Assembly (NCBI GenBank): GCA_021818105.1
Contig: JAKAFB010000002.1
Coordinates: 1 to 64,000, forward strand
Direction of reading: 5' to 3'
DNA length: 64,000 nt
From: Acidobacteriota bacterium
Lineage (GTDB): Bacteria > Acidobacteriota > Terriglobia > Terriglobales > Acidobacteriaceae
Both the position numbers and the translations under genes were made by a program. Below the pieces are notes generated by a model that saw nothing but the letters and a program-made list of their open reading frames with translations, had not been told where the DNA came from and did not search any database. Of this stretch, positions 1-64,000 are shown piece by piece (the first letter of the stretch is position 1; every line of letters starts with the position of its first letter).

Positions 1-1151
1 CCGCCGCCGGTGGAGATGTGGGTGATCTGGTCGGCGACGCCGGCCTGGTTGATGGCGCTGACGGAGTCTCCGCCGCCGATGATGGAGGTGGCTGCCTTGT
101 TGGCCGCGACGGCGCGGGCGATGGCGTTGGTGCCGACGGCGAAGCGGGGAAACTCGAAGACGCCTGCGGGGCCGTTCCAGACGATGGTGCGGGCGGTGGA
201 AACCACTTCCTCAATGGCGGCGATGGATTTGGGGCCGATGTCGAGGCCCTGCCAGTCGGCGGGGAAGTCCTTGCTGGTGTCCCAGGGCTGGGTTTTGGCG
301 TCGGGGGCGAAGTTGTCGGCGAGGATGTTGTCGACGGGGAGCATGAGCTTGACGCCTTTGGCCTTGGCTTTGGCGAGCGCATCCTTGGCCATATCGATTT
401 TGTCTTCTTCAACGAGGGACTTGCCGGTGGCGACGCCGAGGGCGCGCTGGAAGGTGTAAGCCATGCCGCCGACGATGACGAGCGTGTCCACCTTCTCAAG
501 GAGGTTGGAGATGACGTCGATTTTGCCGGAGATTTTGGAGCCGCCGATGATGGCGACGAAGGGCTTCTCGGGCGCTTCGAGAGCCTTGCCGAGGTAGGTG
601 ATTTCCTTTTCCATGAGCAGGCCGGCGACGGCGGGCTTGAGGAAGTGGGTGATGCCCTCGGTGGAGGCGTGGGCGCGGTGCGCGGAGCCGAATGCGTCGT
701 TGACGTAGACCTCGGCGAGCGAGGCGAGCGCCTTGGAGAAGGCGGGATCGTTGGCTTCCTCTTCGGCGTGGAAGCGGAGGTTTTCAAGCAGGAGGACCTG
801 ACGCGACTCAAGCTGGCGGGCGAGCTCTTCGGCGAGCTCACCGACGCAGTCGGGGGAGAAGGCGACGTTGATGCTCTCGCCGAGCTGCTTGTCGAGCAAC
901 TGGCGCAGGCGGTCGACGACGGGGCGCAGGGAGTATTTCGGATTGGGCTTGCCCTTGGGACGGCCGAGGTGCGAGGCGAGGATGACCTTGGCCTTGTGGC
1001 GCAGGGCGTACTCGATGGTGGGCAGCGTGGCCACGATGCGGGTGTCGTCGGTGATGGTGGAGCCGTCCTCGGTGAGCGGGACGTTGAAATCGACGCGGAT
1101 GAAGACGCGCTTGTTGGTCAGATCGATGTCGCGAATGGAGAGCTTGGACAT
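1..1151 (-). CDS. pgk: Phosphoglycerate kinase, C-terminus cut by window edge
   Basis: Glycolytic enzyme that transfers phosphate between 1,3-bisphosphoglycerate and ADP in the cytoplasm. Translation from the ATG at 1151 begins MSKLSIRDIDLTNKRVFIRV and continues DFNVPLTEDG, the family N-terminal signature; later come SHLGRPKG, ENLRFH, VNDAFGSAHRAHAST and a C-terminal GGGDSV motif. The frame is open for 383 codons to base 1 and ends within HISTGGG, so about 15-20 residues are missing compared with a normal ~400-residue enzyme. An AAGGAAGG ribosome-binding site lies about 7 nt upstream of the start. It is the last visible gene of the leftward gap-Rid-pgk group, 26 bp after the Rid gene. Confidence 0.97.
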   Translation of the reverse strand, partial: MSKLSIRDIDLTNKRVFIRVDFNVPLTEDGSTITDDTRIVATLPTIEYALRHKAKVILASHLGRPKGKPNPKYSLRPVVDRLRQLLDKQLGESINVAFSPDCVGELAEELARQLESRQVLLLENLRFHAEEEANDPAFSKALASLAEVYVNDAFGSAHRAHASTEGITHFLKPAVAGLLMEKEITYLGKALEAPEKPFVAIIGGSKISGKIDVISNLLEKVDTLVIVGGMAYTFQRALGVATGKSLVEEDKIDMAKDALAKAKAKGVKLMLPVDNILADNFAPDAKTQPWDTSKDFPADWQGLDIGPKSIAAIEEVVSTARTIVWNGPAGVFEFPRFAVGTNAIARAVAANKAATSIIGGGDSVSAINQAGVADQITHISTGG

Positions 1152-1177
1152 GAGACTGTGCCTTCCTTGGTGAATAG

Positions 1178-1558
1178 CTAAATTTTTTCGTCGGGAATGA
1201 TGGCTTCCATCTCGATTTCGATGCGCCATGCGGGATTGAGCAGCGTGGCCACGACAACCATGGTGGCGGCGGGACGGACATTGCCGAAGAACTCGCCGTG
1301 GACGCGGCCAACGGCTTCCCAGTCCTCGGCGTGGGTGAGGTACATGCGCGTGCGGACGACGTGGTCGAGCGATGCGCCGGCTTTGGCGAGGGCCTCCTGC
1401 GCGATGGCGAAGATGCGGCGGGTCTGGCCGGCGGCGTCTTCATTGTCTGCGCCGACAGGGCCGGTGCCGGCGAGGTGAACGAGGTTGCCCACGCGGACGG
1501 CGCGTGAGAAGCCGATGATGGGCTCGTAGGGAGAACCGCCGCTGATGTTCTGGCGCAT
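1178..1558 (-). CDS. Rid/YjgF-family protein lacking the RidA catalytic Arg
   Basis: 126 residues, the usual length of a Rid domain (trimeric; archetypal RidA hydrolyses reactive enamines/imines). Recognisable blocks are NLVHLAGTGPVG near residue 28, a central ASLDHVVRTRMYLTHAEDW, and the C-terminal RPAATMVVVATLL...RIEIEMEAI. In RidA the C-terminal block reads P-A-R-S, where the Arg binds the substrate carboxylate; here it is P-A-A-T. That places the protein with the Rid subfamilies lacking the Arg, so imine deaminase activity should not be assumed. It lies between gap and pgk on the same strand, 73 bp after gap with a strong palindrome in that gap, and 26 bp before pgk. The co-transcription is inferred from spacing. 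Confidence 0.88.
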   Translation of the reverse strand: MRQNISGGSPYEPIIGFSRAVRVGNLVHLAGTGPVGADNEDAAGQTRRIFAIAQEALAKAGASLDHVVRTRMYLTHAEDWEAVGRVHGEFFGNVRPAATMVVVATLLNPAWRIEIEMEAIIPDEKI

Positions 1559-1576
1559 GGGAATCTTCGAGAGCGA

Positions 1577-1617
1577 CCGGGCTCCCAGGTCTCAGAATCG
1601 AGACCTGGGGCACCCGG
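1577..1617. repeat. REP-like palindrome between gap and the Rid gene
   Basis: A perfect 10-bp inverted repeat, CCCAGGTCTC (1584-1593) and GAGACCTGGG (1600-1609), with a 6-nt loop. It sits inside a longer imperfect palindrome bounded by CCGGG and CCCGG. No T-run follows on either strand, so it is a poor intrinsic terminator. It could still stabilise the gap mRNA or reduce read-through into the Rid and pgk genes. The core GGTGCCCCAGG (minus strand) resembles palindromes at 20704, 38724 and 40878. Confidence 0.7.
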
Positions 1618-1631
1618 AGGTTGGTGGCCGC

Positions 1632-2651
<1,020 letters not shown>

Positions 2652-2829
2652 TTATGAGTGAGCTGAGGTTATTGGGGCCATAGCGTTCGGCGGCTGAAAT
2701 AGGCTTCAGAATGGGTTTCCACCAAACTCTCCATCGTATCATCTTGGCCTGTGCAGAAGGAGAGAAAAGGCATTCGCTTTCTCTTCGAGACAGACCAGTG
2801 CTTCTCCATTTTGCAGAGCGGAGTGGAGA

Positions 2830-3633
2830 ATGGTATGTGATGAAATGCACAGCATTTGCAGCGCCGTGCAGAAGTGTGGTATCCCGATACACAAGACAGG
2901 TTTTGAACTTGGTATGAGAAGACGCTCAAGACGCGCCCCCAATCTATCGGAATCCACCGGCAAGATCGGTCAGGAGATTCCCACGAATCAGCCGAGGCCT
3001 TTGGTGCCTCATTATCCAGAAGAGTCGGTGCTGAAGGCCGCAGCGCAGGCGGCGCCGCAACGGCAGGAGTGGACTCCACCAGCAGCGGCGCCGGGGCGTT
3101 TGGAAGTGGAGACGCAGCCGGAGTCGCCATCGACACCTCCGCCGGAGGCTGAGGCGGCATCGCGCTCACCGCAGGCGCCGAAGGGTTATGTGGTGCTGGC
3201 GATTGGGCTGCCGGGCTCGGGCAAGACGACGTGGTTTCGTCGGCGGGGCGTGACGCCGCTGTCGAGCGATTTGCTGCGGAACATTCTGTTTGACGATGTG
3301 GAGGAGCAGCGTTACCAGGGGCTGGTGTTCTCCACGCTGCGCTCGCTGCTGCGCGCGAGGCTGATTGCACGGATGCCGTGGAACTATGTGGACGCGACAA
3401 ACCTGTCGATCCATGAGCGGCGGCAGTGGATCAAGATGGCGAAGAGCTTTGGCTACGAAGTGCAGGCCGTGTTCTTTGACGTTCCGCTGGAGGTATGCCT
3501 GGAGCGGAACCGGTCGCGTGACCGCATGGTGGCCGAGGATGTGATGCGCAAGATGGCCGAGAAGCTGAAGCCGCCGGTGTTTGAAGAGGGCTTTTCGAAG
3601 ATCACCGTGGTGCGCGTGAAGAGCGCGGGCTAA
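2830..3633 (+). CDS. P-loop kinase of the polynucleotide-kinase-like (AAA_33) type with Pro-rich N-terminus
   Basis: 267 residues. The first ~115 are low-complexity, basic then Pro/Ala/Glu-rich, probably disordered. The folded part starts near residue 120 with a Walker A motif GLPGSGKTT (126-134). It continues SSDLLRNILF, VDATNLS and the lid RNRSRDRMVAEDVMRKM, as in small ATP-dependent kinases related to the polynucleotide kinase 5'-kinase domain. Substrate unknown. The ATG at 2830 has GGAG six nt upstream; a second in-frame ATG at 2914 would remove 28 odd residues and is possible. The DinB-like gene follows 27 bp downstream, so the two may be co-transcribed. Confidence 0.75.
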   Translation: MVCDEMHSICSAVQKCGIPIHKTGFELGMRRRSRRAPNLSESTGKIGQEIPTNQPRPLVPHYPEESVLKAAAQAAPQRQEWTPPAAAPGRLEVETQPESPSTPPPEAEAASRSPQAPKGYVVLAIGLPGSGKTTWFRRRGVTPLSSDLLRNILFDDVEEQRYQGLVFSTLRSLLRARLIARMPWNYVDATNLSIHERRQWIKMAKSFGYEVQAVFFDVPLEVCLERNRSRDRMVAEDVMRKMAEKLKPPVFEEGFSKITVVRVKSAG

Positions 3634-3660
3634 TCGGGCCGCAAGCGAGGAGACACACGC

Positions 3661-4185
3661 ATGAGTACTTCCCCTGCTCCTGCACCTTATGTTGAGCCGT
3701 GGCTGCGCGGAACGCATGGCGATGTTCTGGCGGTGGGGCGCGCGGTTCTGCACGCCTTTGACCTGGCGCTGGATGATCTGACGAAGTGGGCGCAAGGGCT
3801 GACGGATGCGGAGGTTCACGCGGAGCCGCTTGGTCTGACGGCGATTTCCTATCATCTGAAGCATATTGCGCGGTCAACGGACCGGCTGCTGAGCTATGCC
3901 GAGGGCAGGCAGATCACGGCTGAGCAACTGGCGGCGATGAAGGGCGAACCGGGCGGCGAGGAGACGCTGGCTGAACTGCTGGCGGAGGTGGAGGCTGCCT
4001 TCAGCGACGCGGCGGAGCGGGTGCGCGTGCTGGCCACGGCGGACTTCAACACTTTTCGCGGGGTGGGGCGGAAGCAACTGCCGACGTCAATTGGCGGGGC
4101 GCTGATTCACGTGGCCGACCACACGCAGCGGCATGTGGGTCAAGTGGTGACGACAGCCAAGGTTTTGCGAGCACTGCGCATCTGA
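3661..4185 (+). CDS. DinB-like four-helix metalloprotein
   Basis: 174 residues, typical of the DinB/YfiT superfamily of putative metal-dependent hydrolases or transferases, whose members bind one metal through three histidines. Visible candidate ligands are in SYHLKHIARSTDRLL (residues ~63-77) and HVADHTQRHVGQVV near the C-terminus. The middle is acidic and helical. The start has GAGGAG about 10 nt upstream. It follows the P-loop kinase gene closely and is followed by a good intrinsic terminator, so it ends that unit. Function cannot be assigned more closely. Confidence 0.8.
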   Translation: MSTSPAPAPYVEPWLRGTHGDVLAVGRAVLHAFDLALDDLTKWAQGLTDAEVHAEPLGLTAISYHLKHIARSTDRLLSYAEGRQITAEQLAAMKGEPGGEETLAELLAEVEAAFSDAAERVRVLATADFNTFRGVGRKQLPTSIGGALIHVADHTQRHVGQVVTTAKVLRALRI

Positions 4186-4208
4186 GACAAGAGACAGGAA
4201 AGGTAACG

Positions 4209-4243
4209 ATGCCAGCCTTCAACGGGCTGGCATTTTTCTTTTG
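4209..4243 (+). terminator. Rho-independent terminator after the DinB-like gene
   Basis: Nine-bp perfect stem ATGCCAGCC (4209-4217) and GGCTGGCAT (4225-4233) with a 7-nt loop, followed by TTTTCTTTTG. It is the best intrinsic terminator in the window on the plus strand. Confidence 0.88.
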
Positions 4244-4629
4244 TTTCTATGAGTTAGTTCTAGCCTCCTAGAGGCTGGCTAGCGCTTCCCGGCACATGAG
4301 GGACTGGGGTGTGTGCCACGGCCGGCTCTTTACAGCGATGTAAGTCATTGACCCAGAGCAGGTTGACGACTGATGACGTGGTGCCTGAATGGGTGCCCGG
4401 TGAGCCGCACAAACAGTGCGTGAATTGAGCAATATGTTCCATATGAAAGCAGAAATTGCACGGAGTATGCGCTGCAAGAACGTGATGTGCATCACTGAAT
4501 TGAAAATTGGGGAAGCGCAACATATTTCGGGCTTTAGGAATATCTCGTCTGAAAGCCGGGAGGTAAACGATCGATGCTGGGCAGGAACCAGGAAGGCTCT
4601 GGAGAGGCGATAAAGGGAGGCTTCAGGGC
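4244..4629. other. 386-bp intergenic region before the CoA-transferase cluster
   Basis: No credible gene; the small open frames here have no ribosome-binding site or family signature. It holds a short inverted repeat, AGCCTC-CTA-GAGGCT (4262-4276), and the CRP/FNR-type palindrome described separately at 4482. An AT-rich hexamer CATATT at 4521-4526 is a possible -10 element. A GGGAGG ribosome-binding site lies just before the ATG at 4630. It is probably the promoter region of the rightward catabolic cluster. Confidence 0.6.
4482..4495. promoter_or_regulatory. Candidate CRP/FNR-family operator
   Basis: Perfect palindrome GTGAT-GTGC-ATCAC, readable as GTGA-N6-TCAC (CRP-like core) or as an FNR-like half-site pair with 4-nt spacing. 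Its centre lies about 35 bp before the possible -10 hexamer CATATT and about 140 bp before the CoA-transferase start. This geometry would suit activation from a class-II position. No CRP/FNR regulator is encoded in the window, so the binder is inferred. Confidence 0.5.
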
Positions 4630-5952
4630 ATGACGTGGAGCGGCGAATTCAAGGCAAAAAGCATGACGGCGGCGCAGGCGTTGCAGGCGGTGAAGTCGGG
4701 CGACCGGGTGTGGATCCAGTCGGGCTGCGGGACGCCGTCCGTGCTGGTGGATGCACTGGTGGCGCGTGCGCCGGAGCTGCGGGATGTGGAGATTATCCAC
4801 ATGAAGACGCTGGGCAGTGCGGACTACACGAAGCCGGAGTACGCGGGGCACTTTCGTCATCGCGGGCTGTTCCTGGGCGAGAACGTGCGCGCGGCGGTGG
4901 CGGCGGGGCGCGCGGACTACACGCCGATTTTCCTGTTTGAAATTGAAGGGCTGTTTGAAAGCGGGCAACTGCCACTGGACGTGGTGCTGATGCAGGTGTC
5001 GCCGCCGGATGCACATGGGTATATGAGCCTGGGCACGACGGTGGATTCGACGCTGGCGGCGGCGCGGCACGCCAAGGTGGTGATTGCTGAGGTGAATGAT
5101 CGGATGCCGCGCACGATGGGCGACACGTTTGTGCATGTGAGTCATGTGACGGCGATTGTGGAGACGTCACACCCGCTGCTGGAAGTGCGTTCGGAGCCCT
5201 TTACGGATATGCACCTGCGCGTGGCACGGAATGTGGCATCGCTGATTCCCGATGGCGCGACGCTGCAAACGGGGATTGGCGGGATTCCGGATGCGGTGCT
5301 GGCGTGTTTGCACGACAAGCGCGACCTGGGGATTCACACGGAGATGGTCTCGGACGGTGTGATTGAGCTGATGGAGTCGGGCGTAATCAATGGTGAGCGC
5401 AAAAGCCTGCATCGCGGCAAGGCGGTGGCAGCGTTTGTACTGGGCTCGCAGCGGCTGTTTGATTTTATTCACGAGAACGCGAGCTTTGAGTTCCGGCTGA
5501 TCAGCTATACGAATGATCCGTTTGTGGTGGCACAGAATGACAGGATGGTTGCGATCAACTCCGCGCTGCAGGTGGATTTGACGGGGCAGGTGTGCGCGGA
5601 CTCACTGGGGACGGTGCCGTTCAGCGGGTTTGGCGGGCAGGTGGACTTCATTCGCGGGGCGGCGCGGTCGCGGGGCGGCGTGCCGATTATTGCGCTGCCT
5701 TCGACGGCGCAGCGTGGGACGGTGTCACGGATTGTGCCGGTGCTGGAGCCGGGTGCGGGCGTGGTGACGTCGCGAGCTGATGTGCATTATGTGGTGACGG
5801 AGCATGGCGTGGCGTACCTGCACGGCAAGACGCTGCGGGAGCGCGCGGAGGCATTGATTGCGATTGCGGAGCCGCGGTTCCGGCAGGAACTGGAGGACTT
5901 TGCGGTGCGGGCACATTACCTGGAACGCCGGGAGACGGCCGCACTGGTGTGA
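4630..5952 (+). CDS. Acetyl-CoA hydrolase/acyl-CoA:carboxylate CoA-transferase
   Basis: 440 residues, family I-type CoA-transferase of the acetyl-CoA hydrolase/4-hydroxybutyrate CoA-transferase group. It exchanges CoA between an acyl-CoA and acetate or another carboxylate through a glutamyl-CoA intermediate. The expected catalytic Glu is at 238 in [10 protein letters not shown]. Other family blocks are [10 protein letters not shown] (132-141), [10 protein letters not shown] and [12 protein letters not shown]. First gene of the rightward cluster and 34 bp before a ferredoxin gene. Next to a 2-oxoacid:ferredoxin oxidoreductase, its likely job is to convert branched acyl-CoA to free acid or the reverse. 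Substrate choice cannot be read from sequence. Confidence 0.9.
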
Positions 5953-5986
5953 GCGAAGTGCGCGACCGAGGAAGGAGCGGGGAGAG

Positions 5987-6286
5987 ATGGAAGCAGAGAA
6001 GCGAAGCCGGGGCTTGCTGAAGGTGGATGTGGATGAGTGCAAGGGCTGCGGGCTGTGCGTAGAGGCGTGCCCGCCACATGTGATCAGCATGAGCGAGAAG
6101 CTGAACCACTATGGATATCGCACGGCGACGTACGTGGGAGAAGGATGCACGGCGTGCGGGATCTGCTTCATGGTATGTCCGGAGCCGGGAGCGATCACGG
6201 TGCTAAAAGCGGTGTACCGTGCCTCGGATGAGCCGGGAAGAAGTTTGCGCGCGGAGGCGAAGGAGGTGGCATGCGCAAGCAACTGA
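5987..6286 (+). CDS. vorD: 2-oxoacid:ferredoxin oxidoreductase delta subunit (2x[4Fe-4S] ferredoxin)
   Basis: 99 residues from the ATG at 5987; GGAAGGAGCGGGGAG lies just upstream. It contains two complete [4Fe-4S] motifs, [12 protein letters not shown] near residue 21 and [12 protein letters not shown] near residue 53, the arrangement of the delta subunit that carries electrons from the TPP site to external ferredoxin. The coding frame is open further upstream into the CoA-transferase gene, but that extension has no family similarity. It overlaps the start of the alpha-subunit gene by 16 bp, indicating translational coupling. Confidence 0.92.
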
Positions 6287-7365
6287 TGAAGGGCAACGAA
6301 GCCGTTGTGAAGAGCGCGATCCTGGCGGGATGCCGCGGGTACTATGGCTATCCAATTACGCCGGCGAGTGAGATTGCAGAGACAGCGGCAGAGTATCTGC
6401 CGAAGGTGGGCGGGGAGTTTCTTCAGGCGGAGAGCGAGGTGGCGGCGATCAACATGCTGTATGGGGCGTCGTCGGCTGGCGTGCGGTGCATGACGGCGTC
6501 GAGCGGGCCGGGGATCAGCCTGATGCAGGAGGGGATCAGCTACATGGCAGGCGCGGAGCTGCCGTGCGTGGTTGCGCACATTACGCGCGGCGGGCCAGGG
6601 CTGGGGAATATCGCGAGTGAGCAGGGGGACTATCACCAGGCAGTGAAGGCGGGCGGAAACGGGTGCTACAAGACGCCGGTGCTGGCGCCATACTCCGTGC
6701 AGGAGATGGCGGACTTGACGGCGCTGGCGTTTGAGATGGCGGATCGCTATCGCACACCGGTGGTGCTGCTGGCCGATGGCTTTGTGGGACAGATGATGGA
6801 GCCGGTGGAGTTCCAGGAGAAGGCAACTGTGCCGCAGACGCCGCGCTGGGCGGTGACAGGCACGGCGGAGACGCGCGGGAATCTGATTACCTCATTACAC
6901 ATGGGGAGCGACGACCTGGAAGCGCATGTGCGGCACCTGGAGGCGAATTATGAGCTGGCCGCGCAGAATGAGACGCGCGCGGAAGAGTGGATGACGGAGG
7001 ATGCGGAGATCGTGCTGGTGGGCTACGGGATTGTGGGTCGCATCCTGAAGGCGGTGACGGCGGAGGCGCGCGCGGCGGGATTGCGCGTGGGACTGTTACG
7101 GCCGATCACGCTGTTTCCATTTCCGACGCGGAACTTCCAGAGGCTGGTGTCGCGGGCACGGGTGTTTGTGGTGGTGGAGATGAGCACAGGCCAGCTGGTG
7201 GAGGATGTACGGCTGGCGCTGAATGGCGCGCGGCCAGTGGAGTTCCTGGGCCGCGCGGGAGGCAATGTGCCATCGCACGAAGAGGTGATGGCGTTTGTGC
7301 GCGAGCTGGCGGGACGAATGCAGCCGGCGATGACGCGGGATGAGGAGCGGATGGCTCATGTCTAG
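6271..7365 (+). CDS. vorB: 2-oxoacid:ferredoxin oxidoreductase alpha subunit, VorB-like
   Basis: 364 residues. With the beta subunit it oxidatively decarboxylates a 2-oxoacid to acyl-CoA, reducing ferredoxin. Key blocks are [21 protein letters not shown] at the N-terminus (pyrimidine-binding half of the TPP site), [15 protein letters not shown], and GQMMEPVEF, which I associate with the 3-methyl-2-oxobutanoate (VorB) group rather than pyruvate enzymes. The C-terminal domain contains [10 protein letters not shown]. The neighbouring branched-chain aminotransferase supports branched 2-oxoacids as substrates. 2-oxoglutarate (KorA) remains possible. It overlaps the next gene by 8 bp. Confidence 0.92.
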
Positions 7366-8815
7366 CGGACTGATTGCGGAATACGAAGTGGTGCAGGGGA
7401 AGGCGAAGTCGTTCTACGACACCTATGAGCGCAAGGACGAGCTGCAGCACCAGACGCACTATTGCCCGGGATGCGGGCATGGGACGATTCACAAGATGTT
7501 GGCACGGGCGATTGATGAGCTGGGGATCCAGGACAGGACGATCCTGGTGAGCCCGGTGGGCTGCTCGGTGTTTGCCTACTACTACTTTGACGTGGGCAAT
7601 GTGCAGGCAGCGCATGGACGCGCGCCTGCGGTGGCGACGGCGCTGAAGCGGAGCCGACGCGACAGCATCGTGGTGAGCTACCAGGGCGATGGCGACCTGT
7701 CTGCGATTGGGTCGGCGGAGATTCTGCACGCGGCGAATCGCGGCGAGAACATCACGGTGATTTTTGTGAACAACGCGATCTACAGCATGACGGGCGGGCA
7801 GTTTGCACCCACTACGCTGCTGGGACAGAAGAGCACGACGACACCACTGGGACGGAGCGCGCAGCATGAGGGCTATCCACTGCATGTGAGCGAACTGCTG
7901 GCGACGCTGGAGGCTCCGGTCTACATTGAGCGCGTGGCGCTGGGCGACAACAAGCAGATTGCGCAGGCTGCGAAGGCGATCAAGCGTGCGATGGAGAACC
8001 AGGTGAAGGGGCTGGGCTTCTCGCTGATTGAGGTGCTGTCACCGTGCCCGACGGTTTGGAAGATGCAGCCGGTGCAGGCGCAGCAGTGGGTGCATGACGT
8101 GATGGAGAAGACGTTCCCTCTGGGTGTGTTCAAGGATCGGACGAAGGAAGCGCATGTGTGGCCCGCGCGGGATGCGGCGCCGCCACTGGAGACGATTCCG
8201 GAGATTCTAGGCGTGGCGCATGAGGAGTTGCCGGAGGGTAAAGCGGAGATGCGCGCGCAGGTGAAGGATGTGGACCTGCATGTGCGCGTGGCGGGCTTTG
8301 GCGGGCAGGGCGTGCTGCTGCTGGGTGAAGTGCTGGCCGAGGCAGGACTGGATGCCGGACTGGAGGTTTCCTGGCTACCGTCGTACGGGCCGGAGATGCG
8401 CTCGGGAACGTCGAACTGCCATGTGCGGCTGTCGAAGGAGCCGATTGATTCGCCGCTGGTGACGGTGCCGAATGTGTTGGTGGCGATGAATGAGCCTTCG
8501 CTGCGGAAGTTCGATGCGAGCGTGAAGCCGGGCGGGTGGGTCATCTACAACGGCGATGCGTTCCCGGAGGACTGCGTTCGGGAGGACGTGCACGTGCTGG
8601 CGCTGCCGTTTACGCAGGTGGCGAATGAGCTGGGCGATACGAGGGCGGCAAACATGGTGATGCTGGGGGCGCTGCTGGAGATGACGGGAGCGCTTCCACA
8701 GGAGAGCGTGGATGCGGCACTGAAGAGGCTGGTGAAGAATCCGCGCTTTGTGGAACTGGACGAACGCGCATTGGCGCGAGGACGCGAGCTGTATAGGAAT
8801 TCTGCGGTGAGGTGA
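7358..8815 (+). CDS. 2-oxoacid:ferredoxin oxidoreductase, fused beta and gamma subunits
   Basis: 485 residues joining two subunits usually encoded apart. The beta part (about 1-290) binds TPP and a cluster: [23 protein letters not shown], and the TPP/Mg motif GDGDLSAIG followed by [11 protein letters not shown]. The gamma part (about 305-485) has the family signature [14 protein letters not shown] and [13 protein letters not shown]. The start ATG at 7358 overlaps the vorB stop (ATGTCTAG), so translation is coupled; a start at 7340 is in frame but less likely. The aminotransferase gene begins 3 bp downstream. Confidence 0.93.
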
Positions 8816-8818
8816 GCC

Positions 8819-9802
8819 ATGAAAGCTGAGGTAGATCCGAACGTGGTTGTGTACTTCGGCGGGCAATATGTTCCGCTGCACGAGGCGAAGGTGGGCATCC
8901 TGACGCACGCGCTGCACTATGGCACGGGTGTGTTTGAGGGGATTCGCGCGTACTGGGATGACGACTCGCAAGACCTGTACTTGATGCGGCCGGTGGAGCA
9001 CTTTGAGCGCTGGAAACAGAACTGCGGCATATTGCGGATTGATGTTTCAGCGACGGCGCAGGAGCTATGCGCGATAACGGTGGAACTGATCAGGCGAAAC
9101 AATTTCCGCACAAATGTGTATGTGCGGCCGCTGGCCTACAAGTGCGCCGAGCGCGTGGGTGTGAGCCCGGATGACCAGGATGCGTTTGCCATTATCGCGT
9201 TGCCGTTCGGGGATTATCTGCATGCGGAGAAGGGACTGCATGCAGGCGTGAGCGCGTGGCGGAGACTGGAGGACAATGCGATTCCGCCGCGGGCGAAGAT
9301 TTGCGGCGCGTATGTGAACAGCGCGCTGGCGAGCGACGACGCGAAGCGGAGCGGGTTTGACGAGGCGATTCTGCTGGACGAGAGCGGGCACGTGGCGGAG
9401 GGATCGACGTGCAACCTCTTCATGGTGCGTAAGGGCGTGCTGATAACTCCGCCGGCTCATGCGAATGTGTTGGAGGGGATTACCCGCGATTGCGTGATGC
9501 AGTTGGCACAGCGTGAGCTGGGTGTGCGCGTTGAGGAACGAATGATTGATCGTAGCGAGTTGTATGTATGTGACGAACTATTCCTGACGGGCACGGCGGT
9601 GGGAGTGGAGGCGGTGGTGCGGGTGGATCATCGGCCGGTGAAGGATGGCGAGATTGGGCGCATGACGCAGACGTTGCGGCAGCTTTACTTTGAGGCGGCA
9701 CGCGGGCACCTGGCGGCATATAGGAAATGGCTTATGCCCGTGGAGCACGCGCAGACGGAATCTGAACCAGGACAGGAACGGGTGGCAGCACTGGCAAGCT
9801 GA
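8819..9802 (+). CDS. ilvE: Branched-chain amino acid aminotransferase
   Basis: PLP enzyme of fold type IV, reversible transamination of Leu/Ile/Val with 2-oxoglutarate. 327 residues. N-terminal HALHYGTGVFEGIRAY (30-45), PLP lysine predicted at 160 in AKICGAYVNSALA, then GFDEAILLDESGHVAEGSTC (179-198). The gene starts 3 bp after the oxidoreductase gene, with GGTGAG before the ATG. This link supplies or removes the branched 2-oxoacid used by the oxidoreductase. A C-terminal tail of about 20 Glu/Gln/Ala-rich residues looks non-conserved. D-amino acid transaminase relatives share the fold but not this length or these motifs. Confidence 0.95.
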   Translation: MKAEVDPNVVVYFGGQYVPLHEAKVGILTHALHYGTGVFEGIRAYWDDDSQDLYLMRPVEHFERWKQNCGILRIDVSATAQELCAITVELIRRNNFRTNVYVRPLAYKCAERVGVSPDDQDAFAIIALPFGDYLHAEKGLHAGVSAWRRLEDNAIPPRAKICGAYVNSALASDDAKRSGFDEAILLDESGHVAEGSTCNLFMVRKGVLITPPAHANVLEGITRDCVMQLAQRELGVRVEERMIDRSELYVCDELFLTGTAVGVEAVVRVDHRPVKDGEIGRMTQTLRQLYFEAARGHLAAYRKWLMPVEHAQTESEPGQERVAALAS

Positions 9803-9862
9803 GCCGAGCTGATGAGGAGCGCAGGAACACCCGCTGGTTAGCCGGGCAAGGAGGGTGGGGCG

Positions 9863-11122
9863 ATGCTCACGATGAAGATCAACGGCAATGCATATGACGT
9901 GGCGCTGGAGAACTTTGATGCGGCGGCGGACGCGCTACAACTGGACCAGAATACGCGGGAGGTCATCAAGTATCCGGAACGCGTTTTGATGGTGAGCATT
10001 CCGGTGCGCAGGGACGATGGGCGGATTCACCACCTGGAAGGCTTCCGCGTGCAACACAGTTCGGTGCGTGGACCGGCGAAGGGTGGTATCCGGTATCACC
10101 CTCGGGTGACGCTGGATGAGGTGAAGGCGCTGGCCACATGGATGACGTGGAAGTGCGCGGTTGTGAATATTCCCTTTGGCGGAGCGAAGGGCGGCGTGAC
10201 GTGCGACCCGAAGCACATGTCGCAGGGTGAGCTGGAACGGTTAACGCGACGCTACACAAGCGCGATTCTGCCGCTCATCGGGCCTGACCAGGATATTCCC
10301 GCGCCGGATGTGTATACAAATGCGCAGACGATGGCGTGGATTATGGATACCTACAGCACGACGAAGGGGTATCCGATTCCGGGTGTTGTGACAGGCAAGC
10401 CTATCTGCCTGGGTGGATCGTTGGGTCGAACAGAGGCGACGGGCAGGGGTGTTTTTTACACCATCCAAAGCGCATGCGAGCACCTGCACAGGAACGTGAA
10501 GGGATCGACTGTGGCCGTGCAGGGTTTTGGCAATGTGGGGTCCATTACAGCGCAGCTGCTGCACGAGGCAGGAGCAAAGGTGATTGCGGTGAGCGACTCG
10601 ACGGGATGCGTGTATAACCCGCATGGGCTGGATATTCCTGCATTGATTCATTTGAAGTCGCTGACGGGCAAGGTGGATGGATTTCCGGAGGCGGAGCCCA
10701 TTCAACATGAGGAACTGCTCGGAATGGAGTGCGACATTCTGGTGCCGGCGGCGCTCGAGAATGCGATTCACTCTGACAACGCCGCGACAGTCCGCGCCCG
10801 GATGATTGCGGAAGGAGCGAATGGGCCGATAACGCCGGCAGCAGACAGAGTCCTGGAGAGTATGGGCGTATTCCTGATCCCGGATATTCTGTGCAATGCG
10901 GGCGGGGTGACGGTTTCGTATTTTGAGTGGGTGCAGAACGAGCAGCATCTCTTCTGGGAGGCACAGGACATCTACGGCAGGTTGGAGCGGGTGATGAAGA
11001 CGGCATTCCGCGACGTGCTGAAACTGCATGGGGAACGAAACGTGCCGATGCGCCTTGCGGCGAATATGCTGGGCGTGGGACGCGTGGCTGAGGCGGTGCG
11101 CCTGAGGGGCATCTATCCGTAA
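9863..11122 (+). CDS. gdhA: Glutamate dehydrogenase (Glu/Leu/Phe/Val dehydrogenase family)
   Basis: Hexameric enzyme interconverting glutamate and 2-oxoglutarate plus ammonium with NAD(P). 419 residues. Substrate lysines are visible at 73 (GPAKGGIRYHP) and 97 (MTWKCAVVNIPFGGAKGG), and the catalytic Asp at 149 (PAPDVYTN). A Rossmann signature VAVQGFGNVGS follows in the C-terminal half. GGAGGG precedes the start; an in-frame ATG three codons on is an alternative. It lies 60 bp after ilvE and regenerates the amino-group acceptor for it, so the cluster can run amino acid breakdown with ammonium release. Leucine dehydrogenases share the family but are shorter. Confidence 0.95.
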   Translation: MLTMKINGNAYDVALENFDAAADALQLDQNTREVIKYPERVLMVSIPVRRDDGRIHHLEGFRVQHSSVRGPAKGGIRYHPRVTLDEVKALATWMTWKCAVVNIPFGGAKGGVTCDPKHMSQGELERLTRRYTSAILPLIGPDQDIPAPDVYTNAQTMAWIMDTYSTTKGYPIPGVVTGKPICLGGSLGRTEATGRGVFYTIQSACEHLHRNVKGSTVAVQGFGNVGSITAQLLHEAGAKVIAVSDSTGCVYNPHGLDIPALIHLKSLTGKVDGFPEAEPIQHEELLGMECDILVPAALENAIHSDNAATVRARMIAEGANGPITPAADRVLESMGVFLIPDILCNAGGVTVSYFEWVQNEQHLFWEAQDIYGRLERVMKTAFRDVLKLHGERNVPMRLAANMLGVGRVAEAVRLRGIYP

Positions 11123-11152
11123 ACGACGGGGTGCAAAGCGGAGGGATTGTAT

Positions 11153-11184
11153 GCGAGCTCGCGGAAATTCCGCGGGCTCGCTTG
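11153..11184. terminator. Bidirectional hairpin between convergent gdhA and ribA
   Basis: Thirteen-bp stem (11153-11165 with 11169-11181, one G-T pair) and a 3-nt loop. TTGCTTT follows on the plus strand. It lies between the converging 3' ends of gdhA and ribA, so it can serve both, though neither side has a long T-run. Confidence 0.65.
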
Positions 11185-11187
11185 CTT

Positions 11188-11856
11188 TCAGCGTGTGGTG
11201 CGGAGTTCGTCAACGCTCTCGAAGATGTGACCCATCTTCTGCTTCTTGGTGCGGAGATAGCGCTCGAATGTTTTCTGCGGCTCAACTTCGGCGGAGACGC
11301 GCTCTGTGACGTGGATGCCAGCGGACTCGAGCGCTGCGACTTTGTCTGGGTTGTTGGTGATGAGGCGGACGCTGTTGACGCCGAGGAGCTTGAGGACCTC
11401 GGCGGGCAGTTCGTAGGCGCGGCAGTCGGCGGCGAAGCCGAGTTCTTCGTTGGCTTCGACGGTGTCGAGGCCCTGATCCTGCAATTCGTAGGCTTTCAGC
11501 TTGGCCATTAGGCCGATGCCGCGGCCCTCCTGCTGCTCGTAAAGTAGAATGCCTGCGCCGTGCTGAGCGATGAGGCCGAGAGCGAGTTCGAGCTGGAGGC
11601 GGCAGTCGCAGCGGAGCGAGCCGAAGACGTCGCCTGTGAGGCACTGCGAGTGAATGCGGACGAGTGGCGCTTCAGCGTGGATGTCGCCAAGAACAAGGGC
11701 TACGAGGCCCTCGACTTTTTTGCGGGAGTCTTCGGCCTTTGCTGCGTCGCAGGGATGCGGCGCGGACATGGTTCCCTCAAAACCCAGAATGCGGAAATGT
11801 CCCCAGCGGGAAGGGAAGTCAGCGTCGGCAACTTTTCTTACGCGTTTGAATGCCAT
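11188..11856 (-). CDS. ribA: GTP cyclohydrolase II
   Basis: First enzyme of riboflavin synthesis, opening GTP to the diaminopyrimidine with loss of formate. 222 residues, a stand-alone RibA without the RibB domain. Zn ligands Cys72, Cys83 and Cys85 lie in RIHSQCLTGDVFGSLRCDC. EQQEGRGIGL (about 116-125), the GTP-binding/catalytic block, and RLITNNPDK follow. It is convergent with gdhA and divergent from the LytS-like kinase gene, with 85 bp between the two starts. No FMN riboswitch was recognised upstream. Confidence 0.95.
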   Translation of the reverse strand: MAFKRVRKVADADFPSRWGHFRILGFEGTMSAPHPCDAAKAEDSRKKVEGLVALVLGDIHAEAPLVRIHSQCLTGDVFGSLRCDCRLQLELALGLIAQHGAGILLYEQQEGRGIGLMAKLKAYELQDQGLDTVEANEELGFAADCRAYELPAEVLKLLGVNSVRLITNNPDKVAALESAGIHVTERVSAEVEPQKTFERYLRTKKQKMGHIFESVDELRTTR

Positions 11857-11941
11857 GACATTATTTTACGGGGTGCGGCGGCCTGCCCGGCGGGCAGCGC
11901 CTACTTTCCGCGGGAGCGGCCGGGCGCGATACATTGAATGC

Positions 11942-13258
11942 GTGGTCGATAACAAGCTGATCCTGATTACGCTGTTGGTGAAGCTGGGAGTGGCTGCGGC
12001 GGTGGCCAGCGCCTTGGCGAGGTCGCGCACGTTCCAAAGGCTGCTGTTTGCCGAGCAGAGACGGCCGGGGCAGACGGTGGCGCTGTTGGCGTTTTTTCTG
12101 GTTCCGCTGACGCTTGGCGTATGGATGCGGACCACGGTGCCGAACTTTCTGGCGGCGGATATCTCCTTTGAGACGGTGATCTTGCTGGGGTTGCTGCTAG
12201 GCCCGGCGTGGGCGATGGTGGCTGGAGCAGTCCTGGCAGGGCCGGCCGTTTTCCATCACGAGTACCTGACTCTGCCGTTCAATCTGGCGCTGGGGCTGGG
12301 CGCGGGCGTGTTGGGGCGGTTTGTGGAAACGGAAGAAATATGGTCGTTTACGCCGTTCATCGACTTGAGCCTATACCGCTGGGTACGGCGTAACCTGCGG
12401 AAGCCGAAATTTGACCGGCAGATTTTGCTGCTGTTTCTGATTGCGGCGATGGAGATTTGCCGTGAATGGGTGGCCAGGAATTTGCCACATAAGACGGGGC
12501 CACGGCGGTTGTTTGCGCTGACCACGGATGCGTGGGGCCTGCAGGTGCTGGTGTGGCTGTGCGCGCCGATGGTCGTGGGCATCGCGCTGAAGGTGTGGAA
12601 TGCGCTGCGGATTGAAATCAAGCTGGAGGAGCAGAAACGGCTGCTGTTGGAGGCGCGGCTGGATGCGTTGCAGCGGCAGATCAATCCGCACTTCCTGTTC
12701 AATACACTGAACTCGATTGCCTCGCTGGTGCGGATGAAGCCTGAGCTGGCTCGGGAGATGACGGTGAAGCTGGCCAATATTCTGCGTGCGCTGTTGAAGG
12801 ATCATGACACCTTTGTGCCGCTGAAGGAGGAGTTGAGCTTTACTGATGATTACCTGGACATTGAAGTGGTACGATTCGGCGCGGACAAGCTGCGCGTGCA
12901 GAAGGAGATTGATCCGCAGACGCTGGGCGTGCTGGTGCCGAGCATCCTGCTGCAGCCGCTGATAGAGAACAGCATCAAGCACGGACTGGAGCCGCGCATT
13001 CACGGGGGGACGGTGACGCTGCGCAGCCGCATGAATGGAGACCGTGTGTGCATTGAAGTGGCCGATGATGGAGTGGGAATGGGTAACCGGCCGGAGAATG
13101 CTCTGCGGCGCGATGGCGCGGGCATCGGCATGAAGAACGTGCAGGAGCGGCTGGAGGTGCTGTACGGAGACCAGGCGCACTTTAAGGTGGTGAGCAGCCC
13201 GGGGCGCGGGACGCTGGTGTCGATTGAGATTCCGGCGGAAGTACCGGCTGCACGATAG
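11942..13258 (+). CDS. LytS/YehU-family membrane sensor histidine kinase
   Basis: 438 residues from a GTG start at 11942. The coding frame extends upstream, but that part overlaps ribA and lacks similarity. The N-terminal ~200 residues contain several hydrophobic segments, a multi-helix sensor like the 5TM region of LytS. The kinase part has the His_kinase box RQINPHFLFNTLNSI with phospho-acceptor His250, then SIKHGLEPRIHGG (N-box) and DDGVGMG/GIGMKNVQERL (G-boxes). Partners of such kinases are normally LytTR response regulators, and none is next to it. No clear ribosome-binding site was seen at the GTG, so the start is uncertain by some residues. Confidence 0.85.
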   Translation: MVDNKLILITLLVKLGVAAAVASALARSRTFQRLLFAEQRRPGQTVALLAFFLVPLTLGVWMRTTVPNFLAADISFETVILLGLLLGPAWAMVAGAVLAGPAVFHHEYLTLPFNLALGLGAGVLGRFVETEEIWSFTPFIDLSLYRWVRRNLRKPKFDRQILLLFLIAAMEICREWVARNLPHKTGPRRLFALTTDAWGLQVLVWLCAPMVVGIALKVWNALRIEIKLEEQKRLLLEARLDALQRQINPHFLFNTLNSIASLVRMKPELAREMTVKLANILRALLKDHDTFVPLKEELSFTDDYLDIEVVRFGADKLRVQKEIDPQTLGVLVPSILLQPLIENSIKHGLEPRIHGGTVTLRSRMNGDRVCIEVADDGVGMGNRPENALRRDGAGIGMKNVQERLEVLYGDQAHFKVVSSPGRGTLVSIEIPAEVPAAR

Positions 13259-13264
13259 TTGAGT

Positions 13265-14395
13265 TTATGGCTGGCTCTCCAGCGCGAGCGCGGCAAAGCC
13301 CGTGGAGGCATCGGTCATAAACTTGCCGACGTTAGTGTTGGGATCGCGATTCTGATTGAGCGATTGGGCAGGCCATGCGCCGGTCGTCGGGTCCTGGTGA
13401 GTCTTGAGCCATTGGATGCCGCGCCTGAGGTAGGCGTTTTGCGCGCTATTTGCTTCAAGAGCGAGGACGGCGATACCGGTGGCGTATCCGTCGGAAGCTG
13501 TGGGCTGAGGAGAATTCTCACTGCGCTGCCAAGGGCCGAGTTTGGACAGGCTCCAGCCGCCGTCGGCGTTTTGGTGGCCGTAAATTGCGTCGAGCAGTTG
13601 CTTGCGTTGCTGAGAGGAAAGCAGCCCCGGAAGATGCGCTGAGGCCCAGAGCACGATGACCTGGTTGAAGAGGGGCTGCTGCGTATAGTGCGTGGTGAGG
13701 TAAAGGCGAAGAGCGGAAAGGTGACCTACTGCATCAGCATGCCTGCTGTAGTCGTCGGGTGCGGTGGAGACAGCCTGCGCCAGCATGGCAGCGCCGAAGT
13801 ATTGCGCATTGGGCGTCTCCCAGGGCGCGAGGTCAAAGTTGAGCCACTTCCATGAGCCCAGATCTGGGCCGGATTTGAGCTGTAGAGCCCATGCATTGTT
13901 CAGCGCGGCGCGGGTGTCGGGGGAGAGGTGAAGCGTGTCATATCGGAGCAGGATGATGGCGTTGAGCACGGCCTCAGTCGCGCGCGCCTCTTCGGCCTTG
14001 CCTGTGCCGGCGTGTGCGTCACTGTAGAAGGGAGGGAGCTGGTTCCACAATGCGACCCGCTTGCGGATGCTGGTGAGGAGGGCTTCCTCCGGCGGGTTGA
14101 GATTGTATTCGTGGATATCTGTGCGCAGAGCAGGACGACCGTAGGCGTAAGCAAGTTGCGTGTGGCAGGAGATGCAGAAAGTGCCTTGTTCACGCTGGGC
14201 ATGATCCCATTTCTGCCATGTGAGCTCACGTTGGTCAAGGTATCGCGCAGCAGCTTCCGGGCTCCAGGATTGCGTGGCGTCATCCGACCGGGTGGCGGCT
14301 TGAACGGCGGGATGAGAAAGCCCGGCGAGCAAATCCGCAACGAGAGCGATGGCAAGGCAGACGATGCAATACAGGACGCGCCGGGATGGTGGCAT
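13265..14395 (-). CDS. Exported monohaem c-type protein with a squalene-cyclase-like toroid domain
   Basis: 376 residues. An N-terminal hydrophobic stretch (about 7-34, ending VQAAT) looks like a signal peptide. A haem c attachment motif CISCH is at 74-78, within GTFCISCHTQLAYAYGRPAL. The remainder has alpha/alpha repeats with Q-x-D/N-x-G-x-W motifs, such as GHQNADGGWSLSKLG and KTHQDPTTGAWPAQS, as in prenyltransferase/squalene-hopene cyclase toroids, but no DxDD cyclase motif. It therefore may be a periplasmic haem protein with a toroid scaffold, not a cyclase. A near-perfect AGGAGGT ribosome-binding site precedes the start. It converges on the LytS-like gene with 6 bp between the ends. Confidence 0.75.
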   Translation of the reverse strand: MPPSRRVLYCIVCLAIALVADLLAGLSHPAVQAATRSDDATQSWSPEAAARYLDQRELTWQKWDHAQREQGTFCISCHTQLAYAYGRPALRTDIHEYNLNPPEEALLTSIRKRVALWNQLPPFYSDAHAGTGKAEEARATEAVLNAIILLRYDTLHLSPDTRAALNNAWALQLKSGPDLGSWKWLNFDLAPWETPNAQYFGAAMLAQAVSTAPDDYSRHADAVGHLSALRLYLTTHYTQQPLFNQVIVLWASAHLPGLLSSQQRKQLLDAIYGHQNADGGWSLSKLGPWQRSENSPQPTASDGYATGIAVLALEANSAQNAYLRRGIQWLKTHQDPTTGAWPAQSLNQNRDPNTNVGKFMTDASTGFAALALESQP

Positions 14396-14613
14396 GGATC
14401 CTAAAAACCTCCTGGGAAGAGCGAGCCTGCGCCGCAGTGAAGTGGCGCTTTGAAAACAGCAATCTGCACAGCGGCATGACCGCCAGCACTGAATCCTGAT
14501 GTTGAGTGAGATTCGAGAGAGACAAGTGGGGTTGCGTGATGTTCCGATCTGGTCAACAAAGGAAGCACAGATGAGCCGCGCGGATGCACAGGGGTTCGCG
14601 TTATCCTCGCAGA

Positions 14614-15585
14614 ATGGTACGGTTCACAGTGCTGGCGTCTGGTTCCAAGGGCAACAGCACGGTTGTCTCTGGCGGGCGCACGCGTATTTTGGTGGACGCA
14701 GGGCTGAGCTGCCGGGAGCTATTCCGGCGGATGCGGTTGGCCGGCGAGGAGCCCGAGACGCTGGACGCGATTGTCATCACCCATGAACATCAGGATCATG
14801 TGAACGGGCTGGCTGTGACAGCGCGCAAGCTGGGGATTCCGGTGTATTTTACCGAGGCGACCCATCGCGCATGGATGAGATGGCTGACGCCTCGGCGGAA
14901 AATGACCTATGCGCAGTGGCTGGAGCAGTGCAGGCAGCAGGCAGTGGCGCGAGAAGCGGAGGCGGACGCGGGTGCGACTGAGGGCGAAGCAGACGACGCC
15001 GAGCTGGCTGTGGGGCAGGAAGTAACAGGGGCGGCAGTGCGGGAGATGGGCGCGGAGCCGGTGGCACTGAAGGATCCGACCTGGCTGCCTGCGGTGGAGT
15101 ATTTTGAGGCAGGCAAGGCATTCCAGGTCGGCGATATTGCCATCCAGACATTCACGATTCCGCACGATGCGGTGGACCCTGTGGGATTTGTGCTGGAGGC
15201 AGAGGGCGTGCGCATGGCACTGGCAACGGACCTGGGCTACATGCCACCCAACGTGAAGACCCAGCTGAAAGGGCTGGACTTGCTGCTGCTGGAGTCCAAC
15301 CATGATCTGGAGATGCTGCGGGACGGACCGTATCCTTGGTCAGTGAAGCAGAGAGTGCTATCGAGGGTAGGGCACCTCTCGAACGATGCGGCGGCAGCGT
15401 TCCTGGAAAACGAATATGACGGGCTGGCCGGATACATCATTCTTGGCCATCTGTCTGAAAGCAATAATCATCCTGAACTTGCGAGGGTGACAGCTGAGCG
15501 TGCTCTAAGCGCCCGAGCGAGCCTGCTGGCGAATCACCTATTGCTTGCAGAGCAACACATGCCGTTAGTTCCTGTTTGTTTTTAG
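14614..15585 (+). CDS. MBL-fold hydrolase of the YycJ/WalJ type
   Basis: 323 residues from the ATG at 14614, which opens MVRFTVLASGSKGNSTVVSG, a signature of the YycJ exonuclease-like group of metallo-beta-lactamase-fold proteins. The metal motif THEHQDH spans residues 56-62, and later metal-site residues occur in TIPHDAVDPVGF and ESNHDLEML. About 40 residues rich in Glu, Ala and Gly (roughly 110-150) interrupt the fold after MTYAQWLEQC, and look like a low-complexity insertion. Members are proposed to act in DNA or RNA processing. A start ten codons earlier is possible but would have no family match. Confidence 0.88.
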   Translation: MVRFTVLASGSKGNSTVVSGGRTRILVDAGLSCRELFRRMRLAGEEPETLDAIVITHEHQDHVNGLAVTARKLGIPVYFTEATHRAWMRWLTPRRKMTYAQWLEQCRQQAVAREAEADAGATEGEADDAELAVGQEVTGAAVREMGAEPVALKDPTWLPAVEYFEAGKAFQVGDIAIQTFTIPHDAVDPVGFVLEAEGVRMALATDLGYMPPNVKTQLKGLDLLLLESNHDLEMLRDGPYPWSVKQRVLSRVGHLSNDAAAAFLENEYDGLAGYIILGHLSESNNHPELARVTAERALSARASLLANHLLLAEQHMPLVPVCF

Positions 15586-15797
15586 GTAAATCAGGTTACA
15601 ATTGTTACTAGGTATTACTCAGTACCAGGTGGACCGCACGAAATGCGCTGGAGTAATGGCGCTTCGGTGAAGCTTTTTGGATTGTGAGGTTTGAACATCT
15701 GCTCAGGCGGATGTTGCATCCAAATGCGCGATTGGTCCATTGCGAGATGAGCCGCTTGCGCAAGGCGCCGAAGCGTATCCTTTGCAAAGTGGGTCAA

Positions 15798-16265
15798 ATG
15801 CTTATGACGAGAACACGATGTACGGATCAAGTGGTTGGCTCAATTCTGGCGAGCTGGCGCTATGACATTTCCGGTATCTCTCCCGAGATGCGCAGGGATT
15901 ATGAACATCATCTGGCCGAGTGTGCTCGGTGCAGCTCAAGGCAGAAGTTCCATCGCAGCCTCGATGTCACGCTTTTTATTCTGACTGCACTTTCTGTCTT
16001 CTTCTCACTGTTTGCGCTGGCGGTGATCCGGCATATCAAGCCGCTGGAGCACGTTGCGTTTAACGTGCTGGGGCTGGATATTTCTTCCATGTACGAGATG
16101 CTGGTGTCTGCCGCCATTGCGGGTGTGTGCTTCTCGGTCATCGCGTTTCTGCTGGTGTTGACGGCGACGCCTGCGCCGGCGTATCTGGGGGGCATCGCGG
16201 CTGAACGGGCCAAGATGCTCGAAGCAAGGCTGCCAGCAGCGATCAAGTCACTGCGCCCGCGGTAA
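15798..16265 (+). CDS. Small membrane protein with N-terminal Zn-finger-like motif
   Basis: 155 residues from the ATG at 15798; the frame is open to 15684, so the start is uncertain. The N-terminal part ends in HHLAECARCSS, an H-x3-C-x2-C arrangement like the anti-sigma Zn-finger. Two hydrophobic segments follow (about 57-75 and 100-122), then a short cytoplasmic-type tail. This resembles the layout of membrane-bound anti-sigma factors. However, there is no sigma factor gene adjacent, and the function is unknown. Confidence 0.6.
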   Translation: MLMTRTRCTDQVVGSILASWRYDISGISPEMRRDYEHHLAECARCSSRQKFHRSLDVTLFILTALSVFFSLFALAVIRHIKPLEHVAFNVLGLDISSMYEMLVSAAIAGVCFSVIAFLLVLTATPAPAYLGGIAAERAKMLEARLPAAIKSLRPR

Positions 16266-16292
16266 AGTCGAGCTTCGATGATGAAGCTCAAA

Positions 16293-16314
16293 GGGCCTCC
16301 CTTGCGGGAGGCCC
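16293..16314 (+). terminator. Hairpin after the Zn-finger membrane protein
   Basis: Perfect 9-bp stem GGGCCTCCC/GGGAGGCCC with a TTGC loop, 27 bp after the stop codon. No T-run follows, so it may terminate poorly or act as an mRNA 3'-end stabiliser. Confidence 0.5.
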
Positions 16315-16454
16315 TCGTGCATCTGGCGGAGAAGCTGCGATCTCCTAGCTGGCAGTGAACGCCTGGCTATTCCAACAAGAACTACCGGGTGAATCAGTAG
16401 GAATTCCTCGTGTAACTCAGTGGAGATTAGGGCCTGTTCACAAAGATGGGCTTG

Positions 16455-18749
16455 TCATCTATAGAAATGAAACCAGGTGCGCAGCATGTAATATTCGTTA
16501 ATTGGATGGTCATCTTGTAGTGCCGGAACCTGAGGGTCTTCGGCAATGAGTTTCTTCAACGATACTTCGTGTGAGAGGACAAATTCGAACTGTTGTTCGG
16601 GAGTTGCTTCCGGGCCCCATTCTACGAAATCACTTGCCGCCGCAGGAGGCATGCGCGCTGCCAGGACCGAGCTTGATGTGATCGGAATTGGCTGCGTGCT
16701 GGCAAGGAAGTGAAGCCCATACTCCCCTGACCCATCCCCCCCTGTCCTTCTATCGTACCCTCGGAAGGCCCGCACGTAAGGAAAAGACTGTATGAGTGCT
16801 TTGGTGATGGAAGCCGTGGTAGCCGTATCACCTTCAATCTGCGGGTACCAAATTTGCAGAATACCACCGGTTCGCAAATGCCGTTTAACGACGTCATAGA
16901 ATTCACGAGAGTAAAGCAAGCTGGAACCGGCCGCTTGCGGAGGCGGAGGCGGGTCTACGACGATGACATCGAATGTCTGAGATGAGCTGTCGAGGAAGCG
17001 CCGGCCATCATCGATCACAATTCGTGCCAATGGTGAACTCTCCAACAGCTGTGCATCGGCGTGGTAATAGCCAAAGAGTGCAGGAACACTCGGGATCAAA
17101 TCGACTGCCGTAGTAGGAATTCCCCATGACAGCATGGAGCGGAAGCTTGTCCCCATTCCAAAACAGATTACGAGGCCATTTTGTGGGCGTCTGGACATGA
17201 ATGCGAGCGGCATGTGGACCATATACTTGGTGATCGGAGTTAAATTTGTCATTCCGACCCCATTCACCAAGAGGTTTCTGTCAAATCCCTTTCCTGTTGC
17301 AATCACGGTGGCGGCGTAATCTCTTCTCACCATACGCTGCGCGAATAGAGATTCGAAGTCATGGCTGACACTGAACAGAAGGATTGCCGCGATGGTTGCG
17401 AGGGCAAACTTGATCTTTGGCTTAAAAGTAGACGCCTTTTGATCCGTTTTGGCTTGTTTTCGAAGCGCCGTCAGGGCGGCTATCCCAAATAAAGGAAGTG
17501 AGAGAACAAGGATTGCCCAGCGTTCACCTAGCGTGGGCAAGAGCCAGAAACCAGCCACGAGGGGACCGACAATGCAGCCAGCAATATTGACGGCATAGGC
17601 GGTTCCTGCTCGATCGGGATCGCCTGATGACCAGGAATCCACTAGCAAGGGCGTGAGAAAACCTGCCATAGCGCAGAAGAGCACGATGGCAGAGAGGCGC
17701 AATCCGCCACGGGGCGCAAAGCCTCCCAAGGACAGAAAGGGATCAGCGATGACAACCGGGATCACGGCGAAGAGGGTGAGCAGACTCCATGCTGAGGCAC
17801 TCTCGCTGGGCTGGTGCGAGTGGGCCCAAGAGCGGTAGTCCTGCGATCCCACAAAAGTGGCCAGCAGATACGCCGCAAGGACCTCCGCGAAGGCATAAAC
17901 AACATTGCCGAGGTAGGGAGTGAGCTGACGGATCCAGACGACCTCCATGCCCATGCTGACGAGTCCGGTCGTGAACAAGAGAAACAGAGCGGCCATCTTG
18001 GGAAGCCCGTAGAGCTTCATCTGTGTCGTAATTTGGGCGGCCGGCTTCTCGGTCGTAGGGGAAGAGACCACGCGGAAGCTCATGGCGAGGGCTAACAGCG
18101 CCAGCAATGCATTCAGGCAACCCGCGACGTAGAGCGTTCCCTGGAAGCCAAGCAGCTCAATCAAGATGAAGGCTGAGGCTAGAGTACCTACAAGTGCGCC
18201 AAGTAAGTTGGCGAGATACAAGTAGCTAAAAGATCGTTCGGAACCTTGCGCGGCAGTGAGTCGAATGGCCGCCATTAGCAGCGGGAATGTAGCTCCCATG
18301 CAGGCGCACCAGGGAATTAATGTGACGGCGACCGCGATGCCAGCTAAGACATAGTAGTGCCAGGATTGCCATGTTCCGAGACTTCCTGCATGCAACAACA
18401 ACTGGCGGCCTAGCTTGATCTGGTAGGGGACCGCAAGAGACGATATGCCAATCAGAAACTCTGCGGCGGAATAGCATTGCAGAGCACGCGGCCCGCCGGA
18501 TTTTAGATTTCCGTGGGCGAACTTGCCCGCACCCCATGAGCCCAGCCCAAGACCGGCCATGAACATTGAAATTACTATGGAAACGAGGGCTGTGGTTACG
18601 CCAAAGCTCGCCATTGCCAGTCGAACCCAGACCACCTCGTAAACCAATCCGCAGAATCCAGAGATCACAAAAAAAACAAAGTACCAGCCCAAATTTGTCC
18701 TTCTGTTCGCTTTCTCGCTATCTGTCTGTTCCATCTGCGTCAGTAGCAT
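16455..18749 (-). CDS. Multi-pass membrane protein fused to a spermidine-synthase-like domain
   Basis: 764 residues from the ATG at 18749, chosen because GGAG lies 7 nt upstream; the frame is open to 18842. About 14 hydrophobic segments fill residues 15-490, starting FVFFVISGFCGLVYEVVW, the motif typical of membrane-fused SpeE-like proteins. The C-terminal ~270 residues are a Rossmann methyltransferase-like aminopropyltransferase domain: VICFGMGTSFRSML, then DDGRRFL and VIVVDPPPPPQAAGSSLLYS. Whether it makes polyamines is unknown. Parts of the gene are visibly AT-rich (about 42% GC at 17221-17280) compared with neighbours, suggesting transfer. Confidence 0.8.
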   Translation of the reverse strand: MLLTQMEQTDSEKANRRTNLGWYFVFFVISGFCGLVYEVVWVRLAMASFGVTTALVSIVISMFMAGLGLGSWGAGKFAHGNLKSGGPRALQCYSAAEFLIGISSLAVPYQIKLGRQLLLHAGSLGTWQSWHYYVLAGIAVAVTLIPWCACMGATFPLLMAAIRLTAAQGSERSFSYLYLANLLGALVGTLASAFILIELLGFQGTLYVAGCLNALLALLALAMSFRVVSSPTTEKPAAQITTQMKLYGLPKMAALFLLFTTGLVSMGMEVVWIRQLTPYLGNVVYAFAEVLAAYLLATFVGSQDYRSWAHSHQPSESASAWSLLTLFAVIPVVIADPFLSLGGFAPRGGLRLSAIVLFCAMAGFLTPLLVDSWSSGDPDRAGTAYAVNIAGCIVGPLVAGFWLLPTLGERWAILVLSLPLFGIAALTALRKQAKTDQKASTFKPKIKFALATIAAILLFSVSHDFESLFAQRMVRRDYAATVIATGKGFDRNLLVNGVGMTNLTPITKYMVHMPLAFMSRRPQNGLVICFGMGTSFRSMLSWGIPTTAVDLIPSVPALFGYYHADAQLLESSPLARIVIDDGRRFLDSSSQTFDVIVVDPPPPPQAAGSSLLYSREFYDVVKRHLRTGGILQIWYPQIEGDTATTASITKALIQSFPYVRAFRGYDRRTGGDGSGEYGLHFLASTQPIPITSSSVLAARMPPAAASDFVEWGPEATPEQQFEFVLSHEVSLKKLIAEDPQVPALQDDHPINEYYMLRTWFHFYR

Positions 18750-18960
18750 GTGCATACTCCAACTCGATTTCTGGCAAAAACAGGCGGCTTGACTCTTCCA
18801 TTTGCTGCCGCTCCTCGAATCCCGGGCTTGTGGGAACTGCATCTAAAAACTTAAGGAACTAGGGGAAGCAGAAGACGTCTACTAGCATGTCATACTGACG
18901 CGCAGGTGGAAAATTAAATAGAAAATAGGGATAGAAGTAGCAAACCCAGAAGGATCCTGG

Positions 18961-18988
18961 AAGAAAAGCGAAGCCTTTTGGCTTCGCC
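18961..18988 (-). terminator. Rho-independent terminator after gpmI
   Basis: On the minus strand, stem GCGAAGCC/GGCTTCGC with an AAAA loop, followed by TTTTCTT. It starts about 24 bp after the gpmI stop codon. Confidence 0.88.
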
Positions 18989-19011
18989 TCCTTGCATCTC
19001 TCTCACTGGGC

Positions 19012-20625
19012 CTACTTCACAAGTGGCACGCGGAGGTCGCCGCCGGTCATTTCTCTGGGCAGGCCGAGCTTGAGCAGGTTGAGCAGCGTCGGCGAGATGT
19101 CGCGCAGGGAGCCGTCGTTGCGCAGGCGGTAGTTGCTGGCCTCTTCGCTGATGTAGATGAAAGGTACAGGGTTAGTGGTGTGCGCCGTGTGCGGGCCGCC
19201 TGTGACGGGATCGACCATAAGCTCGGCATTGCCGTGGTCGGCGGTGATGAGCCAGCTTCCGTTCTTTTCCTTCACGGCTTTGTAGATGCGCCCGAGCTGG
19301 GCATCGACGGCTTCAATGGCTTTGATGGTGGGCTCGAGCTTGCCGGAGTGGCCAACCATGTCGGCGTTGGCGAAGTTGGCGACGATGAGGTCAAAGGCCG
19401 TGTCGTTGACAGCTTTGACGATGGTGTCACCGATTGCCTCGGCCTTCATTTCCGGTGCAAGGTCGTAGGTGGCGACTTTGAGTGAGGGAATCAGCATTCG
19501 CTCCTCGCCGGGGAAGGGTACTTCAATGCCGCCATTAAAGAAGTAGGTGACGTGCGCAAATTTTTCCGTTTCGGCCACGCGCAGGTTGCGCAGGTGATGG
19601 GCGGAAAGGATGTTGGCGAGGATGTTGTCCATCGACTCGGGGAGGATGACTAGGGGTAACTCGTAGAGCTTGTCATACTGCGTCATGCAGAGGTAGTGGA
19701 GGTTCTTCGGGATCTCGGAGCGGGGAATGACCTCGTCAAGAGACTCCCAGGCATCGAGATCACGGCCGCCTTTCTTGTTGAGGCCGCTTTCGCGGGCGAG
19801 GACGCGGGTAATCTGGCGGGCGCGGTCGGCGCGGAAGTTGAAGTTGATGCAGACGTCTTCATCGCGGATCTGGCCGACGGGCTTGCCGGCGGCGTCAGTG
19901 ACGACGAAGGGAACGAGGAACTCGTCGGTGGTGCCGCCGTTGTAGCTCTCTTTGATGCGGGCGACGGGGTTGGCATAGGCGCCGCCATCGGCTTTGCCGT
20001 GTACCATGGCATCGAAGGCCTTGCGTTCGCGCTCCCAGCGCTTGTCGCGGTCCATGGCGTAGTAACGGCCACTGACGCTGGCGATTTTGCCGACGCCATA
20101 CTCGCGCATCTTCTGCTCGAGCGCAGCGATGTAGCCTGCGCCGGAGGTGGGCAGAGTGTCCCGTCCGTCCATGAAAGCGTGGACGAAGACGCGCTCTACG
20201 CCGTGCTCGTGCGCGGCGCGGAGCAAGGCATAGAGATGCTCCTGGTGGGAGTGGACGCCTCCATCGGAGACCAGGCCAAAGAGATGAAGCTGGCGGCCGT
20301 TCTCACGCGCGCGATGCATGGCTTGCACGATGGCGGGATTCTTTTGGAATTCGCCTGAGGCGATTTGCGCATCGATCCGGGTGATGTCCATTTGTACGAT
20401 GCGTCCGGCGCCGATGTTGAGATGTCCGACCTCGCTGTTGCCCATCTGACCATCAGGCAGGCCGACGAAGTGCTCCGAGGCGCGGATGAGGGTATTGGGG
20501 AACTCGCGCAGCAGCTTGTCATAGGATGGCTTGCGGGCGAGAGCGATGGCGTTGTTTTCTGTTTCGGCGCGATAACCCCATCCGTCGAGGATGGTGAGAA
20601 GAAGGGGATGCTTGAAAATGGACAC
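19012..20625 (-). CDS. gpmI: 2,3-bisphosphoglycerate-independent phosphoglycerate mutase
   Basis: Interconverts 3- and 2-phosphoglycerate through a phosphoserine intermediate and two Mn ions. 537 residues, normal for the family. [10 protein letters not shown] near residue 10 provides the first metal Asp. The catalytic Ser lies in [17 protein letters not shown] near residue 62. [19 protein letters not shown] and [10 protein letters not shown] follow at the expected places. The gene is downstream of eno on the same strand, 128 bp away, with a palindromic repeat between them, and is closed by a good terminator. Confidence 0.97.
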
Positions 20626-20703
20626 GGCTTTTTCCTTGGTCAGAAGCGATTGGAGTCGCTGGGAAGAGAGGTTGAGGCTTGGCCGTTGTGTGTTGGACCG
20701 GGC

Positions 20704-20741
20704 GGCGCCCCAAACCCCGATCGCGGAGTCTGGGGTACGCC
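20704..20741. repeat. REP-like palindrome between eno and gpmI
   Basis: CCCCAAACCCCG (20708-20719) pairs with CGGAGTCTGGGG (20724-20735), two mismatches and a 4-nt loop, flanked by GGCG and CGCC. The layout and core match the element at 1577 in the other glycolytic gene group. Confidence 0.6.
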
Positions 20742-20753
20742 GATCATGCTATA

Positions 20754-22484
<1,731 letters not shown>

Positions 22485-23438
22485 ATGTATCGGTTACTCA
22501 TTACGTGTGCACTGTTGGCCGGAGCGTCGTCAGCGTTGATGGCGCAGCAAACGAGCCAGACGAATCCCCGTCAGGGAGTGTCGAATCCGCCGGCAGATGA
22601 CGTGATTGTGACGAGTGAAACGGCGGAGGTGAAGCCCTCACCCGCTCACCCTGTGGTGACGGCCAAATCGGCGGTTCCCGCGCAGGCAGCCCCTGCAACG
22701 AAACCAGCGACAGCAGGCAAAGCGCAGCAGGCGCGGAAGGACGCAGACGGCACGGATGCTGGGATTGTTCAGGCTGCGACACCGGAGCAGGAGACGCCGG
22801 CGACGCCGGTACTGGCCAAGCGTGCGACAGCGCCGGATCCAGATGCGGATATTGTGCATCCCGCTCCGCTGGGGCCGAATGAGCTGGGTGAGGGGACGAT
22901 GATTCGTGTGCGGCTGAAGAATGATCTTTCCAGTAACTTTAGCCAGCAGGGCGAGCGCTTCAGCAGTACGGTGGCAAGCGATGTAGTGCAGGGCGACCAT
23001 GTGGTGATCCCGGCTGGGTCGGAGATCGACGGGAAAGTGGTGGACGTGTCAGCGGGGCACTTGGGTGGGCGTGGAACGCTCTACCTGCGGCCGGAGACGG
23101 TGAAACTGCCGGGCGGAATGCGCTACGCACTACATGCGGAGGTGAACTCGACACCAGGCTCCCGCGCCAGGGTTGGGGCTGAGGGCGAGATCGGGCCGGA
23201 CTCGCAATTGAAGAAAAACAGCCTTGAGTACGCAGGCGGAGTGGGTGGCGGCGCTGCTACGGGCGCGCTGCTGGGAGGCCCGGTGGGAGCTCTGGCGGGC
23301 AGCATCATTGGCGCAGGTCTGGTGACGACCCATCTGCTGGTGAGCCATCCGCAGGTGAATCTGGATGCGGGCTCGGTGCTGATTTTGACGGTGACGGAGC
23401 GCATGCATCTGGAACCGGAGACGAACAGCGGCGAGTAA
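22485..23438 (+). CDS. Secreted protein with VirB10/TrbI-like beta-barrel region, function unknown
   Basis: 317 residues from the ATG at 22485. A signal peptide is clear (LLITCALLAGASSALMAQQ). Residues ~20-130 are Pro/Ala/Thr-rich and disordered. The C-terminal ~180 residues contain MIRVRLKNDLSSNFSQQG, VIPAGSEIDGKVVDV and a Gly-rich hydrophobic stretch GGVGGGAATGALLGGPVGA. The pattern of a high-charge beta domain with 'pure translation as value range' motifs (I-x-V-x-L, IPAGS) recalls the TrbI/VirB10 periplasmic domain. No type IV secretion genes are nearby, so this is a fold suggestion only. Confidence 0.65.
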   Translation: MYRLLITCALLAGASSALMAQQTSQTNPRQGVSNPPADDVIVTSETAEVKPSPAHPVVTAKSAVPAQAAPATKPATAGKAQQARKDADGTDAGIVQAATPEQETPATPVLAKRATAPDPDADIVHPAPLGPNELGEGTMIRVRLKNDLSSNFSQQGERFSSTVASDVVQGDHVVIPAGSEIDGKVVDVSAGHLGGRGTLYLRPETVKLPGGMRYALHAEVNSTPGSRARVGAEGEIGPDSQLKKNSLEYAGGVGGGAATGALLGGPVGALAGSIIGAGLVTTHLLVSHPQVNLDAGSVLILTVTERMHLEPETNSGE

Positions 23439-23543
23439 GCAATAGCATTTTCCATCTATGCAAAGCGGGCTGTTGAGCGGTGCGTCCATGCACTGCTCCA
23501 GCCTGCTACACTCCCTAGTTGCATTGTGTGCAGGAGGGAGAGC

Positions 23544-24401
23544 ATGACTGCCATTACAAAAGTTGGTGTGGTGGGCGCGGGCACAATGGGCTCGGGCATT
23601 GCCCACGTGTTTGCGCGTTCGGGCTTCACGGTGACGCTGTGCGATGTGGAGCAGCGCTTTCTGGATCGGGCGCTGGGGCAGATTCGAACGAATCTGGGTC
23701 GCGAAGCAGCGAAGGGCAAGCTTGCGGAGGCGGAGGTCGAACCTGCGCTGGCGCGGATCACGCCAACGCTGGATCGCGCGACGCTGGCAGGAGCAGAGAT
23801 TGTGGTGGAGGCCGCGCCGGAGCGGCTGGAGATGAAGGCCGAGATCTTCATTGCGCTGGACAAGATTCTCGCGCCGGACGCCATCCTGGCAACGAATACG
23901 TCGTCGATTTCCGTTACTCGGCTGGCGGCGCTGACGCAAAGGCCGGGGCAGGTCATCGGCATGCACTTCTTCAACCCGGTGCCGGTGATGGCGCTGGTGG
24001 AGGTGGTGCGCGGCATGGCGACGACTGATGCGACTTTTGAGACCGTGCATGCGCTGGCCAGGCAACTGGGCAAGACGCCGGTAGAGGTAAACGATGCGCC
24101 GGGATTCGTGTCGAATCGCGTGCTGATGCCGCTGATTAACGAAGCGGCGTTTGCGGTGATGGAAGGTGTGGCGACGGCAGAAGCGGTGGATGAAGTCTTC
24201 AAATTGGGCATGGCGCATCCGATGGGCCCGTTGACGCTGGCGGATTTTATCGGTCTGGATGTGTGCGTGGACATCATGCGCGTGCTGCAGGAGGGTTTTG
24301 GCGATCCAAAGTACAGGCCGTGCCCGCTACTGGTGCGCATGGTGGATGCGGGGTGGCTGGGGCGCAAGACAGGGCGTGGCTTCTATCACTATGAGAAATA
24401 G
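23544..24401 (+). CDS. 3-hydroxybutyryl-CoA (3-hydroxyacyl-CoA) dehydrogenase
   Basis: NAD-dependent oxidation of 3-hydroxyacyl-CoA to 3-ketoacyl-CoA, or the reverse. 285 residues from the ATG at 23544, preceded by GGAGGGAG. The NAD site is KVGVVGAGTMGSGIAHVFA. The catalytic His-Glu pair is in GMHFFNPVPVM and NDAPGFVSNRVLMPLINEA. The C-terminal HPMGPLTLADFIGLD and GRKTGRGFYHY are typical of the short Hbd/PaaH form, without a crotonase domain. It stands alone here, so its pathway (butyrate-type or beta-oxidation) is not fixed by context. Confidence 0.94.
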   Translation: MTAITKVGVVGAGTMGSGIAHVFARSGFTVTLCDVEQRFLDRALGQIRTNLGREAAKGKLAEAEVEPALARITPTLDRATLAGAEIVVEAAPERLEMKAEIFIALDKILAPDAILATNTSSISVTRLAALTQRPGQVIGMHFFNPVPVMALVEVVRGMATTDATFETVHALARQLGKTPVEVNDAPGFVSNRVLMPLINEAAFAVMEGVATAEAVDEVFKLGMAHPMGPLTLADFIGLDVCVDIMRVLQEGFGDPKYRPCPLLVRMVDAGWLGRKTGRGFYHYEK

Positions 24402-24527
24402 CGGCGAGCACTGTGCTGCAGGTGATTGAGAAAAGTAGTTGCAACCGATGAGGAAAAATTTGCTGGAACCGCGGGCTGCGTTGTGGCGTATTCCTTTTCG
24501 ACGCGCGCTGTTGGGCGTCGAGCGGCC

Positions 24528-25784
24528 ATGCAGACATTCAGTGACACACTCGGTCAGGTGTTTCGCGCGATTGCGGCGAACAAACTGCGCAGCTTTCTGA
24601 CAATGTTCGGAATTGCGTGGGGGGTGGGTTCGCTGCTGGTGCTGGTGGGACTTGGCGAGGGGTTTCGCTCGGGGCAGCACCGGCAACTGGAGACGCTGGG
24701 CAATGACCTGGTGATGATGTTCAACGGCACCATTCCAGCCGTTGCGAACCAGCATACCGGGATGCGGCCGTATCAGCTGACGATGGGCGATGCAAATGCT
24801 CTGCGGCAACTGCGAGAACTGCGCGCAGTGACGGTGGAGCTGAGCCGCTCTGACCTTTACGAAGTAAGCCAGTGGAACAATACGTCGAGCCATGTAACGG
24901 GCGTGGAACCGAACTATCCTTCGGTGCGGTTTATCCCTATGGCAACGGGGCGCTTTATCAGCGCGAGCGATCTGGAAGAGCGGCGTCGCGTGGCCGTGCT
25001 TGGCTTTAAGACTGCGGGCCTACTCTTTAACGGACGGCCGATGCTGGGCGAGACGATCACCATCAATGGCACGACGTTCACGGTGGTTGGGTCGGTGGGC
25101 AAGATCAGCCGCGGGAATAACAACGACTACGACGACCGGAAGGTTTATCTTCCTGTGACCACAATGCAGGAGATGTTTCCGCTGAAGGGCGAAAACATTG
25201 CGCAGGATGCGCTGACCTCAATTCAATACCAGCCGACAACAAAGGGCGAGATCGTCGCGGCAACGGCTGCGGTACATCGTGTGATTGCCAAACGGCACGG
25301 GTTCGACCCATCCATGAAGGACGCATTCAACGAATGGGACACCATCCAGGAAGAGAAGATGATTGGCGCAATCTTCACGGCGATGGATGTGTTCCTGGGC
25401 GGAGTGGGCATTGTGACGCTGGGGCTGGGCGCAGTGGGCATCATCAACATCATGCTGGTGTCAGTGACGGAGCGGACGCGGGAGATTGGGCTACTGAAGG
25501 CGCTAGGCGCAACAAAGCGCAGCATCCTTGCACAGTTCTTCTGGGAAGGACTGCTGCTGACAGGATTAAGCGGGCTGATCGGGATAGCTCTTTCAGCGGG
25601 CTTTATGGGTCTTCTGCAATTGGCGTTGACGGACAAGATGCCGGGCTGGGATCCGCCACGGCTGGTTCCGTGGTCGGCGGCGCTGGCTCTTGGTTCGCTG
25701 GTGTTGAGCGGTGTGGCCGCGGGGTTGTATCCGGCGAGCAAGGCGGCACAGCTTGAGCCTATAGAGGCCCTGCGGCGCGAATAG
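24528..25784 (+). CDS. MacB/FtsX-type ABC transporter permease, first of two
   Basis: 418 residues from the ATG at 24528; upstream in-frame sequence lacks similarity. One hydrophobic segment near residues 20-40 (FLTMFGIAWGVGSLLVLVGL), a ~220-residue periplasmic MacB_PCD-like domain, then three C-terminal hydrophobic segments of the FtsX domain. The FtsX region contains GIINIMLVSVTERTREIGLL and ALGATKRSI. Such proteins work with an ATPase in lipoprotein or macrolide export, or mechanotransmission. No ATPase gene is adjacent. The second permease begins 19 bp downstream. Confidence 0.88.
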   Translation: MQTFSDTLGQVFRAIAANKLRSFLTMFGIAWGVGSLLVLVGLGEGFRSGQHRQLETLGNDLVMMFNGTIPAVANQHTGMRPYQLTMGDANALRQLRELRAVTVELSRSDLYEVSQWNNTSSHVTGVEPNYPSVRFIPMATGRFISASDLEERRRVAVLGFKTAGLLFNGRPMLGETITINGTTFTVVGSVGKISRGNNNDYDDRKVYLPVTTMQEMFPLKGENIAQDALTSIQYQPTTKGEIVAATAAVHRVIAKRHGFDPSMKDAFNEWDTIQEEKMIGAIFTAMDVFLGGVGIVTLGLGAVGIINIMLVSVTERTREIGLLKALGATKRSILAQFFWEGLLLTGLSGLIGIALSAGFMGLLQLALTDKMPGWDPPRLVPWSAALALGSLVLSGVAAGLYPASKAAQLEPIEALRRE

Positions 25785-25803
25785 GGCAGGAAGGACGCGG
25801 ACC

Positions 25804-27048
25804 ATGTTCAAAGACATCTGGGGACAGGCCTGGGAGGCGATGGTCTACAACCGCCGGCGCACTGCCATCACCATGATCGGCATGGCGTGGGGCATTGCAA
25901 CTGTGGTGCTGCTGCTGGCGTATGGAGCGGGCTTCAGCCGGGCAATTGAGGCCATTTTTGCCGAATGGGGCACGAACATTATCGGTGTCTTCCCGGGGCG
26001 GACGAGCGAGCAGGCGGGAGGCGAGAAGTCAGGCGCGCAGGTGCGGTTCACGCAGGATGATGTAGACCGCATCGCGATGTCGGTGCCCGGAATTGAGCAC
26101 GTATCGCCGGGGGTTCAGAAGGATGTGACGGTGCAGAATGAGCTGCACTCCTACACGTGGACGGTGAACGGCGTGTTTCCCGTGTTCCAGGAGATCTGGA
26201 AGCTGGATGTGGATCAGGGGCGCTTCTTCAATGGCATGGAAGAGGAGCAACGTGCGCACGTGTGCGTGATCGGGTCAGAGTCAAAGGAGAAGTTGTTCTC
26301 AGGTGGCTGGGCAATAGGCGAAAGCATTCGTCTGAACGGCGTGCTGTTTACGATTGTGGGTGTGCTGAAGCCGAAGATGCAGGAGGGCGGCGAACAAAAT
26401 GACCGCAACCGGCAGATTTATGTTCCTTACAGCACGATGAGCGACGTCAAGGACACAAAATATCTGGATGCCATCTGGTTCAACTACCGGGGGAACCATC
26501 AACTGGCGGAGCAGAATCTGCGTGCTACGCTGGGCGCTGCGCATCACTTCAGGCCGACGGATCATAACGCGATCTTTGTAGCAAACCTGATGACGCAGCT
26601 GCATCAGTTTCAGATTCTGTCGCTGGCGCTGCAGGTTCTGCTGTCGCTGGTGGGGGCGCTGACGCTGGGCATTGCCGGCATCGGCCTGATGAATATCATG
26701 CTGGTGGCGGTGCAGCAGCGGACGCGCGAGATTGGCGTGGAAAAGGCTTTAGGCGCGCGGAAGCGGCATATCCTGATGCAGTTTCTTGCCGAGGCATTTG
26801 TCATCACGGGCGTGGGTGGGCTGAGCGGGATCGTGCTGGCGTATCTGGTGTCAGTGTTGGTGGGCAGGATTCCGTTCTACAGCGCAATCGCGGAGCATGC
26901 CGAAGCGGCGGATATCTACCTGAAGATATCGCCCGCATCGCTGATAGTCGCCACGCTGATACTGGCAGTGACGGGCGTGGTCAGCGGGATGATCCCGGCG
27001 TTGCGCGCGGCGAACCTGGACCCAATTGAGGCGCTGCGGTACGAGTGA
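25804..27048 (+). CDS. MacB/FtsX-type ABC transporter permease, second of two
   Basis: 414 residues with the same plan as its neighbour: hydrophobic segment ITMIGMAWGIATVVLLLAYG near residue 20, periplasmic domain, and C-terminal FtsX domain with NIMLVAVQQRTREIGVEKAL. Sequence outside the motifs differs clearly from the upstream copy, so the pair is better seen as a heterodimer than a recent duplication. The shared C-terminal motif LEPIEALR/LDPIEALRYE is family-typical. Its ATPase must be encoded elsewhere. Confidence 0.88.
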   Translation: MFKDIWGQAWEAMVYNRRRTAITMIGMAWGIATVVLLLAYGAGFSRAIEAIFAEWGTNIIGVFPGRTSEQAGGEKSGAQVRFTQDDVDRIAMSVPGIEHVSPGVQKDVTVQNELHSYTWTVNGVFPVFQEIWKLDVDQGRFFNGMEEEQRAHVCVIGSESKEKLFSGGWAIGESIRLNGVLFTIVGVLKPKMQEGGEQNDRNRQIYVPYSTMSDVKDTKYLDAIWFNYRGNHQLAEQNLRATLGAAHHFRPTDHNAIFVANLMTQLHQFQILSLALQVLLSLVGALTLGIAGIGLMNIMLVAVQQRTREIGVEKALGARKRHILMQFLAEAFVITGVGGLSGIVLAYLVSVLVGRIPFYSAIAEHAEAADIYLKISPASLIVATLILAVTGVVSGMIPALRAANLDPIEALRYE

Positions 27049-27055
27049 GGCGAGT

Positions 27056-27076
27056 GCCTGCAATAGAGATGCAGGC
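27056..27076. terminator. Hairpin between convergent permease and oxidoreductase genes
   Basis: Stem GCCTGCA/TGCAGGC with a 7-nt loop lies in the 30-bp gap between two converging genes. No T-run, so termination strength is doubtful. Confidence 0.4.
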
Positions 27077-27078
27077 CT

Positions 27079-28488
27079 CTATCCGAGCTTGTAGGGCGCG
27101 CGGTAGGCGCGTGTGAGTAATTCGCTAGCGGCTGGATCGTTGAGGATGGTTTCTCTTGCGACGTCCCAATGAATTTTGCGGCCGGTAAGCATGGAGATGA
27201 GGCCGAGGTGGCCGGGGATAGTGGAGTGGTGCGCGGTCTCGACGGGCGTGATGGTGGGCTTGCGGGACTTGACGCAGTCCAGGAAGTTGCGGCGGTGCTC
27301 TTTTGACTCGTAGAGGCGGACCTTGCGCTGGCTATCGGGCAGTGCTTCTTCCTTGACCCATTCGGGGTTGGAGGCATCGAAGCCGCTGCGGTCGACCCAT
27401 ACCCAACCGTCCGTGCCAATCCACTTGGTTCCCATGGCGATGGCGGGTGAACCGCCGGCGATGGTCATGTGTACATCATTGGCGTAGCCGGTGACCTCCT
27501 TCTTGTACGTGCAGGCGATGGTGTATTTGGTTGCGGCATTCCAGACGGCATTGGCGGCAGGGAACTCGCCGTAGCCTTCGACCTCGGAGGGGCCGGTGGA
27601 GTCAAAGCCTAGGCCCCAGTGCGCGATGTCGCCGTGGTGGCCGATCCAGTCGAGAAGCTGGCCGCCGCCGGTGTTGTAGTTCCAGCGCCAGTTCTGGTAG
27701 ACACGCGCGTCGATGTAAGGCTCCATGCGCGAAGGACCGATCCAGGTGTCATAGTCGAGTTCTGGCGGAGGTGGGGTGACGGCGAGGTCCCATGCGCGCG
27801 TGCCAGGAAGAATCTGCTCAGGACTGGTGATTTTGTCGGGCAGGACAGAGAGGCGCTTGAGGAGCGCGGGCACGGTGTTGGGGAAGTCGTGAGGGGCGCC
27901 GGGAAGGCCGACCTCAACGTTGGTGACGTTGCCGATGAGGCCGCTGCGTACGATCTCCGCTGCTTTGTGGAATTGCGGGAGTGAGCGTTGCCAGGATCCG
28001 GTTTGCCAGATGATGCTGTTCTGCTGGACGGCGCGCACGATGGCCTGCTGTTCTGCGATAGTGCGAGCGAGGGGCTTCTCGCCGTAGATGTCCTTCTTGC
28101 GATTGGCAGCGTGCGTGGCGACGATGGCGTGCCAGTGGTCGGGGATGGCGATCATGACTGCGTCGATGTCGTCGCGGGCAATCATTTCGCGGTAATCGTG
28201 GTAGGCGCGGCAGTCCTTATTGCCGTAATGGGTGTTAATCGTATCAACCGCTGCCTGGAGATGGCCGGTGTGGATGTCACAGGCGGCAACGACCTGGCAG
28301 TCGTCATAAGACAGAAAGGCCTTGGTATTGGTGGGGGCTATCATGCCCCAGCCGATGATGCCGATCGTGATGCGATTGGACGGAGAGACGCGACGCGCAT
28401 AGGCGAATGGGCTGGAGGTAAGGGCTACCGCGGCACCTGCGGCCTGCATGAAACGGCGACGCGTGAGGGGGCTGGAATCAGGCTGCAT
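27079..28488 (-). CDS. Tat-exported Gfo/Idh/MocA-family oxidoreductase
   Basis: 469 residues from the ATG at 28488; GGAGAG lies upstream. The N-terminus has a Tat signal, TRRRFMQAAGAAVALTSSPF. The Rossmann domain follows with ITIGIIGWGMIAPTN, then EKPLARTIAEQ, whose Lys corresponds to the conserved EKP lysine of the family. A C-terminal dimerisation domain includes GGGQLLDWIGHHGDIAHWGL. Family members use NAD(P) on sugars or inositols; secreted versions are common in soil bacteria and their substrates are mostly unknown. Isolated from other sugar genes here. Confidence 0.9.
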   Translation of the reverse strand: MQPDSSPLTRRRFMQAAGAAVALTSSPFAYARRVSPSNRITIGIIGWGMIAPTNTKAFLSYDDCQVVAACDIHTGHLQAAVDTINTHYGNKDCRAYHDYREMIARDDIDAVMIAIPDHWHAIVATHAANRKKDIYGEKPLARTIAEQQAIVRAVQQNSIIWQTGSWQRSLPQFHKAAEIVRSGLIGNVTNVEVGLPGAPHDFPNTVPALLKRLSVLPDKITSPEQILPGTRAWDLAVTPPPPELDYDTWIGPSRMEPYIDARVYQNWRWNYNTGGGQLLDWIGHHGDIAHWGLGFDSTGPSEVEGYGEFPAANAVWNAATKYTIACTYKKEVTGYANDVHMTIAGGSPAIAMGTKWIGTDGWVWVDRSGFDASNPEWVKEEALPDSQRKVRLYESKEHRRNFLDCVKSRKPTITPVETAHHSTIPGHLGLISMLTGRKIHWDVARETILNDPAASELLTRAYRAPYKLG

Positions 28489-28615
28489 GGCGTTCTCTCT
28501 CCGTGCATCGTGAGCCAAGGACATCGTGCATGCGCTGACAGGTGAGCGGCGGGCAACGACGGCGTGACTGGCTAAGGATGCAGGGGAAGTCTAGCACGCT
28601 GGTGCAAGGGTGTGG

Positions 28616-29281
28616 CTATACGGGCGGCAGAGCGTCCACGATGGGTACTCCGCGTGGGGGCGTGAAGCGGAAGGCGGCCGCGGAGACGGCAGCATTTGGC
28701 TCCTCGGCGGTGAAGGTGAAGCGCGTGATGGAGCCATCGGCTTCTTCAATCTCAATGGACGTAATGGATCCTGTGGCCGTGACGGTGAGCGCGAGGCGGT
28801 GGATGCGCTGCTGCTGGCCTGTGGGCACGCCGGCAAGGGTGAACTGGCCGTTGGCAGCGGACGTGATCCTGAGGCCGGTGAGCTCCTTCTCAAGCTGAGT
28901 GTGGCCGAGCAGGAAGCGCAGAGGCGAGCGCAGATCGTCGAGCTGCTTGGCGGGGATGCGTTGTACCTGCGGATCGCCCTGGGTGTAGAACCACGCATAC
29001 TTGCCGTCGAGGAGGAAGAGCTTGCCGGCGGGGGAGCTGTACTCCCAGCGCATGCGGCCGGGTTTGAGCAGGAAGAGGGTTCCGCTCTCGACGCGCGACA
29101 TGCCCATACCTTCGTAGGTCTCGGTGAATCCAGCCTTAAGAGAGCGAAGCTGGTTGTAGTGACGGTCAACGCGCTGGGCAACGTCGTGCACGCTGGGCGG
29201 CTTGCTCTGGGCAAAAGAATGAACAGACAAGAGGAGAAGCGCGGCGACCAATGTGCCGCCGCGCCGGAGGTGGCCGAACAT
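28616..29281 (-). CDS. lolA: Outer-membrane lipoprotein carrier protein LolA-like
   Basis: Periplasmic chaperone that ferries lipoproteins from LolCDE to the outer membrane. 221 residues. Signal peptide TLVAALLLLSVHSFAQ. Family blocks are LRSLKAGFTETYEG, SGTLFLLKPGRMRWEY and GKYAWFYTQGDPQVQRI. The start codon is 2 bp after the stop of the pilin-like gene, so the two are almost certainly co-transcribed. The gene supports a diderm envelope. Confidence 0.88.
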   Translation of the reverse strand: MFGHLRRGGTLVAALLLLSVHSFAQSKPPSVHDVAQRVDRHYNQLRSLKAGFTETYEGMGMSRVESGTLFLLKPGRMRWEYSSPAGKLFLLDGKYAWFYTQGDPQVQRIPAKQLDDLRSPLRFLLGHTQLEKELTGLRITSAANGQFTLAGVPTGQQQRIHRLALTVTATGSITSIEIEEADGSITRFTFTAEEPNAAVSAAAFRFTPPRGVPIVDALPPV

Positions 29282-29283
29282 GC

Positions 29284-29808
29284 CTACTGCACCATGACCG
29301 TGCAGTTGGTGCCGCCGGCAGGATCAGCCTTCATCGCGCCGCCGGAGTCGAGGCAGAATCCGCGGTCACCGGTCTTGCCTGGGGTGGCGGGCACGGCGGT
29401 AGCGGTGTAGCTGGTGACGCGCTCGGCGTTGTTCACTGTCACCTTTGTGCAATTGGTGATGTTGAAGATGTAGCCGGACTTGATGCCGGTGGCAAGCTCA
29501 CCGTTGATCACTTGGGCAGCGGTGGCGCTGGGTGGCCCGGCATTGGGGTCCCCGGCGAGGGCCTGAAGGGTGCAGGCGAATCCTGACGTGGGATAGGTGG
29601 ATTCGTACATCGTCTGGGCTTCCTGAATTGTCTGGAGGGACTTTTGCGCGGAGAGCTCGTTGGCGTGCTTGCGAATTTTGCCCGCGGTAGGAATGGCCAC
29701 CAGCATCAGGATGAGGATGATGGAAATGACGATGAGCAGCTCCATGAGCGTGAAGCCGTTGGGCCGCTTGTCACTGTTCCGGTTGGAGAAAGGGTGATTG
29801 CACTTCAT
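29284..29808 (-). CDS. Type IV pilin-like (prepilin/pseudopilin) protein
   Basis: 174 residues. Type III signal with processing site after Gly18: NG|FTLMELLIVISIILIL, including the Glu at +5. The hydrophobic alpha1 helix continues to about residue 42, then KIRKHANELSAQKSLQTIQE. The C-terminal part has Cys pairs (FACTLQ, NCTK, CLDSGG, NCTVM) that may form a disulphide-bound D-region. No pilus assembly gene lies in the window, and it is paired with lolA. Pilin versus pseudopilin cannot be decided. Confidence 0.88.
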   Translation of the reverse strand: MKCNHPFSNRNSDKRPNGFTLMELLIVISIILILMLVAIPTAGKIRKHANELSAQKSLQTIQEAQTMYESTYPTSGFACTLQALAGDPNAGPPSATAAQVINGELATGIKSGYIFNITNCTKVTVNNAERVTSYTATAVPATPGKTGDRGFCLDSGGAMKADPAGGTNCTVMVQ

Positions 29809-29926
29809 GCGATTCTGATGCCTCGTGATGCTGACCGGTGGACCGGCCTGTTCGACAAAATGCTACAACCTATAGACGCAAAAGGGAAATCGGACGCTCG
29901 GGCTGGGCACCGCGGAAGAAGAAGCC

Positions 29927-31207
29927 TCAGCAGACCAGACGCGAGCGATTGAGCTTGATGCCGTCGAGTCGGCCGAGTAGGGTAACGGCGATGTGCGCGG
30001 GGTCAAAGAGTCGCTGGGCCATGGCCTGCACCTGAGCGGCATCCACTGCGTCGATGCGCTGGATGATCTCTTCGGCGGTAAAAAATTGCTCGAAGTAGAT
30101 TTCCTGGCGGGCGAGGTTAGCCATGCGCGAGTTGGAGCTTTCAAGTCCCATGAGAATGTTGCCCTTGAGCTGGTCTTTGGAGCGGGTGAGCTCCTCATGG
30201 CTCATGGGGGCCTGCTTGAGTTTGCAGAACTCGGCGAGGATAAGATCGATGACTTCCAGCGCCTTCCCGGCGGCGGTTCCGGCATAGACGCACAGGGTGC
30301 CTGTGTCGCGGTAGGGGCTGAGGTCAGAGTAAATGGAGTAGACCATGCCGCGCTCTTCGCGAATGGTCTGGAAGAGGCGTGAGCTCATGCCGCTGCCCAG
30401 CGCGGTGTTGAGGACCAGCGCGGCGTAGCGATTTTCATCCGTGATGGGCGGAGCGGGCACTCCTAGGCAGATCTGTACCTGCTCGAGGGCCTTTTTGTTG
30501 CGCAGAATAATGCGGGCGCTGGCTTCGGGGGCTTTATCCTCGCTCACGACATGGCCGGAAGGCAGGGAGGCGAATTTTTTAGCGACGGCCTCGACGAAGT
30601 TGTCATGCTCAAGATTGCCGGCAGCGGAAAAAACCATGTTACTGCCGAGAAAACGGCCGCCGTGGTAATCAAAGAGGTGCTGCTGGTCAAGCCGGTTGAC
30701 GGTGGTGGATGTTCCTAGAATGGGCTTCCCGAGGGGGTGGTCCTTCCAAAAGTTCTGCGTGAAGAGCTCGTGGACGAGGATGTCGGGATTGTCTTCGTCA
30801 ATCTTGATTTCCTCGAGAATGACGCCACGCTCGCGTTCAATGTCAGCGGAGGCGAAGACGGGGTTGAGAACGAGGTCGGCGAGGACGTCCATGGCGATGG
30901 GCACATGCTCAGAGAGAGACTTTACGTTGAAGCAGATGGTTTCCTTGCCTGTAAATGCGTCAAGGTTGCCGCCGATGGAGTCCATTTCCCGGGCGATGTG
31001 CTGGGCAGACCGGGAGCGGGTGCCCTTGAAGAGCATGTGCTCCACGAAGTGGGAGATGCCGTTGGTCTCCGCCGGCTCGCAGCGGGAGCCGGACTTGATC
31101 CAGACACCCATGGCTACGGAGCGCAGATGGTCCATCCGTTCGGTCAGGACAATCAGGCCGTTGGGTAACACGGTACGGCGAAGATTACGCTTGGTGCTCA
31201 TCGTCAT
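29927..31207 (-). CDS. M16 (pitrilysin-like) zinc protease
   Basis: 426 residues, short single-unit M16B type. The inverted Zn motif HFVEH has His53, Glu56 (general base) and His57, followed by a downstream Glu ligand in ERERGVILEEI. The C-terminal half is the inactive-type M16 repeat with SGMSSRLFQTIREERGMVYS. Such proteins act as processing peptidase-like dimers. The ATG at 31207 and another two codons on (31201) are both possible; neither has a strong ribosome-binding site. Confidence 0.92.
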   Translation of the reverse strand: MTMSTKRNLRRTVLPNGLIVLTERMDHLRSVAMGVWIKSGSRCEPAETNGISHFVEHMLFKGTRSRSAQHIAREMDSIGGNLDAFTGKETICFNVKSLSEHVPIAMDVLADLVLNPVFASADIERERGVILEEIKIDEDNPDILVHELFTQNFWKDHPLGKPILGTSTTVNRLDQQHLFDYHGGRFLGSNMVFSAAGNLEHDNFVEAVAKKFASLPSGHVVSEDKAPEASARIILRNKKALEQVQICLGVPAPPITDENRYAALVLNTALGSGMSSRLFQTIREERGMVYSIYSDLSPYRDTGTLCVYAGTAAGKALEVIDLILAEFCKLKQAPMSHEELTRSKDQLKGNILMGLESSNSRMANLARQEIYFEQFFTAEEIIQRIDAVDAAQVQAMAQRLFDPAHIAVTLLGRLDGIKLNRSRLVC

Positions 31208-31332
31208 TTATCGAGTTCGATTGTAGGCCAGCTGAGTACTGAGGGTACCAGAGAGCGAGTTTTCAAGTGTCTGTCGGGTTGAAAGCCTGAAGAAGGAAGT
31301 AGCCTGGGCTGCACGAGGAGAAGAAATGCTCT

Positions 31333-32553
31333 ATGCTGAGCCCAGCCGTGATTTCACAGAACAGTCATCTGCTTCAATTAGACGCCATATCAACGGCGGA
31401 GGAAAGCCGGAGGCCCCTTTTCGGCCTGGATGGGGAGGCATTGGCCGGATTGATGACAGGGATGGGGGAGCCGGTTTGGCGCGCGCGGCAACTTGCAGAA
31501 GCACTGTATCGTCAGCGAGTTATAAGTATTGAAGGCATGACCACCTTGCCGGTTGCCCTGCGCCGAAGGTTGGTGGCTGAAGGCTGGGAGGTGGGCCGGC
31601 CGAGAATTCTACAGACGTACGTTTCGTCGGACGGGACGGAGCGTTATCTGGTGCAGTGCCAGGCACCCCAGGCACAGACGGGAACCACCGGCGACAGACC
31701 CGTGGCTGCCGCTGTGGAGGCCGTTGAAACCGTATGGATGCCGGAGGGCGACGAAGGCGAGGCGGGCGACGGCAGCGAGCCTGAGGAGGCAGGGAAAAGC
31801 TGGCAGCGGGCTACGATATGCGTCTCAAGCCAGGTGGGGTGCGCGGTGAATTGCCAGTTCTGCCTTACCGCGCGGCTGGGACTGCAACGCAACCTGACGG
31901 CGGGCGAGATAGCCGGACAGGTGGTGGACGTGCTGGACAGGCACGGCGTGGAGGTAGGCAAGGACCGCGTGAACTTAGTGTTCATGGGCATGGGCGAGCC
32001 GTTTCTGAACTACGACAACTTCATGGCGGCGGTACGGCTGTTGGTGAAGGAAGTAGGCATCAGCCCACAGCGGATGACGGTGTCCACGTCGGGCATAGTG
32101 CTGGGAATCGAGCGTTTTGCCGCGGAACCTGCGGATGTGAGGCCCAAGCTGGCCATCAGCCTGAACGCGCCGAATGATGCCATTCGCAGTGAGGTGATGC
32201 CGATCAATCGCAAGTGGCCGATTGACGCGGTAGTGGATGCGGTGCGGAAGGTCCGGCTGCGGCCGAGGGAGCGGGTGACGTTTGAGTACGTGCTGCTGGG
32301 CGGGGTGACGGACAGGCCGGAACACGCGGCGGAGGTGGCGCGGCTGGTGCGGCGTACGGGGCTGCCCGTGAAGGTGAACCTGATTGCGTGGAATCCCGGG
32401 CCGGGGGTGCCTTACGCAACGCCGAAGCCGGATGCCGTGGAAGCATTCAAGCGGGTGCTGGTGGCAGAACGCGTGCCAGTGTATCTGCGAAAACCGCGCG
32501 GGCGGGACATCTACGCCGCATGCGGACAACTGAAGCGAACGGTGGAGGGATAG
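31333..32553 (+). CDS. rlmN: 23S rRNA (adenine2503-C2)-methyltransferase, also acts on tRNA
   Basis: Radical SAM enzyme, 406 residues. The [4Fe-4S] Cys triad is 170, 174 and 177 (GCAVNCQFC). The methyl-carrying Cys near the C-terminus is at 397 in YAACGQL. VFMGMGEPFLNYDNF is the family signature. Compared with typical ~350-residue RlmN, there is an N-terminal extension of about 25 residues. Two low-complexity Ala/Glu/Gly-rich stretches (about 110-130 and 139-157) surround the VETVWMP strand just before the Cys cluster. The ribosome-binding site GAGGAG fits a start at 31326 in another frame better, so the true start may be slightly different. Confidence 0.94.
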   Translation: MLSPAVISQNSHLLQLDAISTAEESRRPLFGLDGEALAGLMTGMGEPVWRARQLAEALYRQRVISIEGMTTLPVALRRRLVAEGWEVGRPRILQTYVSSDGTERYLVQCQAPQAQTGTTGDRPVAAAVEAVETVWMPEGDEGEAGDGSEPEEAGKSWQRATICVSSQVGCAVNCQFCLTARLGLQRNLTAGEIAGQVVDVLDRHGVEVGKDRVNLVFMGMGEPFLNYDNFMAAVRLLVKEVGISPQRMTVSTSGIVLGIERFAAEPADVRPKLAISLNAPNDAIRSEVMPINRKWPIDAVVDAVRKVRLRPRERVTFEYVLLGGVTDRPEHAAEVARLVRRTGLPVKVNLIAWNPGPGVPYATPKPDAVEAFKRVLVAERVPVYLRKPRGRDIYAACGQLKRTVEG

Positions 32554-32610
32554 GCAAAAGCGTCTCTCTGAGCTGATTCAAGCCCCAACGTCCTGCGTGG
32601 CGAAGTGCCC

Positions 32611-33099
32611 CTACTTTGTCTCGATGGGACGCACGTTGCCGCAGTCTGCGCCTTTGTAGACGGAGGTGCTTTCCACGGTCCACTCGATGGGTTGGGCATT
32701 GGGGCCGCCCATCTGCATGGTGCCGGTGAAGTGCACCTTGGTGGTGGCACGGTCGGTATCGGTCCACGAGGATTCGATGTCACCCTTGCCGGTGATGTGC
32801 CCGGAGCAGACCATTTCCGCGGTCATGCCGTTGGGTTTCTTGACGATGTTCTCGACCTTGCATTCGCCGTGCATTTCCGGGGGCGTCGTTCCGTATTTGT
32901 CTATCTGCTCCTGCGTGACGCAGACCTGCGTTGTGTGTGGCCCGCTCATGGGGCCGATGCCGCTGGGGAATGGGGACTGCTGCCAGGTCATGGTGGATGT
33001 GACATCGTAAAGTCCGGGCTTGCGGGCCTGTGCCCGGGCAAATATGCCGAGAACGCACAGACACGCAACGGCTGCCATAACAGTGCGATAAGTCCGCAT
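32611..33099 (-). CDS. DUF3617 family secreted protein
   Basis: 162 residues from the ATG at 33099, chosen for the GGAGGGAG directly upstream. Signal peptide TVMAAVACLCVLGIFARAQA. The mature part opens RKPGLYDVTSTMTW, the usual start of DUF3617, and has paired Cys residues (VCVTQEQ, GECKVEN, MVCSGH, ADCGNV) suggesting disulphides in the periplasm. Function unknown. It converges with rlmN, with 57 bp between the ends. Confidence 0.85.
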   Translation of the reverse strand: MRTYRTVMAAVACLCVLGIFARAQARKPGLYDVTSTMTWQQSPFPSGIGPMSGPHTTQVCVTQEQIDKYGTTPPEMHGECKVENIVKKPNGMTAEMVCSGHITGKGDIESSWTDTDRATTKVHFTGTMQMGGPNAQPIEWTVESTSVYKGADCGNVRPIETK

Positions 33100-33201
33100 T
33101 ACTCCCTCCTGCGCACGCCAGCGAGAGGCTGCTGCGTTGCCCCACACTGTACACCTTTTCAGCCGGGAGGGAAAAAGAGAATAGGAGAGCTCGCGCGGTT
33201 G

Positions 33202-34290
33202 TCAGCGTGAGTGCCGGCGGTGCGTGCGTGCAAGGGCTAGCAGGGAAGTGGTGACGCGGTTGGCCTCGTGGCGGACGACGTTGTCTTCCACGGCGAAGTC
33301 GCCGGTGATGCAGCGGACGCCGAGGGCCTGGATGCGGTCAATGTCGGCAACGATCGGGGCGGCGTTTTCCGCGGCATAGCGGGCCAGGGTGGTGGATGAG
33401 AACGGCGCTGTGTTGACGATGGCGTAGTCGAAGATGGGGGCGTGAGTGTGCTCGTAGATGCGCTTGATGTGTTCAGAAGCGGACAGGCCAAGACTCTCGT
33501 TGGCCTGGGTCATGAGGTTGCAGATGTAGACCCGGACACCGCGGGCGCGGGCGAGCGCGTCTGGGATGCCTTTGACAAGGAGATTGGTGATGAGCGAGGT
33601 GTAGAGTGAGCCGGGTCCGACGGTGATGAGGTCGGCGCGCTCAATGGCATCCAGCGTTTCCGGGACGGCCGCAGCGTCGGGTGGGTCCAGCATGAGCTCG
33701 GCGATATGCTGGCGGCTTGCGGTGATGCTGGTTTCTCCGCGGACGAAGGCACCGTTGTCCATGCGCGCAACGAGAGTGGCGTTGGCAGTGGTGACGGGGT
33801 AGATGCGGCCGCGCGTGGCAAGAATCTTGGACGCCAGCTGGATGGCGTGGGCAAAGTCGCCCGTAAGTTCAGTGAGCGCGGCAACAAAGAGATTGCCGAA
33901 GTTGTGACCCTCAAGAGTGTCGCCGGAGCGGAAGCGGTGGGCGAAGAGCTTGGTGAGGACGTCCTCCTCTTCGCTGAGGGCGACCATGCAGTTGCGGAGA
34001 TCGCCCGGGGGAAGCATGTTGAAGTCCTTGCGCAGACGACCGGAGGAGCCGCCATCGTCGGTAACCGTGACAACGGCGGCAAGATCGGCAATTTGTGCCG
34101 CCTCGGAGGTGGGCTGGCCAGGTATGCTCACATGGCGACGCAGGCCCCGCAGCAGCGTGGAGAGCCCAGTGCCGCCGCCGATGGCAACTACACGCAAACG
34201 GGCAGCAGCGGTCAAGGCGCGAGACTCCACTGCAGATGGATCAAGCGTGGCAGAGTTCGACGGTCCGGTATTAGCGCGAGCAGAGTCCAC
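33202..34290 (-). CDS. yvcK: YvcK/CofD-family gluconeogenesis factor
   Basis: 362 residues from a GTG start at 34290. The family core begins near residue 32 with VVAIGGGTGLSTLLRGL, then TVTDDGGSSGRLRKDF and PPGDLRNCMVALSEE, the UDP-GlcNAc-binding YvcK pattern. GPGSLYTSLITNLLVKGI and NLMTQANES follow. In Bacillus and Mycobacterium the protein is needed for growth on gluconeogenic carbon and for cell wall homeostasis. The TPR gene ends 9 bp upstream on the same strand, indicating an operon. CofD (F420 synthesis) is a relative but lacks these exact motifs. Confidence 0.93.
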   Translation of the reverse strand: MDSARANTGPSNSATLDPSAVESRALTAAARLRVVAIGGGTGLSTLLRGLRRHVSIPGQPTSEAAQIADLAAVVTVTDDGGSSGRLRKDFNMLPPGDLRNCMVALSEEEDVLTKLFAHRFRSGDTLEGHNFGNLFVAALTELTGDFAHAIQLASKILATRGRIYPVTTANATLVARMDNGAFVRGETSITASRQHIAELMLDPPDAAAVPETLDAIERADLITVGPGSLYTSLITNLLVKGIPDALARARGVRVYICNLMTQANESLGLSASEHIKRIYEHTHAPIFDYAIVNTAPFSSTTLARYAAENAAPIVADIDRIQALGVRCITGDFAVEDNVVRHEANRVTTSLLALARTHRRHSR

Positions 34291-34299
34291 GAGTCCCCT

Positions 34300-34863
34300 T
34301 TACGGAACTTCAGGATACAGCAGCTCCGTAAACCGGGGATCGTCCACCATGCTCTGGAAGTCGTTATCAGAACGTGCCTGGAGCCGGTTGCGCGGGTTGA
34401 GCTCTATGGCCCGGGCGAGGTTGTCGAGGCACTCCTGCGCGCGCCCGGTGATGGAGTCAAGGATAGCCAGCCCATAGAGGGCGTAGTCAGCGTCTGGGTG
34501 CTCGGCCAGGATGATCTGCAACTGTTCTGCCGCATCGTCAAAATAGCCGGCATTCAGCTGCGATATGGCGTAATCGTAGCGCTCCTCGGGGGTGGTGAAG
34601 GCGAGGCCGTTCTCGCTCATCTGGCGCTGGCACGTCTGGATGTACATGCGGCAGCGCTCGATGATCTCGGGCGGTGCGGCGGGCAGAACCTTTTCAAAGG
34701 CCGCGATGGCCTTCTCGAATTTGCCCTGCTGGACCAGCTGAACGGCAGCCTGGTACTGGTGAAACACGGGTGCCGTGGCGGTGGAAGAATGGCTGACGGG
34801 CTTAGCCGCCACGGAGGGAGATTTTTTGCGGCTGGTTGCCGCGGAACGGGCCTCTTGCGTCAT
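34300..34863 (-). CDS. Tetratricopeptide-repeat protein
   Basis: 187 residues. After a basic Ala/Ser-rich N-terminus (about 1-30), helical repeats are visible: AVQLVQQGKFEKAIAAFEKV, AISQLNAGYFDDAAEQLQII and YGLAILDSITGRAQECLDN followed by LARAIELNPRN, each fitting the TPR consensus. No signal peptide. Just upstream of yvcK in the same direction. Protein-protein adaptor by inference only. Confidence 0.8.
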   Translation of the reverse strand: MTQEARSAATSRKKSPSVAAKPVSHSSTATAPVFHQYQAAVQLVQQGKFEKAIAAFEKVLPAAPPEIIERCRMYIQTCQRQMSENGLAFTTPEERYDYAISQLNAGYFDDAAEQLQIILAEHPDADYALYGLAILDSITGRAQECLDNLARAIELNPRNRLQARSDNDFQSMVDDPRFTELLYPEVP

Positions 34864-35008
34864 GGATGTGCCGTAAGCGTACCTTCATTTGGCAGGTCTG
34901 AGCCCGACAACGAGCGGGCTGAGACTTGCGCGGAAGAATTGCGCTGCATGAGCCACTGTTATACGCAGAACCCCGCCGCGCGTCAATGGGGCGGGGCAGG
35001 AGAGGCAG

Positions 35009-35635
35009 TCAGTGGGTGGGTTCTTGTTGCCCGCTGCGATAGATGGCGGGATTCAGAGTAGGGTCATTGTACATCTTAAACTGACGGTAGATCTTGAAGC
35101 GGCGCGCCCCGGCAAGAACCTCACGCCAGAGGATATCGAGGCAGGCAGCGAGGTCCGAGCGCTGTTCTTCGAGGATGGCGAGGCGGGCGAGATTCCGGGC
35201 GCCGTGGCCGTCTGGGGCATTGGTGCGCTGGGCTTCCTCTCGGGTGTGGAAGATTTTGAGCGCCAGAATGGAGAGTCGGTCAATCATGAGGCCGGGCGAT
35301 TCGGAGTGCAGTGGAGCGCCGGGGCTGGGGAGTTGCTGTGGCGCGAGCCACCCTAGCAACTCCCGGTCAAGTTCCTCGGCGAGATCGTTGCGGAGCTGGT
35401 TCGTGCGGTCAATGCGGCGCTTGACGTCGGCGAGGCTTGCATCCGTGGCCCCGGGCGCGCGGGCCTCATCCTCGATGTGCCAGAGGTCGAAGTTGGCGCG
35501 GTGCTGGAGGGCGACGCGGTCGAGCCATGGTGTGGGCGCTTCAGGTGGTGCCGCGGGCGATGGGAGTGGGGGCTGAATGTGCCAGTCGCCGGTCAGTTGG
35601 TCGTGCAGGCTGACAATCGCTTGGGCCGAGAGCAT
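35009..35635 (-). CDS. DUF4254 domain protein
   Basis: 208 residues. Contains NFDLWHIEDEARAPGATD and RRIDRTNQLRNDLAEELDR, the conserved motifs of DUF4254, plus a C-terminal basic segment FKIYRQFKMYNDPTLNP. Mostly helical. The family's role is unknown; in other genomes it is often near cell-envelope sugar genes, and galT is divergent from it here, 151 bp apart. A 7-bp CCCCGCC/GGCGGGG hairpin lies just downstream of its stop near 34972-35000. Confidence 0.8.
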   Translation of the reverse strand: MLSAQAIVSLHDQLTGDWHIQPPLPSPAAPPEAPTPWLDRVALQHRANFDLWHIEDEARAPGATDASLADVKRRIDRTNQLRNDLAEELDRELLGWLAPQQLPSPGAPLHSESPGLMIDRLSILALKIFHTREEAQRTNAPDGHGARNLARLAILEEQRSDLAACLDILWREVLAGARRFKIYRQFKMYNDPTLNPAIYRSGQQEPTH

Positions 35636-35786
35636 GCGCTGAGGGATCCTTTGTGCCGTGAGGCCGGGGTGGATACGGGCTCTATGGTAGAACTATCGTG
35701 ACACGCGGTCCACAGGCGGTGCCACCACTATTCCCGGCGACCGGGCTGCTGGAAACGCGTGTGCTGATTCTGAGCTGGGAGCAGGC

Positions 35787-36833
35787 ATGGAAAAATGTTG
35801 GCAATCTCCGCATCGTCGCTGGAATCCGCTGCGGCAGTCGTGGGTGATGGTGTCGCCGCACAGAACGCAGCGCCCATGGCAGGGCGAGGTGGCGCAAAAA
35901 GCAAAGCCGGATGGCGTGGCCTATGATCCGGAGTGTTATCTGTGCCCGGGGAACAAGCGCGCGGGCGGCGCGGTGAATCCGGCGTACGAATCAATCTTCA
36001 CATTTGTAAACGATTACGCCGCGCTGCTGCCGGAAGCGCCAGCGTCGCATGAGACGCCGGCCTCGCCGCTGCTGGTGGCCGAGCCTGCGCGGGGCCTCTG
36101 CAAGGTGTTGTGTTTTCATCCCGACCACAGCCTGACGCTGGCCCGCATGACGCAGGCGGAGATTCGCCGGGTGGTGGATGCCTGGACGCAGGAATACGCG
36201 GAACTGGGCGGTCTGGACTGGATTGAGTACGTGCAGATCTTTGAGAATCGCGGGGCGATGATGGGCGCCAGCAATCCGCACCCGCATGGGCAGATCTGGT
36301 CCACGGGCTTTGTGCCGGACGAGCCGGCAGCGGAGACGGCTGCACAGAAGGATCATCTGGCGCGGACGGGGCATTGCCTGCTGTGCGACTACGTGGCAAC
36401 CGAGCGGGCTGAGCAGGAGCGCATTCTCCTTGAGAACGAGCACTTCATGGCGCTGGTGCCGTGGTGGGCGGTGTGGCCGTTTGAGGTGCTGCTGGTGAGC
36501 AAGCGTCACCTGGGCGCCATGCCGGAGCTGACGGGCGACGAGCGTGACGGGCTGGCCGATGCGCTGAAGCGGCTGACGACGCGCTTCGACAATCTGTTTG
36601 AGACGAGCTTTCCTTACACGATGGGCTTCCATCAGACACCGACGGATGGCGAGGCGCATCCGGAGTGGCATTTTCACGCGCATTTCTATCCGCCGCTGCT
36701 GCGCTCGGCGACGGTGCGGAAGTTCATGGTGGGTTTTGAAATGCTGGGAATGCCGCAGCGGGACATAACGCCGGAGAGTGCGGCCGAGCGGCTGCGCGAC
36801 TGCTCAGAGGTGCATTTCTGGCCGAGGGGCTGA
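35787..36833 (+). CDS. galT: Galactose-1-phosphate uridylyltransferase
   Basis: Leloir pathway enzyme transferring UMP between UDP-glucose and galactose-1-phosphate. 348 residues. Zn-site pair Cys50/Cys53 in ECYLCPGN. The active-site motif HPHGQ spans 165-169, with the nucleophile expected at His167. The C-terminal half has MGFHQTP and HFHAHFYPP. The C-terminus (SEVHFWPRG) looks natural, so the gene is intact. Two bases after its stop an RHS tip begins, which marks the left edge of an accessory island. Confidence 0.95.
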   Translation: MEKCWQSPHRRWNPLRQSWVMVSPHRTQRPWQGEVAQKAKPDGVAYDPECYLCPGNKRAGGAVNPAYESIFTFVNDYAALLPEAPASHETPASPLLVAEPARGLCKVLCFHPDHSLTLARMTQAEIRRVVDAWTQEYAELGGLDWIEYVQIFENRGAMMGASNPHPHGQIWSTGFVPDEPAAETAAQKDHLARTGHCLLCDYVATERAEQERILLENEHFMALVPWWAVWPFEVLLVSKRHLGAMPELTGDERDGLADALKRLTTRFDNLFETSFPYTMGFHQTPTDGEAHPEWHFHAHFYPPLLRSATVRKFMVGFEMLGMPQRDITPESAAERLRDCSEVHFWPRG

Positions 36834-36834
36834 G

Positions 36835-37420
36835 CATGACGGCCTTCAGCGGCAGCGGCGGCTCGGCAAGCTACAGCTATGACGGCAACGGGCTCCGCGT
36901 CGTCAAATCGGGAGGAGGAACGACGACTGTGAGCATCTTCTCCGGGTCCACGGTCATTGCCGAGTATGACAACAGCGCGGCTCCCACGTCGCCATCGCGC
37001 GAGTACATCTACAACCCTGCGGGTGGAAGCACAACGGGGCTGCTGGCGATGATCAGCGGTGGTGCTACAACCTATTACCATCAGGACGCTCTTTCCGTCC
37101 GGCTGACGACCGATGGCAGCGGGTCGATCCTGACCCAGGATGGGACTTTTCCGTTCGGTGAGTCATGGTATCAATCCGGAACGACGAACAAGTGGATCTT
37201 TACCAGCTATCAGCGCGACTCGGAGAGTGGGCTCGATTACGCGCTGGCGCGCTACTACGACAGCCGCACCGGGACCTTCTGCTCCGCCGACCCGCTGGCC
37301 GGCGATCCCAGCGATCCGCAGTCGTGGAATCGGTATCCCTACGGGCGAAACGATCCCATCGATATGACGGACCCAAGCGGCAAGAGTTGGTGGTCGAGTC
37401 TGCTGATCGATGTTGGGGTA
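36835..37420 (+). repeat. RHS core direct repeat, copy 1
   Basis: Matches 39045-39630 at a fixed offset of 2210 bp. Bases 36951-37317 are identical, base for base, to 39161-39527 (367 bp). Similarity to the left (36835-36950) is about 90%, and to the right it decays within about 100 bp where the toxin-specific C-termini begin. Confidence 0.95.
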
Positions 37421-38125
37421 GGGGTTGCCGCCGCGTTTCTGCCGGAAATAGCGCCGTCGTTGTTTGGCGCGACAGCAACCGCCGATGGCAGCCTCATGGT
37501 CTATCCCGGAGCGACAAGCATCATGACTCAGACCGCGGCCGGATCATTTGTATTGGCCGTCGATAATCCCGCGACAACATTCTCCTGGTCCACTTCAATC
37601 GGCATGGGCCTGAGCGCCGGCGGAATGGCTGCTGCTGCCAACACTCCGAAGACGCCAATGACGCCGGCAACGCCACAAGGCCCGCAGCAACCCAAAAAGC
37701 CATGTTCCGTTTCCGCAGATAGTCTAAATAAATACCTAAGTTCAAAGAACTCGCCGATGGCTGGCCAGGGCACAAACCTGATGAACGCAGGCGCACAGTA
37801 CGATATTGATCCGCGATTATTAGTGTCGCTTTCGGGGGCTGAAACGGGCTTTGGGACGAATATTACCGCAGGCCAATTCAATGCTTTCAATGTTCTCTAC
37901 CATGGACTTAACTCCCCGTTCGCGAGCTTCCAGTCGGCAATAAATTCCGCCGGACATAGCCTCGCGAATCCCCGGAACGGCTACGACTTTACCAACACAT
38001 CAACTTTGTACGGTCATTATTGTTCTGGCGCCGGCTGTTCAGCCGGACTCAAGAATGTGAACACTTTCATGAACCAGCAAGGAGCCAACACAAATTCGCT
38101 CCATTATCCCTGCAAGAAGGAGTAG
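36836..38125 (+). CDS. Truncated RHS tip 1 with lysozyme/glucosaminidase-like C-terminus
   Basis: 429 residues. It is only the end of an RHS protein: no shell repeats, just core motifs SYSYDGNGLRVV, ARYYDSRTGTFCSADPLAGD and NRYPYGRNDPIDMTDPSG. The DPSG signature normally marks the junction to a strain-specific toxin. After a Pro/Thr-rich linker (about 275-290), the C-terminal domain contains DIDPRLLVSLSGAETGFGTN, resembling the catalytic-Glu helix of lysozyme/glucosaminidase folds, then GYDFTNTSTLYGHYC. The likely target is peptidoglycan. The ATG is 2 bp after galT, so expression may depend on galT read-through. The toxin part is AT-richer than galT, consistent with transfer. Confidence 0.75.
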   Translation: MTAFSGSGGSASYSYDGNGLRVVKSGGGTTTVSIFSGSTVIAEYDNSAAPTSPSREYIYNPAGGSTTGLLAMISGGATTYYHQDALSVRLTTDGSGSILTQDGTFPFGESWYQSGTTNKWIFTSYQRDSESGLDYALARYYDSRTGTFCSADPLAGDPSDPQSWNRYPYGRNDPIDMTDPSGKSWWSSLLIDVGVGVAAAFLPEIAPSLFGATATADGSLMVYPGATSIMTQTAAGSFVLAVDNPATTFSWSTSIGMGLSAGGMAAAANTPKTPMTPATPQGPQQPKKPCSVSADSLNKYLSSKNSPMAGQGTNLMNAGAQYDIDPRLLVSLSGAETGFGTNITAGQFNAFNVLYHGLNSPFASFQSAINSAGHSLANPRNGYDFTNTSTLYGHYCSGAGCSAGLKNVNTFMNQQGANTNSLHYPCKKE

Positions 38126-38127
38126 GA

Positions 38128-38703
38128 ATGATGATCAGCCAAAAGCGAAAAGCAATTCTTGCACTTTATGTGATGCTAGGGGCGGCGGCGTTTGCCTCCA
38201 CGGAAGGATGGCAACGGTTCAATAGTTCGTCTGGATTTTCCGTTTCGTATCCGAGAAGCTGGTTCAGGGCAGGAATCTCCACGGATCGCCTTCAACTTCG
38301 CAGCTCAAAAGGCGGAGCTGAAGGCATTGGAATCAAGCAGGGGCAAGCGGATATTACGGTGATGGAGGCTCAAGCATCCTCATCTCAAACGCTCGCTCAA
38401 GTGATTGCTTACTACACTCAAGACACTAAGGTTCTCTCGCACAGAAATGTTCCAACAGAAGCGGGCAATGGCTGTAGCGAGCTAGTAGAAATCATTTCAA
38501 AAGAATCGGCTGTTCCTCCCGGAGACTCCCCGATCAGCGTGCCGAACGTCATCAATACCGATTTCTTCTGTAAGGTTCATGGGAGGAAAATAGTGACACT
38601 TCTTAGGAACTGGGAGGGCGACAAACGGCAAGAGGAATACCAGCAGGTTGCCTTGCAAATGACGAAAAGTATCCGCGTGTCACAGCAGGAAGGCACACGG
38701 TAG
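38128..38703 (+). CDS. Small exported protein, candidate immunity to tip 1
   Basis: 191 residues from the ATG at 38128, 2 bp after the RHS tip stop, with GAAGGAG upstream. Signal peptide AILALYVMLGAAAFAS. The mature part begins WQRFNSSSGFSVSYPRSWF, a pattern seen in PsbP/DcrB-like periplasmic domains. Two or three Cys (GNGCSEL, FFCKVHG) could form a disulphide. Position and export fit a periplasmic immunity protein guarding against a peptidoglycan-cleaving toxin; this is inference. GC is low (25 of 60 bases at 38401-38460). Confidence 0.65.
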   Translation: MMISQKRKAILALYVMLGAAAFASTEGWQRFNSSSGFSVSYPRSWFRAGISTDRLQLRSSKGGAEGIGIKQGQADITVMEAQASSSQTLAQVIAYYTQDTKVLSHRNVPTEAGNGCSELVEIISKESAVPPGDSPISVPNVINTDFFCKVHGRKIVTLLRNWEGDKRQEEYQQVALQMTKSIRVSQQEGTR

Positions 38704-38723
38704 ACACCCTTCTATTGGCGGCG

Positions 38724-38777
38724 GGGTTGCCCCACCCTTGTCGTTCGCGCCAGCGAACGACAAGGACGGGGCAACCC
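38724..38777. repeat. Palindromic repeat upstream of RHS tip 2
   Basis: Two 25-nt arms (38724-38748 and 38753-38777) form an inverted repeat with two mismatches and a 4-nt loop. Outer ends read GGGTTGCCCC and GGGGCAACCC. It sits between the candidate immunity gene and the truncated 5' end of tip 2, about 40 bp before recognisable RHS sequence begins. Confidence 0.85.
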
Positions 38778-38841
38778 GTCGAGATGTGATGATGGGAAAG
38801 GCCGGGCCAACCCGCCCTCCTCGGCGTATCCGCAATGGGGC

Positions 38842-40320
38842 ATGGCAGAGAGTTATGATCGATTCGGGAACCGCTGGAGCCAGACAGCGACTGCAGGTAG
38901 TGTTCCTCAGCCGAGCCTGACCTTCGGCACGAACGGCATGAACAGCTCGACAACGAACCGGCCAAATGGGTATACCTACGATTCCAGTGGCAACATGACT
39001 GTGGAACCGCCATCCAACGACATGACCTACGATGGCGAGAATCGCATGACGGCCTTCAGCGGCAACGGCGGCTCCGCAAGCTACAGCTATGACGGCAACG
39101 GGCTGCGCGTCGTTAAATCGGGAGGAGGAACGACAACGGTGAGCATCTTCTCCGGTTCTTCGGTCATTGCCGAGTATGACAACAGCGCGGCTCCCACGTC
39201 GCCATCGCGCGAGTACATCTACAACCCTGCGGGTGGAAGCACAACGGGGCTGCTGGCGATGATCAGCGGTGGTGCTACAACCTATTACCATCAGGACGCT
39301 CTTTCCGTCCGGCTGACGACCGATGGCAGCGGGTCGATCCTGACCCAGGATGGGACTTTTCCGTTCGGTGAGTCATGGTATCAATCCGGAACGACGAACA
39401 AGTGGATCTTTACCAGCTATCAGCGCGACTCGGAGAGTGGGCTCGATTACGCGCTGGCGCGCTACTACGACAGCCGCACCGGGACCTTCTGCTCCGCCGA
39501 CCCGCTGGCCGGCGATCCCAGCGATCCCCAGTCATGGAACCGGTATCCCTACGGACGGAACGATCCAATCGATATGACGGACCCGAGCGGAAAGTCCTGG
39601 TGGTCGAGCTTGCTCATTGACGTTGGGGTCGCAGTTGCTGCTTATTTTGCGCCGGAGTTGGATGCATACCTCGCAGGCGCGGGAAGCGGAGCCACGGCGG
39701 GCACAACCACGATGACTGCCCTTTATGGGGGTCAAATCATTGGTCAATCGACCGCGACCTACGCATGGGGCGCTGAAAGCGCGATAATTGGCGGCGGTAT
39801 GGCCGCGGAGGTTCAAGCGGCCAAAACGCCTCAGCAAACGCCCCAGACACCGATGAAACCAAGCAAACTCTGCAACAACGTGAATGCGGTGAATTTCGTT
39901 AAATCCCATCAAGCAGATGCAGCTTCCGTAGCGAAACAGCTAAACGTACCTACAGAAAATATTTTAGGCCTTTCTGCGCACGAATCGCAGTGGGGCGTTG
40001 GACGCTTTGCCTCGCAGGAGAATGCATTCTTTAGCGAGGAAGGCGGACAACAACCCGCGCTCTCAAATGGTGTAATGCATCCAACCGGAAATCCGAGCAT
40101 TAATGTTTGGGGTTTCCCATCGTATCTCGGGTCCGCTCAAGCCTTCGCCGCAAGGTATGGCAAGGTTGTAAACGGTATAGCCAATCCCTCCCAATTTGCA
40201 GGCAACTTGCAGAAGGTGGGATTCAATAGTGGAACGAAAGCAGGAAATGGAACTCCTGGATGGAGCAATCAGGTCGTACGGGATATCGCAAACACAAAGA
40301 CAAGGATGAATTGCCCATGA
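38842..40320 (+). CDS. Truncated RHS tip 2 with a different lysozyme/glucosaminidase-like C-terminus
   Basis: 492 residues. It starts slightly earlier in the RHS core than tip 1 (SYDRFGNRWSQT, YTYDSSGNMTVEPPSNDMTY), then repeats the same core through DPIDMTDPSG. The C-terminus is distinct: a linker with KTPQQTPQTPMKPSK, then VPTENILGLSAHESQWGVGR, with the Glu in the AHES motif as the probable catalytic acid. NAFFSEEGG and SAQAFAARYGK further match glucosaminidase-type folds. The frame is open upstream through the palindrome, so the gene is a 5'-truncated orphan and the ATG at 38842 may not be a natural start. Its stop overlaps the next gene (ATGA). Confidence 0.78.
   Translation: MAESYDRFGNRWSQTATAGSVPQPSLTFGTNGMNSSTTNRPNGYTYDSSGNMTVEPPSNDMTYDGENRMTAFSGNGGSASYSYDGNGLRVVKSGGGTTTVSIFSGSSVIAEYDNSAAPTSPSREYIYNPAGGSTTGLLAMISGGATTYYHQDALSVRLTTDGSGSILTQDGTFPFGESWYQSGTTNKWIFTSYQRDSESGLDYALARYYDSRTGTFCSADPLAGDPSDPQSWNRYPYGRNDPIDMTDPSGKSWWSSLLIDVGVAVAAYFAPELDAYLAGAGSGATAGTTTMTALYGGQIIGQSTATYAWGAESAIIGGGMAAEVQAAKTPQQTPQTPMKPSKLCNNVNAVNFVKSHQADAASVAKQLNVPTENILGLSAHESQWGVGRFASQENAFFSEEGGQQPALSNGVMHPTGNPSINVWGFPSYLGSAQAFAARYGKVVNGIANPSQFAGNLQKVGFNSGTKAGNGTPGWSNQVVRDIANTKTRMNCP
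39045..39630 (+). repeat. RHS core direct repeat, copy 2
   Basis: Second copy of the 36835-37420 segment. The identical block is 39161-39527. The first differing base on the right is 39528 (C, against G at 37318). Confidence 0.95.
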
Positions 40321-40796
40321 GATCTTATCTGTTAATTCTGGCGTTAGTAGCCGCCAGCGAGATCTTGGTACTCTGCCAGGGGCATTCCCCGAATCGAGGC
40401 GATTCGAGAATGGTTATGTCAACATCAGAAGCAGTTGATCTTGCGCGAAAGGTCGGGCGAGATCAGGGCATCGATGTCAATGATCGCAAGCATGTGACCC
40501 TGGACCTGCTTACGACGAAAGATGGGAAGCCAATGCTGCCTGGATATATTACGTTGGGAATCTACAGGGATTTAGAGCTGTTGAGCGAAGTTTCAATCAA
40601 CGAGAAGACAGGCCAATTGGTTGACAGCGAAAATTGTGTCGTTTACGAGTACCCGGACATTTTGTACCTTCAAAGAGAGTACTCGAAGTCCACTGGAGTT
40701 AAGCCTCTGACGATCGCCGAATTGAGTAGTCAGATCGGCTGCGAATCGTTAAAGGAGCTTAAAGTCCCAGCCGCTGCGCCAACGAAACGGAAGTGA
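40317..40796 (+). CDS. Small exported protein, candidate immunity to tip 2
   Basis: 159 residues, start overlapping the RHS tip 2 stop by 4 bp (ATGA), so translation is coupled. Signal peptide SYLLILALVAASEILVLCQG, with a Cys near its end that could be a lipoprotein site although the lipobox is imperfect. Mature part is alpha/beta, ending VPAAAPTKRK. No similarity by eye to the exported protein after tip 1. By position it is the cognate immunity protein. AT-rich relative to the flanks. Confidence 0.65.
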   Translation: MRSYLLILALVAASEILVLCQGHSPNRGDSRMVMSTSEAVDLARKVGRDQGIDVNDRKHVTLDLLTTKDGKPMLPGYITLGIYRDLELLSEVSINEKTGQLVDSENCVVYEYPDILYLQREYSKSTGVKPLTIAELSSQIGCESLKELKVPAAAPTKRK

Positions 40797-40833
40797 CTAT
40801 ATGGCGCGCTACTACGACAGCCGCAAGGGCACT
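40795..40833 (+). pseudogene. Remnant of a third RHS core
   Basis: Reads DYMARYYDSRKGT in frame from 40795, equal to the ARYYDSRTGT core of both tips (37245 and 39455). The next bases lose similarity and run into a palindrome. It overlaps the stop of the candidate immunity gene, as if a further tip once followed and was deleted. Confidence 0.7.
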
Positions 40834-40877
40834 CTTAGCAGATGCTACGACCTTTCCAATAAGGGCTACCGAGGGCA

Positions 40878-40949
40878 GGTGGCCCCGGTCCCGATGACCT
40901 TTCCGCACCCTCAACTGCATGAGAACTCTCACAAGAGATCGGGGCCACC
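40878..40949. repeat. Palindromic repeat at the right edge of the RHS island
   Basis: GGTGGCCCCGGTC (40878-40890) faces GATCGGGGCCACC (40937-40949), one mismatch, with 46 nt between. The core matches the other GGCCCC/GCCCC palindromes. The right arm forms the last codons of the methyltransferase gene. Confidence 0.65.
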
Positions 40950-41732
40950 CGTCTTTTTGACGCGGATGTGCAGGAAGAGCGGTGCGACACGGGTGTCGGC
41001 GATGACGGGCTCGGCCGCGGCCTGCTGGGCGGTGGCGCAGGGCTCGGCCAACTGCTCGATGATGAATCCTGCCTGGCAGATGTTCTGCACCCAGGCGCTG
41101 AGCGTGCGATGGAAACGGGGCACGCGAAACGGGGCGACATGCTGGCGCTCTTCGGCAGGCAGCGTGGAGAACCACCACGTTTCCACTTCATCTTGATTGG
41201 CGTCGAAGTAACGGGCGACCTCGATGGCGCGCACCGTGCCGTCGGCCTCGCGCAGCACTTTGCGGTAGGGCGGCACGAAGCATGGGTGCAGGATGGAGAA
41301 CTGCAGAAAGCCGCCGGGGCGCAGGACGCGATGGGCTTCCTGCAAGGCGCGGGCGTGATCGGGCATGTCCATGAGCGACATGAACGCGGTTGCGAAATCG
41401 AATGAATCCTGGGCGAAGGGAAGTGCCATGCCGTCCGCCACTTGATAGGTGATGCCGAGCGGTTCGGCGGCTTCCGCTGCCTGTGCGTGGCGGATGAAGG
41501 TGGGTGCGACGTCGATCGCCTGCATGCGGGCGCCGAGTTGTGCCAGCCGGCGCGTGTTTGCGCCCTCGCCGCAGCCGATGTCGAGCCCGGCCAGGCCGCT
41601 GACGGGTGGAAGCATGGCGAGGAAGGCCGGGGTGTTGAGGGCGTCGCGATAGACGTCGTATCCGGCGCGCGAAAGGCGCGTCCAGCTTTCCGCGTTGGCT
41701 TCCCAGAGGATGGCGACTTGAGCCGGTTCCAT
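40929..41732 (-). CDS. Class I SAM-dependent methyltransferase
   Basis: 267 residues from the ATG at 41732 with AAGGAAGG upstream; earlier in-frame ATGs are less well placed. Motif I is GLAGLDIGCGEGANTRRLA, with DGMALPFAQDSFDFATAFMS (motif II region) and EAHRVLRPGGFLQFSILHP (motif III), the UbiE/type 11 pattern. Substrate unknown. The last codons (TGGPDLL) and the stop are encoded by a palindromic repeat arm, so the original C-terminus may have been altered by the repeat. Confidence 0.87.
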   Translation of the reverse strand: MEPAQVAILWEANAESWTRLSRAGYDVYRDALNTPAFLAMLPPVSGLAGLDIGCGEGANTRRLAQLGARMQAIDVAPTFIRHAQAAEAAEPLGITYQVADGMALPFAQDSFDFATAFMSLMDMPDHARALQEAHRVLRPGGFLQFSILHPCFVPPYRKVLREADGTVRAIEVARYFDANQDEVETWWFSTLPAEERQHVAPFRVPRFHRTLSAWVQNICQAGFIIEQLAEPCATAQQAAAEPVIADTRVAPLFLHIRVKKTGGPDLL

Positions 41733-41765
41733 GGCCTTCCTTCTCATGCCTGGGAGCATGCAACT

Positions 41766-41782
41766 CCTGCTGATTGAGCAGG
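41766..41782 (-). terminator. Small hairpin downstream of tRNA-Lys
   Basis: CCTGCT/AGCAGG stem with a 5-nt loop, 31 bp after the tRNA 3' end on the minus strand. Only AGTTG follows, so it is a weak terminator candidate. Confidence 0.35.
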
Positions 41783-41812
41783 GTGCGTGAAGGGGTTACG
41801 CGGCCGGGTGGG

Positions 41813-41888
41813 TGGTGAGCTCGCTGGGATTCGAACCCAGGACCCACGCCTTAAAAGGGCGTTGCTCTACCTGCTGAGCTACGAGCTC
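41813..41888 (-). tRNA. tRNA-Lys (UUU), CCA encoded
   Basis: The minus strand folds as a full cloverleaf. The acceptor is GAGCTCG/CGAGCTC with discriminator A and encoded CCA (41815-41813). The D-arm contains AGCTCAGCAGGTAGAGC. The anticodon stem ACGCC/GGCGT encloses CTTTTAA, so the anticodon is UUU. The T-arm is CTGGG-TTCGAAT-CCCAG. No intron. Confidence 0.97.
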
Positions 41889-41953
41889 GTTGATTGCCGC
41901 TTCTTCAAAACTACCACAGCACAGATTGCTGCTCCACTGGCTCGACATCTCTT

Positions 41954-43078
41954 TCAGCCCCGGCGGAGCGGCTTCTGCATGGGCACCACCTGCACGCTGA
42001 CGTCGCGCACTTCTGCAAGAAAGCGGTTGAGCACGGAGCCGCGCAGGAGGATGTCCCAGCGCGAGCGCGCGGACTGGCCGAAAACTACGTGGGAGATATT
42101 TTCCTGCTGGGCGAAACGAATGAGGGCGTCGGAAACGTTCTTATCGGTGAGGGTGACAACCTCTGCGCCGAGATCGCGAGCCATGCGCTGGTAATCCTCT
42201 AAGCGCTGCGCCGCTTCGGGGTCGGTGTGGCCCTTATGGTCATTGGGTTGGCCAACATAGATCGCAAACCAGTTGCTGGCGAGGCGGCCGGCAATCCGGG
42301 CTCCGACGCGGAGCAGGCGCTCGGTACCGGGGCGGGTGCTGAGGCATACCATGACCTTCTCGGGCATGGGAGCCTGTTCCAAGCCCTGTGTGCGGCGATA
42401 TTCGGCCGCGTGCTTGCCCACCTGCTCTGCCGTCGTGCGCAGGGAGAGCTCACGCAGCAGGTTCAGATTGCCTTTGCGGAAGAAATTGGCCAGAGCCTGC
42501 TCGACTTTTTCTGGATGGTAGATCTTGCCTTCACGGAGGCGCTGGCGCAGCTCTTCTACGGTGACATCGACGTTGACAACTTCGTCTGCGCGCTTGAAGA
42601 AGTTATCTGGGACAGTCTCACGTATGACCGTGTTGGCTGAGCGAGTAACGGCGTCGTTCAGCGTCTCAAGATGTTGGATGTTGACGGCGGTCATGACGTT
42701 GATGCCGGCTTCGAGCAGCTCGATGACGTCTTCGTAGCGTTTGCGGTTGCGGCTGCCGGGGACGTTTGTGTGTGCCAGTTCGTCGACGACTACGGTGTGA
42801 GGGCGGCGGGCGAGGATGGCGTCGAGGTCCATCTCTTTGAGCTCAACGCCGCGGTAGTTGATGACGCGCAAAGGGATGATTTCGAGGTCACGAATCTGTT
42901 CGGCGGTTTCTTTGCGGCCGTGCGGCTCAACCAGGCCGATGACGACATCCAAGCCTTGCTTCCGCTTGATCAGGGCGTCATTGAGCATGTGGTACGTTTT
43001 GCCGACGCCGGGAGCCGCTCCGATGTAGACGCGGAGTTTACCCAACTGAGGTGTTTCTTCCAGCATGAGTTCTGCCAT
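41954..43078 (-). CDS. KdpD N-terminal domain plus universal-stress domain, no kinase
   Basis: 374 residues. The KdpD sensor domain opens KLRVYIGAAPGVGKTYHML (Walker A) and has VVVDELAHTNVPGSRNRKRY (Walker B region). A universal-stress-protein-like domain follows from about residue 240 (KVMVCLSTRPGTERLLRVG...HVVFGQSARSRWD). Full KdpD adds four membrane helices and a histidine kinase; here those are absent. A separate kinase-like gene ends 3 bp upstream, so KdpD appears split with order reversed. No kdpFABC or kdpE is in the window. Confidence 0.92.
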   Translation of the reverse strand: MAELMLEETPQLGKLRVYIGAAPGVGKTYHMLNDALIKRKQGLDVVIGLVEPHGRKETAEQIRDLEIIPLRVINYRGVELKEMDLDAILARRPHTVVVDELAHTNVPGSRNRKRYEDVIELLEAGINVMTAVNIQHLETLNDAVTRSANTVIRETVPDNFFKRADEVVNVDVTVEELRQRLREGKIYHPEKVEQALANFFRKGNLNLLRELSLRTTAEQVGKHAAEYRRTQGLEQAPMPEKVMVCLSTRPGTERLLRVGARIAGRLASNWFAIYVGQPNDHKGHTDPEAAQRLEDYQRMARDLGAEVVTLTDKNVSDALIRFAQQENISHVVFGQSARSRWDILLRGSVLNRFLAEVRDVSVQVVPMQKPLRRG

Positions 43079-43081
43079 GGC

Positions 43082-44488
43082 TCAGCCCACCTCAACGGGG
43101 TGATGGACGACGTCCATCACGGCTACGGGAAGCGTAAATCGGAAGGTGGTGCCGTGGTCGAGACGGCTCTCAACGGCAATCTGGCCACCGAGGGACTCCA
43201 CGAGGCGGCGAACCAGAGCGAGGCCCATCCCGGTGCCGGTGTCAGAGAAGGCGTTGAAGCGGTCGAAGATGGTGCTGAGCCGTTCTGCCTCGATGCCTCG
43301 GCCAGTGTCGCGCACGCTGAACTGCACGAAGTCCGGAATCTCCTCGGCAGCCAGCGTAATCTCGCCTTCAGGCGGCGTGTAACGCAGGGCATTTGAGAGC
43401 AGGTTGTCGAGGATGGAGCGCACGGCGCGACGGTCAGCCTTGATAACGGAGAGATCGGCGAAGGCGTTCACCTCCATGCGAATGTGCTTGGCGGCGGCTT
43501 CATCGCAAAAACGATCGCGTGCCTCATCCAGCATGACAATGGGGCGTAGGCGTTCGAGGTGCAATTCGCGTTTTCCGGTATCAATTTCAGCCACTTCTAT
43601 GAGATCGGCCATGAGGTCGTTGAGCTTCTCTGACTCGCTGCTGGCGGCGGCGACAAGGTCAGCCTGCAACGGCTGGAGCGGTCCTGCAAAGCCCTGGGCC
43701 AGCGCGTAGAGGCCGCGGCGCAATTGCAGCAATGGCCCGCGCAGCTTGCGGCTGGCCACGGTGATGAATTGCGTTTTGAAACGGTCGGTGTCCTGCAGAG
43801 TGGTGACGTCTTCCAAGGTGGTTACGGTACCGAGCAAACGGCCCTCGGAGTCGCGCATTGGCGTGGTGCGCAGGCGGTAGCTGCGCGCCTGCTTGCCGAT
43901 GCGCATGGGAAGCATCGCGGCTTCTCCTTCGGCAGCAACGGGCTTTTGCATGGAGACGGCATCGCGAATGGCGCTGAGGATCTTGTCGCCGCCGGGGGTG
44001 GTGGTGAGGGCCATGCGATCCGAGGCGGCCTCGCCAAGAATTTCAGCAGCTGCCTGATTGACCTTGAGGACGTGGCCTTTGCTGTCCGTCACGATGATGG
44101 GTTCGAAGATGGATTGCAGTACGGCATCGGAGAGCTGGAACTCCATCTGTTTGAGGCCGGCCTCGGTGTCACGCAGGTCGCGCAGGCGTACCGCGATGCG
44201 GTTCAGTTCGCTGGCTATGATGCCGAAGTCGTCATGGCTGCTCCATGCCACTCGATGCTCAAGGTTGCCCTGGGCGATTTTCCTGGCGTCGCGGGCGACC
44301 ATGCGTATGGGGTGCAGGACGAGAAGAAGCATGCCCACCTCGACCAGCACAATTGAAACTGCAAATGCATGTGCGGCAAAGGATTGGCCTCCTGTGGCGA
44401 GGGCTTGGTGCGTGACGGCGAGCATGCCCACGAGAAGAGCAGCGATGAGGATGCAGCCAAGAAGAAGACGCTGGGTAAGATTCAGCAT
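43082..44488 (-). CDS. Membrane HAMP-PAS histidine-kinase-like protein with Arg at the phospho-acceptor site
   Basis: 468 residues from the ATG at 44488 (ribosome-binding site weak; frame open to 44569). Two hydrophobic segments (about 8-26, 42-60) and a HAMP-type linker RKIAQGNLEHRV, then a PAS domain (SIFEPIIVTDSKGHVLKVNQ). The dimerisation helix reads FITVASRKLRGPLLQL where kinases have S-H-E-L-R-x-P, so the His is Arg247. The ATPase part is intact: N-box DNLLSNALRYTP, G-boxes DTGRGIE and GTGMGLALVRRL. It is 3 bp before the KdpD-N gene. ATP binding seems preserved, but autophosphorylation on the usual His cannot occur. Confidence 0.88.
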   Translation of the reverse strand: MLNLTQRLLLGCILIAALLVGMLAVTHQALATGGQSFAAHAFAVSIVLVEVGMLLLVLHPIRMVARDARKIAQGNLEHRVAWSSHDDFGIIASELNRIAVRLRDLRDTEAGLKQMEFQLSDAVLQSIFEPIIVTDSKGHVLKVNQAAAEILGEAASDRMALTTTPGGDKILSAIRDAVSMQKPVAAEGEAAMLPMRIGKQARSYRLRTTPMRDSEGRLLGTVTTLEDVTTLQDTDRFKTQFITVASRKLRGPLLQLRRGLYALAQGFAGPLQPLQADLVAAASSESEKLNDLMADLIEVAEIDTGKRELHLERLRPIVMLDEARDRFCDEAAAKHIRMEVNAFADLSVIKADRRAVRSILDNLLSNALRYTPPEGEITLAAEEIPDFVQFSVRDTGRGIEAERLSTIFDRFNAFSDTGTGMGLALVRRLVESLGGQIAVESRLDHGTTFRFTLPVAVMDVVHHPVEVG

Positions 44489-44575
44489 GACAGAAAACCC
44501 ATAGTGCCATTCTGGCTGATGGACACGGAATCGCCAAGTGGTTCGATGCGCCTCAGCAGTTGATTGCACTCCCCA

Positions 44576-46081
44576 TCAAGTGGCCGGGATGCCGTGAGCA
44601 AGCGCAGGTAGGCGGCAAACAGTGAAGCCCTGATTGTGGTATGGGCAGTCTAGCCCCCGCGGCGCTGCGCCGTGGATGACCGTCCACGAGACAACCGGGT
44701 ATTCGTGCTGCAGGCGGGCGAAGTCCTCGGCGGTGAAGTGGTCAAGGCCGTAGGTGGCGTTGCTCATCTGTTTCCATTCATTGGCTAGATTGGGGAAGAG
44801 GGAGACGACGCCACTGTCCTTGTAGTAATCGGCCAGCGCGGATCGCTCAGAGATGGCGCGGAAGCCATGTTCATCGACGACGTGGTCTTTGAAGTAGCGG
44901 GAGTCAACCGCAAAGACAGCGTTGTTGGGTGTATTCTGGCGCACCCAGAGAAGAGTGTTGACCCAGGGATTAGAGCTGGAGTGGGAAGGGAACTCAATCT
45001 GCGGGCTATGGGGGTAGGTCTGCCGCGCAACGTAGAACATGCCGGCGCCCAGCAGGCAGCAGAGGAAGCCGATGGCCCATGGGCGGCTCTCACCTACGTA
45101 CTCGCCCACCACGCCGCCCAAAAGAAGGACAAAGACGAAGGTGATGAGGTGAAAGGAACGCAAGGGCTGCAGGCGAACGAACATCTCCAGCATGGGCAGG
45201 GAGACAACGGCGGCGGCGAGGATCGAAAGCAGACCGAACGGAATCAGAACAAAGCTGAGCCTGCGAAAGCCCGGGAGCGTGTTGCGCAGGTTGCCTTTCC
45301 AGAACCAGGCGAGAATGGCCAGAGGCGCGAGCATGCCCAGCCAGTGATACCACTCCCAGTTGTAGAGGAAGAAGTAATCGCGTGAGTACAACGCCTCACG
45401 ATAAGGGCCTGTCGCGCGTTCAATCTGAAAGCCCGTTGGAAGAATGCTCGCTGAGGCCAGTGCTGGTGCGGGTTGGCTTGTGGCTCGCCGTTGCGCGCCC
45501 ACGACCGTCATAAGACCCGCAAGAAAGATAAGGTAAACCGCCATCTGCGGATGAATGAGCGCGGTGACGAGCGTGAGCGCAACGAGGCGAACATAACGAT
45601 GTTCCAGATAGGCGGCGAGGGCGAAGATGGTGAGCGGCGTGGAAAAGGAGCGCGCGGTGAGATAGGGATCGATCAACAACAGGCCGGTATTGGTGGCAGG
45701 CATGGTGAGCACCGCGGTCATGATGGTGACTGCACTCCAGCGCGCACGTGCCGACACAAAGCATGCGCGGACCAGCATCCAACTGGAAAGAAGCGTGGCA
45801 AAAAGACTGATCACGTACCATGCAAAGAGTGTCCAATCCATGGAGAGGTGCGTCAGCCGCGCAGTCCACGCCAGGATGGGACTGAACAGCGAAAGATGCC
45901 CGTGAGAGGTGAAAAACTCCGTGCCGAATGGGTAGAGGTCCGGATGAAGAAGCTTGCGCGCGGCGGGCACATAAATTTCGCCGTCTTCTGCGCCGAGATG
46001 ATAACCATGAATGAACAGCGCCGCTGCAGTGAGCAAGAGGAGTCGCAGGTACGGCAGCCGCTTTTCCGCGGCAAAAGTCAC
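44576..46081 (-). CDS. Polytopic membrane protein, paralogue of the protein at 47244
   Basis: 501 residues from a GTG start at 46081 that overlaps the stop of the GT2 gene (GTGA). About ten hydrophobic segments. An N-terminal loop HGYHLGAEDGEIYVPAARKL with acidic residues resembles the GT-C glycosyltransferase first loop. The soluble C-terminus has NTPNNAVFAVDSRYFKDH and RAISERSALADYYKD. These two blocks recur in the protein at 47244, so the two are paralogues. With an overlapping GT2 of the polyprenyl-phosphate type, a lipid-linked sugar transferase role is plausible but unproven. Confidence 0.78.
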   Translation of the reverse strand: MTFAAEKRLPYLRLLLLTAAALFIHGYHLGAEDGEIYVPAARKLLHPDLYPFGTEFFTSHGHLSLFSPILAWTARLTHLSMDWTLFAWYVISLFATLLSSWMLVRACFVSARARWSAVTIMTAVLTMPATNTGLLLIDPYLTARSFSTPLTIFALAAYLEHRYVRLVALTLVTALIHPQMAVYLIFLAGLMTVVGAQRRATSQPAPALASASILPTGFQIERATGPYREALYSRDYFFLYNWEWYHWLGMLAPLAILAWFWKGNLRNTLPGFRRLSFVLIPFGLLSILAAAVVSLPMLEMFVRLQPLRSFHLITFVFVLLLGGVVGEYVGESRPWAIGFLCCLLGAGMFYVARQTYPHSPQIEFPSHSSSNPWVNTLLWVRQNTPNNAVFAVDSRYFKDHVVDEHGFRAISERSALADYYKDSGVVSLFPNLANEWKQMSNATYGLDHFTAEDFARLQHEYPVVSWTVIHGAAPRGLDCPYHNQGFTVCRLPALAHGIPAT

Positions 46082-46875
46082 GAAATATCCTCCACTGCTC
46101 GCTGTATTGCGTTGGATCGTGGCTTCAACTGGGACGGAGGGAAGTTGAAGATGGGGCTGTGATAGACGCCGAGGCGGGCAGCCAGGCTGCTGAGCGTGGT
46201 TTGCAGCACGCCCAGGCCGTAGATGGCGCTGCGTCGTAGGTTGATGGATGAGGCCTCCGGGAAGTACCGCGTAGGGCAGGAGATCTCTCCGATGCGTGCT
46301 CCCAGCACGATGCACTGCGCGAGCATTTGATTGTCAAAGACGAAATCGTCGGAATTGACTTGCAGCGGAAGAGAAAGCAGAAGCTCGCGGCTGAAGGCGC
46401 GGAAGCCGGTGTGATATTCCGAGAGTTTTGCCCCCATGAGCAGATTCTGGGTGAAGGTGAGCATGCGGTTGAAGATGTACTTGTAGCGAGGCATGCCGCC
46501 CTTGAGCGCTCCGCCGCCGAGGATGCGCGAGCCAAGAACCACATCATACTCGTCATAAGCGATCATGCTGGCCATGGGCTCAACCAGCCGGGGCGTGTAC
46601 TGATAATCCGGGTGCAGCATGACGATAACGTCGGCGCCGGCATCTAGCGCGGCAGAGTAGCAGGTTTTCTGGTTGCCGCCGTAGCCGCGGTTCTGCGGGT
46701 GCACATGTACCTGCAAGCCGAGGCGTCGTGCCAGTGCTGCCGTCTCGTCGGTGCTGTGATCATCGACGAGGATGCAGAGGTCCACTGTGCCGGGGATTTC
46801 ATCGACCGTCCATTGCAACGTCTTCTCAGCGTTGTAGGCAGGGAGGACCGCGACGATCTTCTTGTTGTTAATCAT
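46078..46875 (-). CDS. Family 2 glycosyltransferase, polyprenyl-phosphate mannosyl/glucosyl type
   Basis: 265 residues with GGATGGAAG upstream of the ATG. N-terminal IVAVLPAYNAEKTLQWTVDE, nucleotide-sugar motif ILVDDHSTDETAALARR, NRGYGGNQKT, and the metal DxD-like ML HPDYQYTP. These are the pattern of DPM1/GtrB-like enzymes that load a sugar on polyprenyl phosphate. No C-terminal membrane helices, so it is the soluble short form. It overlaps the membrane-protein gene by 4 bp, implying a donor-maker and user pair. Confidence 0.92.
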   Translation of the reverse strand: MINNKKIVAVLPAYNAEKTLQWTVDEIPGTVDLCILVDDHSTDETAALARRLGLQVHVHPQNRGYGGNQKTCYSAALDAGADVIVMLHPDYQYTPRLVEPMASMIAYDEYDVVLGSRILGGGALKGGMPRYKYIFNRMLTFTQNLLMGAKLSEYHTGFRAFSRELLLSLPLQVNSDDFVFDNQMLAQCIVLGARIGEISCPTRYFPEASSINLRRSAIYGLGVLQTTLSSLAARLGVYHSPIFNFPPSQLKPRSNAIQRAVEDIS

Positions 46876-47243
46876 TTACTTCCATCCAGATAACATACGA
46901 GCGTCGGGCACATTGTAATGACGGCTGATGAAGATGCGCGTGAGCAAAGCGAGATGCCTGGCTGTGGGAGCATCAAAATGGCAAACACGGCTTCGACTCC
47001 CGATACATGGTGTTGTTCGATCCAAGGGGTTCACGTGAGTTCTGAAAGCCGCACTGTTTGACCTGCCAGCGCATGCGGATGTACCCAACGGGCCTTGGTC
47101 AAGGCACCTCGCGGGGAGTTGACCTGAATTCGATTTTATAGGGTGCGCAGGGCAGATGACAACGAAAGGCGGCGAACGAAGATGCAATGGCGGCATGGAC
47201 GAATTGCGCGCGGTGCATATGCATGAGCTACAGTGATGCGCTG
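46876..47243. other. 368-bp intergenic region
   Basis: Lies between the GT2 start and the 3' end of the second membrane-protein gene, both leftward. The minus strand is open for much of it, but the encoded residues are Arg/Ser/Cys-rich with no motif or ribosome-binding site. No clear promoter, hairpin or repeat was found. Confidence 0.5.
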
Positions 47244-48716
47244 CTACGGAATAGCGCATGCAGCAAGGACTGCGTTGTGCCAGTGGCATTGCAGGCCAGC
47301 GGGTTGTGGATACCGTACGAGAACCCAATCCACGCCGAACTGAGTCTTCAGCCGCTCGAAATCGCCGAGTTGGAAGTGGCTCCATCCGGCTTGCGCGGAG
47401 ACCTGGCTTTCCCAGGCGGGTGCCACATCCGGGACTTGTGTGGCGACGGCGGCATCCTTTATGGCGTCTGCCAACTGGCTGCGTTCGGCAAGGGCACGGA
47501 AGCTGTGATAGTCCTCGCCGGGGGCGGCCAGATAGTTAGGGTCGAGCACGAAGTAGGCGCTAGCCGGGGTATTTTGGCGGATCCATGCAAATGCCTGGAG
47601 CCAGGGGTTGGAAGGCTGTACGTCCGGCAACTCCACATGAGGGCTGCCGCTGAATTCAATTTGTTGTGCGGCGCACATTCCTCCATTGATGGCGAGAAGA
47701 AAGACGGCCCATCGCCAGACGCTTCGCCCAAGGAGATGCCGGCCGAGGAGAGCGCCGCCGACCAGCACCATGAAGAAATAGACAAGCTGAAGATAGCGCA
47801 TAGGCTGAAGCGGCGTCAGGCGGATAAGTTCGTCCGGACCGAGCACCACCATAGCAACGGCCTGCTGGAGCAAGCCGTAGATCAAAACAGCGAGCGAGAA
47901 GCGGGCGAGGTTTGTTTCTCTGCGCCTGCGCGCAAGGCGCCACAACCCCCAGAACATGGCCAGCGGGGCAAGCGCACCCAGCCACTCGTACCATGTCCAT
48001 TTGTAGAGGAAGAAGTAACGTCGAGTCTGGAGCGCGCTGCGCCAGGCGGGGCTGGGCGGCTCAAAGATCCAGCCAAGCGGGGTGGCTGCGGCGAGCGAAT
48101 CACGCCAGGAACGCACCCAAATGTGCACTGGATCCAGCGTGGTGAGCGTGAGGATGCAACTGAATGAGATGCCGAAGGCTGCCATAAGGGGATGAAAGAG
48201 GAACGCCACCAGCAGAAAGGGAATGGCTTGCATGTGTCTGCCGTCAAGGATGCGGCCGACGGCAAGGAGGATGAAGGCAGTGGCTATGTTGCGCGGGTGA
48301 AGGTGCTGATCAACGAGGTAGAGGGCTGCGCCAGAGACGGGCAGAGTAAACATCGCGGCGACCAGGGCGACTCCGGCCCACTGTGCTCGCTCTTCGGGGA
48401 ATAGGGCACGCGTAATGCTCCAACAGCCTGCGATGATAAGAATGATGGCGGCGAACTGCCACAACAACTCTGTGTAAGCAACGGGGATATGCGTAACCCG
48501 CACGGCACCGGCCACGAGGTTGTCGAAGAGCGTGGCCTGCACCTGCTCGCGGAAGAATGCGGAGTCGTGCGGGTAGAGTGCGGAGTTGAGGTCGCTCTTG
48601 ACGGCGGATAGATAGACGCCGTCGTCCTCTAGGCCGGGGTGGTAACCCATCACCACAAAACCCAGCACAGAAAACACGAGAATCAGAAGAAAATTGCGAT
48701 TTCGAAGCGTGGTCAC
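47244..48716 (-). CDS. Polytopic membrane protein, paralogue of the protein at 44576
   Basis: 490 residues from a GTG start at 48716. About ten hydrophobic segments. N-terminal loop GYHPGLEDDGVYLSAVKSDL matches the GYHLGAEDGEIY loop of its paralogue. The C-terminal soluble part has AFAWIRQNTPASAYFVLDPN and RALAERSQLADAIKD, again matching. Acidic residues in the first periplasmic loop are what GT-C transferases use for catalysis; that is the best functional hint. It is upstream of the GT2 gene and divergent from GT9. Confidence 0.78.
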   Translation of the reverse strand: MTTLRNRNFLLILVFSVLGFVVMGYHPGLEDDGVYLSAVKSDLNSALYPHDSAFFREQVQATLFDNLVAGAVRVTHIPVAYTELLWQFAAIILIIAGCWSITRALFPEERAQWAGVALVAAMFTLPVSGAALYLVDQHLHPRNIATAFILLAVGRILDGRHMQAIPFLLVAFLFHPLMAAFGISFSCILTLTTLDPVHIWVRSWRDSLAAATPLGWIFEPPSPAWRSALQTRRYFFLYKWTWYEWLGALAPLAMFWGLWRLARRRRETNLARFSLAVLIYGLLQQAVAMVVLGPDELIRLTPLQPMRYLQLVYFFMVLVGGALLGRHLLGRSVWRWAVFLLAINGGMCAAQQIEFSGSPHVELPDVQPSNPWLQAFAWIRQNTPASAYFVLDPNYLAAPGEDYHSFRALAERSQLADAIKDAAVATQVPDVAPAWESQVSAQAGWSHFQLGDFERLKTQFGVDWVLVRYPQPAGLQCHWHNAVLAACAIP

Positions 48717-48872
48717 CTGATGAGGCCATTGTATTGAAAGCCATTGGGCCTGTCTTCCCCGTTACATGGAGGGAACGCTGCACAATCCGAGTGATTGTGA
48801 GCATGCGAGGCAATGTTAGACTCGTGCCGTACGAGCAGTCGGCGGTAATTTGGGTGGCGAAGGACGAATGGA

Positions 48873-50129
48873 ATGAAGCTTCGGACGATGCGCGCGGTGG
48901 ATTATTGGATCGGTGTTCCACTGTGTTTCTTATGTACGCAACTGGTGCGTCTGATGGGTACACCCAAGGGGCCGGAGAAGCCGAAGCGCATTCTCTTTGT
49001 CGAACTGTCAGAGATGGGCAGCACGGTGATCGCAAATCCCGCGCTGGAGAAGGCTAAGAGGGAATTGGGAGCAGAGATATTCTTTCTTATTTTTGAACGC
49101 AATGCGGACAGCCTTCGACTGCTCGATACGGTTCCTGAAGCCAACATTATTACCATTCGCGAGGACAGCCTGTTGGCGCTGGCGCTGGGCTCGCTGCGCT
49201 TTCTGCGCTGGGTGCGCAGGGCGAAGATCGATACCGTTGTGGACCTGGAGCTATTCTCGCGGTATTCGGGGCTGCTTACGGGGCTGTCCGGGGCGCGGAG
49301 GCGAGTAGGCTTCCATCGCTTCCACAGTGAGGGCCTTTATCGCGGCGAAATGCTGACGCATCGCGTGAACTACAACGGCCATATCCACATGGCCAAGAAC
49401 TTTATCTGCATGGTGAATGCGCTGCTGGCGCCGCAGCCGGAGGTGCCGTATTCCAAAACGCATGTGAGCGACGCAGAGATTCGCGTGCCGATGCAGCCGG
49501 TCACCGAGGAGCAGAAGGAGTATGTGCGCGGGCTGGTGCGGCAGGTGTATCCCGACTACCGGCCGGAGTATCACCGGATTGTGCTGATCAATCCAAACAG
49601 CTCAGAATTGCTGCCGCAGCGGCGCTGGGCGCGGGATAACTTCAGCGCACTGGCAAAGATGATTGTGGAGGAGTGGGAGGACGCGCTGGTGCTGATTACG
49701 GGCTCGCCGGGCGAGCGCCAGGAAGCGCTGGGGATGCAGGAGAAGATTCATCATCCTCGCTTTCGCAGCTTTGCCGGCATGCACAAGCTTATGGCGATCA
49801 CGGCGTTGTACAACATCGCCACCGTGCTGGTGACGAATGACAGCGGGCCGGCACATTTTTCCGCAATTACGCCGATTCGCTCGATTGTGCTGTTTGGGCC
49901 GGAGACCCCGCGTTTGTACGGTAGCCTGGGCAATACAGAGGCGATTACGGCGGACCTGTCCTGCTCACCCTGTGTTACGGCGTTCAACCAGAAGAACTCT
50001 GCGTGCAATGACCCTGTTTGCATGCGGATGATTACGCCGGAGAGGGTGATGGAGTCAGTGCGCGCGGTGATGAATGGCGAGAGTACTGCGAGGCGCGACG
50101 TGGTGCAGATTGCACCTGCTGGTGCTTAG
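48873..50129 (+). CDS. Family 9 glycosyltransferase (heptosyltransferase-like)
   Basis: 418 residues. After a hydrophobic N-terminus (about 8-28), the GT-B fold starts with KRILFVELSEMGSTVIANPA, typical of ADP-heptose:LPS heptosyltransferases. The nucleotide-binding half has INPNSSELLPQRRWARDNFS and VTNDSGPAHFSAIT. Four Cys near the C-terminus (SCSPCVT, SACNDPVC) may bind metal or form disulphides. It probably adds a core sugar to lipopolysaccharide or a similar glycan. Its stop overlaps the stop of the converging ZIP gene. Confidence 0.9.
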   Translation: MKLRTMRAVDYWIGVPLCFLCTQLVRLMGTPKGPEKPKRILFVELSEMGSTVIANPALEKAKRELGAEIFFLIFERNADSLRLLDTVPEANIITIREDSLLALALGSLRFLRWVRRAKIDTVVDLELFSRYSGLLTGLSGARRRVGFHRFHSEGLYRGEMLTHRVNYNGHIHMAKNFICMVNALLAPQPEVPYSKTHVSDAEIRVPMQPVTEEQKEYVRGLVRQVYPDYRPEYHRIVLINPNSSELLPQRRWARDNFSALAKMIVEEWEDALVLITGSPGERQEALGMQEKIHHPRFRSFAGMHKLMAITALYNIATVLVTNDSGPAHFSAITPIRSIVLFGPETPRLYGSLGNTEAITADLSCSPCVTAFNQKNSACNDPVCMRMITPERVMESVRAVMNGESTARRDVVQIAPAGA

Positions 50130-50851
50130 AGCGCGGGCAGCAGCACGCGAAGCAGAAGAAACCCTGCTACACCCAGAAAGAAAACAAGCGCCATGCGAAT
50201 GCCCGGCTGGCGATTGACTTCCGGCACGAGATCGCTGGCGCCAACATAAAGGGCTACCCCGGCGGAGATGGGAAGACCGAACTGCATCCAGTGAGGTGCC
50301 AGTTCGATGACCAGGACGCCTGCCAGGGTTGCGACCGCTAGCGCCACGGCTGAGTAAAATGCGGCTTCGCGACTGCGCCCACTGGCGAGCATCACCGAGG
50401 CCATGGTGAAGCCTTCAGGAGCTTTGTGCAGAAAGATGGCGAGAAAGATAAGCCAGCCCAGCGTGCTGCTAACCACAAATCCCGAACCGATCGCGACGCC
50501 GTCAAAGAGGGCATGCACGCAGAGACCGGCGAGCACAGAGAAGCTTGTGTGCCGGGAAAGAAATTCGCCCAGGTGCGTCTCTTCGCCGTAGTGGAAATGG
50601 GCGTTGATGGTGTGCTCGAGAAGGTGCACGGCGCAGTAGCCCGCCATGATGAGGATCGGGCCGAGTCGCGGGCCGAGACGGAGGCTTTCAGGGGTCATCT
50701 CCAGGAGGGCCGTGGCGAGCAGAAAGCCCGCGCCGAGCGCGACGAAGTAGCGTAGGAATCGCTCGATGGCGCGGGCACGCACCAGGACGAGGCCGCCTGC
50801 AATGTCAGCCAGGGCGGCCAGCAGCCCGAGAAGGATGGAAACTTTGAGCAT
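50126..50851 (-). CDS. ZIP-family metal transporter 1
   Basis: 241 residues, about eight membrane segments. Metal-path motifs HALFDGVAIGSGF (TM4) and HKAPEGF (TM5) match the ZIP signature, and a His-bearing loop HTINAHFHYGEETH lies before them. Takes up divalent cations, probably zinc, across the inner membrane. It starts 6 bp after ychF on the same strand, so it may be co-transcribed with that gene. A second ZIP gene lies at 60628. Confidence 0.92.
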   Translation of the reverse strand: MLKVSILLGLLAALADIAGGLVLVRARAIERFLRYFVALGAGFLLATALLEMTPESLRLGPRLGPILIMAGYCAVHLLEHTINAHFHYGEETHLGEFLSRHTSFSVLAGLCVHALFDGVAIGSGFVVSSTLGWLIFLAIFLHKAPEGFTMASVMLASGRSREAAFYSAVALAVATLAGVLVIELAPHWMQFGLPISAGVALYVGASDLVPEVNRQPGIRMALVFFLGVAGFLLLRVLLPAL

Positions 50852-50857
50852 TCGCTC

Positions 50858-51943
50858 TTACCCGCTGTGCCGGATGTGCAGCACGTCACCGTCCTGCACG
50901 ACGTACTCTTTGCCTTCAAGGCGCAAGATACCCTGCGAACGCGCTGCTGCCTCACTGCCTGCGGCAAGCAAGGCGTCCCAGCGGATGGTTTCGGCCCGGA
51001 TGAAGTGATGTTCAAGGTCAGAGTGAATGGCTCCAGCAGCTTGCGGAGCCTTGGACCCTGCAGGTACAGTCCAGGCACGGCATTCGTCCTCACCCGCGGT
51101 AAAGAAGCTGATGAGGCCGAGCAGTTCGTAGCTCTTACGGATTAGGCGCACCAGCCCGCTTTCGTGAAGGCCATAACTTGCAAGGAACTCCTCGGCTTCG
51201 GCTTCCTCCATGTCGGCAAGTTCGGCTTCGACTTTGCCACAGATTGCGGTAGCTCCGGCGTTGGGGCGTTGGGCGACCTCATCGAGCTTGTAGCAGCTGA
51301 CGGCTGCCTCGAGGTCCGCGCCAAGGGTTGTGCTCTCGCCGATATTCACGACGTAAAGGACGGGTTTTTGCGAGAGGAACATGAAACCCTTGATAAGCTT
51401 TTTCTCCTCGGGAGTCATCTCCAGTTCGCGAAGTGGTTGCTCGTTTTCCAACGCCTCTTTGGAGCGAAGGAGGAGCGCCTGCTCGCGTTCCAACTCGCCG
51501 GTGCGGCCTTTCTTCAGGTCCTTTTCGACGCGCTCAAGGCGCTTTTCCACCTGCGTCAGGTCGCTGACCATCAGATCAAACTCGACGTTCTTGACGTCGC
51601 GCAGCGGGTCGATGGGGCCAACGTGCGGAATGGAATCATCCTCGAAGGCGCGCAGCACGTGAATGAGCGCGTCCACATTGCGCAGGCTGGTGAGGAAGGC
51701 CGTTTCTTTCAGCGCCTCCTGGCCAATGGCGGCAACATCAACATAATCAACGGTGGCATAGGTGGTTTTCTTGGGTGAGTAAAGCGCGGCCAGCTTATCG
51801 AGCCGCTCGTCGGGCACGCGGGCCACGCCGATGTGCGCCTCGCGCGGGTTGGAGTAGCCGCGATCCTCAAGCTTGGCTTTGGTCAGAATCTTGAACAGAG
51901 ATGTCTTGCCCACCTGTGGCAGGCCGATAATGCCAGTTTTCAT
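50858..51943 (-). CDS. ychF: YchF/Ola1-family P-loop ATPase
   Basis: Universal ribosome-associated NTPase of the Obg group that prefers ATP. 361 residues. G1 motif GLPQVGKTSLF (5-15). The G4 position reads VVNIGE in place of NKxD, which fits the known ATP preference of YchF. A coiled-coil insertion (about 125-170, Glu/Lys/Arg-rich) and a C-terminal TGS domain with FFTAGEDECRAWTVPAGS are present. Cytoplasmic. Confidence 0.96.
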   Translation of the reverse strand: MKTGIIGLPQVGKTSLFKILTKAKLEDRGYSNPREAHIGVARVPDERLDKLAALYSPKKTTYATVDYVDVAAIGQEALKETAFLTSLRNVDALIHVLRAFEDDSIPHVGPIDPLRDVKNVEFDLMVSDLTQVEKRLERVEKDLKKGRTGELEREQALLLRSKEALENEQPLRELEMTPEEKKLIKGFMFLSQKPVLYVVNIGESTTLGADLEAAVSCYKLDEVAQRPNAGATAICGKVEAELADMEEAEAEEFLASYGLHESGLVRLIRKSYELLGLISFFTAGEDECRAWTVPAGSKAPQAAGAIHSDLEHHFIRAETIRWDALLAAGSEAAARSQGILRLEGKEYVVQDGDVLHIRHSG

Positions 51944-52076
51944 GTACTTTCCGTTGTTATCCCCGCAGAATCATTGGCGCGAATGAGCCTCTTCGATGAT
52001 ACAGGGTTTGGTGGCGGATGTCGGAACGTTGGGATACGCGCAGAGAGAAGCGTAATGATCAATGGCGCGCGAACAT

Positions 52077-52568
52077 CTAAGTGCGCGTTGTCTCCGCACG
52101 GGCAATGAGAATAATCGTGGCAATGCCAAGAAGCAGGATGGCCTCTTCAACGTGCTCGCTGCGATTGTGCAGTTTGTTGAAGTGTGCGCGGTACGGGCTG
52201 GATGGAGGCACCGCGTCGATGGCTCCGCCGGCTGTAATACGGTCGCGCTCCATGGCGGGGATCATGCCGTACTGGGAGTAGCTGGTGAAAGCCAGCATGA
52301 TAACCACGAGGATCATCGGGGCGAGCACTGAGCGCGACTTGTAAATGCCCCAGGCAGGTGCCAGCGCGAGAAGCGCAAGGATGATGAGACCGGAGACAAG
52401 CCCCATGCCGTGCAGGATACGCAAAAGCTGGCCGACGATGGTGCCCGCGGTATGCGTGTCCGGCTGCAGAGTGCCAAAGGTGATGGCCGCAACAACGGGG
52501 AAGAAAATCTCCGCGCCCAGCCAGACGACGAGCGCGAGATACAACAACGTGCGCAGCAAAGTTTTCAT
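52077..52568 (-). CDS. DUF4149 (TMEM205-like) membrane protein
   Basis: 163 residues from the ATG at 52568. Four hydrophobic segments, starting LLRTLLYLALVVWLGAEIFF. The loop PYRAHFNKLHNRSEHVEE and the pattern of the first helix match DUF4149. Function unknown. It follows htpX on the same strand by 70 bp. Confidence 0.8.
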   Translation of the reverse strand: MKTLLRTLLYLALVVWLGAEIFFPVVAAITFGTLQPDTHTAGTIVGQLLRILHGMGLVSGLIILALLALAPAWGIYKSRSVLAPMILVVIMLAFTSYSQYGMIPAMERDRITAGGAIDAVPPSSPYRAHFNKLHNRSEHVEEAILLLGIATIILIARAETTRT

Positions 52569-52638
52569 GAAAGAAGAATACAGGGAACAGAAGCCAGGGG
52601 CACAGGAATAGCGTGTCTCCTGTGCCCTGATTGAGGAC

Positions 52639-53508
52639 TTACTGGACAATGCCGTGCATTGACGGACGGCCGATGAGACGCTCAATGCGCTTTTGAATCG
52701 GCGGATGCGTGCTGAAGAGGCTCGCGAAGGTCTCCCCGGAAAGCAGCGGCTGCACGATAAACAGATGCGCCGATGAAGGCGAGGCAACCAGCGGAACACG
52801 GCGGCTAACCGCGGAGATCTTTTCCAGGGCGCTGGCCAGAGCGTAGGGGTTGCCGGTTAAATGTGCGCCGGAGGCATCGGCTTCGTACTCGCGGGTGCGC
52901 GAGACCCATAGCTGAATCAGTAAAGCGGCCAGCGGAGCCAGAATCAACATGAAGAGCGCGCCAAGGCCGCCGCCGTCGCGGTCACGACGGTCGCCTCCGC
53001 CCATGCCGCCAAATGCACCGACCCAGAAGGCCATGCGAGCCAGAATCGTGATGGCTCCGGCGAGCGTGGCGGCAATCGAGCTGGTGAGAATGTCGCGGTT
53101 GCGTACGTGGCCAAGCTCATGCGCCAGCACGCCTTCCAGCTCATCGTCGCTGAGCAGGTTGAGGATGCCGTGCGTCACGGCCACCGAGGCGTGCTGTGGG
53201 TTGCGGCCAGTGGCAAAGGCATTGGGCGAGTCCGTGGGAATGACATAGATCTTCGGCATGGGGATGCCGGCGCGGGCAGCAAGCCGCTCGACAACCTCGT
53301 AGGCGCGGGGCAATTGCTCCCGCGTGACGGGCTGAGCACGGTACATGGCCAGCGCAATCTTGTCGGAGTAGAAGTAGCTGAAGAAATTCATCGCCGCGGC
53401 GATGGCAAAGGCAATCAAAGCGCCGTCTGTTCCCCCGAGATATTGCCCGGTGAGGACCAGAAGCAGCGTAAGCGCAGTCAGCAGCAGCGTCGTCTTGAAG
53501 GCGTTCAT
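52639..53508 (-). CDS. htpX: Membrane zinc protease HtpX
   Basis: M48 family protease that degrades misfolded membrane proteins. 289 residues from the ATG at 53508; the open frame upstream is not family-like. Two N-terminal hydrophobic segments (about 7-24 and 28-46). The Zn motif HELGH spans 130-134. PTDSPNAFATGRNP and a later Glu in REYEADASGAHLTG (third ligand) are as expected. Same direction as the cytochrome c maturation genes upstream, 160 bp apart. Confidence 0.95.
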   Translation of the reverse strand: MNAFKTTLLLTALTLLLVLTGQYLGGTDGALIAFAIAAAMNFFSYFYSDKIALAMYRAQPVTREQLPRAYEVVERLAARAGIPMPKIYVIPTDSPNAFATGRNPQHASVAVTHGILNLLSDDELEGVLAHELGHVRNRDILTSSIAATLAGAITILARMAFWVGAFGGMGGGDRRDRDGGGLGALFMLILAPLAALLIQLWVSRTREYEADASGAHLTGNPYALASALEKISAVSRRVPLVASPSSAHLFIVQPLLSGETFASLFSTHPPIQKRIERLIGRPSMHGIVQ

Positions 53509-53668
53509 CGGGTCGCTCCCAGCCGCAGGCGGTTGGCCGGCGGCTTCTGTGGTGCGGCTCCTTTTGCTACGGCTAAACGTGCAGCCGCACATCTATTGGA
53601 CGCGAACAAAGTGCAGGGGGATGCAGGTGTGGGCGCCAGCGCCCGCAGGCAGAGCGCTGGCGTATCGG

Positions 53669-54940
53669 CTAGGAGTTCTTCTTATTAAGAGCGCGTTTCA
53701 GCACGGTTTCAAGTGCGGCCTTAATCTCGGCGTACTCCTCAGGCTTGATTTTGCCGGAGAGCTTCTCGCTTTCGAGGCTAAAGAGCTCTTCCTTCAGAGC
53801 GTTGAGCAGGGCCGTATGTTTTGCGGTTGGAGTAGTGAAGGCAGGTACAGCCGCCGGTACACCGGCTTCAAACGCGGTGGTGCCGCCAGTCATTGGGGCT
53901 CCGGCGGGCTTGCGCAGAAGGAAAGCAGCCGCGGCAGCCAGAAGGAGGGCCAGCGCGCCGAGTATCCACCACTTGTACTTGCTGAGCGGGTCAGGCGTAT
54001 TGATTGGCTCGCCGATACCGCCGCCAGGGGTGTTGGACACCTGTCCACCGGTATCGCCCTGCTGGGGACCGCCCTGTTGCTGGCGCGGAATGGATCCGGT
54101 GCCGGAGATGGTGAACTCCAGAACCTGGCCGGGGTTGACGTTCTTGGCGACAAAGGTCTGAATGCCGGGGTCTTCTGGCACAAGTTGGAAGTTGGAGCCG
54201 GAGCCGGCCTTGAAGGTCATGCTCTTGGGCAGGAGGATGCCCACATTCTGGGCGGGGCGGGAGACCTGCGTATGGAACGTATAGCTACCGCTCGAGTACG
54301 GAAGGGTGTACTCGATTTGGAAGAGCGTGTCCTTTTCACCTTCATCCGGCTGGATGGGGAAGTTAAAGGCGTACTGGCCCTTGGGGCCAACCGGGTCAAG
54401 CTTGACGCTGGTGGGCAGGCCGGTGGGCCGCTGCGCAGCAACGCCGGCTATTACTGCCTCGGGAGGAAGGTTGATGACAAAGGTGTGAGGGCTCCACTCC
54501 GTGCGCGGAGGGTTGCTGGTGTTGTGGACAAAAAAGCGCTCAGTCACTTGAAGCTGGCCGTTATTTGTCTCAATTTCAAGGACATCGGCCTCAATGGAGA
54601 CTCCTTCAACCGTGGCGGCAACGTCGAAGACCGGAATATCGCCGGGGCCGCCGCCTTGCGGGGCGGCAATAAAGTAACCGGCGCCCTGATGGGTGACGCG
54701 AACCAGATAGGGGCCGCTGCCGGGATCATTGAGCGTGTAACGGCCTTTGGAGTCGGTGGTGGCGTGAGCAACCTCGGCCATACCGGCCTGGACATCCAGC
54801 AGGACGACGCTATCGCCTGCCGCTGGCTTGCCGGTAGTTTTGTTGGTCACGGTGCCGGTAATCTGCGCGGCTTGAGCCAGCGCACCGACAAGAAAAAGGC
54901 CTGCAGCAGCGGAGTGCAAAAGGAACTTGTTCGTTCTCAT
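53669..54940 (-). CDS. Exported carboxypeptidase-regulatory-like protein linked to the ccm operon
   Basis: 423 residues. Signal peptide LLHSAAAGLFLVGALAQA. A beta-sandwich (about 25-100) of the carboxypeptidase regulatory type: ITGTVTNKTTGKPAAGD and GRYTLNDPGSGPYLVRV. A larger beta region follows, then a membrane segment (WWILGALALLLAAAAAFLL near 345). The cytoplasmic tail ends with a helical hairpin, LKEELFSLESEKLSGKIKPE, that echoes the hairpin of the small protein encoded just upstream and the CcmI N-terminal region. Its place in the ccm row suggests a role in cytochrome or envelope assembly; not established. Confidence 0.7.
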   Translation of the reverse strand: MRTNKFLLHSAAAGLFLVGALAQAAQITGTVTNKTTGKPAAGDSVVLLDVQAGMAEVAHATTDSKGRYTLNDPGSGPYLVRVTHQGAGYFIAAPQGGGPGDIPVFDVAATVEGVSIEADVLEIETNNGQLQVTERFFVHNTSNPPRTEWSPHTFVINLPPEAVIAGVAAQRPTGLPTSVKLDPVGPKGQYAFNFPIQPDEGEKDTLFQIEYTLPYSSGSYTFHTQVSRPAQNVGILLPKSMTFKAGSGSNFQLVPEDPGIQTFVAKNVNPGQVLEFTISGTGSIPRQQQGGPQQGDTGGQVSNTPGGGIGEPINTPDPLSKYKWWILGALALLLAAAAAFLLRKPAGAPMTGGTTAFEAGVPAAVPAFTTPTAKHTALLNALKEELFSLESEKLSGKIKPEEYAEIKAALETVLKRALNKKNS

Positions 54941-54987
54941 GGTCGGGTAGAGGTCCTATGGGTGCGTCATGTAGTGCCTGCGCGGGA

Positions 54988-55266
54988 TCAAGCCTGCTGC
55001 AGGTGTTCAATTTCGGCGAGCAACTGGGCCGTTTCGTTCTCCAGCAGCGTGCGCTGAGTGATGAAATCTTCTTCAGGATACTTGCCGGCGCGATACTCGA
55101 AGTTCAGATCGCGCAGGTTTTCGTAGAGCTGCTCCTTGCGCTCGAGCAGATACTCGAGGCGCGTCTTCTCGCGCTGGCTGGCAAAGCCGTTTTCAGGCCA
55201 GAAGGTGTAGATTCCGAGCGCGATCGCGAGCATAACGCCCGCGATGAATCCCTGAGTCTCTGTCAT
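54988..55266 (-). CDS. Short CcmI-like membrane protein
   Basis: 92 residues. One membrane segment (GFIAGVMLAIALGIYTFW), then a coiled-coil/helical hairpin: LLERKEQLYENLRDLNFEYR and AGKYPEEDFITQRTLLENE. This is the N-terminal module of CcmI, without its TPR domain. It follows ccmH by 3 bp and so is part of the cytochrome c maturation operon, where CcmI helps present apocytochrome to CcmF/CcmH. CcmI identity is inferred. Confidence 0.7.
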   Translation of the reverse strand: MTETQGFIAGVMLAIALGIYTFWPENGFASQREKTRLEYLLERKEQLYENLRDLNFEYRAGKYPEEDFITQRTLLENETAQLLAEIEHLQQA

Positions 55267-55269
55267 GCG

Positions 55270-55770
55270 TCAAAATTCTCCTTCATTGCCGGCATCCGTT
55301 TCGCGGCGAATCTTCTCACGCAAAGCATCTGCTGCGGGATCGTGGACCTCGGCCGGTACGGGCGTTTTGCCGATGGACCAGCGGCGTACCAGAAGGATGG
55401 TGCCCAGCAGCGCCGCTGCAAAAACGGCGAAGGGCGCAATCCATGCCACCAGGTCAAAGCCGTGGGTGCGCGGAGCAGCGAGCGCCGTGGCGCCGTATTT
55501 TGCGGCAAAGCTGGCCAAAATCTGCTGGTCGCTGTCGCCGGCGGCAATTGCGGCGCTGAGCTCATTGCGCTCACGGCCGGACTCCGTGCAGCCGACGTGG
55601 TTGCATTCGCCCAAGAGTTGCGCGCACCCGCAGGTACACATGAGGCGGTGGCTCAGATTGTTGAAGCGGGAGCTGGCATTGCTGGCTCCCAGCGAGAAGC
55701 AGACAGCCACGGCAAGGGCCAATGCCTGTGCGCCTTTGATCCAGAAGGTCAGGCGATGGGATGCGCGCAT
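55270..55770 (-). CDS. ccmH: Cytochrome c maturation thioredoxin-like reductant CcmH
   Basis: 166 residues. Signal/anchor at the N-terminus (ALALAVAVCFSLGASNASS), a three-helix domain with the redox region LMCTCGCAQLLGECNHVGC in place of the usual RCLVCQN, and a C-terminal membrane segment (FAVFAAALLGTILLV). The CxC-type and extra Cys arrangement is a variant form. It would keep the apocytochrome CxxCH reduced for CcmF. Start overlaps the ccmF stop by one base (TGATG). Confidence 0.88.
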   Translation of the reverse strand: MRASHRLTFWIKGAQALALAVAVCFSLGASNASSRFNNLSHRLMCTCGCAQLLGECNHVGCTESGRERNELSAAIAAGDSDQQILASFAAKYGATALAAPRTHGFDLVAWIAPFAVFAAALLGTILLVRRWSIGKTPVPAEVHDPAADALREKIRRETDAGNEGEF

Positions 55771-57833
55771 CAGTCGCCTCCTTTGAGCGCAGGCTCAATC
55801 GGCGCCGACTGCCTGGCCGGGACACGCACAGTGGCCGTGGCCGGGGCGAGGCTGGGAACGAGTGCGATGAAGGTGCCAATGACCATCAGCACAACGCCAG
55901 CCCATATCCAACTGACGAGCGGATTAAGGAATGCCTTGATGATGGGCTGCCCCGTGTCAGGATTTGTGCCCTCGTACACCACGTAGAGGTCCCAGCCAGG
56001 AACCGAGTGAATGGCGACCATGGTCTGAGGCTGCTCACTGGCAAGATAGACGCGCTTTTCCGGCGTAATCTGGAACTGCTTCTTGCCGTCGCGATAGACG
56101 TCGAGTAGCGCGTACTCGGAGTTGTAATTGAGGTTCGAGTCCTGCGTAAAGCCGACGCACTCAAGGGTGTAGGGACCAATCGGCAGAGTGCCGTGCAGGG
56201 GGAGTTCCCGCTCTTCGCTGCGATTGAAGGCCGCGCCCGCCAGGCCGACGACGACGATGACCACGCCGATGTGAATAATGTATCCGCCGTAGCGGCGGGT
56301 GTTGCGGCGAATGAGCAGGTACATTGCCGCAAACAGGTTGCGGCGGGTCTGCTTGTGGATGACGCCGGCCCCGCGCAGAAATTCCGAAAGGATTGCCGTG
56401 AAGACGCCGGCGGACAACGCGAAGGCCACCAGCGCGTAGAAGTCTCCGGCATCCAGAGAGCCGTTCTTCCAGGGCCGTACGCCGACGGCGAGGCAGACAA
56501 TCACCGTGGCCCACAAGGCAATGGCCGGGATGACGAAGTTGCGCCGGATGGCCCGCAGTGAGGTTGCCCGCCACGGCAGCAGCGGACCCACCCCCGTGAG
56601 GAAAAGCAGGAAGAGACCGATGGGCACGGCAACGCGGTTATAGAACGGAGGGCCGACGGTGACCTTGCTGCCCTGCACATACTCGCTGAGGATGGGGAAC
56701 AGCGTACCCCAGAGGATGACGAAACAGGCGGCGAGAAGGACCAGGTTGTTGAAAAGGAAGCTGGACTCGCGGCTCACCAGTGATTCCAGGTGCTGCTCAC
56801 TCTTGAGGTGGCTGCGCTGCAGTATGTAAGTGAAGATGCAGACTGCCAGAACAAAGACCAGGAAGGCAATGAACCAGTTCCCGATGGAGGACTGGGCAAA
56901 GGCGTGCACGGAGCTGACCAATCCGCCGCGGGTGAGCAGCGTGCCCAGAATTGACAACATAAACGTGGAGAAAATGAGCCAGACATTCCAGCTCTTCATC
57001 ATGCCTTTGCGCTCTTGCATCATGACGGAGTGGAGAAATGCTGTGCCGGTGAGCCAGGGCATGAAGCTGGCGTTTTCAACAGGATCCCAGCCCCAGTAGC
57101 CGCCCCAGCCGAGCACTGCGTAGGCCCAGTGCATGCCGAGGAAGATGCCCATGGTGAGGAAGAGCCATGTGACCATGGTCCAGCCGCGGGTAATCTTGAT
57201 CCACTTTTCGCCCGGGTAGCGCATCATGAGCGCGCCTAGAGCAAAGGCAAAGGGGATGGTAAAGCCCACGTAGCCGAGGTAAAGCATTGGCGGGTGGATG
57301 ACCATCTCAGGGTATTGCAGCAGAGGGTTCAGGCCATTACCGTCCTCGGGAATCGCGCCCCGGAGGAGCGAAAAGGGTGGAGCGGCGAAGTTGACGACCG
57401 CCAGAAAGAAGACTTGCACGCCCGCAAGGATGGTGCCCGCATAGGCATAGAGCTTGACATCGGTCTTGTGCGTCAACCGCAGTACAAAGCCATAGGCACC
57501 CAGCAGCCACGCCCACAGCAGCAGGGAGCCTTCCTGGCCGCTCCAAAGCGCCGCAAATTTGTAAGGTGCAGGAAGAGCGCGGTTGGAATGCTCAAGGATG
57601 TACGTGATGGAAAAGTCGTTGTTGAAGACGGACCAGACGAGCGCAAAAGCGGCACCGGTGACGGCGATGAAGCTGGCAATACCCGCCCGGCGCGCTGTAT
57701 CGGCCAGCCGTTCCGGGGATATGCGGGCCGGCTGGCCGGTGGCGATCAGTCGCAAGGCGATGGTTCCGGCAAACAGATTGTAGGCGGCCAGCGCCAGTGC
57801 TATGAGGAGTGCAAAACTACCAAAGGCTGCCAT
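55770..57833 (-). CDS. ccmF: Cytochrome c haem lyase subunit CcmF
   Basis: 687 residues, polytopic. The periplasmic tryptophan-rich haem-handling motif WGGYWGWDPVENASFMPWLT lies near residue 225. Other family blocks are ALWSGQEGSLLLWAWLLGAY and YPEMVIHPPMLYLGYVGF. It attaches haem from CcmE to apocytochrome c. The ATG has GGAGAACTC upstream. It heads the visible ccmF-ccmH-ccmI-like row; ccmABCDE are not in the window. A CRP-type palindrome lies 93 bp upstream of the start. Confidence 0.96.
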   Translation of the reverse strand: MAAFGSFALLIALALAAYNLFAGTIALRLIATGQPARISPERLADTARRAGIASFIAVTGAAFALVWSVFNNDFSITYILEHSNRALPAPYKFAALWSGQEGSLLLWAWLLGAYGFVLRLTHKTDVKLYAYAGTILAGVQVFFLAVVNFAAPPFSLLRGAIPEDGNGLNPLLQYPEMVIHPPMLYLGYVGFTIPFAFALGALMMRYPGEKWIKITRGWTMVTWLFLTMGIFLGMHWAYAVLGWGGYWGWDPVENASFMPWLTGTAFLHSVMMQERKGMMKSWNVWLIFSTFMLSILGTLLTRGGLVSSVHAFAQSSIGNWFIAFLVFVLAVCIFTYILQRSHLKSEQHLESLVSRESSFLFNNLVLLAACFVILWGTLFPILSEYVQGSKVTVGPPFYNRVAVPIGLFLLFLTGVGPLLPWRATSLRAIRRNFVIPAIALWATVIVCLAVGVRPWKNGSLDAGDFYALVAFALSAGVFTAILSEFLRGAGVIHKQTRRNLFAAMYLLIRRNTRRYGGYIIHIGVVIVVVGLAGAAFNRSEERELPLHGTLPIGPYTLECVGFTQDSNLNYNSEYALLDVYRDGKKQFQITPEKRVYLASEQPQTMVAIHSVPGWDLYVVYEGTNPDTGQPIIKAFLNPLVSWIWAGVVLMVIGTFIALVPSLAPATATVRVPARQSAPIEPALKGGD

Positions 57834-57925
57834 GAGTTCTCCACTTTGATTCTCGCACGCAGGCTGGCAGCCCCAGAATGGCTCCCCAGCAAGGCTATTT
57901 TTAAATCAATAATAGGCCTTTGATA

Positions 57926-57941
57926 TGTGATTTGGCTCACA
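57926..57941. promoter_or_regulatory. Perfect CRP-type operator upstream of ccmF
   Basis: TGTGA (57926-57930), six bases, TCACA (57937-57941): the exact consensus palindrome of CRP-family regulators. It lies in the 154-bp gap between the receiver gene and ccmF. AT-rich minus-strand stretches at 57896-57914 (TATTAT, TAAAAAT) could supply a -10 element about 20-40 bp downstream of the site centre. It most likely regulates the cytochrome c maturation operon; the regulator is not in the window. Confidence 0.7.
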
Positions 57942-57987
57942 CCTTGGGTGGAGATAGAAGCTCCGGACGGCAGAGCGCCGCCGCGGA

Positions 57988-58368
57988 TCAGACATTCGAC
58001 AGGGTCTTGTGCCCGAGCATCTGGCCGGCGAGGCTAAGGAGCTCTTCCGAGTCTACCGGCCGGGGAAGAAATCGCACGCCTTCTGCGGCGTAGTCGGCGG
58101 CGTCTTCACTGGCGGCGCCGAGGACGAGGACGGGCAGGGCAGGCATGCGGGCATGGAGTTCGGCGACGAACTGCGGGCCGCTGATGCCGGGCATGTGCAG
58201 GCCGGATATGACGAGGCCCAGCCGTTTCGCGAACTGCGGATGTTCGACGAGGCACAGTGCCTCGGCGGCATCGGCCGCCCGCTGCACATCACGAAACCGC
58301 TTCTCAAGGATGGACTTCCGTGCAAACGCCTGAAGCGGGTCGTTGTCCACAAGTAGGATTGTCGCCAT
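57988..58368 (-). CDS. Stand-alone receiver-domain protein without the phospho-acceptor Asp
   Basis: 126 residues from the ATG at 58368, with GGGGGA upstream; a TTG three codons earlier is the alternative. One receiver domain: TILLVDNDP gives the acidic pair Asp8/Asp10. The strand that should end in the phospho-acceptor reads LVISGLHMPGISG, with Gly56 in place of Asp. The switch Thr/Ser position is Gly (VLGAAS) and the conserved Lys of the K-P pair is Arg103 (RPVD). Three of five key residues are thus changed, so it cannot work as a normal phospho-switch. No output domain. Confidence 0.85.
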   Translation of the reverse strand: MATILLVDNDPLQAFARKSILEKRFRDVQRAADAAEALCLVEHPQFAKRLGLVISGLHMPGISGPQFVAELHARMPALPVLVLGAASEDAADYAAEGVRFLPRPVDSEELLSLAGQMLGHKTLSNV

Positions 58369-58503
58369 GTCCCCCAAAACCCAAGCAGCTAGTGGCTGGC
58401 TCGCCGCGCCGTGGATTTGCGAACCTCAATGGCTACGATGATGAGGTGAGCGCTGCGGTTGCCTGTGGAGGCCGCCCGGAGGCCGGAGCACAGGTGATGG
58501 GGG

Positions 58504-60495
58504 TCAGCCGAAAAGAAATTCCTTGTCGCGAAGCTCCTTGATGCTGTCACGCAAGCGGGCGGCCTTCTCGAATTCAAATTTGCGGGCAGCCTCGCGCATC
58601 TCGTTTTCGAGCTTTGCGATGTGCTGGTCAACCTCTTCCTGGGACTTGAACTCGGGCAGTCCGACGGTCTCTTCCTCGCTGACATCACCGTATTCAGCCT
58701 TGAGAATTGCGGCAAGTCCCATGTCAAGGGCGCTGACGACGGATTGGGGAGTGATGCCGTGTTCCTCGTTGTAAGCCTGCTGAATGGTACGGCGGCGTTC
58801 CGTCTCCTGCATGGCCTGCCGCATAGAGTCTGTCACGCGGTCGGCGTAAAGGATGGCAGTACCTTTAATATGGCGGGCGGCGCGACCCATGGTCTGGATC
58901 AGTGATCCGGCGGAACGGAGGAAGCCCTCCTTGTCGGCGTCCAGGATCGCAACGAGGGAGACTTCGGGCAAGTCAAGCCCCTCGCGGAGCAGATTGATGC
59001 CAATGAGCACGTCGTACTCGCCCTTGCGCAGGCCTGCGAGCAGCTTGACGCGCTCCAGGGTCTCTATCTCTGAGTGCATGTAGCGGCAGCGCACGCCGAC
59101 CTCGGTGTAGTAACCGGCAAGATCCTCGGCCATGCGCTTGGTAAGCGTCGTTACCAGGACCCGTTCATTGCGGCCGGCACGCTCGCGGATTTCGGCGAGG
59201 AGATCATCAATCTGGCCCTTGACGGGACGCACTTCAATCTGTGGGTCAAGGAGGCCGGTGGGACGGATGACCTGCTCCACTACTACGCCAGCCGAGCGCG
59301 TGAGCTCATAAGGGCCGGGCGTGGCAGAGACGTAAATAGCCTGGTTGACGCGGTTCTCGAACTCTTCGAACTTGAGCGGACGGTTGTCCATGGCCGAGGG
59401 CAGACGAAAGCCGTAGTCCACCAGTGTCTGCTTACGGCTGCGGTCGCCGTGCCACATGCCATGCACCTGCGGGATTGTGGCGTGGCTCTCGTCGACAAAG
59501 AGGATGTAATCGCGCGGGAAGTAGTCGAGCAGCGTGGGCGGAGCCTCACCGGGCAGACGGCCTGAGAAGTGGCGGGAGTAATTCTCAATGCCATGGCAGT
59601 AACCCATCGACTTGATCATTTCGAGGTCAAAGCGGGTGCGCTGATTGACGCGCTGTGCCTCGACCATGCGGCCCTCCGCCTCCAACTTGGCGACCCATTC
59701 ATTCAGCTCGGCGAGGATGGAGTCAACGGCCTCGGCACGGCGCTCGGGCTGGACGACATAGTGGCTCTTGGGGTAAATCGGCAAGCGCGCAAACTTCTGC
59801 TGGACGGTGCCAAAGAGCGGATCGATTTGTGAGAGCGATTCGATCTCGTCGCCGAAGAGCTCAATGCGATAGGCGGACTCATCGTAGGTGGGGAAGACCT
59901 CAATGATGTCTCCGCGTACACGGAAGGTGCCACGGCGGAAGTCGCTGTCATTGCGCTCATAGAGGATTTCGACGAGACGGCGTGTGATGTCCTTGCGGCT
60001 GATGTGCTGGCCCTTCTCAAGAAGCAGCAGCATCCCGTAATAAGCCTCAGGCGAACCGAGTCCGTAGATGCAACTGACGGAGCTGACGATGATGGAGTCG
60101 CGGCGCTCAAAGAGCGAGCGAGTAGCGGAGAGCCGCAGCTTGTCCAACTCCTCGTTGATGGTGGCTTCCTTCTCGATGTAGAGGTCGCCGGCGGGTATAT
60201 AGGCTTCGGGCTGGTAGTAGTCGTAGTAGCTGACGAAGTATTCGACAGCATTGTTGGGGAAGAACTGCTTGAACTCGTGGTAAAGCTGGGCAGCGAGCGT
60301 CTTGTTATGGGCAAGGATAAGCGCGGGGCGGTTGCACTGCTCGATGACCTTGGCCATGGTGAAGGTTTTGCCGGAGCCGGTGACGCCGAGCAGAACCTGG
60401 TGCTTGTCACCAGCGGCCAGACCTGAGACCAGTTCTGCAATGGCGCGTGGTTGGTCGCCACGGGGGGTATAACTGGTCGCTATCTGGAAGTCCAT
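58504..60495 (-). CDS. uvrB: Excinuclease ABC subunit B
   Basis: Damage-verifying helicase-like subunit of nucleotide excision repair. 663 residues from the ATG at 60495, in line with the family; upstream open frame ignored. Q-like motif PRGDQPRAI, Walker [15 protein letters not shown], the beta-hairpin region [12 protein letters not shown], helicase motif [11 protein letters not shown], and the C-terminal UVR motif [20 protein letters not shown]. No LexA-type box was recognised upstream. Confidence 0.98.
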
Positions 60496-60592
60496 AGGGG
60501 GATTATAGCTGAGGATGGCGAATATACGGCGAATAAAGGGAACCGATTCCGGCATAGGGTGCGTATGCGCACAGCTCATCCCGGCATATTGA

Positions 60593-60607
60593 GCTAACTT
60601 GGTTAGC
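60593..60607. promoter_or_regulatory. Palindrome upstream of the second ZIP gene
   Basis: Perfect 6-3-6 inverted repeat GCTAAC-TTG-GTTAGC, ending 20 bp before the ATG at 60628. Its position across the probable promoter or leader would suit a repressor. TTAG/CTAA palindromes are known for DtxR/MntR-type metal regulators, though the half-site order here is reversed. Binder unknown. Confidence 0.4.
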
Positions 60608-60627
60608 GGACCGCACCAGGAGGGGCG

Positions 60628-61374
60628 ATGAGCCTGGGTTGGTCAATCTCTATCGCTGCGTTTGCTGCGAGCCTTGGTGTGGTGTCTGCAACGGCTCTCC
60701 TGCTCCTACTGGGCGATAGGGTAGTTGCGCACCTAGTGCCCCGCCTGGTGAGCTTTGCCGTTGGCACACTTCTCGGAGCGGCCTTTCTCGGTCTGCTGCC
60801 TGAGGCCCTAAGAAGCGCGAGCCCAAGGGCTGTTCTACTCACCACATTGGTAGGACTTCTCGCCTTTTTTGTGCTGGAGAAATTGCTGATCTGGCGGCAC
60901 TGTCACGATGAAAACTGCTCAGTGCATGACGCTTCGGGCAGGTTAATCCTGTTCGGCGACGCATTCCATAATTTTGCGGACGGCGTTGTGATTGCCTCGG
61001 CCTTTCTGCAATCTCCAGTGCTTGGTGTGTCCACGACGCTGGCAGTTATCGCGCATGAGGTTCCCCAGGAATTGGGGGATTTCGGCATATTGCTCAACAG
61101 CGGGTTTGGTCGCGTCAAGGCCTATGCGTACAACTCACTATCGGCAGCGACCACAATGCTGGGAGCCTGGCTTGGTTATCTTGCGGTGACTGAGGTGCAG
61201 CACGCGGTGCCGTATGTGCTGGCAGTCTCAGCGGCAAGTTTCCTCTACATTGGGATTGCCGACCTGATCCCGGCGTTGCACCGTGACACGAGTCCACGGT
61301 CAAGTGCCGAGCAGGTGTTCCTTGTCATGGTCGGCGTGGCGTTGATTGCCCTCCTGCGGCATACCGGGCACTGA
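60628..61374 (+). CDS. ZIP-family metal transporter 2
   Basis: 248 residues, about eight membrane segments, AGGAGGGG ribosome-binding site. TM4 motif [13 protein letters not shown] and TM5 motif [14 protein letters not shown] are the ZIP metal sites. A cytoplasmic-type loop [13 protein letters not shown] carries His and Cys ligands. It is a different subtype from the ZIP at 50126 (motif HEVPQE versus HKAPEG). Alone on the plus strand, with a palindrome just upstream. Confidence 0.93.
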
Positions 61375-61387
61375 AAAAGGAGCAGCA

Positions 61388-62944
61388 CTAGCGCAGCATA
61401 GCGCTCACGTTGGCACGGATCGATGGGTCGGTGGCTGTTCCCGTAATCGTGAGCGGAACGCCCTTATTGACCGCACCCTGAAGGACCTTGCCGAAGAAAC
61501 CACCTATGCTGTTGGCTGCATTGCTGGCGATGGCGCCAACCCCGGTGGACGTGTTGAGCTTGGCGAGGAGACTGAAGTTCAGCGCCCCGGACGGGTAAAC
61601 AGTGCCGTTGCCGCTGGCAGTGCCGAGCTGAGGCAAGTTACCGAAGATGTTGGACAGTTGCGTTGACTCGGGCGAGGAGTGTACGTCTGCACGCAACGTT
61701 TGGATCTGGGTGCCATTGCGCGTTGCGCCCGATGAGGTGAGTCCTTGAATCTTTGAGCCGAGGTCGAAGCCGGCCAGCACAGTGTTATCAATCTGGACTG
61801 GACCGTCAACGGTGGTTGCGGTCGCAGGTCCGGTAATAGCGAGGTTGGCGGTGAGGGTGCCGCCGCGCAGCTGTGAGCCTGAAGGCAGACGCACACCGAA
61901 GGCAGGGAGCAGTTCTTCAAGCTGGTCTATGGGGAGGTTGGGCGCGGCGAGACGCAGGTTGAGGATAACGGCTTGCGGTGTGAGCTGATAGCTGCCAGTG
62001 ACGTGCGCGGCAACGGACCCCGTGTGAATGGCAATGTCAGGCACACGGCCGGAGCGAGCGCTGAGATTGTGGGTGATGGAGTAGTCAATGTTCACAGGAT
62101 GCGGCGCAGGTGAGCCGGTGCGGGCAAGCTGTAGATTTGCTGCCTGAATCTTTCCGCTGCTGGTGGCCGTTGCACCGTCTGAGGCAAGCTGCGCGTCGAT
62201 GTCCGTGACCATGCGGATGCCTTTGCTTGGATCCACAACTCCAGCGGCAACGGGATCAAAGTGCCTGAGCGTGAGTGTGGCGCGGAAGGGGGTATCTGAG
62301 GCGTCTTTTTGCGCGACGGGCCCCGCCTCACCCTTGAGCTGGATGGTTCCTGAGCCAGGGATGCTGGCTGAGAGTTCGAAGGGAAAGGACTTGCTAAAAG
62401 CGAACTGATGGATATCGAGATTGACCTTGGTGTAGGAAAGGGGGTTGCCCATTGCGGGGAGAGAAGAAACCGTGGCACTACCCTCGCTGATTTTGAATTG
62501 ACCAATGGTCAGATCAGGAATCGCCGTGGGGTGCTGAGTTGTGCGCCGGGCAGTGCCGCCAATGCTGGAGAAGTTCCAGGCTCCGGTCTGTGCGTGAATA
62601 AGCTGGATGGCTGGGGAGTCGATGACCAGATCCCTGACTCGAATCTGGCGATGAAAGAGAAACGGAGCGACGTCAATTCCGATGCGGAGTGTCTTGGCTT
62701 GGAGGAAGGGTGCGGAGCTAAAGGCCGGGTCGTCAGCGATGGAGATGTTCTCTGCGACGAGGCTGCCGGAAAAAAGCGAAAGGCGCAGGTGGCCGAGCGT
62801 GATTCTGCGCCCAAGCGCGCTTGAGAGCTGATCCTGCAACATGGGGCGAAAGCTATCCGCATTCACGAAGAAGGGAATCAGGATAACTGCAATCACGAAG
62901 AGTGCTGCAACTACTGCAAGAACCTTGCCCCAGCGCCTTTGCAT
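61388..62944 (-). CDS. AsmA-family envelope protein
   Basis: 518 residues from the ATG at 62944, with GGAGATT upstream. A single N-terminal membrane segment (VLAVVAALFVIAVILIPFFV) is followed by the AsmA N-terminal pattern NADSFRPMLQDQLSSALGRR and TLGHLRLSLFSGSL. The rest is beta-rich repeats. The C-terminal part has NFSLLAKLNTS and GKVLQGAVNKGVPLTITGTA, the AsmA-C motif. These proteins bridge inner and outer membranes and are linked to phospholipid transport. It converges with the ZIP gene. Confidence 0.88.
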   Translation of the reverse strand: MQRRWGKVLAVVAALFVIAVILIPFFVNADSFRPMLQDQLSSALGRRITLGHLRLSLFSGSLVAENISIADDPAFSSAPFLQAKTLRIGIDVAPFLFHRQIRVRDLVIDSPAIQLIHAQTGAWNFSSIGGTARRTTQHPTAIPDLTIGQFKISEGSATVSSLPAMGNPLSYTKVNLDIHQFAFSKSFPFELSASIPGSGTIQLKGEAGPVAQKDASDTPFRATLTLRHFDPVAAGVVDPSKGIRMVTDIDAQLASDGATATSSGKIQAANLQLARTGSPAPHPVNIDYSITHNLSARSGRVPDIAIHTGSVAAHVTGSYQLTPQAVILNLRLAAPNLPIDQLEELLPAFGVRLPSGSQLRGGTLTANLAITGPATATTVDGPVQIDNTVLAGFDLGSKIQGLTSSGATRNGTQIQTLRADVHSSPESTQLSNIFGNLPQLGTASGNGTVYPSGALNFSLLAKLNTSTGVGAIASNAANSIGGFFGKVLQGAVNKGVPLTITGTATDPSIRANVSAMLR

Positions 62945-63152
62945 GTAAATCTCCTTGGCCCATCCGATGCATTCGCATTGTATCGCCCCCACAGTGGGGA
63001 ACTGGAGCGTAAGCAAGTGATTGGATGCAAAGATCGCGGTACGCGCGCCTGTGCAAAGCGTCCGCAGCGGTGATGCAGTGCGGGCGCTTTGCTTGCTCAG
63101 GTGAGGGGTCTGGGGGAATACGGTGCAAGGGCTCTGCGAGGCGGTGCGTAGT

Positions 63153-63896
63153 CTACCAGGGCAGCGGCTTGCCCAGGTGGAAAAAACCGCCTGTGGGGCC
63201 ATCGTCGGGCAGGGTAGCGAGCGCTGCACTGGTCTTCCCACCTTCGCTCAACTCCATGGGTGCGTCTTTGCCACCCATGTCTGTCTTGACCCAGCCAGGA
63301 TGCGCGGAGTTGACCTTGATGTTGGTATTGCGCAGGTCGTGGGCCAGGTGGATGGTGAAGGCATTGAGCGCTGTTTTGGAGGCATCGTAGGCGAAAGACT
63401 TGGCATCGTAGATGGGCGAACCTGGGTCTGCATGCATTGTGAGCGAAGCCAGAATGCTGGAGAGATTCACGATGCGACCTGCGGGGCTCTTCTTGATCAG
63501 TGGGAGTAGCACCTGGGTAAGTCCGATCACTGCGAAGAAGTTGGTTTCAAAAACCTTGCGCAACAAGTCAAGCGAGACCTCGGCTGCAGAGTGGTCTGGG
63601 CCGGAAACTGGGAATGCGCCGGCGGCGATGCCCGCGTTGTTGACGAGAATGTCTAGCTTGCCGTAATGGGAGTTGAAGTAGTCGTAGGCTGCTTGCCAAC
63701 TGGCGGGTTGGGTGACGTCAAACTGCAGCATTTCCGCATCTGCACCTGCTGCGCGCAGTTTGGCGAGGGCCTGTTCGCCTTGAGCACGATCCCGTGAACC
63801 AATTACAACCTTCACGCCGACATCTGCGAGGTCGAGCGCTGTCTGCAAACCGAGGCCGCGATTTCCACCGGTAATGAACGCAATCTTTTGAGGCAT
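63153..63896 (-). CDS. Short-chain dehydrogenase/reductase
   Basis: 247 residues, classical SDR. Cofactor motif ITGGNRGLGLQ (8-18), NNAGIAAGAF (NNAG), catalytic Ser in VNLSSILASL, and YDASK with Tyr/Lys. Arg in IGSRDRAQG suggests NADPH preference, as in carbonyl reductases. Substrate unknown and no operon partner visible. The final 104 bp of the window after its start hold no recognisable gene. Confidence 0.92.
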   Translation of the reverse strand: MPQKIAFITGGNRGLGLQTALDLADVGVKVVIGSRDRAQGEQALAKLRAAGADAEMLQFDVTQPASWQAAYDYFNSHYGKLDILVNNAGIAAGAFPVSGPDHSAAEVSLDLLRKVFETNFFAVIGLTQVLLPLIKKSPAGRIVNLSSILASLTMHADPGSPIYDAKSFAYDASKTALNAFTIHLAHDLRNTNIKVNSAHPGWVKTDMGGKDAPMELSEGGKTSAALATLPDDGPTGGFFHLGKPLPW

Positions 63897-64000
63897 TGGG
63901 GAAATTTCTCCTATGCTGCGTTGGATTCACATCTGCGCCGAGAAGGTGCAGAGAAATCCCGCGGCTGTTGAGAAAGCAGTTCGGCGTTACAATCAAGCGC

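Follow-up and report, generated by a model that had tools for sequence, protein, structure and literature searches.

A histidine kinase-like membrane protein without its phospho-acceptor histidine, encoded beside a predicted stand-alone KdpD serine kinase in Acidobacteriaceae

In the acidobacterial genome considered here (the window analysed is a stretch of 64,000 nucleotides from a soil member of the Acidobacteriaceae) a gene for a histidine kinase-like protein, pHK, has an Arg codon where the phospho-acceptor His is expected. Comparison of pHK sequences gives good support to the loss of its phosphotransfer residues, and on the same evidence the loss of the His is general among the orthologues and old. 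The reading of pHK as a pseudokinase is accordingly one that the alignments support. The gene directly downstream specifies KdpD-N, and we propose, with a confidence that falls just short of even, that pHK would be a phosphotransfer-dead membrane sensor which gates KdpD-N, a stand-alone KdpB serine kinase.

The pHK gene and its product

The pHK gene (43082..44488, minus strand) encodes 468 amino acids with a HAMP-PAS-DHp-CA arrangement, as deduced from Pfam matches, alignment and an AlphaFold2 model. A preliminary description of this DNA had reported Arg for His at 43748-43750, and re-reading bears this out. The plus strand there is GCG, which gives CGC, Arg, on the minus strand, and translation and orthologue alignment place it at the phospho-acceptor position (43748..43750, minus strand). 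It is residue 247 when counted from the ATG at 44488, and 274 when counted from an upstream GTG at 44569. The start is conserved, with 30 same-genus rows, each begun at the position equivalent to 44488, aligning gap-free over 468 columns; the start codon is TTG at loci L004 and L021.

In the numbering of the 495-aa frame, Pfam matches HAMP at 84-131, PAS_4 at 154-258 and HATPase_c at 379-483 (96.6 bits, above the cut-off), and HisKA at 265-332 with 19.3 bits, below its cut-off of 26.9. Two N-terminal helices are taken as transmembrane. The CA (ATP-binding) domain, located by Pfam and alignment (43121..43435, minus strand), has the N, G1 and G2 boxes that HATPase_c domains of active HisKA kinases have, in agreement with the intact N-box and G-boxes described earlier. 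Its ATP lid is short, by alignment about 3 residues shorter in the window's family than in His-bearing relatives (the count by pattern worked for three of the nine His rows). The AlphaFold2 model (mean pLDDT 70.7, pTM 0.44) shows long helices at the N-terminus, then a DHp hairpin (H234-264 and H273-304) and a CA fold; this predicted structure and a fold search, in which whole-chain TM scores were low, confirm only a histidine-kinase fold.

Loss of the acceptor histidine

None of the 88 genomes read (56 of the same genus, 28 from other genera of the family and four from outside it) has His at the acceptor site. The same-genus genomes have Arg in 53 cases and Lys in three (51 Arg and three Lys in 54 genomes, then two more genomes with Arg). 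The other genera of the family have Gln in 17, Glu in three, Arg, Ser and Ala in two each, and Leu and Asp in one each, and the four genomes outside the family have Gly (two), Ser and Asn. The site could be read in 35 of the 36 pHK genomes of the family sample, the fragment in G727 starting after it. His is equally absent from the 79 of 80 named loci that cover the site, a set that overlaps the 88 genomes, the residues being Arg (68), Gln (3), Ser (3), Lys (2), Ala (1), Glu (1) and Asn (1). Since orthologues from other genomes are also without His, Arg247 is not a read error, and the objection foreseen in the preliminary description, His-bearing orthologues combined with such an error, falls away.

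Arg itself is not a required residue. Outside the same-genus genomes Gln, Glu, Ser, Ala, Asp, Asn, Gly or Leu is found at the site, and two close relatives that are 73-76% identical, L099 and L138, have Gln and Ser respectively. With the residue varying even at this distance, the feature held in common is the loss of His, not the gain of Arg. Conservation of Arg had been suggested as a check, and the outcome is divided: ten residue types occur, but His is absent from every orthologue read.

Active HisKA domains have the motif HExxT/N, in which an acidic residue (Glu or Asp) follows the His and Thr or Asn is at +4. In the window pHK the HExxT form has become RKxxG, with K248 at what we take to be the acid/base position and G251 at what is presumably the position of the phosphatase Thr. 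The motif is thus missing from the window protein at both positions (Lys, Gly). The 79 named loci have Lys (77) or Arg (2) at +1, and at +4 Asp (69), Gly (5), Asn (4) or Thr (1), five of them therefore having the +4 residue of the motif.

Six residues of the CA domain (N362, N366, D394, G396, G398 and G422) are unchanged in all 75 named loci that cover them and in all 20 further genomes; G420 is Ala in two of the 75. This retention is what would be expected if the CA domain were still a kinase in trans, transferring phosphate to a residue in KdpD-N or to a His in the DHp of some partner. Such activity is quite improbable given that the acid/base position has Lys in 77 of 79 loci and Arg in the other two, that the ATP lid is short and that pHK has no invariant His; further, no dedicated partner DHp was identified, with the kdp set alone used as neighbour probes. 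The lack of an invariant His, evident from the alignment columns of 30 pHK orthologues, also rules out an alternative conserved acceptor within pHK, and speaks against the autophosphorylation at another His for which the preliminary description had left room.

Elsewhere in the window's genome 13 of 15 HisKA matches keep their His, the exceptions being pHK and the L222 match (G000:C18:23520-23711), which has Arg at its acceptor site (NVTRQLNNPL) in a 1348-aa frame.

Selection and descent

The dN/dS of pHK against its closest relative (91% identical) is 0.064 overall, with regional values of 0.02 for PAS, 0.014 for DHp, 0.042 for CA and 0.18 for the TM part, and three further pairs give overall values of 0.060 to 0.085, all of these figures being rough since overall dS is high (0.88 to 1.99 in the four pairs); regional values were obtained in all but two cases. 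By these ratios pHK is not decaying, and its PAS and ATP-binding motifs are under purifying selection. Read error and recent inactivation as the cause of Arg247 are ruled out by the His-less orthologues together with this selection. pHK therefore has what marks a pseudo-histidine kinase in sequence, namely histidine kinase architecture, loss of the His in orthologues, and selection. Two explanations had been offered at the outset. The pseudokinase one gains from the His-less orthologues, the replacement of two more DHp catalytic positions and the retained CA motifs; the other, an inactivated gene kept by its coupling to the KdpD domain, is at odds with the low ratio overall and in DHp, CA and PAS.

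It is likewise barely credible that pHK is a relic in decay which its operon neighbour carries with it. The HisKA score drops from 68.2 bits in one His-bearing relative to 19.3 in the window pHK, a periplasmic domain (the four-helix extracytoplasmic domain of some relatives outside the window's family) is absent in the window's genus, and the gene is absent in five of 59 same-genus genomes, one of them, G062, 99% complete. Yet 50 of the 59 have it at full length, four pairs give a dN/dS of 0.06-0.085, constraint is stronger on PAS and CA than on the TM part, and G062 is also without KdpD-N and kdpA.

In a tree of 31 sequences, rooted at the midpoint, the 21 pHKs form one clade (100/100). Nine of the ten relatives outside it keep His; the tenth, L209, has Gln on a long branch, which looks like a separate loss of His. 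[L209 is from another family; the gene (L209:8787-10619) adjoins kdpABC and KdpD-N there, and its kinase-like product has altered N and G2 boxes.] The nine His-bearing relatives comprise five beside kdp genes (L206, L207, L211, L212 and L215), three away from them (L210, L213 and L214) and L208, which is on a short contig. Because only five of the nine adjoin kdp genes and the root is a midpoint one, descent from a kdp-linked kinase is tentative; pHK most likely goes back to an active histidine kinase of HAMP-PAS type that belonged to the Kdp (high-affinity K+ uptake) system.

Pairing with KdpD-N

KdpD-N (41954..43078, minus strand) starts 3 nt past the pHK stop codon. It has stand-alone KdpD and Usp domains in 374 aa and is, from NCBIfam and residue comparison, a predicted atypical serine kinase (ASK), though its best NCBIfam match, NF038185 KdpD_non_kinase ('KdpD-like non-kinase potassium sensor'), is at 420.8 bits and so below the cut-off of 550. 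A tRNA-Lys (ttt) gene (41813..41888, minus strand) is 3′ of the two-gene unit.

pHK is carried by 54 of the 59 same-genus genomes searched (36/36 in the first sample), four of the copies being partial, at contig ends, split or broken. KdpD-N adjoins it in 53 of the 54 and in 19 of 20 further genomes, the one remaining case in each set being cut by a contig end. Among the 80 named loci the two adjoin in 74, with KdpD-N always downstream on the same strand, and in the remaining six the sequence stops no more than 328 nt from the pHK match. Within the genus a KdpD domain occurs in 53 genomes, every one of which carries pHK. The five without pHK (G062, G065, G073, G075 and G080) are also without KdpD-N, four of them being only 71-87% complete.

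pHK is present in 36 of 150 family genomes chosen for 90% completeness; every one of the 36 also has a KdpD domain, and kdpA is found in 34. Of the 114 that lack pHK, 94 still have a KdpD domain, as do genomes without a detected diadenylate cyclase (G038, G052 and G054, for instance), so an ASK can do without pHK. A single clade (100/99) unites the KdpD-N proteins encoded next to pHK and those of L206 and L209, which fits joint inheritance with pHK, although the position of L204 is not the same in the pHK and KdpD-N trees.

KdpD-N as a serine kinase and the kdpABC loci

PMC11018627 (sections 8 and 9) describes the N-domain of E. coli KdpD as a serine kinase acting on KdpB, whose Ser162 it phosphorylates when K+ is high, thereby inhibiting the pump, and split ASK and HK chains as most common in Acidobacteriota and Chloroflexota. 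The ASK residues GKT, D109, E110 and R190 are kept in all 74 KdpD-N proteins compared. The position of W39 is occupied by Tyr in 61, Phe in 11 and Trp in two; the window protein, with Tyr, thus has the Walker A GKT, the Walker B DE and R190 of an ASK, and at W39 a residue that is aromatic, not identical. KdpB in the window's genome keeps Ser162 and Glu161. These intact ASK residues and the target Ser, taken with the loss of catalytic residues from pHK, its conservation and the pairing, are the direct support that sequence gives to the proposal.

The window's genome has its kdpABC on a separate contig, where KdpE and a KdpD-C kinase with an intact HDLRTPL are also encoded. Outside the window's family, in f10 and f23, the gene order is kdpABC-pHK-KdpD-N, and three of the four loci there (L175, L178 and L205) continue with KdpD-C (with its His) and KdpE, neither of which was found at the L204 locus; the f10 genome G057 has no pHK. 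Within the window's family pHK is beside kdpABC in no locus read, and in the 80 named loci tblastn gave no match to kdpA within the flanks, which extend to at most 6 kb.

A role in transcription has some appeal, pHK then forming a complex or heterodimer with KdpD-C and tuning its kinase/phosphatase balance towards KdpE, as DivL does with CckA. KdpD-C, with His, and KdpE are near kdpABC in all 16 loci fetched from pHK genomes (the His being recognised by pattern in 15 and by reading in L234), L175, L178 and L205 carry everything in one gene cluster, and DivL is a proven pseudo-histidine kinase coupling to another pathway (PMC4211667). Nevertheless we regard this role as unlikely: in the loci of the window's family that were read it is KdpD-N and not KdpD-C that pHK adjoins, and in other families (L176, L177, L179 and L180) KdpD-C and KdpE occur without pHK.

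No kdpA was found in two pHK genomes, G274 (99% complete) and G781 (90% complete), the other 34 of 36 being positive, and the pair may therefore serve more than Kdp. Locus L195 is the pHK-KdpD-N pair of G274. That pHK and KdpD-N are not mainly a Kdp regulator and control another target is rather improbable, even with the pair being away from kdpABC in the window's family as well as present in those two genomes; weighing the other way are kdpA in 34 of the 36, the position of the pair beside kdpABC in f10 and f23, and the target Ser retained in KdpB.

A second KdpD-N copy occurs in other Acidobacteriota, mostly in kdp operons (L173, L174, L181-L184, L186-L192 and L207), usually just upstream of the intact copy. 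In the 14 frames T38 is changed to S and E110 of Walker B to G, A or S, and the copies form their own clade (100/100). With these changes the second copy may be a pseudo-serine-kinase partner, which would solve the control of the ASK in a parallel way. A same-genus example, L192 (G079), has the pHK pair and also a kdp locus where KdpD-N occurs twice in tandem.

c-di-AMP and the proposed mechanism

According to PMC11018627, the E. coli ASK is under the control of the K+-sensing TM/GAF region of its own polypeptide and the short ASK of Deinococcus geothermalis under that of c-di-AMP, and Silberberg et al. ascribe control of the short ASK of such species to its own Usp domain (section 9), a view that tells against the present proposal. 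The c-di-AMP motif of Usp is given as SXS-X20-FTAXY in PMC4686210.

Control of the window's KdpD-N by c-di-AMP is disfavoured, as no cyclase was found in the genus and the Usp motif is of the E. coli type. Diadenylate cyclase (PF02457) was detected in none of the 36 same-genus genomes, the window's own (98% complete, so that a miss is possible) included; these 36 are one genus, hence one evolutionary case, and cover one pHK genus. Outside the genus it is present in 11 of 24 genomes. The window's Usp reads RVGARIAGRLASNWFAIY, which is the E. coli-type pattern and lacks the c-di-AMP motif. Among the Usp domains of the 74 named KdpD-N proteins, 67 are E. coli-type and seven have neither pattern. 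Only L203 among the pHK-linked frames of this comparison has neither. Where KdpD-N adjoins neither pHK nor a pHK-like kinase, the E. coli type is confined to L211 and L212, and no frame has the c-di-AMP pattern.

In the mechanism that we favour, an ancestral HAMP-PAS kinase would have lost its acceptor His, acid/base Glu and phosphatase Thr and kept its PAS and its ATP-binding fold. pHK most likely binds KdpD-N, with which it is encoded, and KdpD-N, by homology, would phosphorylate the Ser in the TGES motif of KdpB so that the pump is turned off. Other inputs to the ASK are apparently missing, the TM/kinase part being a separate gene at kdpABC and a c-di-AMP cyclase not having been found, and pHK, as a membrane-anchored PAS-HAMP protein with a putative ATP pocket, would be the missing sensor. 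Since the ASK is without a TM/GAF part of its own, and without c-di-AMP as far as seen, and is paired with a membrane PAS-HAMP protein, pHK is most simply taken to be that sensor. It would hold KdpD-N at the membrane and gate it through conformation or occupancy by ATP, with no transfer of phosphate. We infer the direction of change, the ATP binding, the contact, the gating, and K+ as the signal. More doubtful, though of appreciable probability, is the fuller version in which the two proteins are one receptor whose dead DHp-CA core allosterically switches the serine kinase that shuts KdpFABC, in replacement of the c-di-AMP signal.

Comparison with known systems

The ASK domain, Usp, the TM part with its DHp-CA kinase, and KdpE of the E. 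coli KdpD system (PMC11018627) are all encoded in the window's genome. There, however, ASK/Usp and the TM-kinase are split into two genes, and the ASK has beside it a third protein, kinase-like but apparently phosphotransfer-dead. D. geothermalis likewise has, in its short ASK, a stand-alone KdpD and Usp chain (PMC11018627). It differs in being responsive to c-di-AMP, whereas the window's Usp is without the c-di-AMP motif, a cyclase was not found, and the neighbour is a putative pseudokinase.

Other HAMP/PAS kinases of Acidobacteriota, such as that of L206 beside kdpABC and KdpD-N, are homologous to pHK over HAMP-PAS-DHp-CA but keep the His (ASHELRTPL in L206), and in L206 a receiver gene follows. 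NifL is a further histidine kinase-like regulator, one that works by binding; PDB 9qq6, a fold-search match, is presumably to be set beside it, going by its title.

There is a likeness in kind with DivL of Caulobacter, described in PMC4211667 as a PAS-DHp-CA protein with neither kinase nor phosphatase activity, in whose homologues the acceptor His is replaced (by Tyr, and by Ala in one). PDB 4q20 is a structural match of the pHK model. DivL is a sensor of DivK~P with a link to CckA, whereas the neighbour of pHK is a predicted serine kinase of the Kdp system; a further difference is that the acceptor-site residue of pHK varies widely.

Pseudo-histidine kinases and split KdpD are each known, and their combination is unreported in the literature searched (titles and abstract openings of open-licence PMC papers), where no kdp-linked pseudokinase was found. 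For a stand-alone KdpD serine kinase that is without K+-sensing domains and without c-di-AMP, its pHK neighbour offers a concrete and testable route to the sensing of K+. If the proposal is right, a histidine-kinase fold would have come to serve a serine kinase as its input arm, to be placed alongside pseudo-histidine kinases such as DivL.
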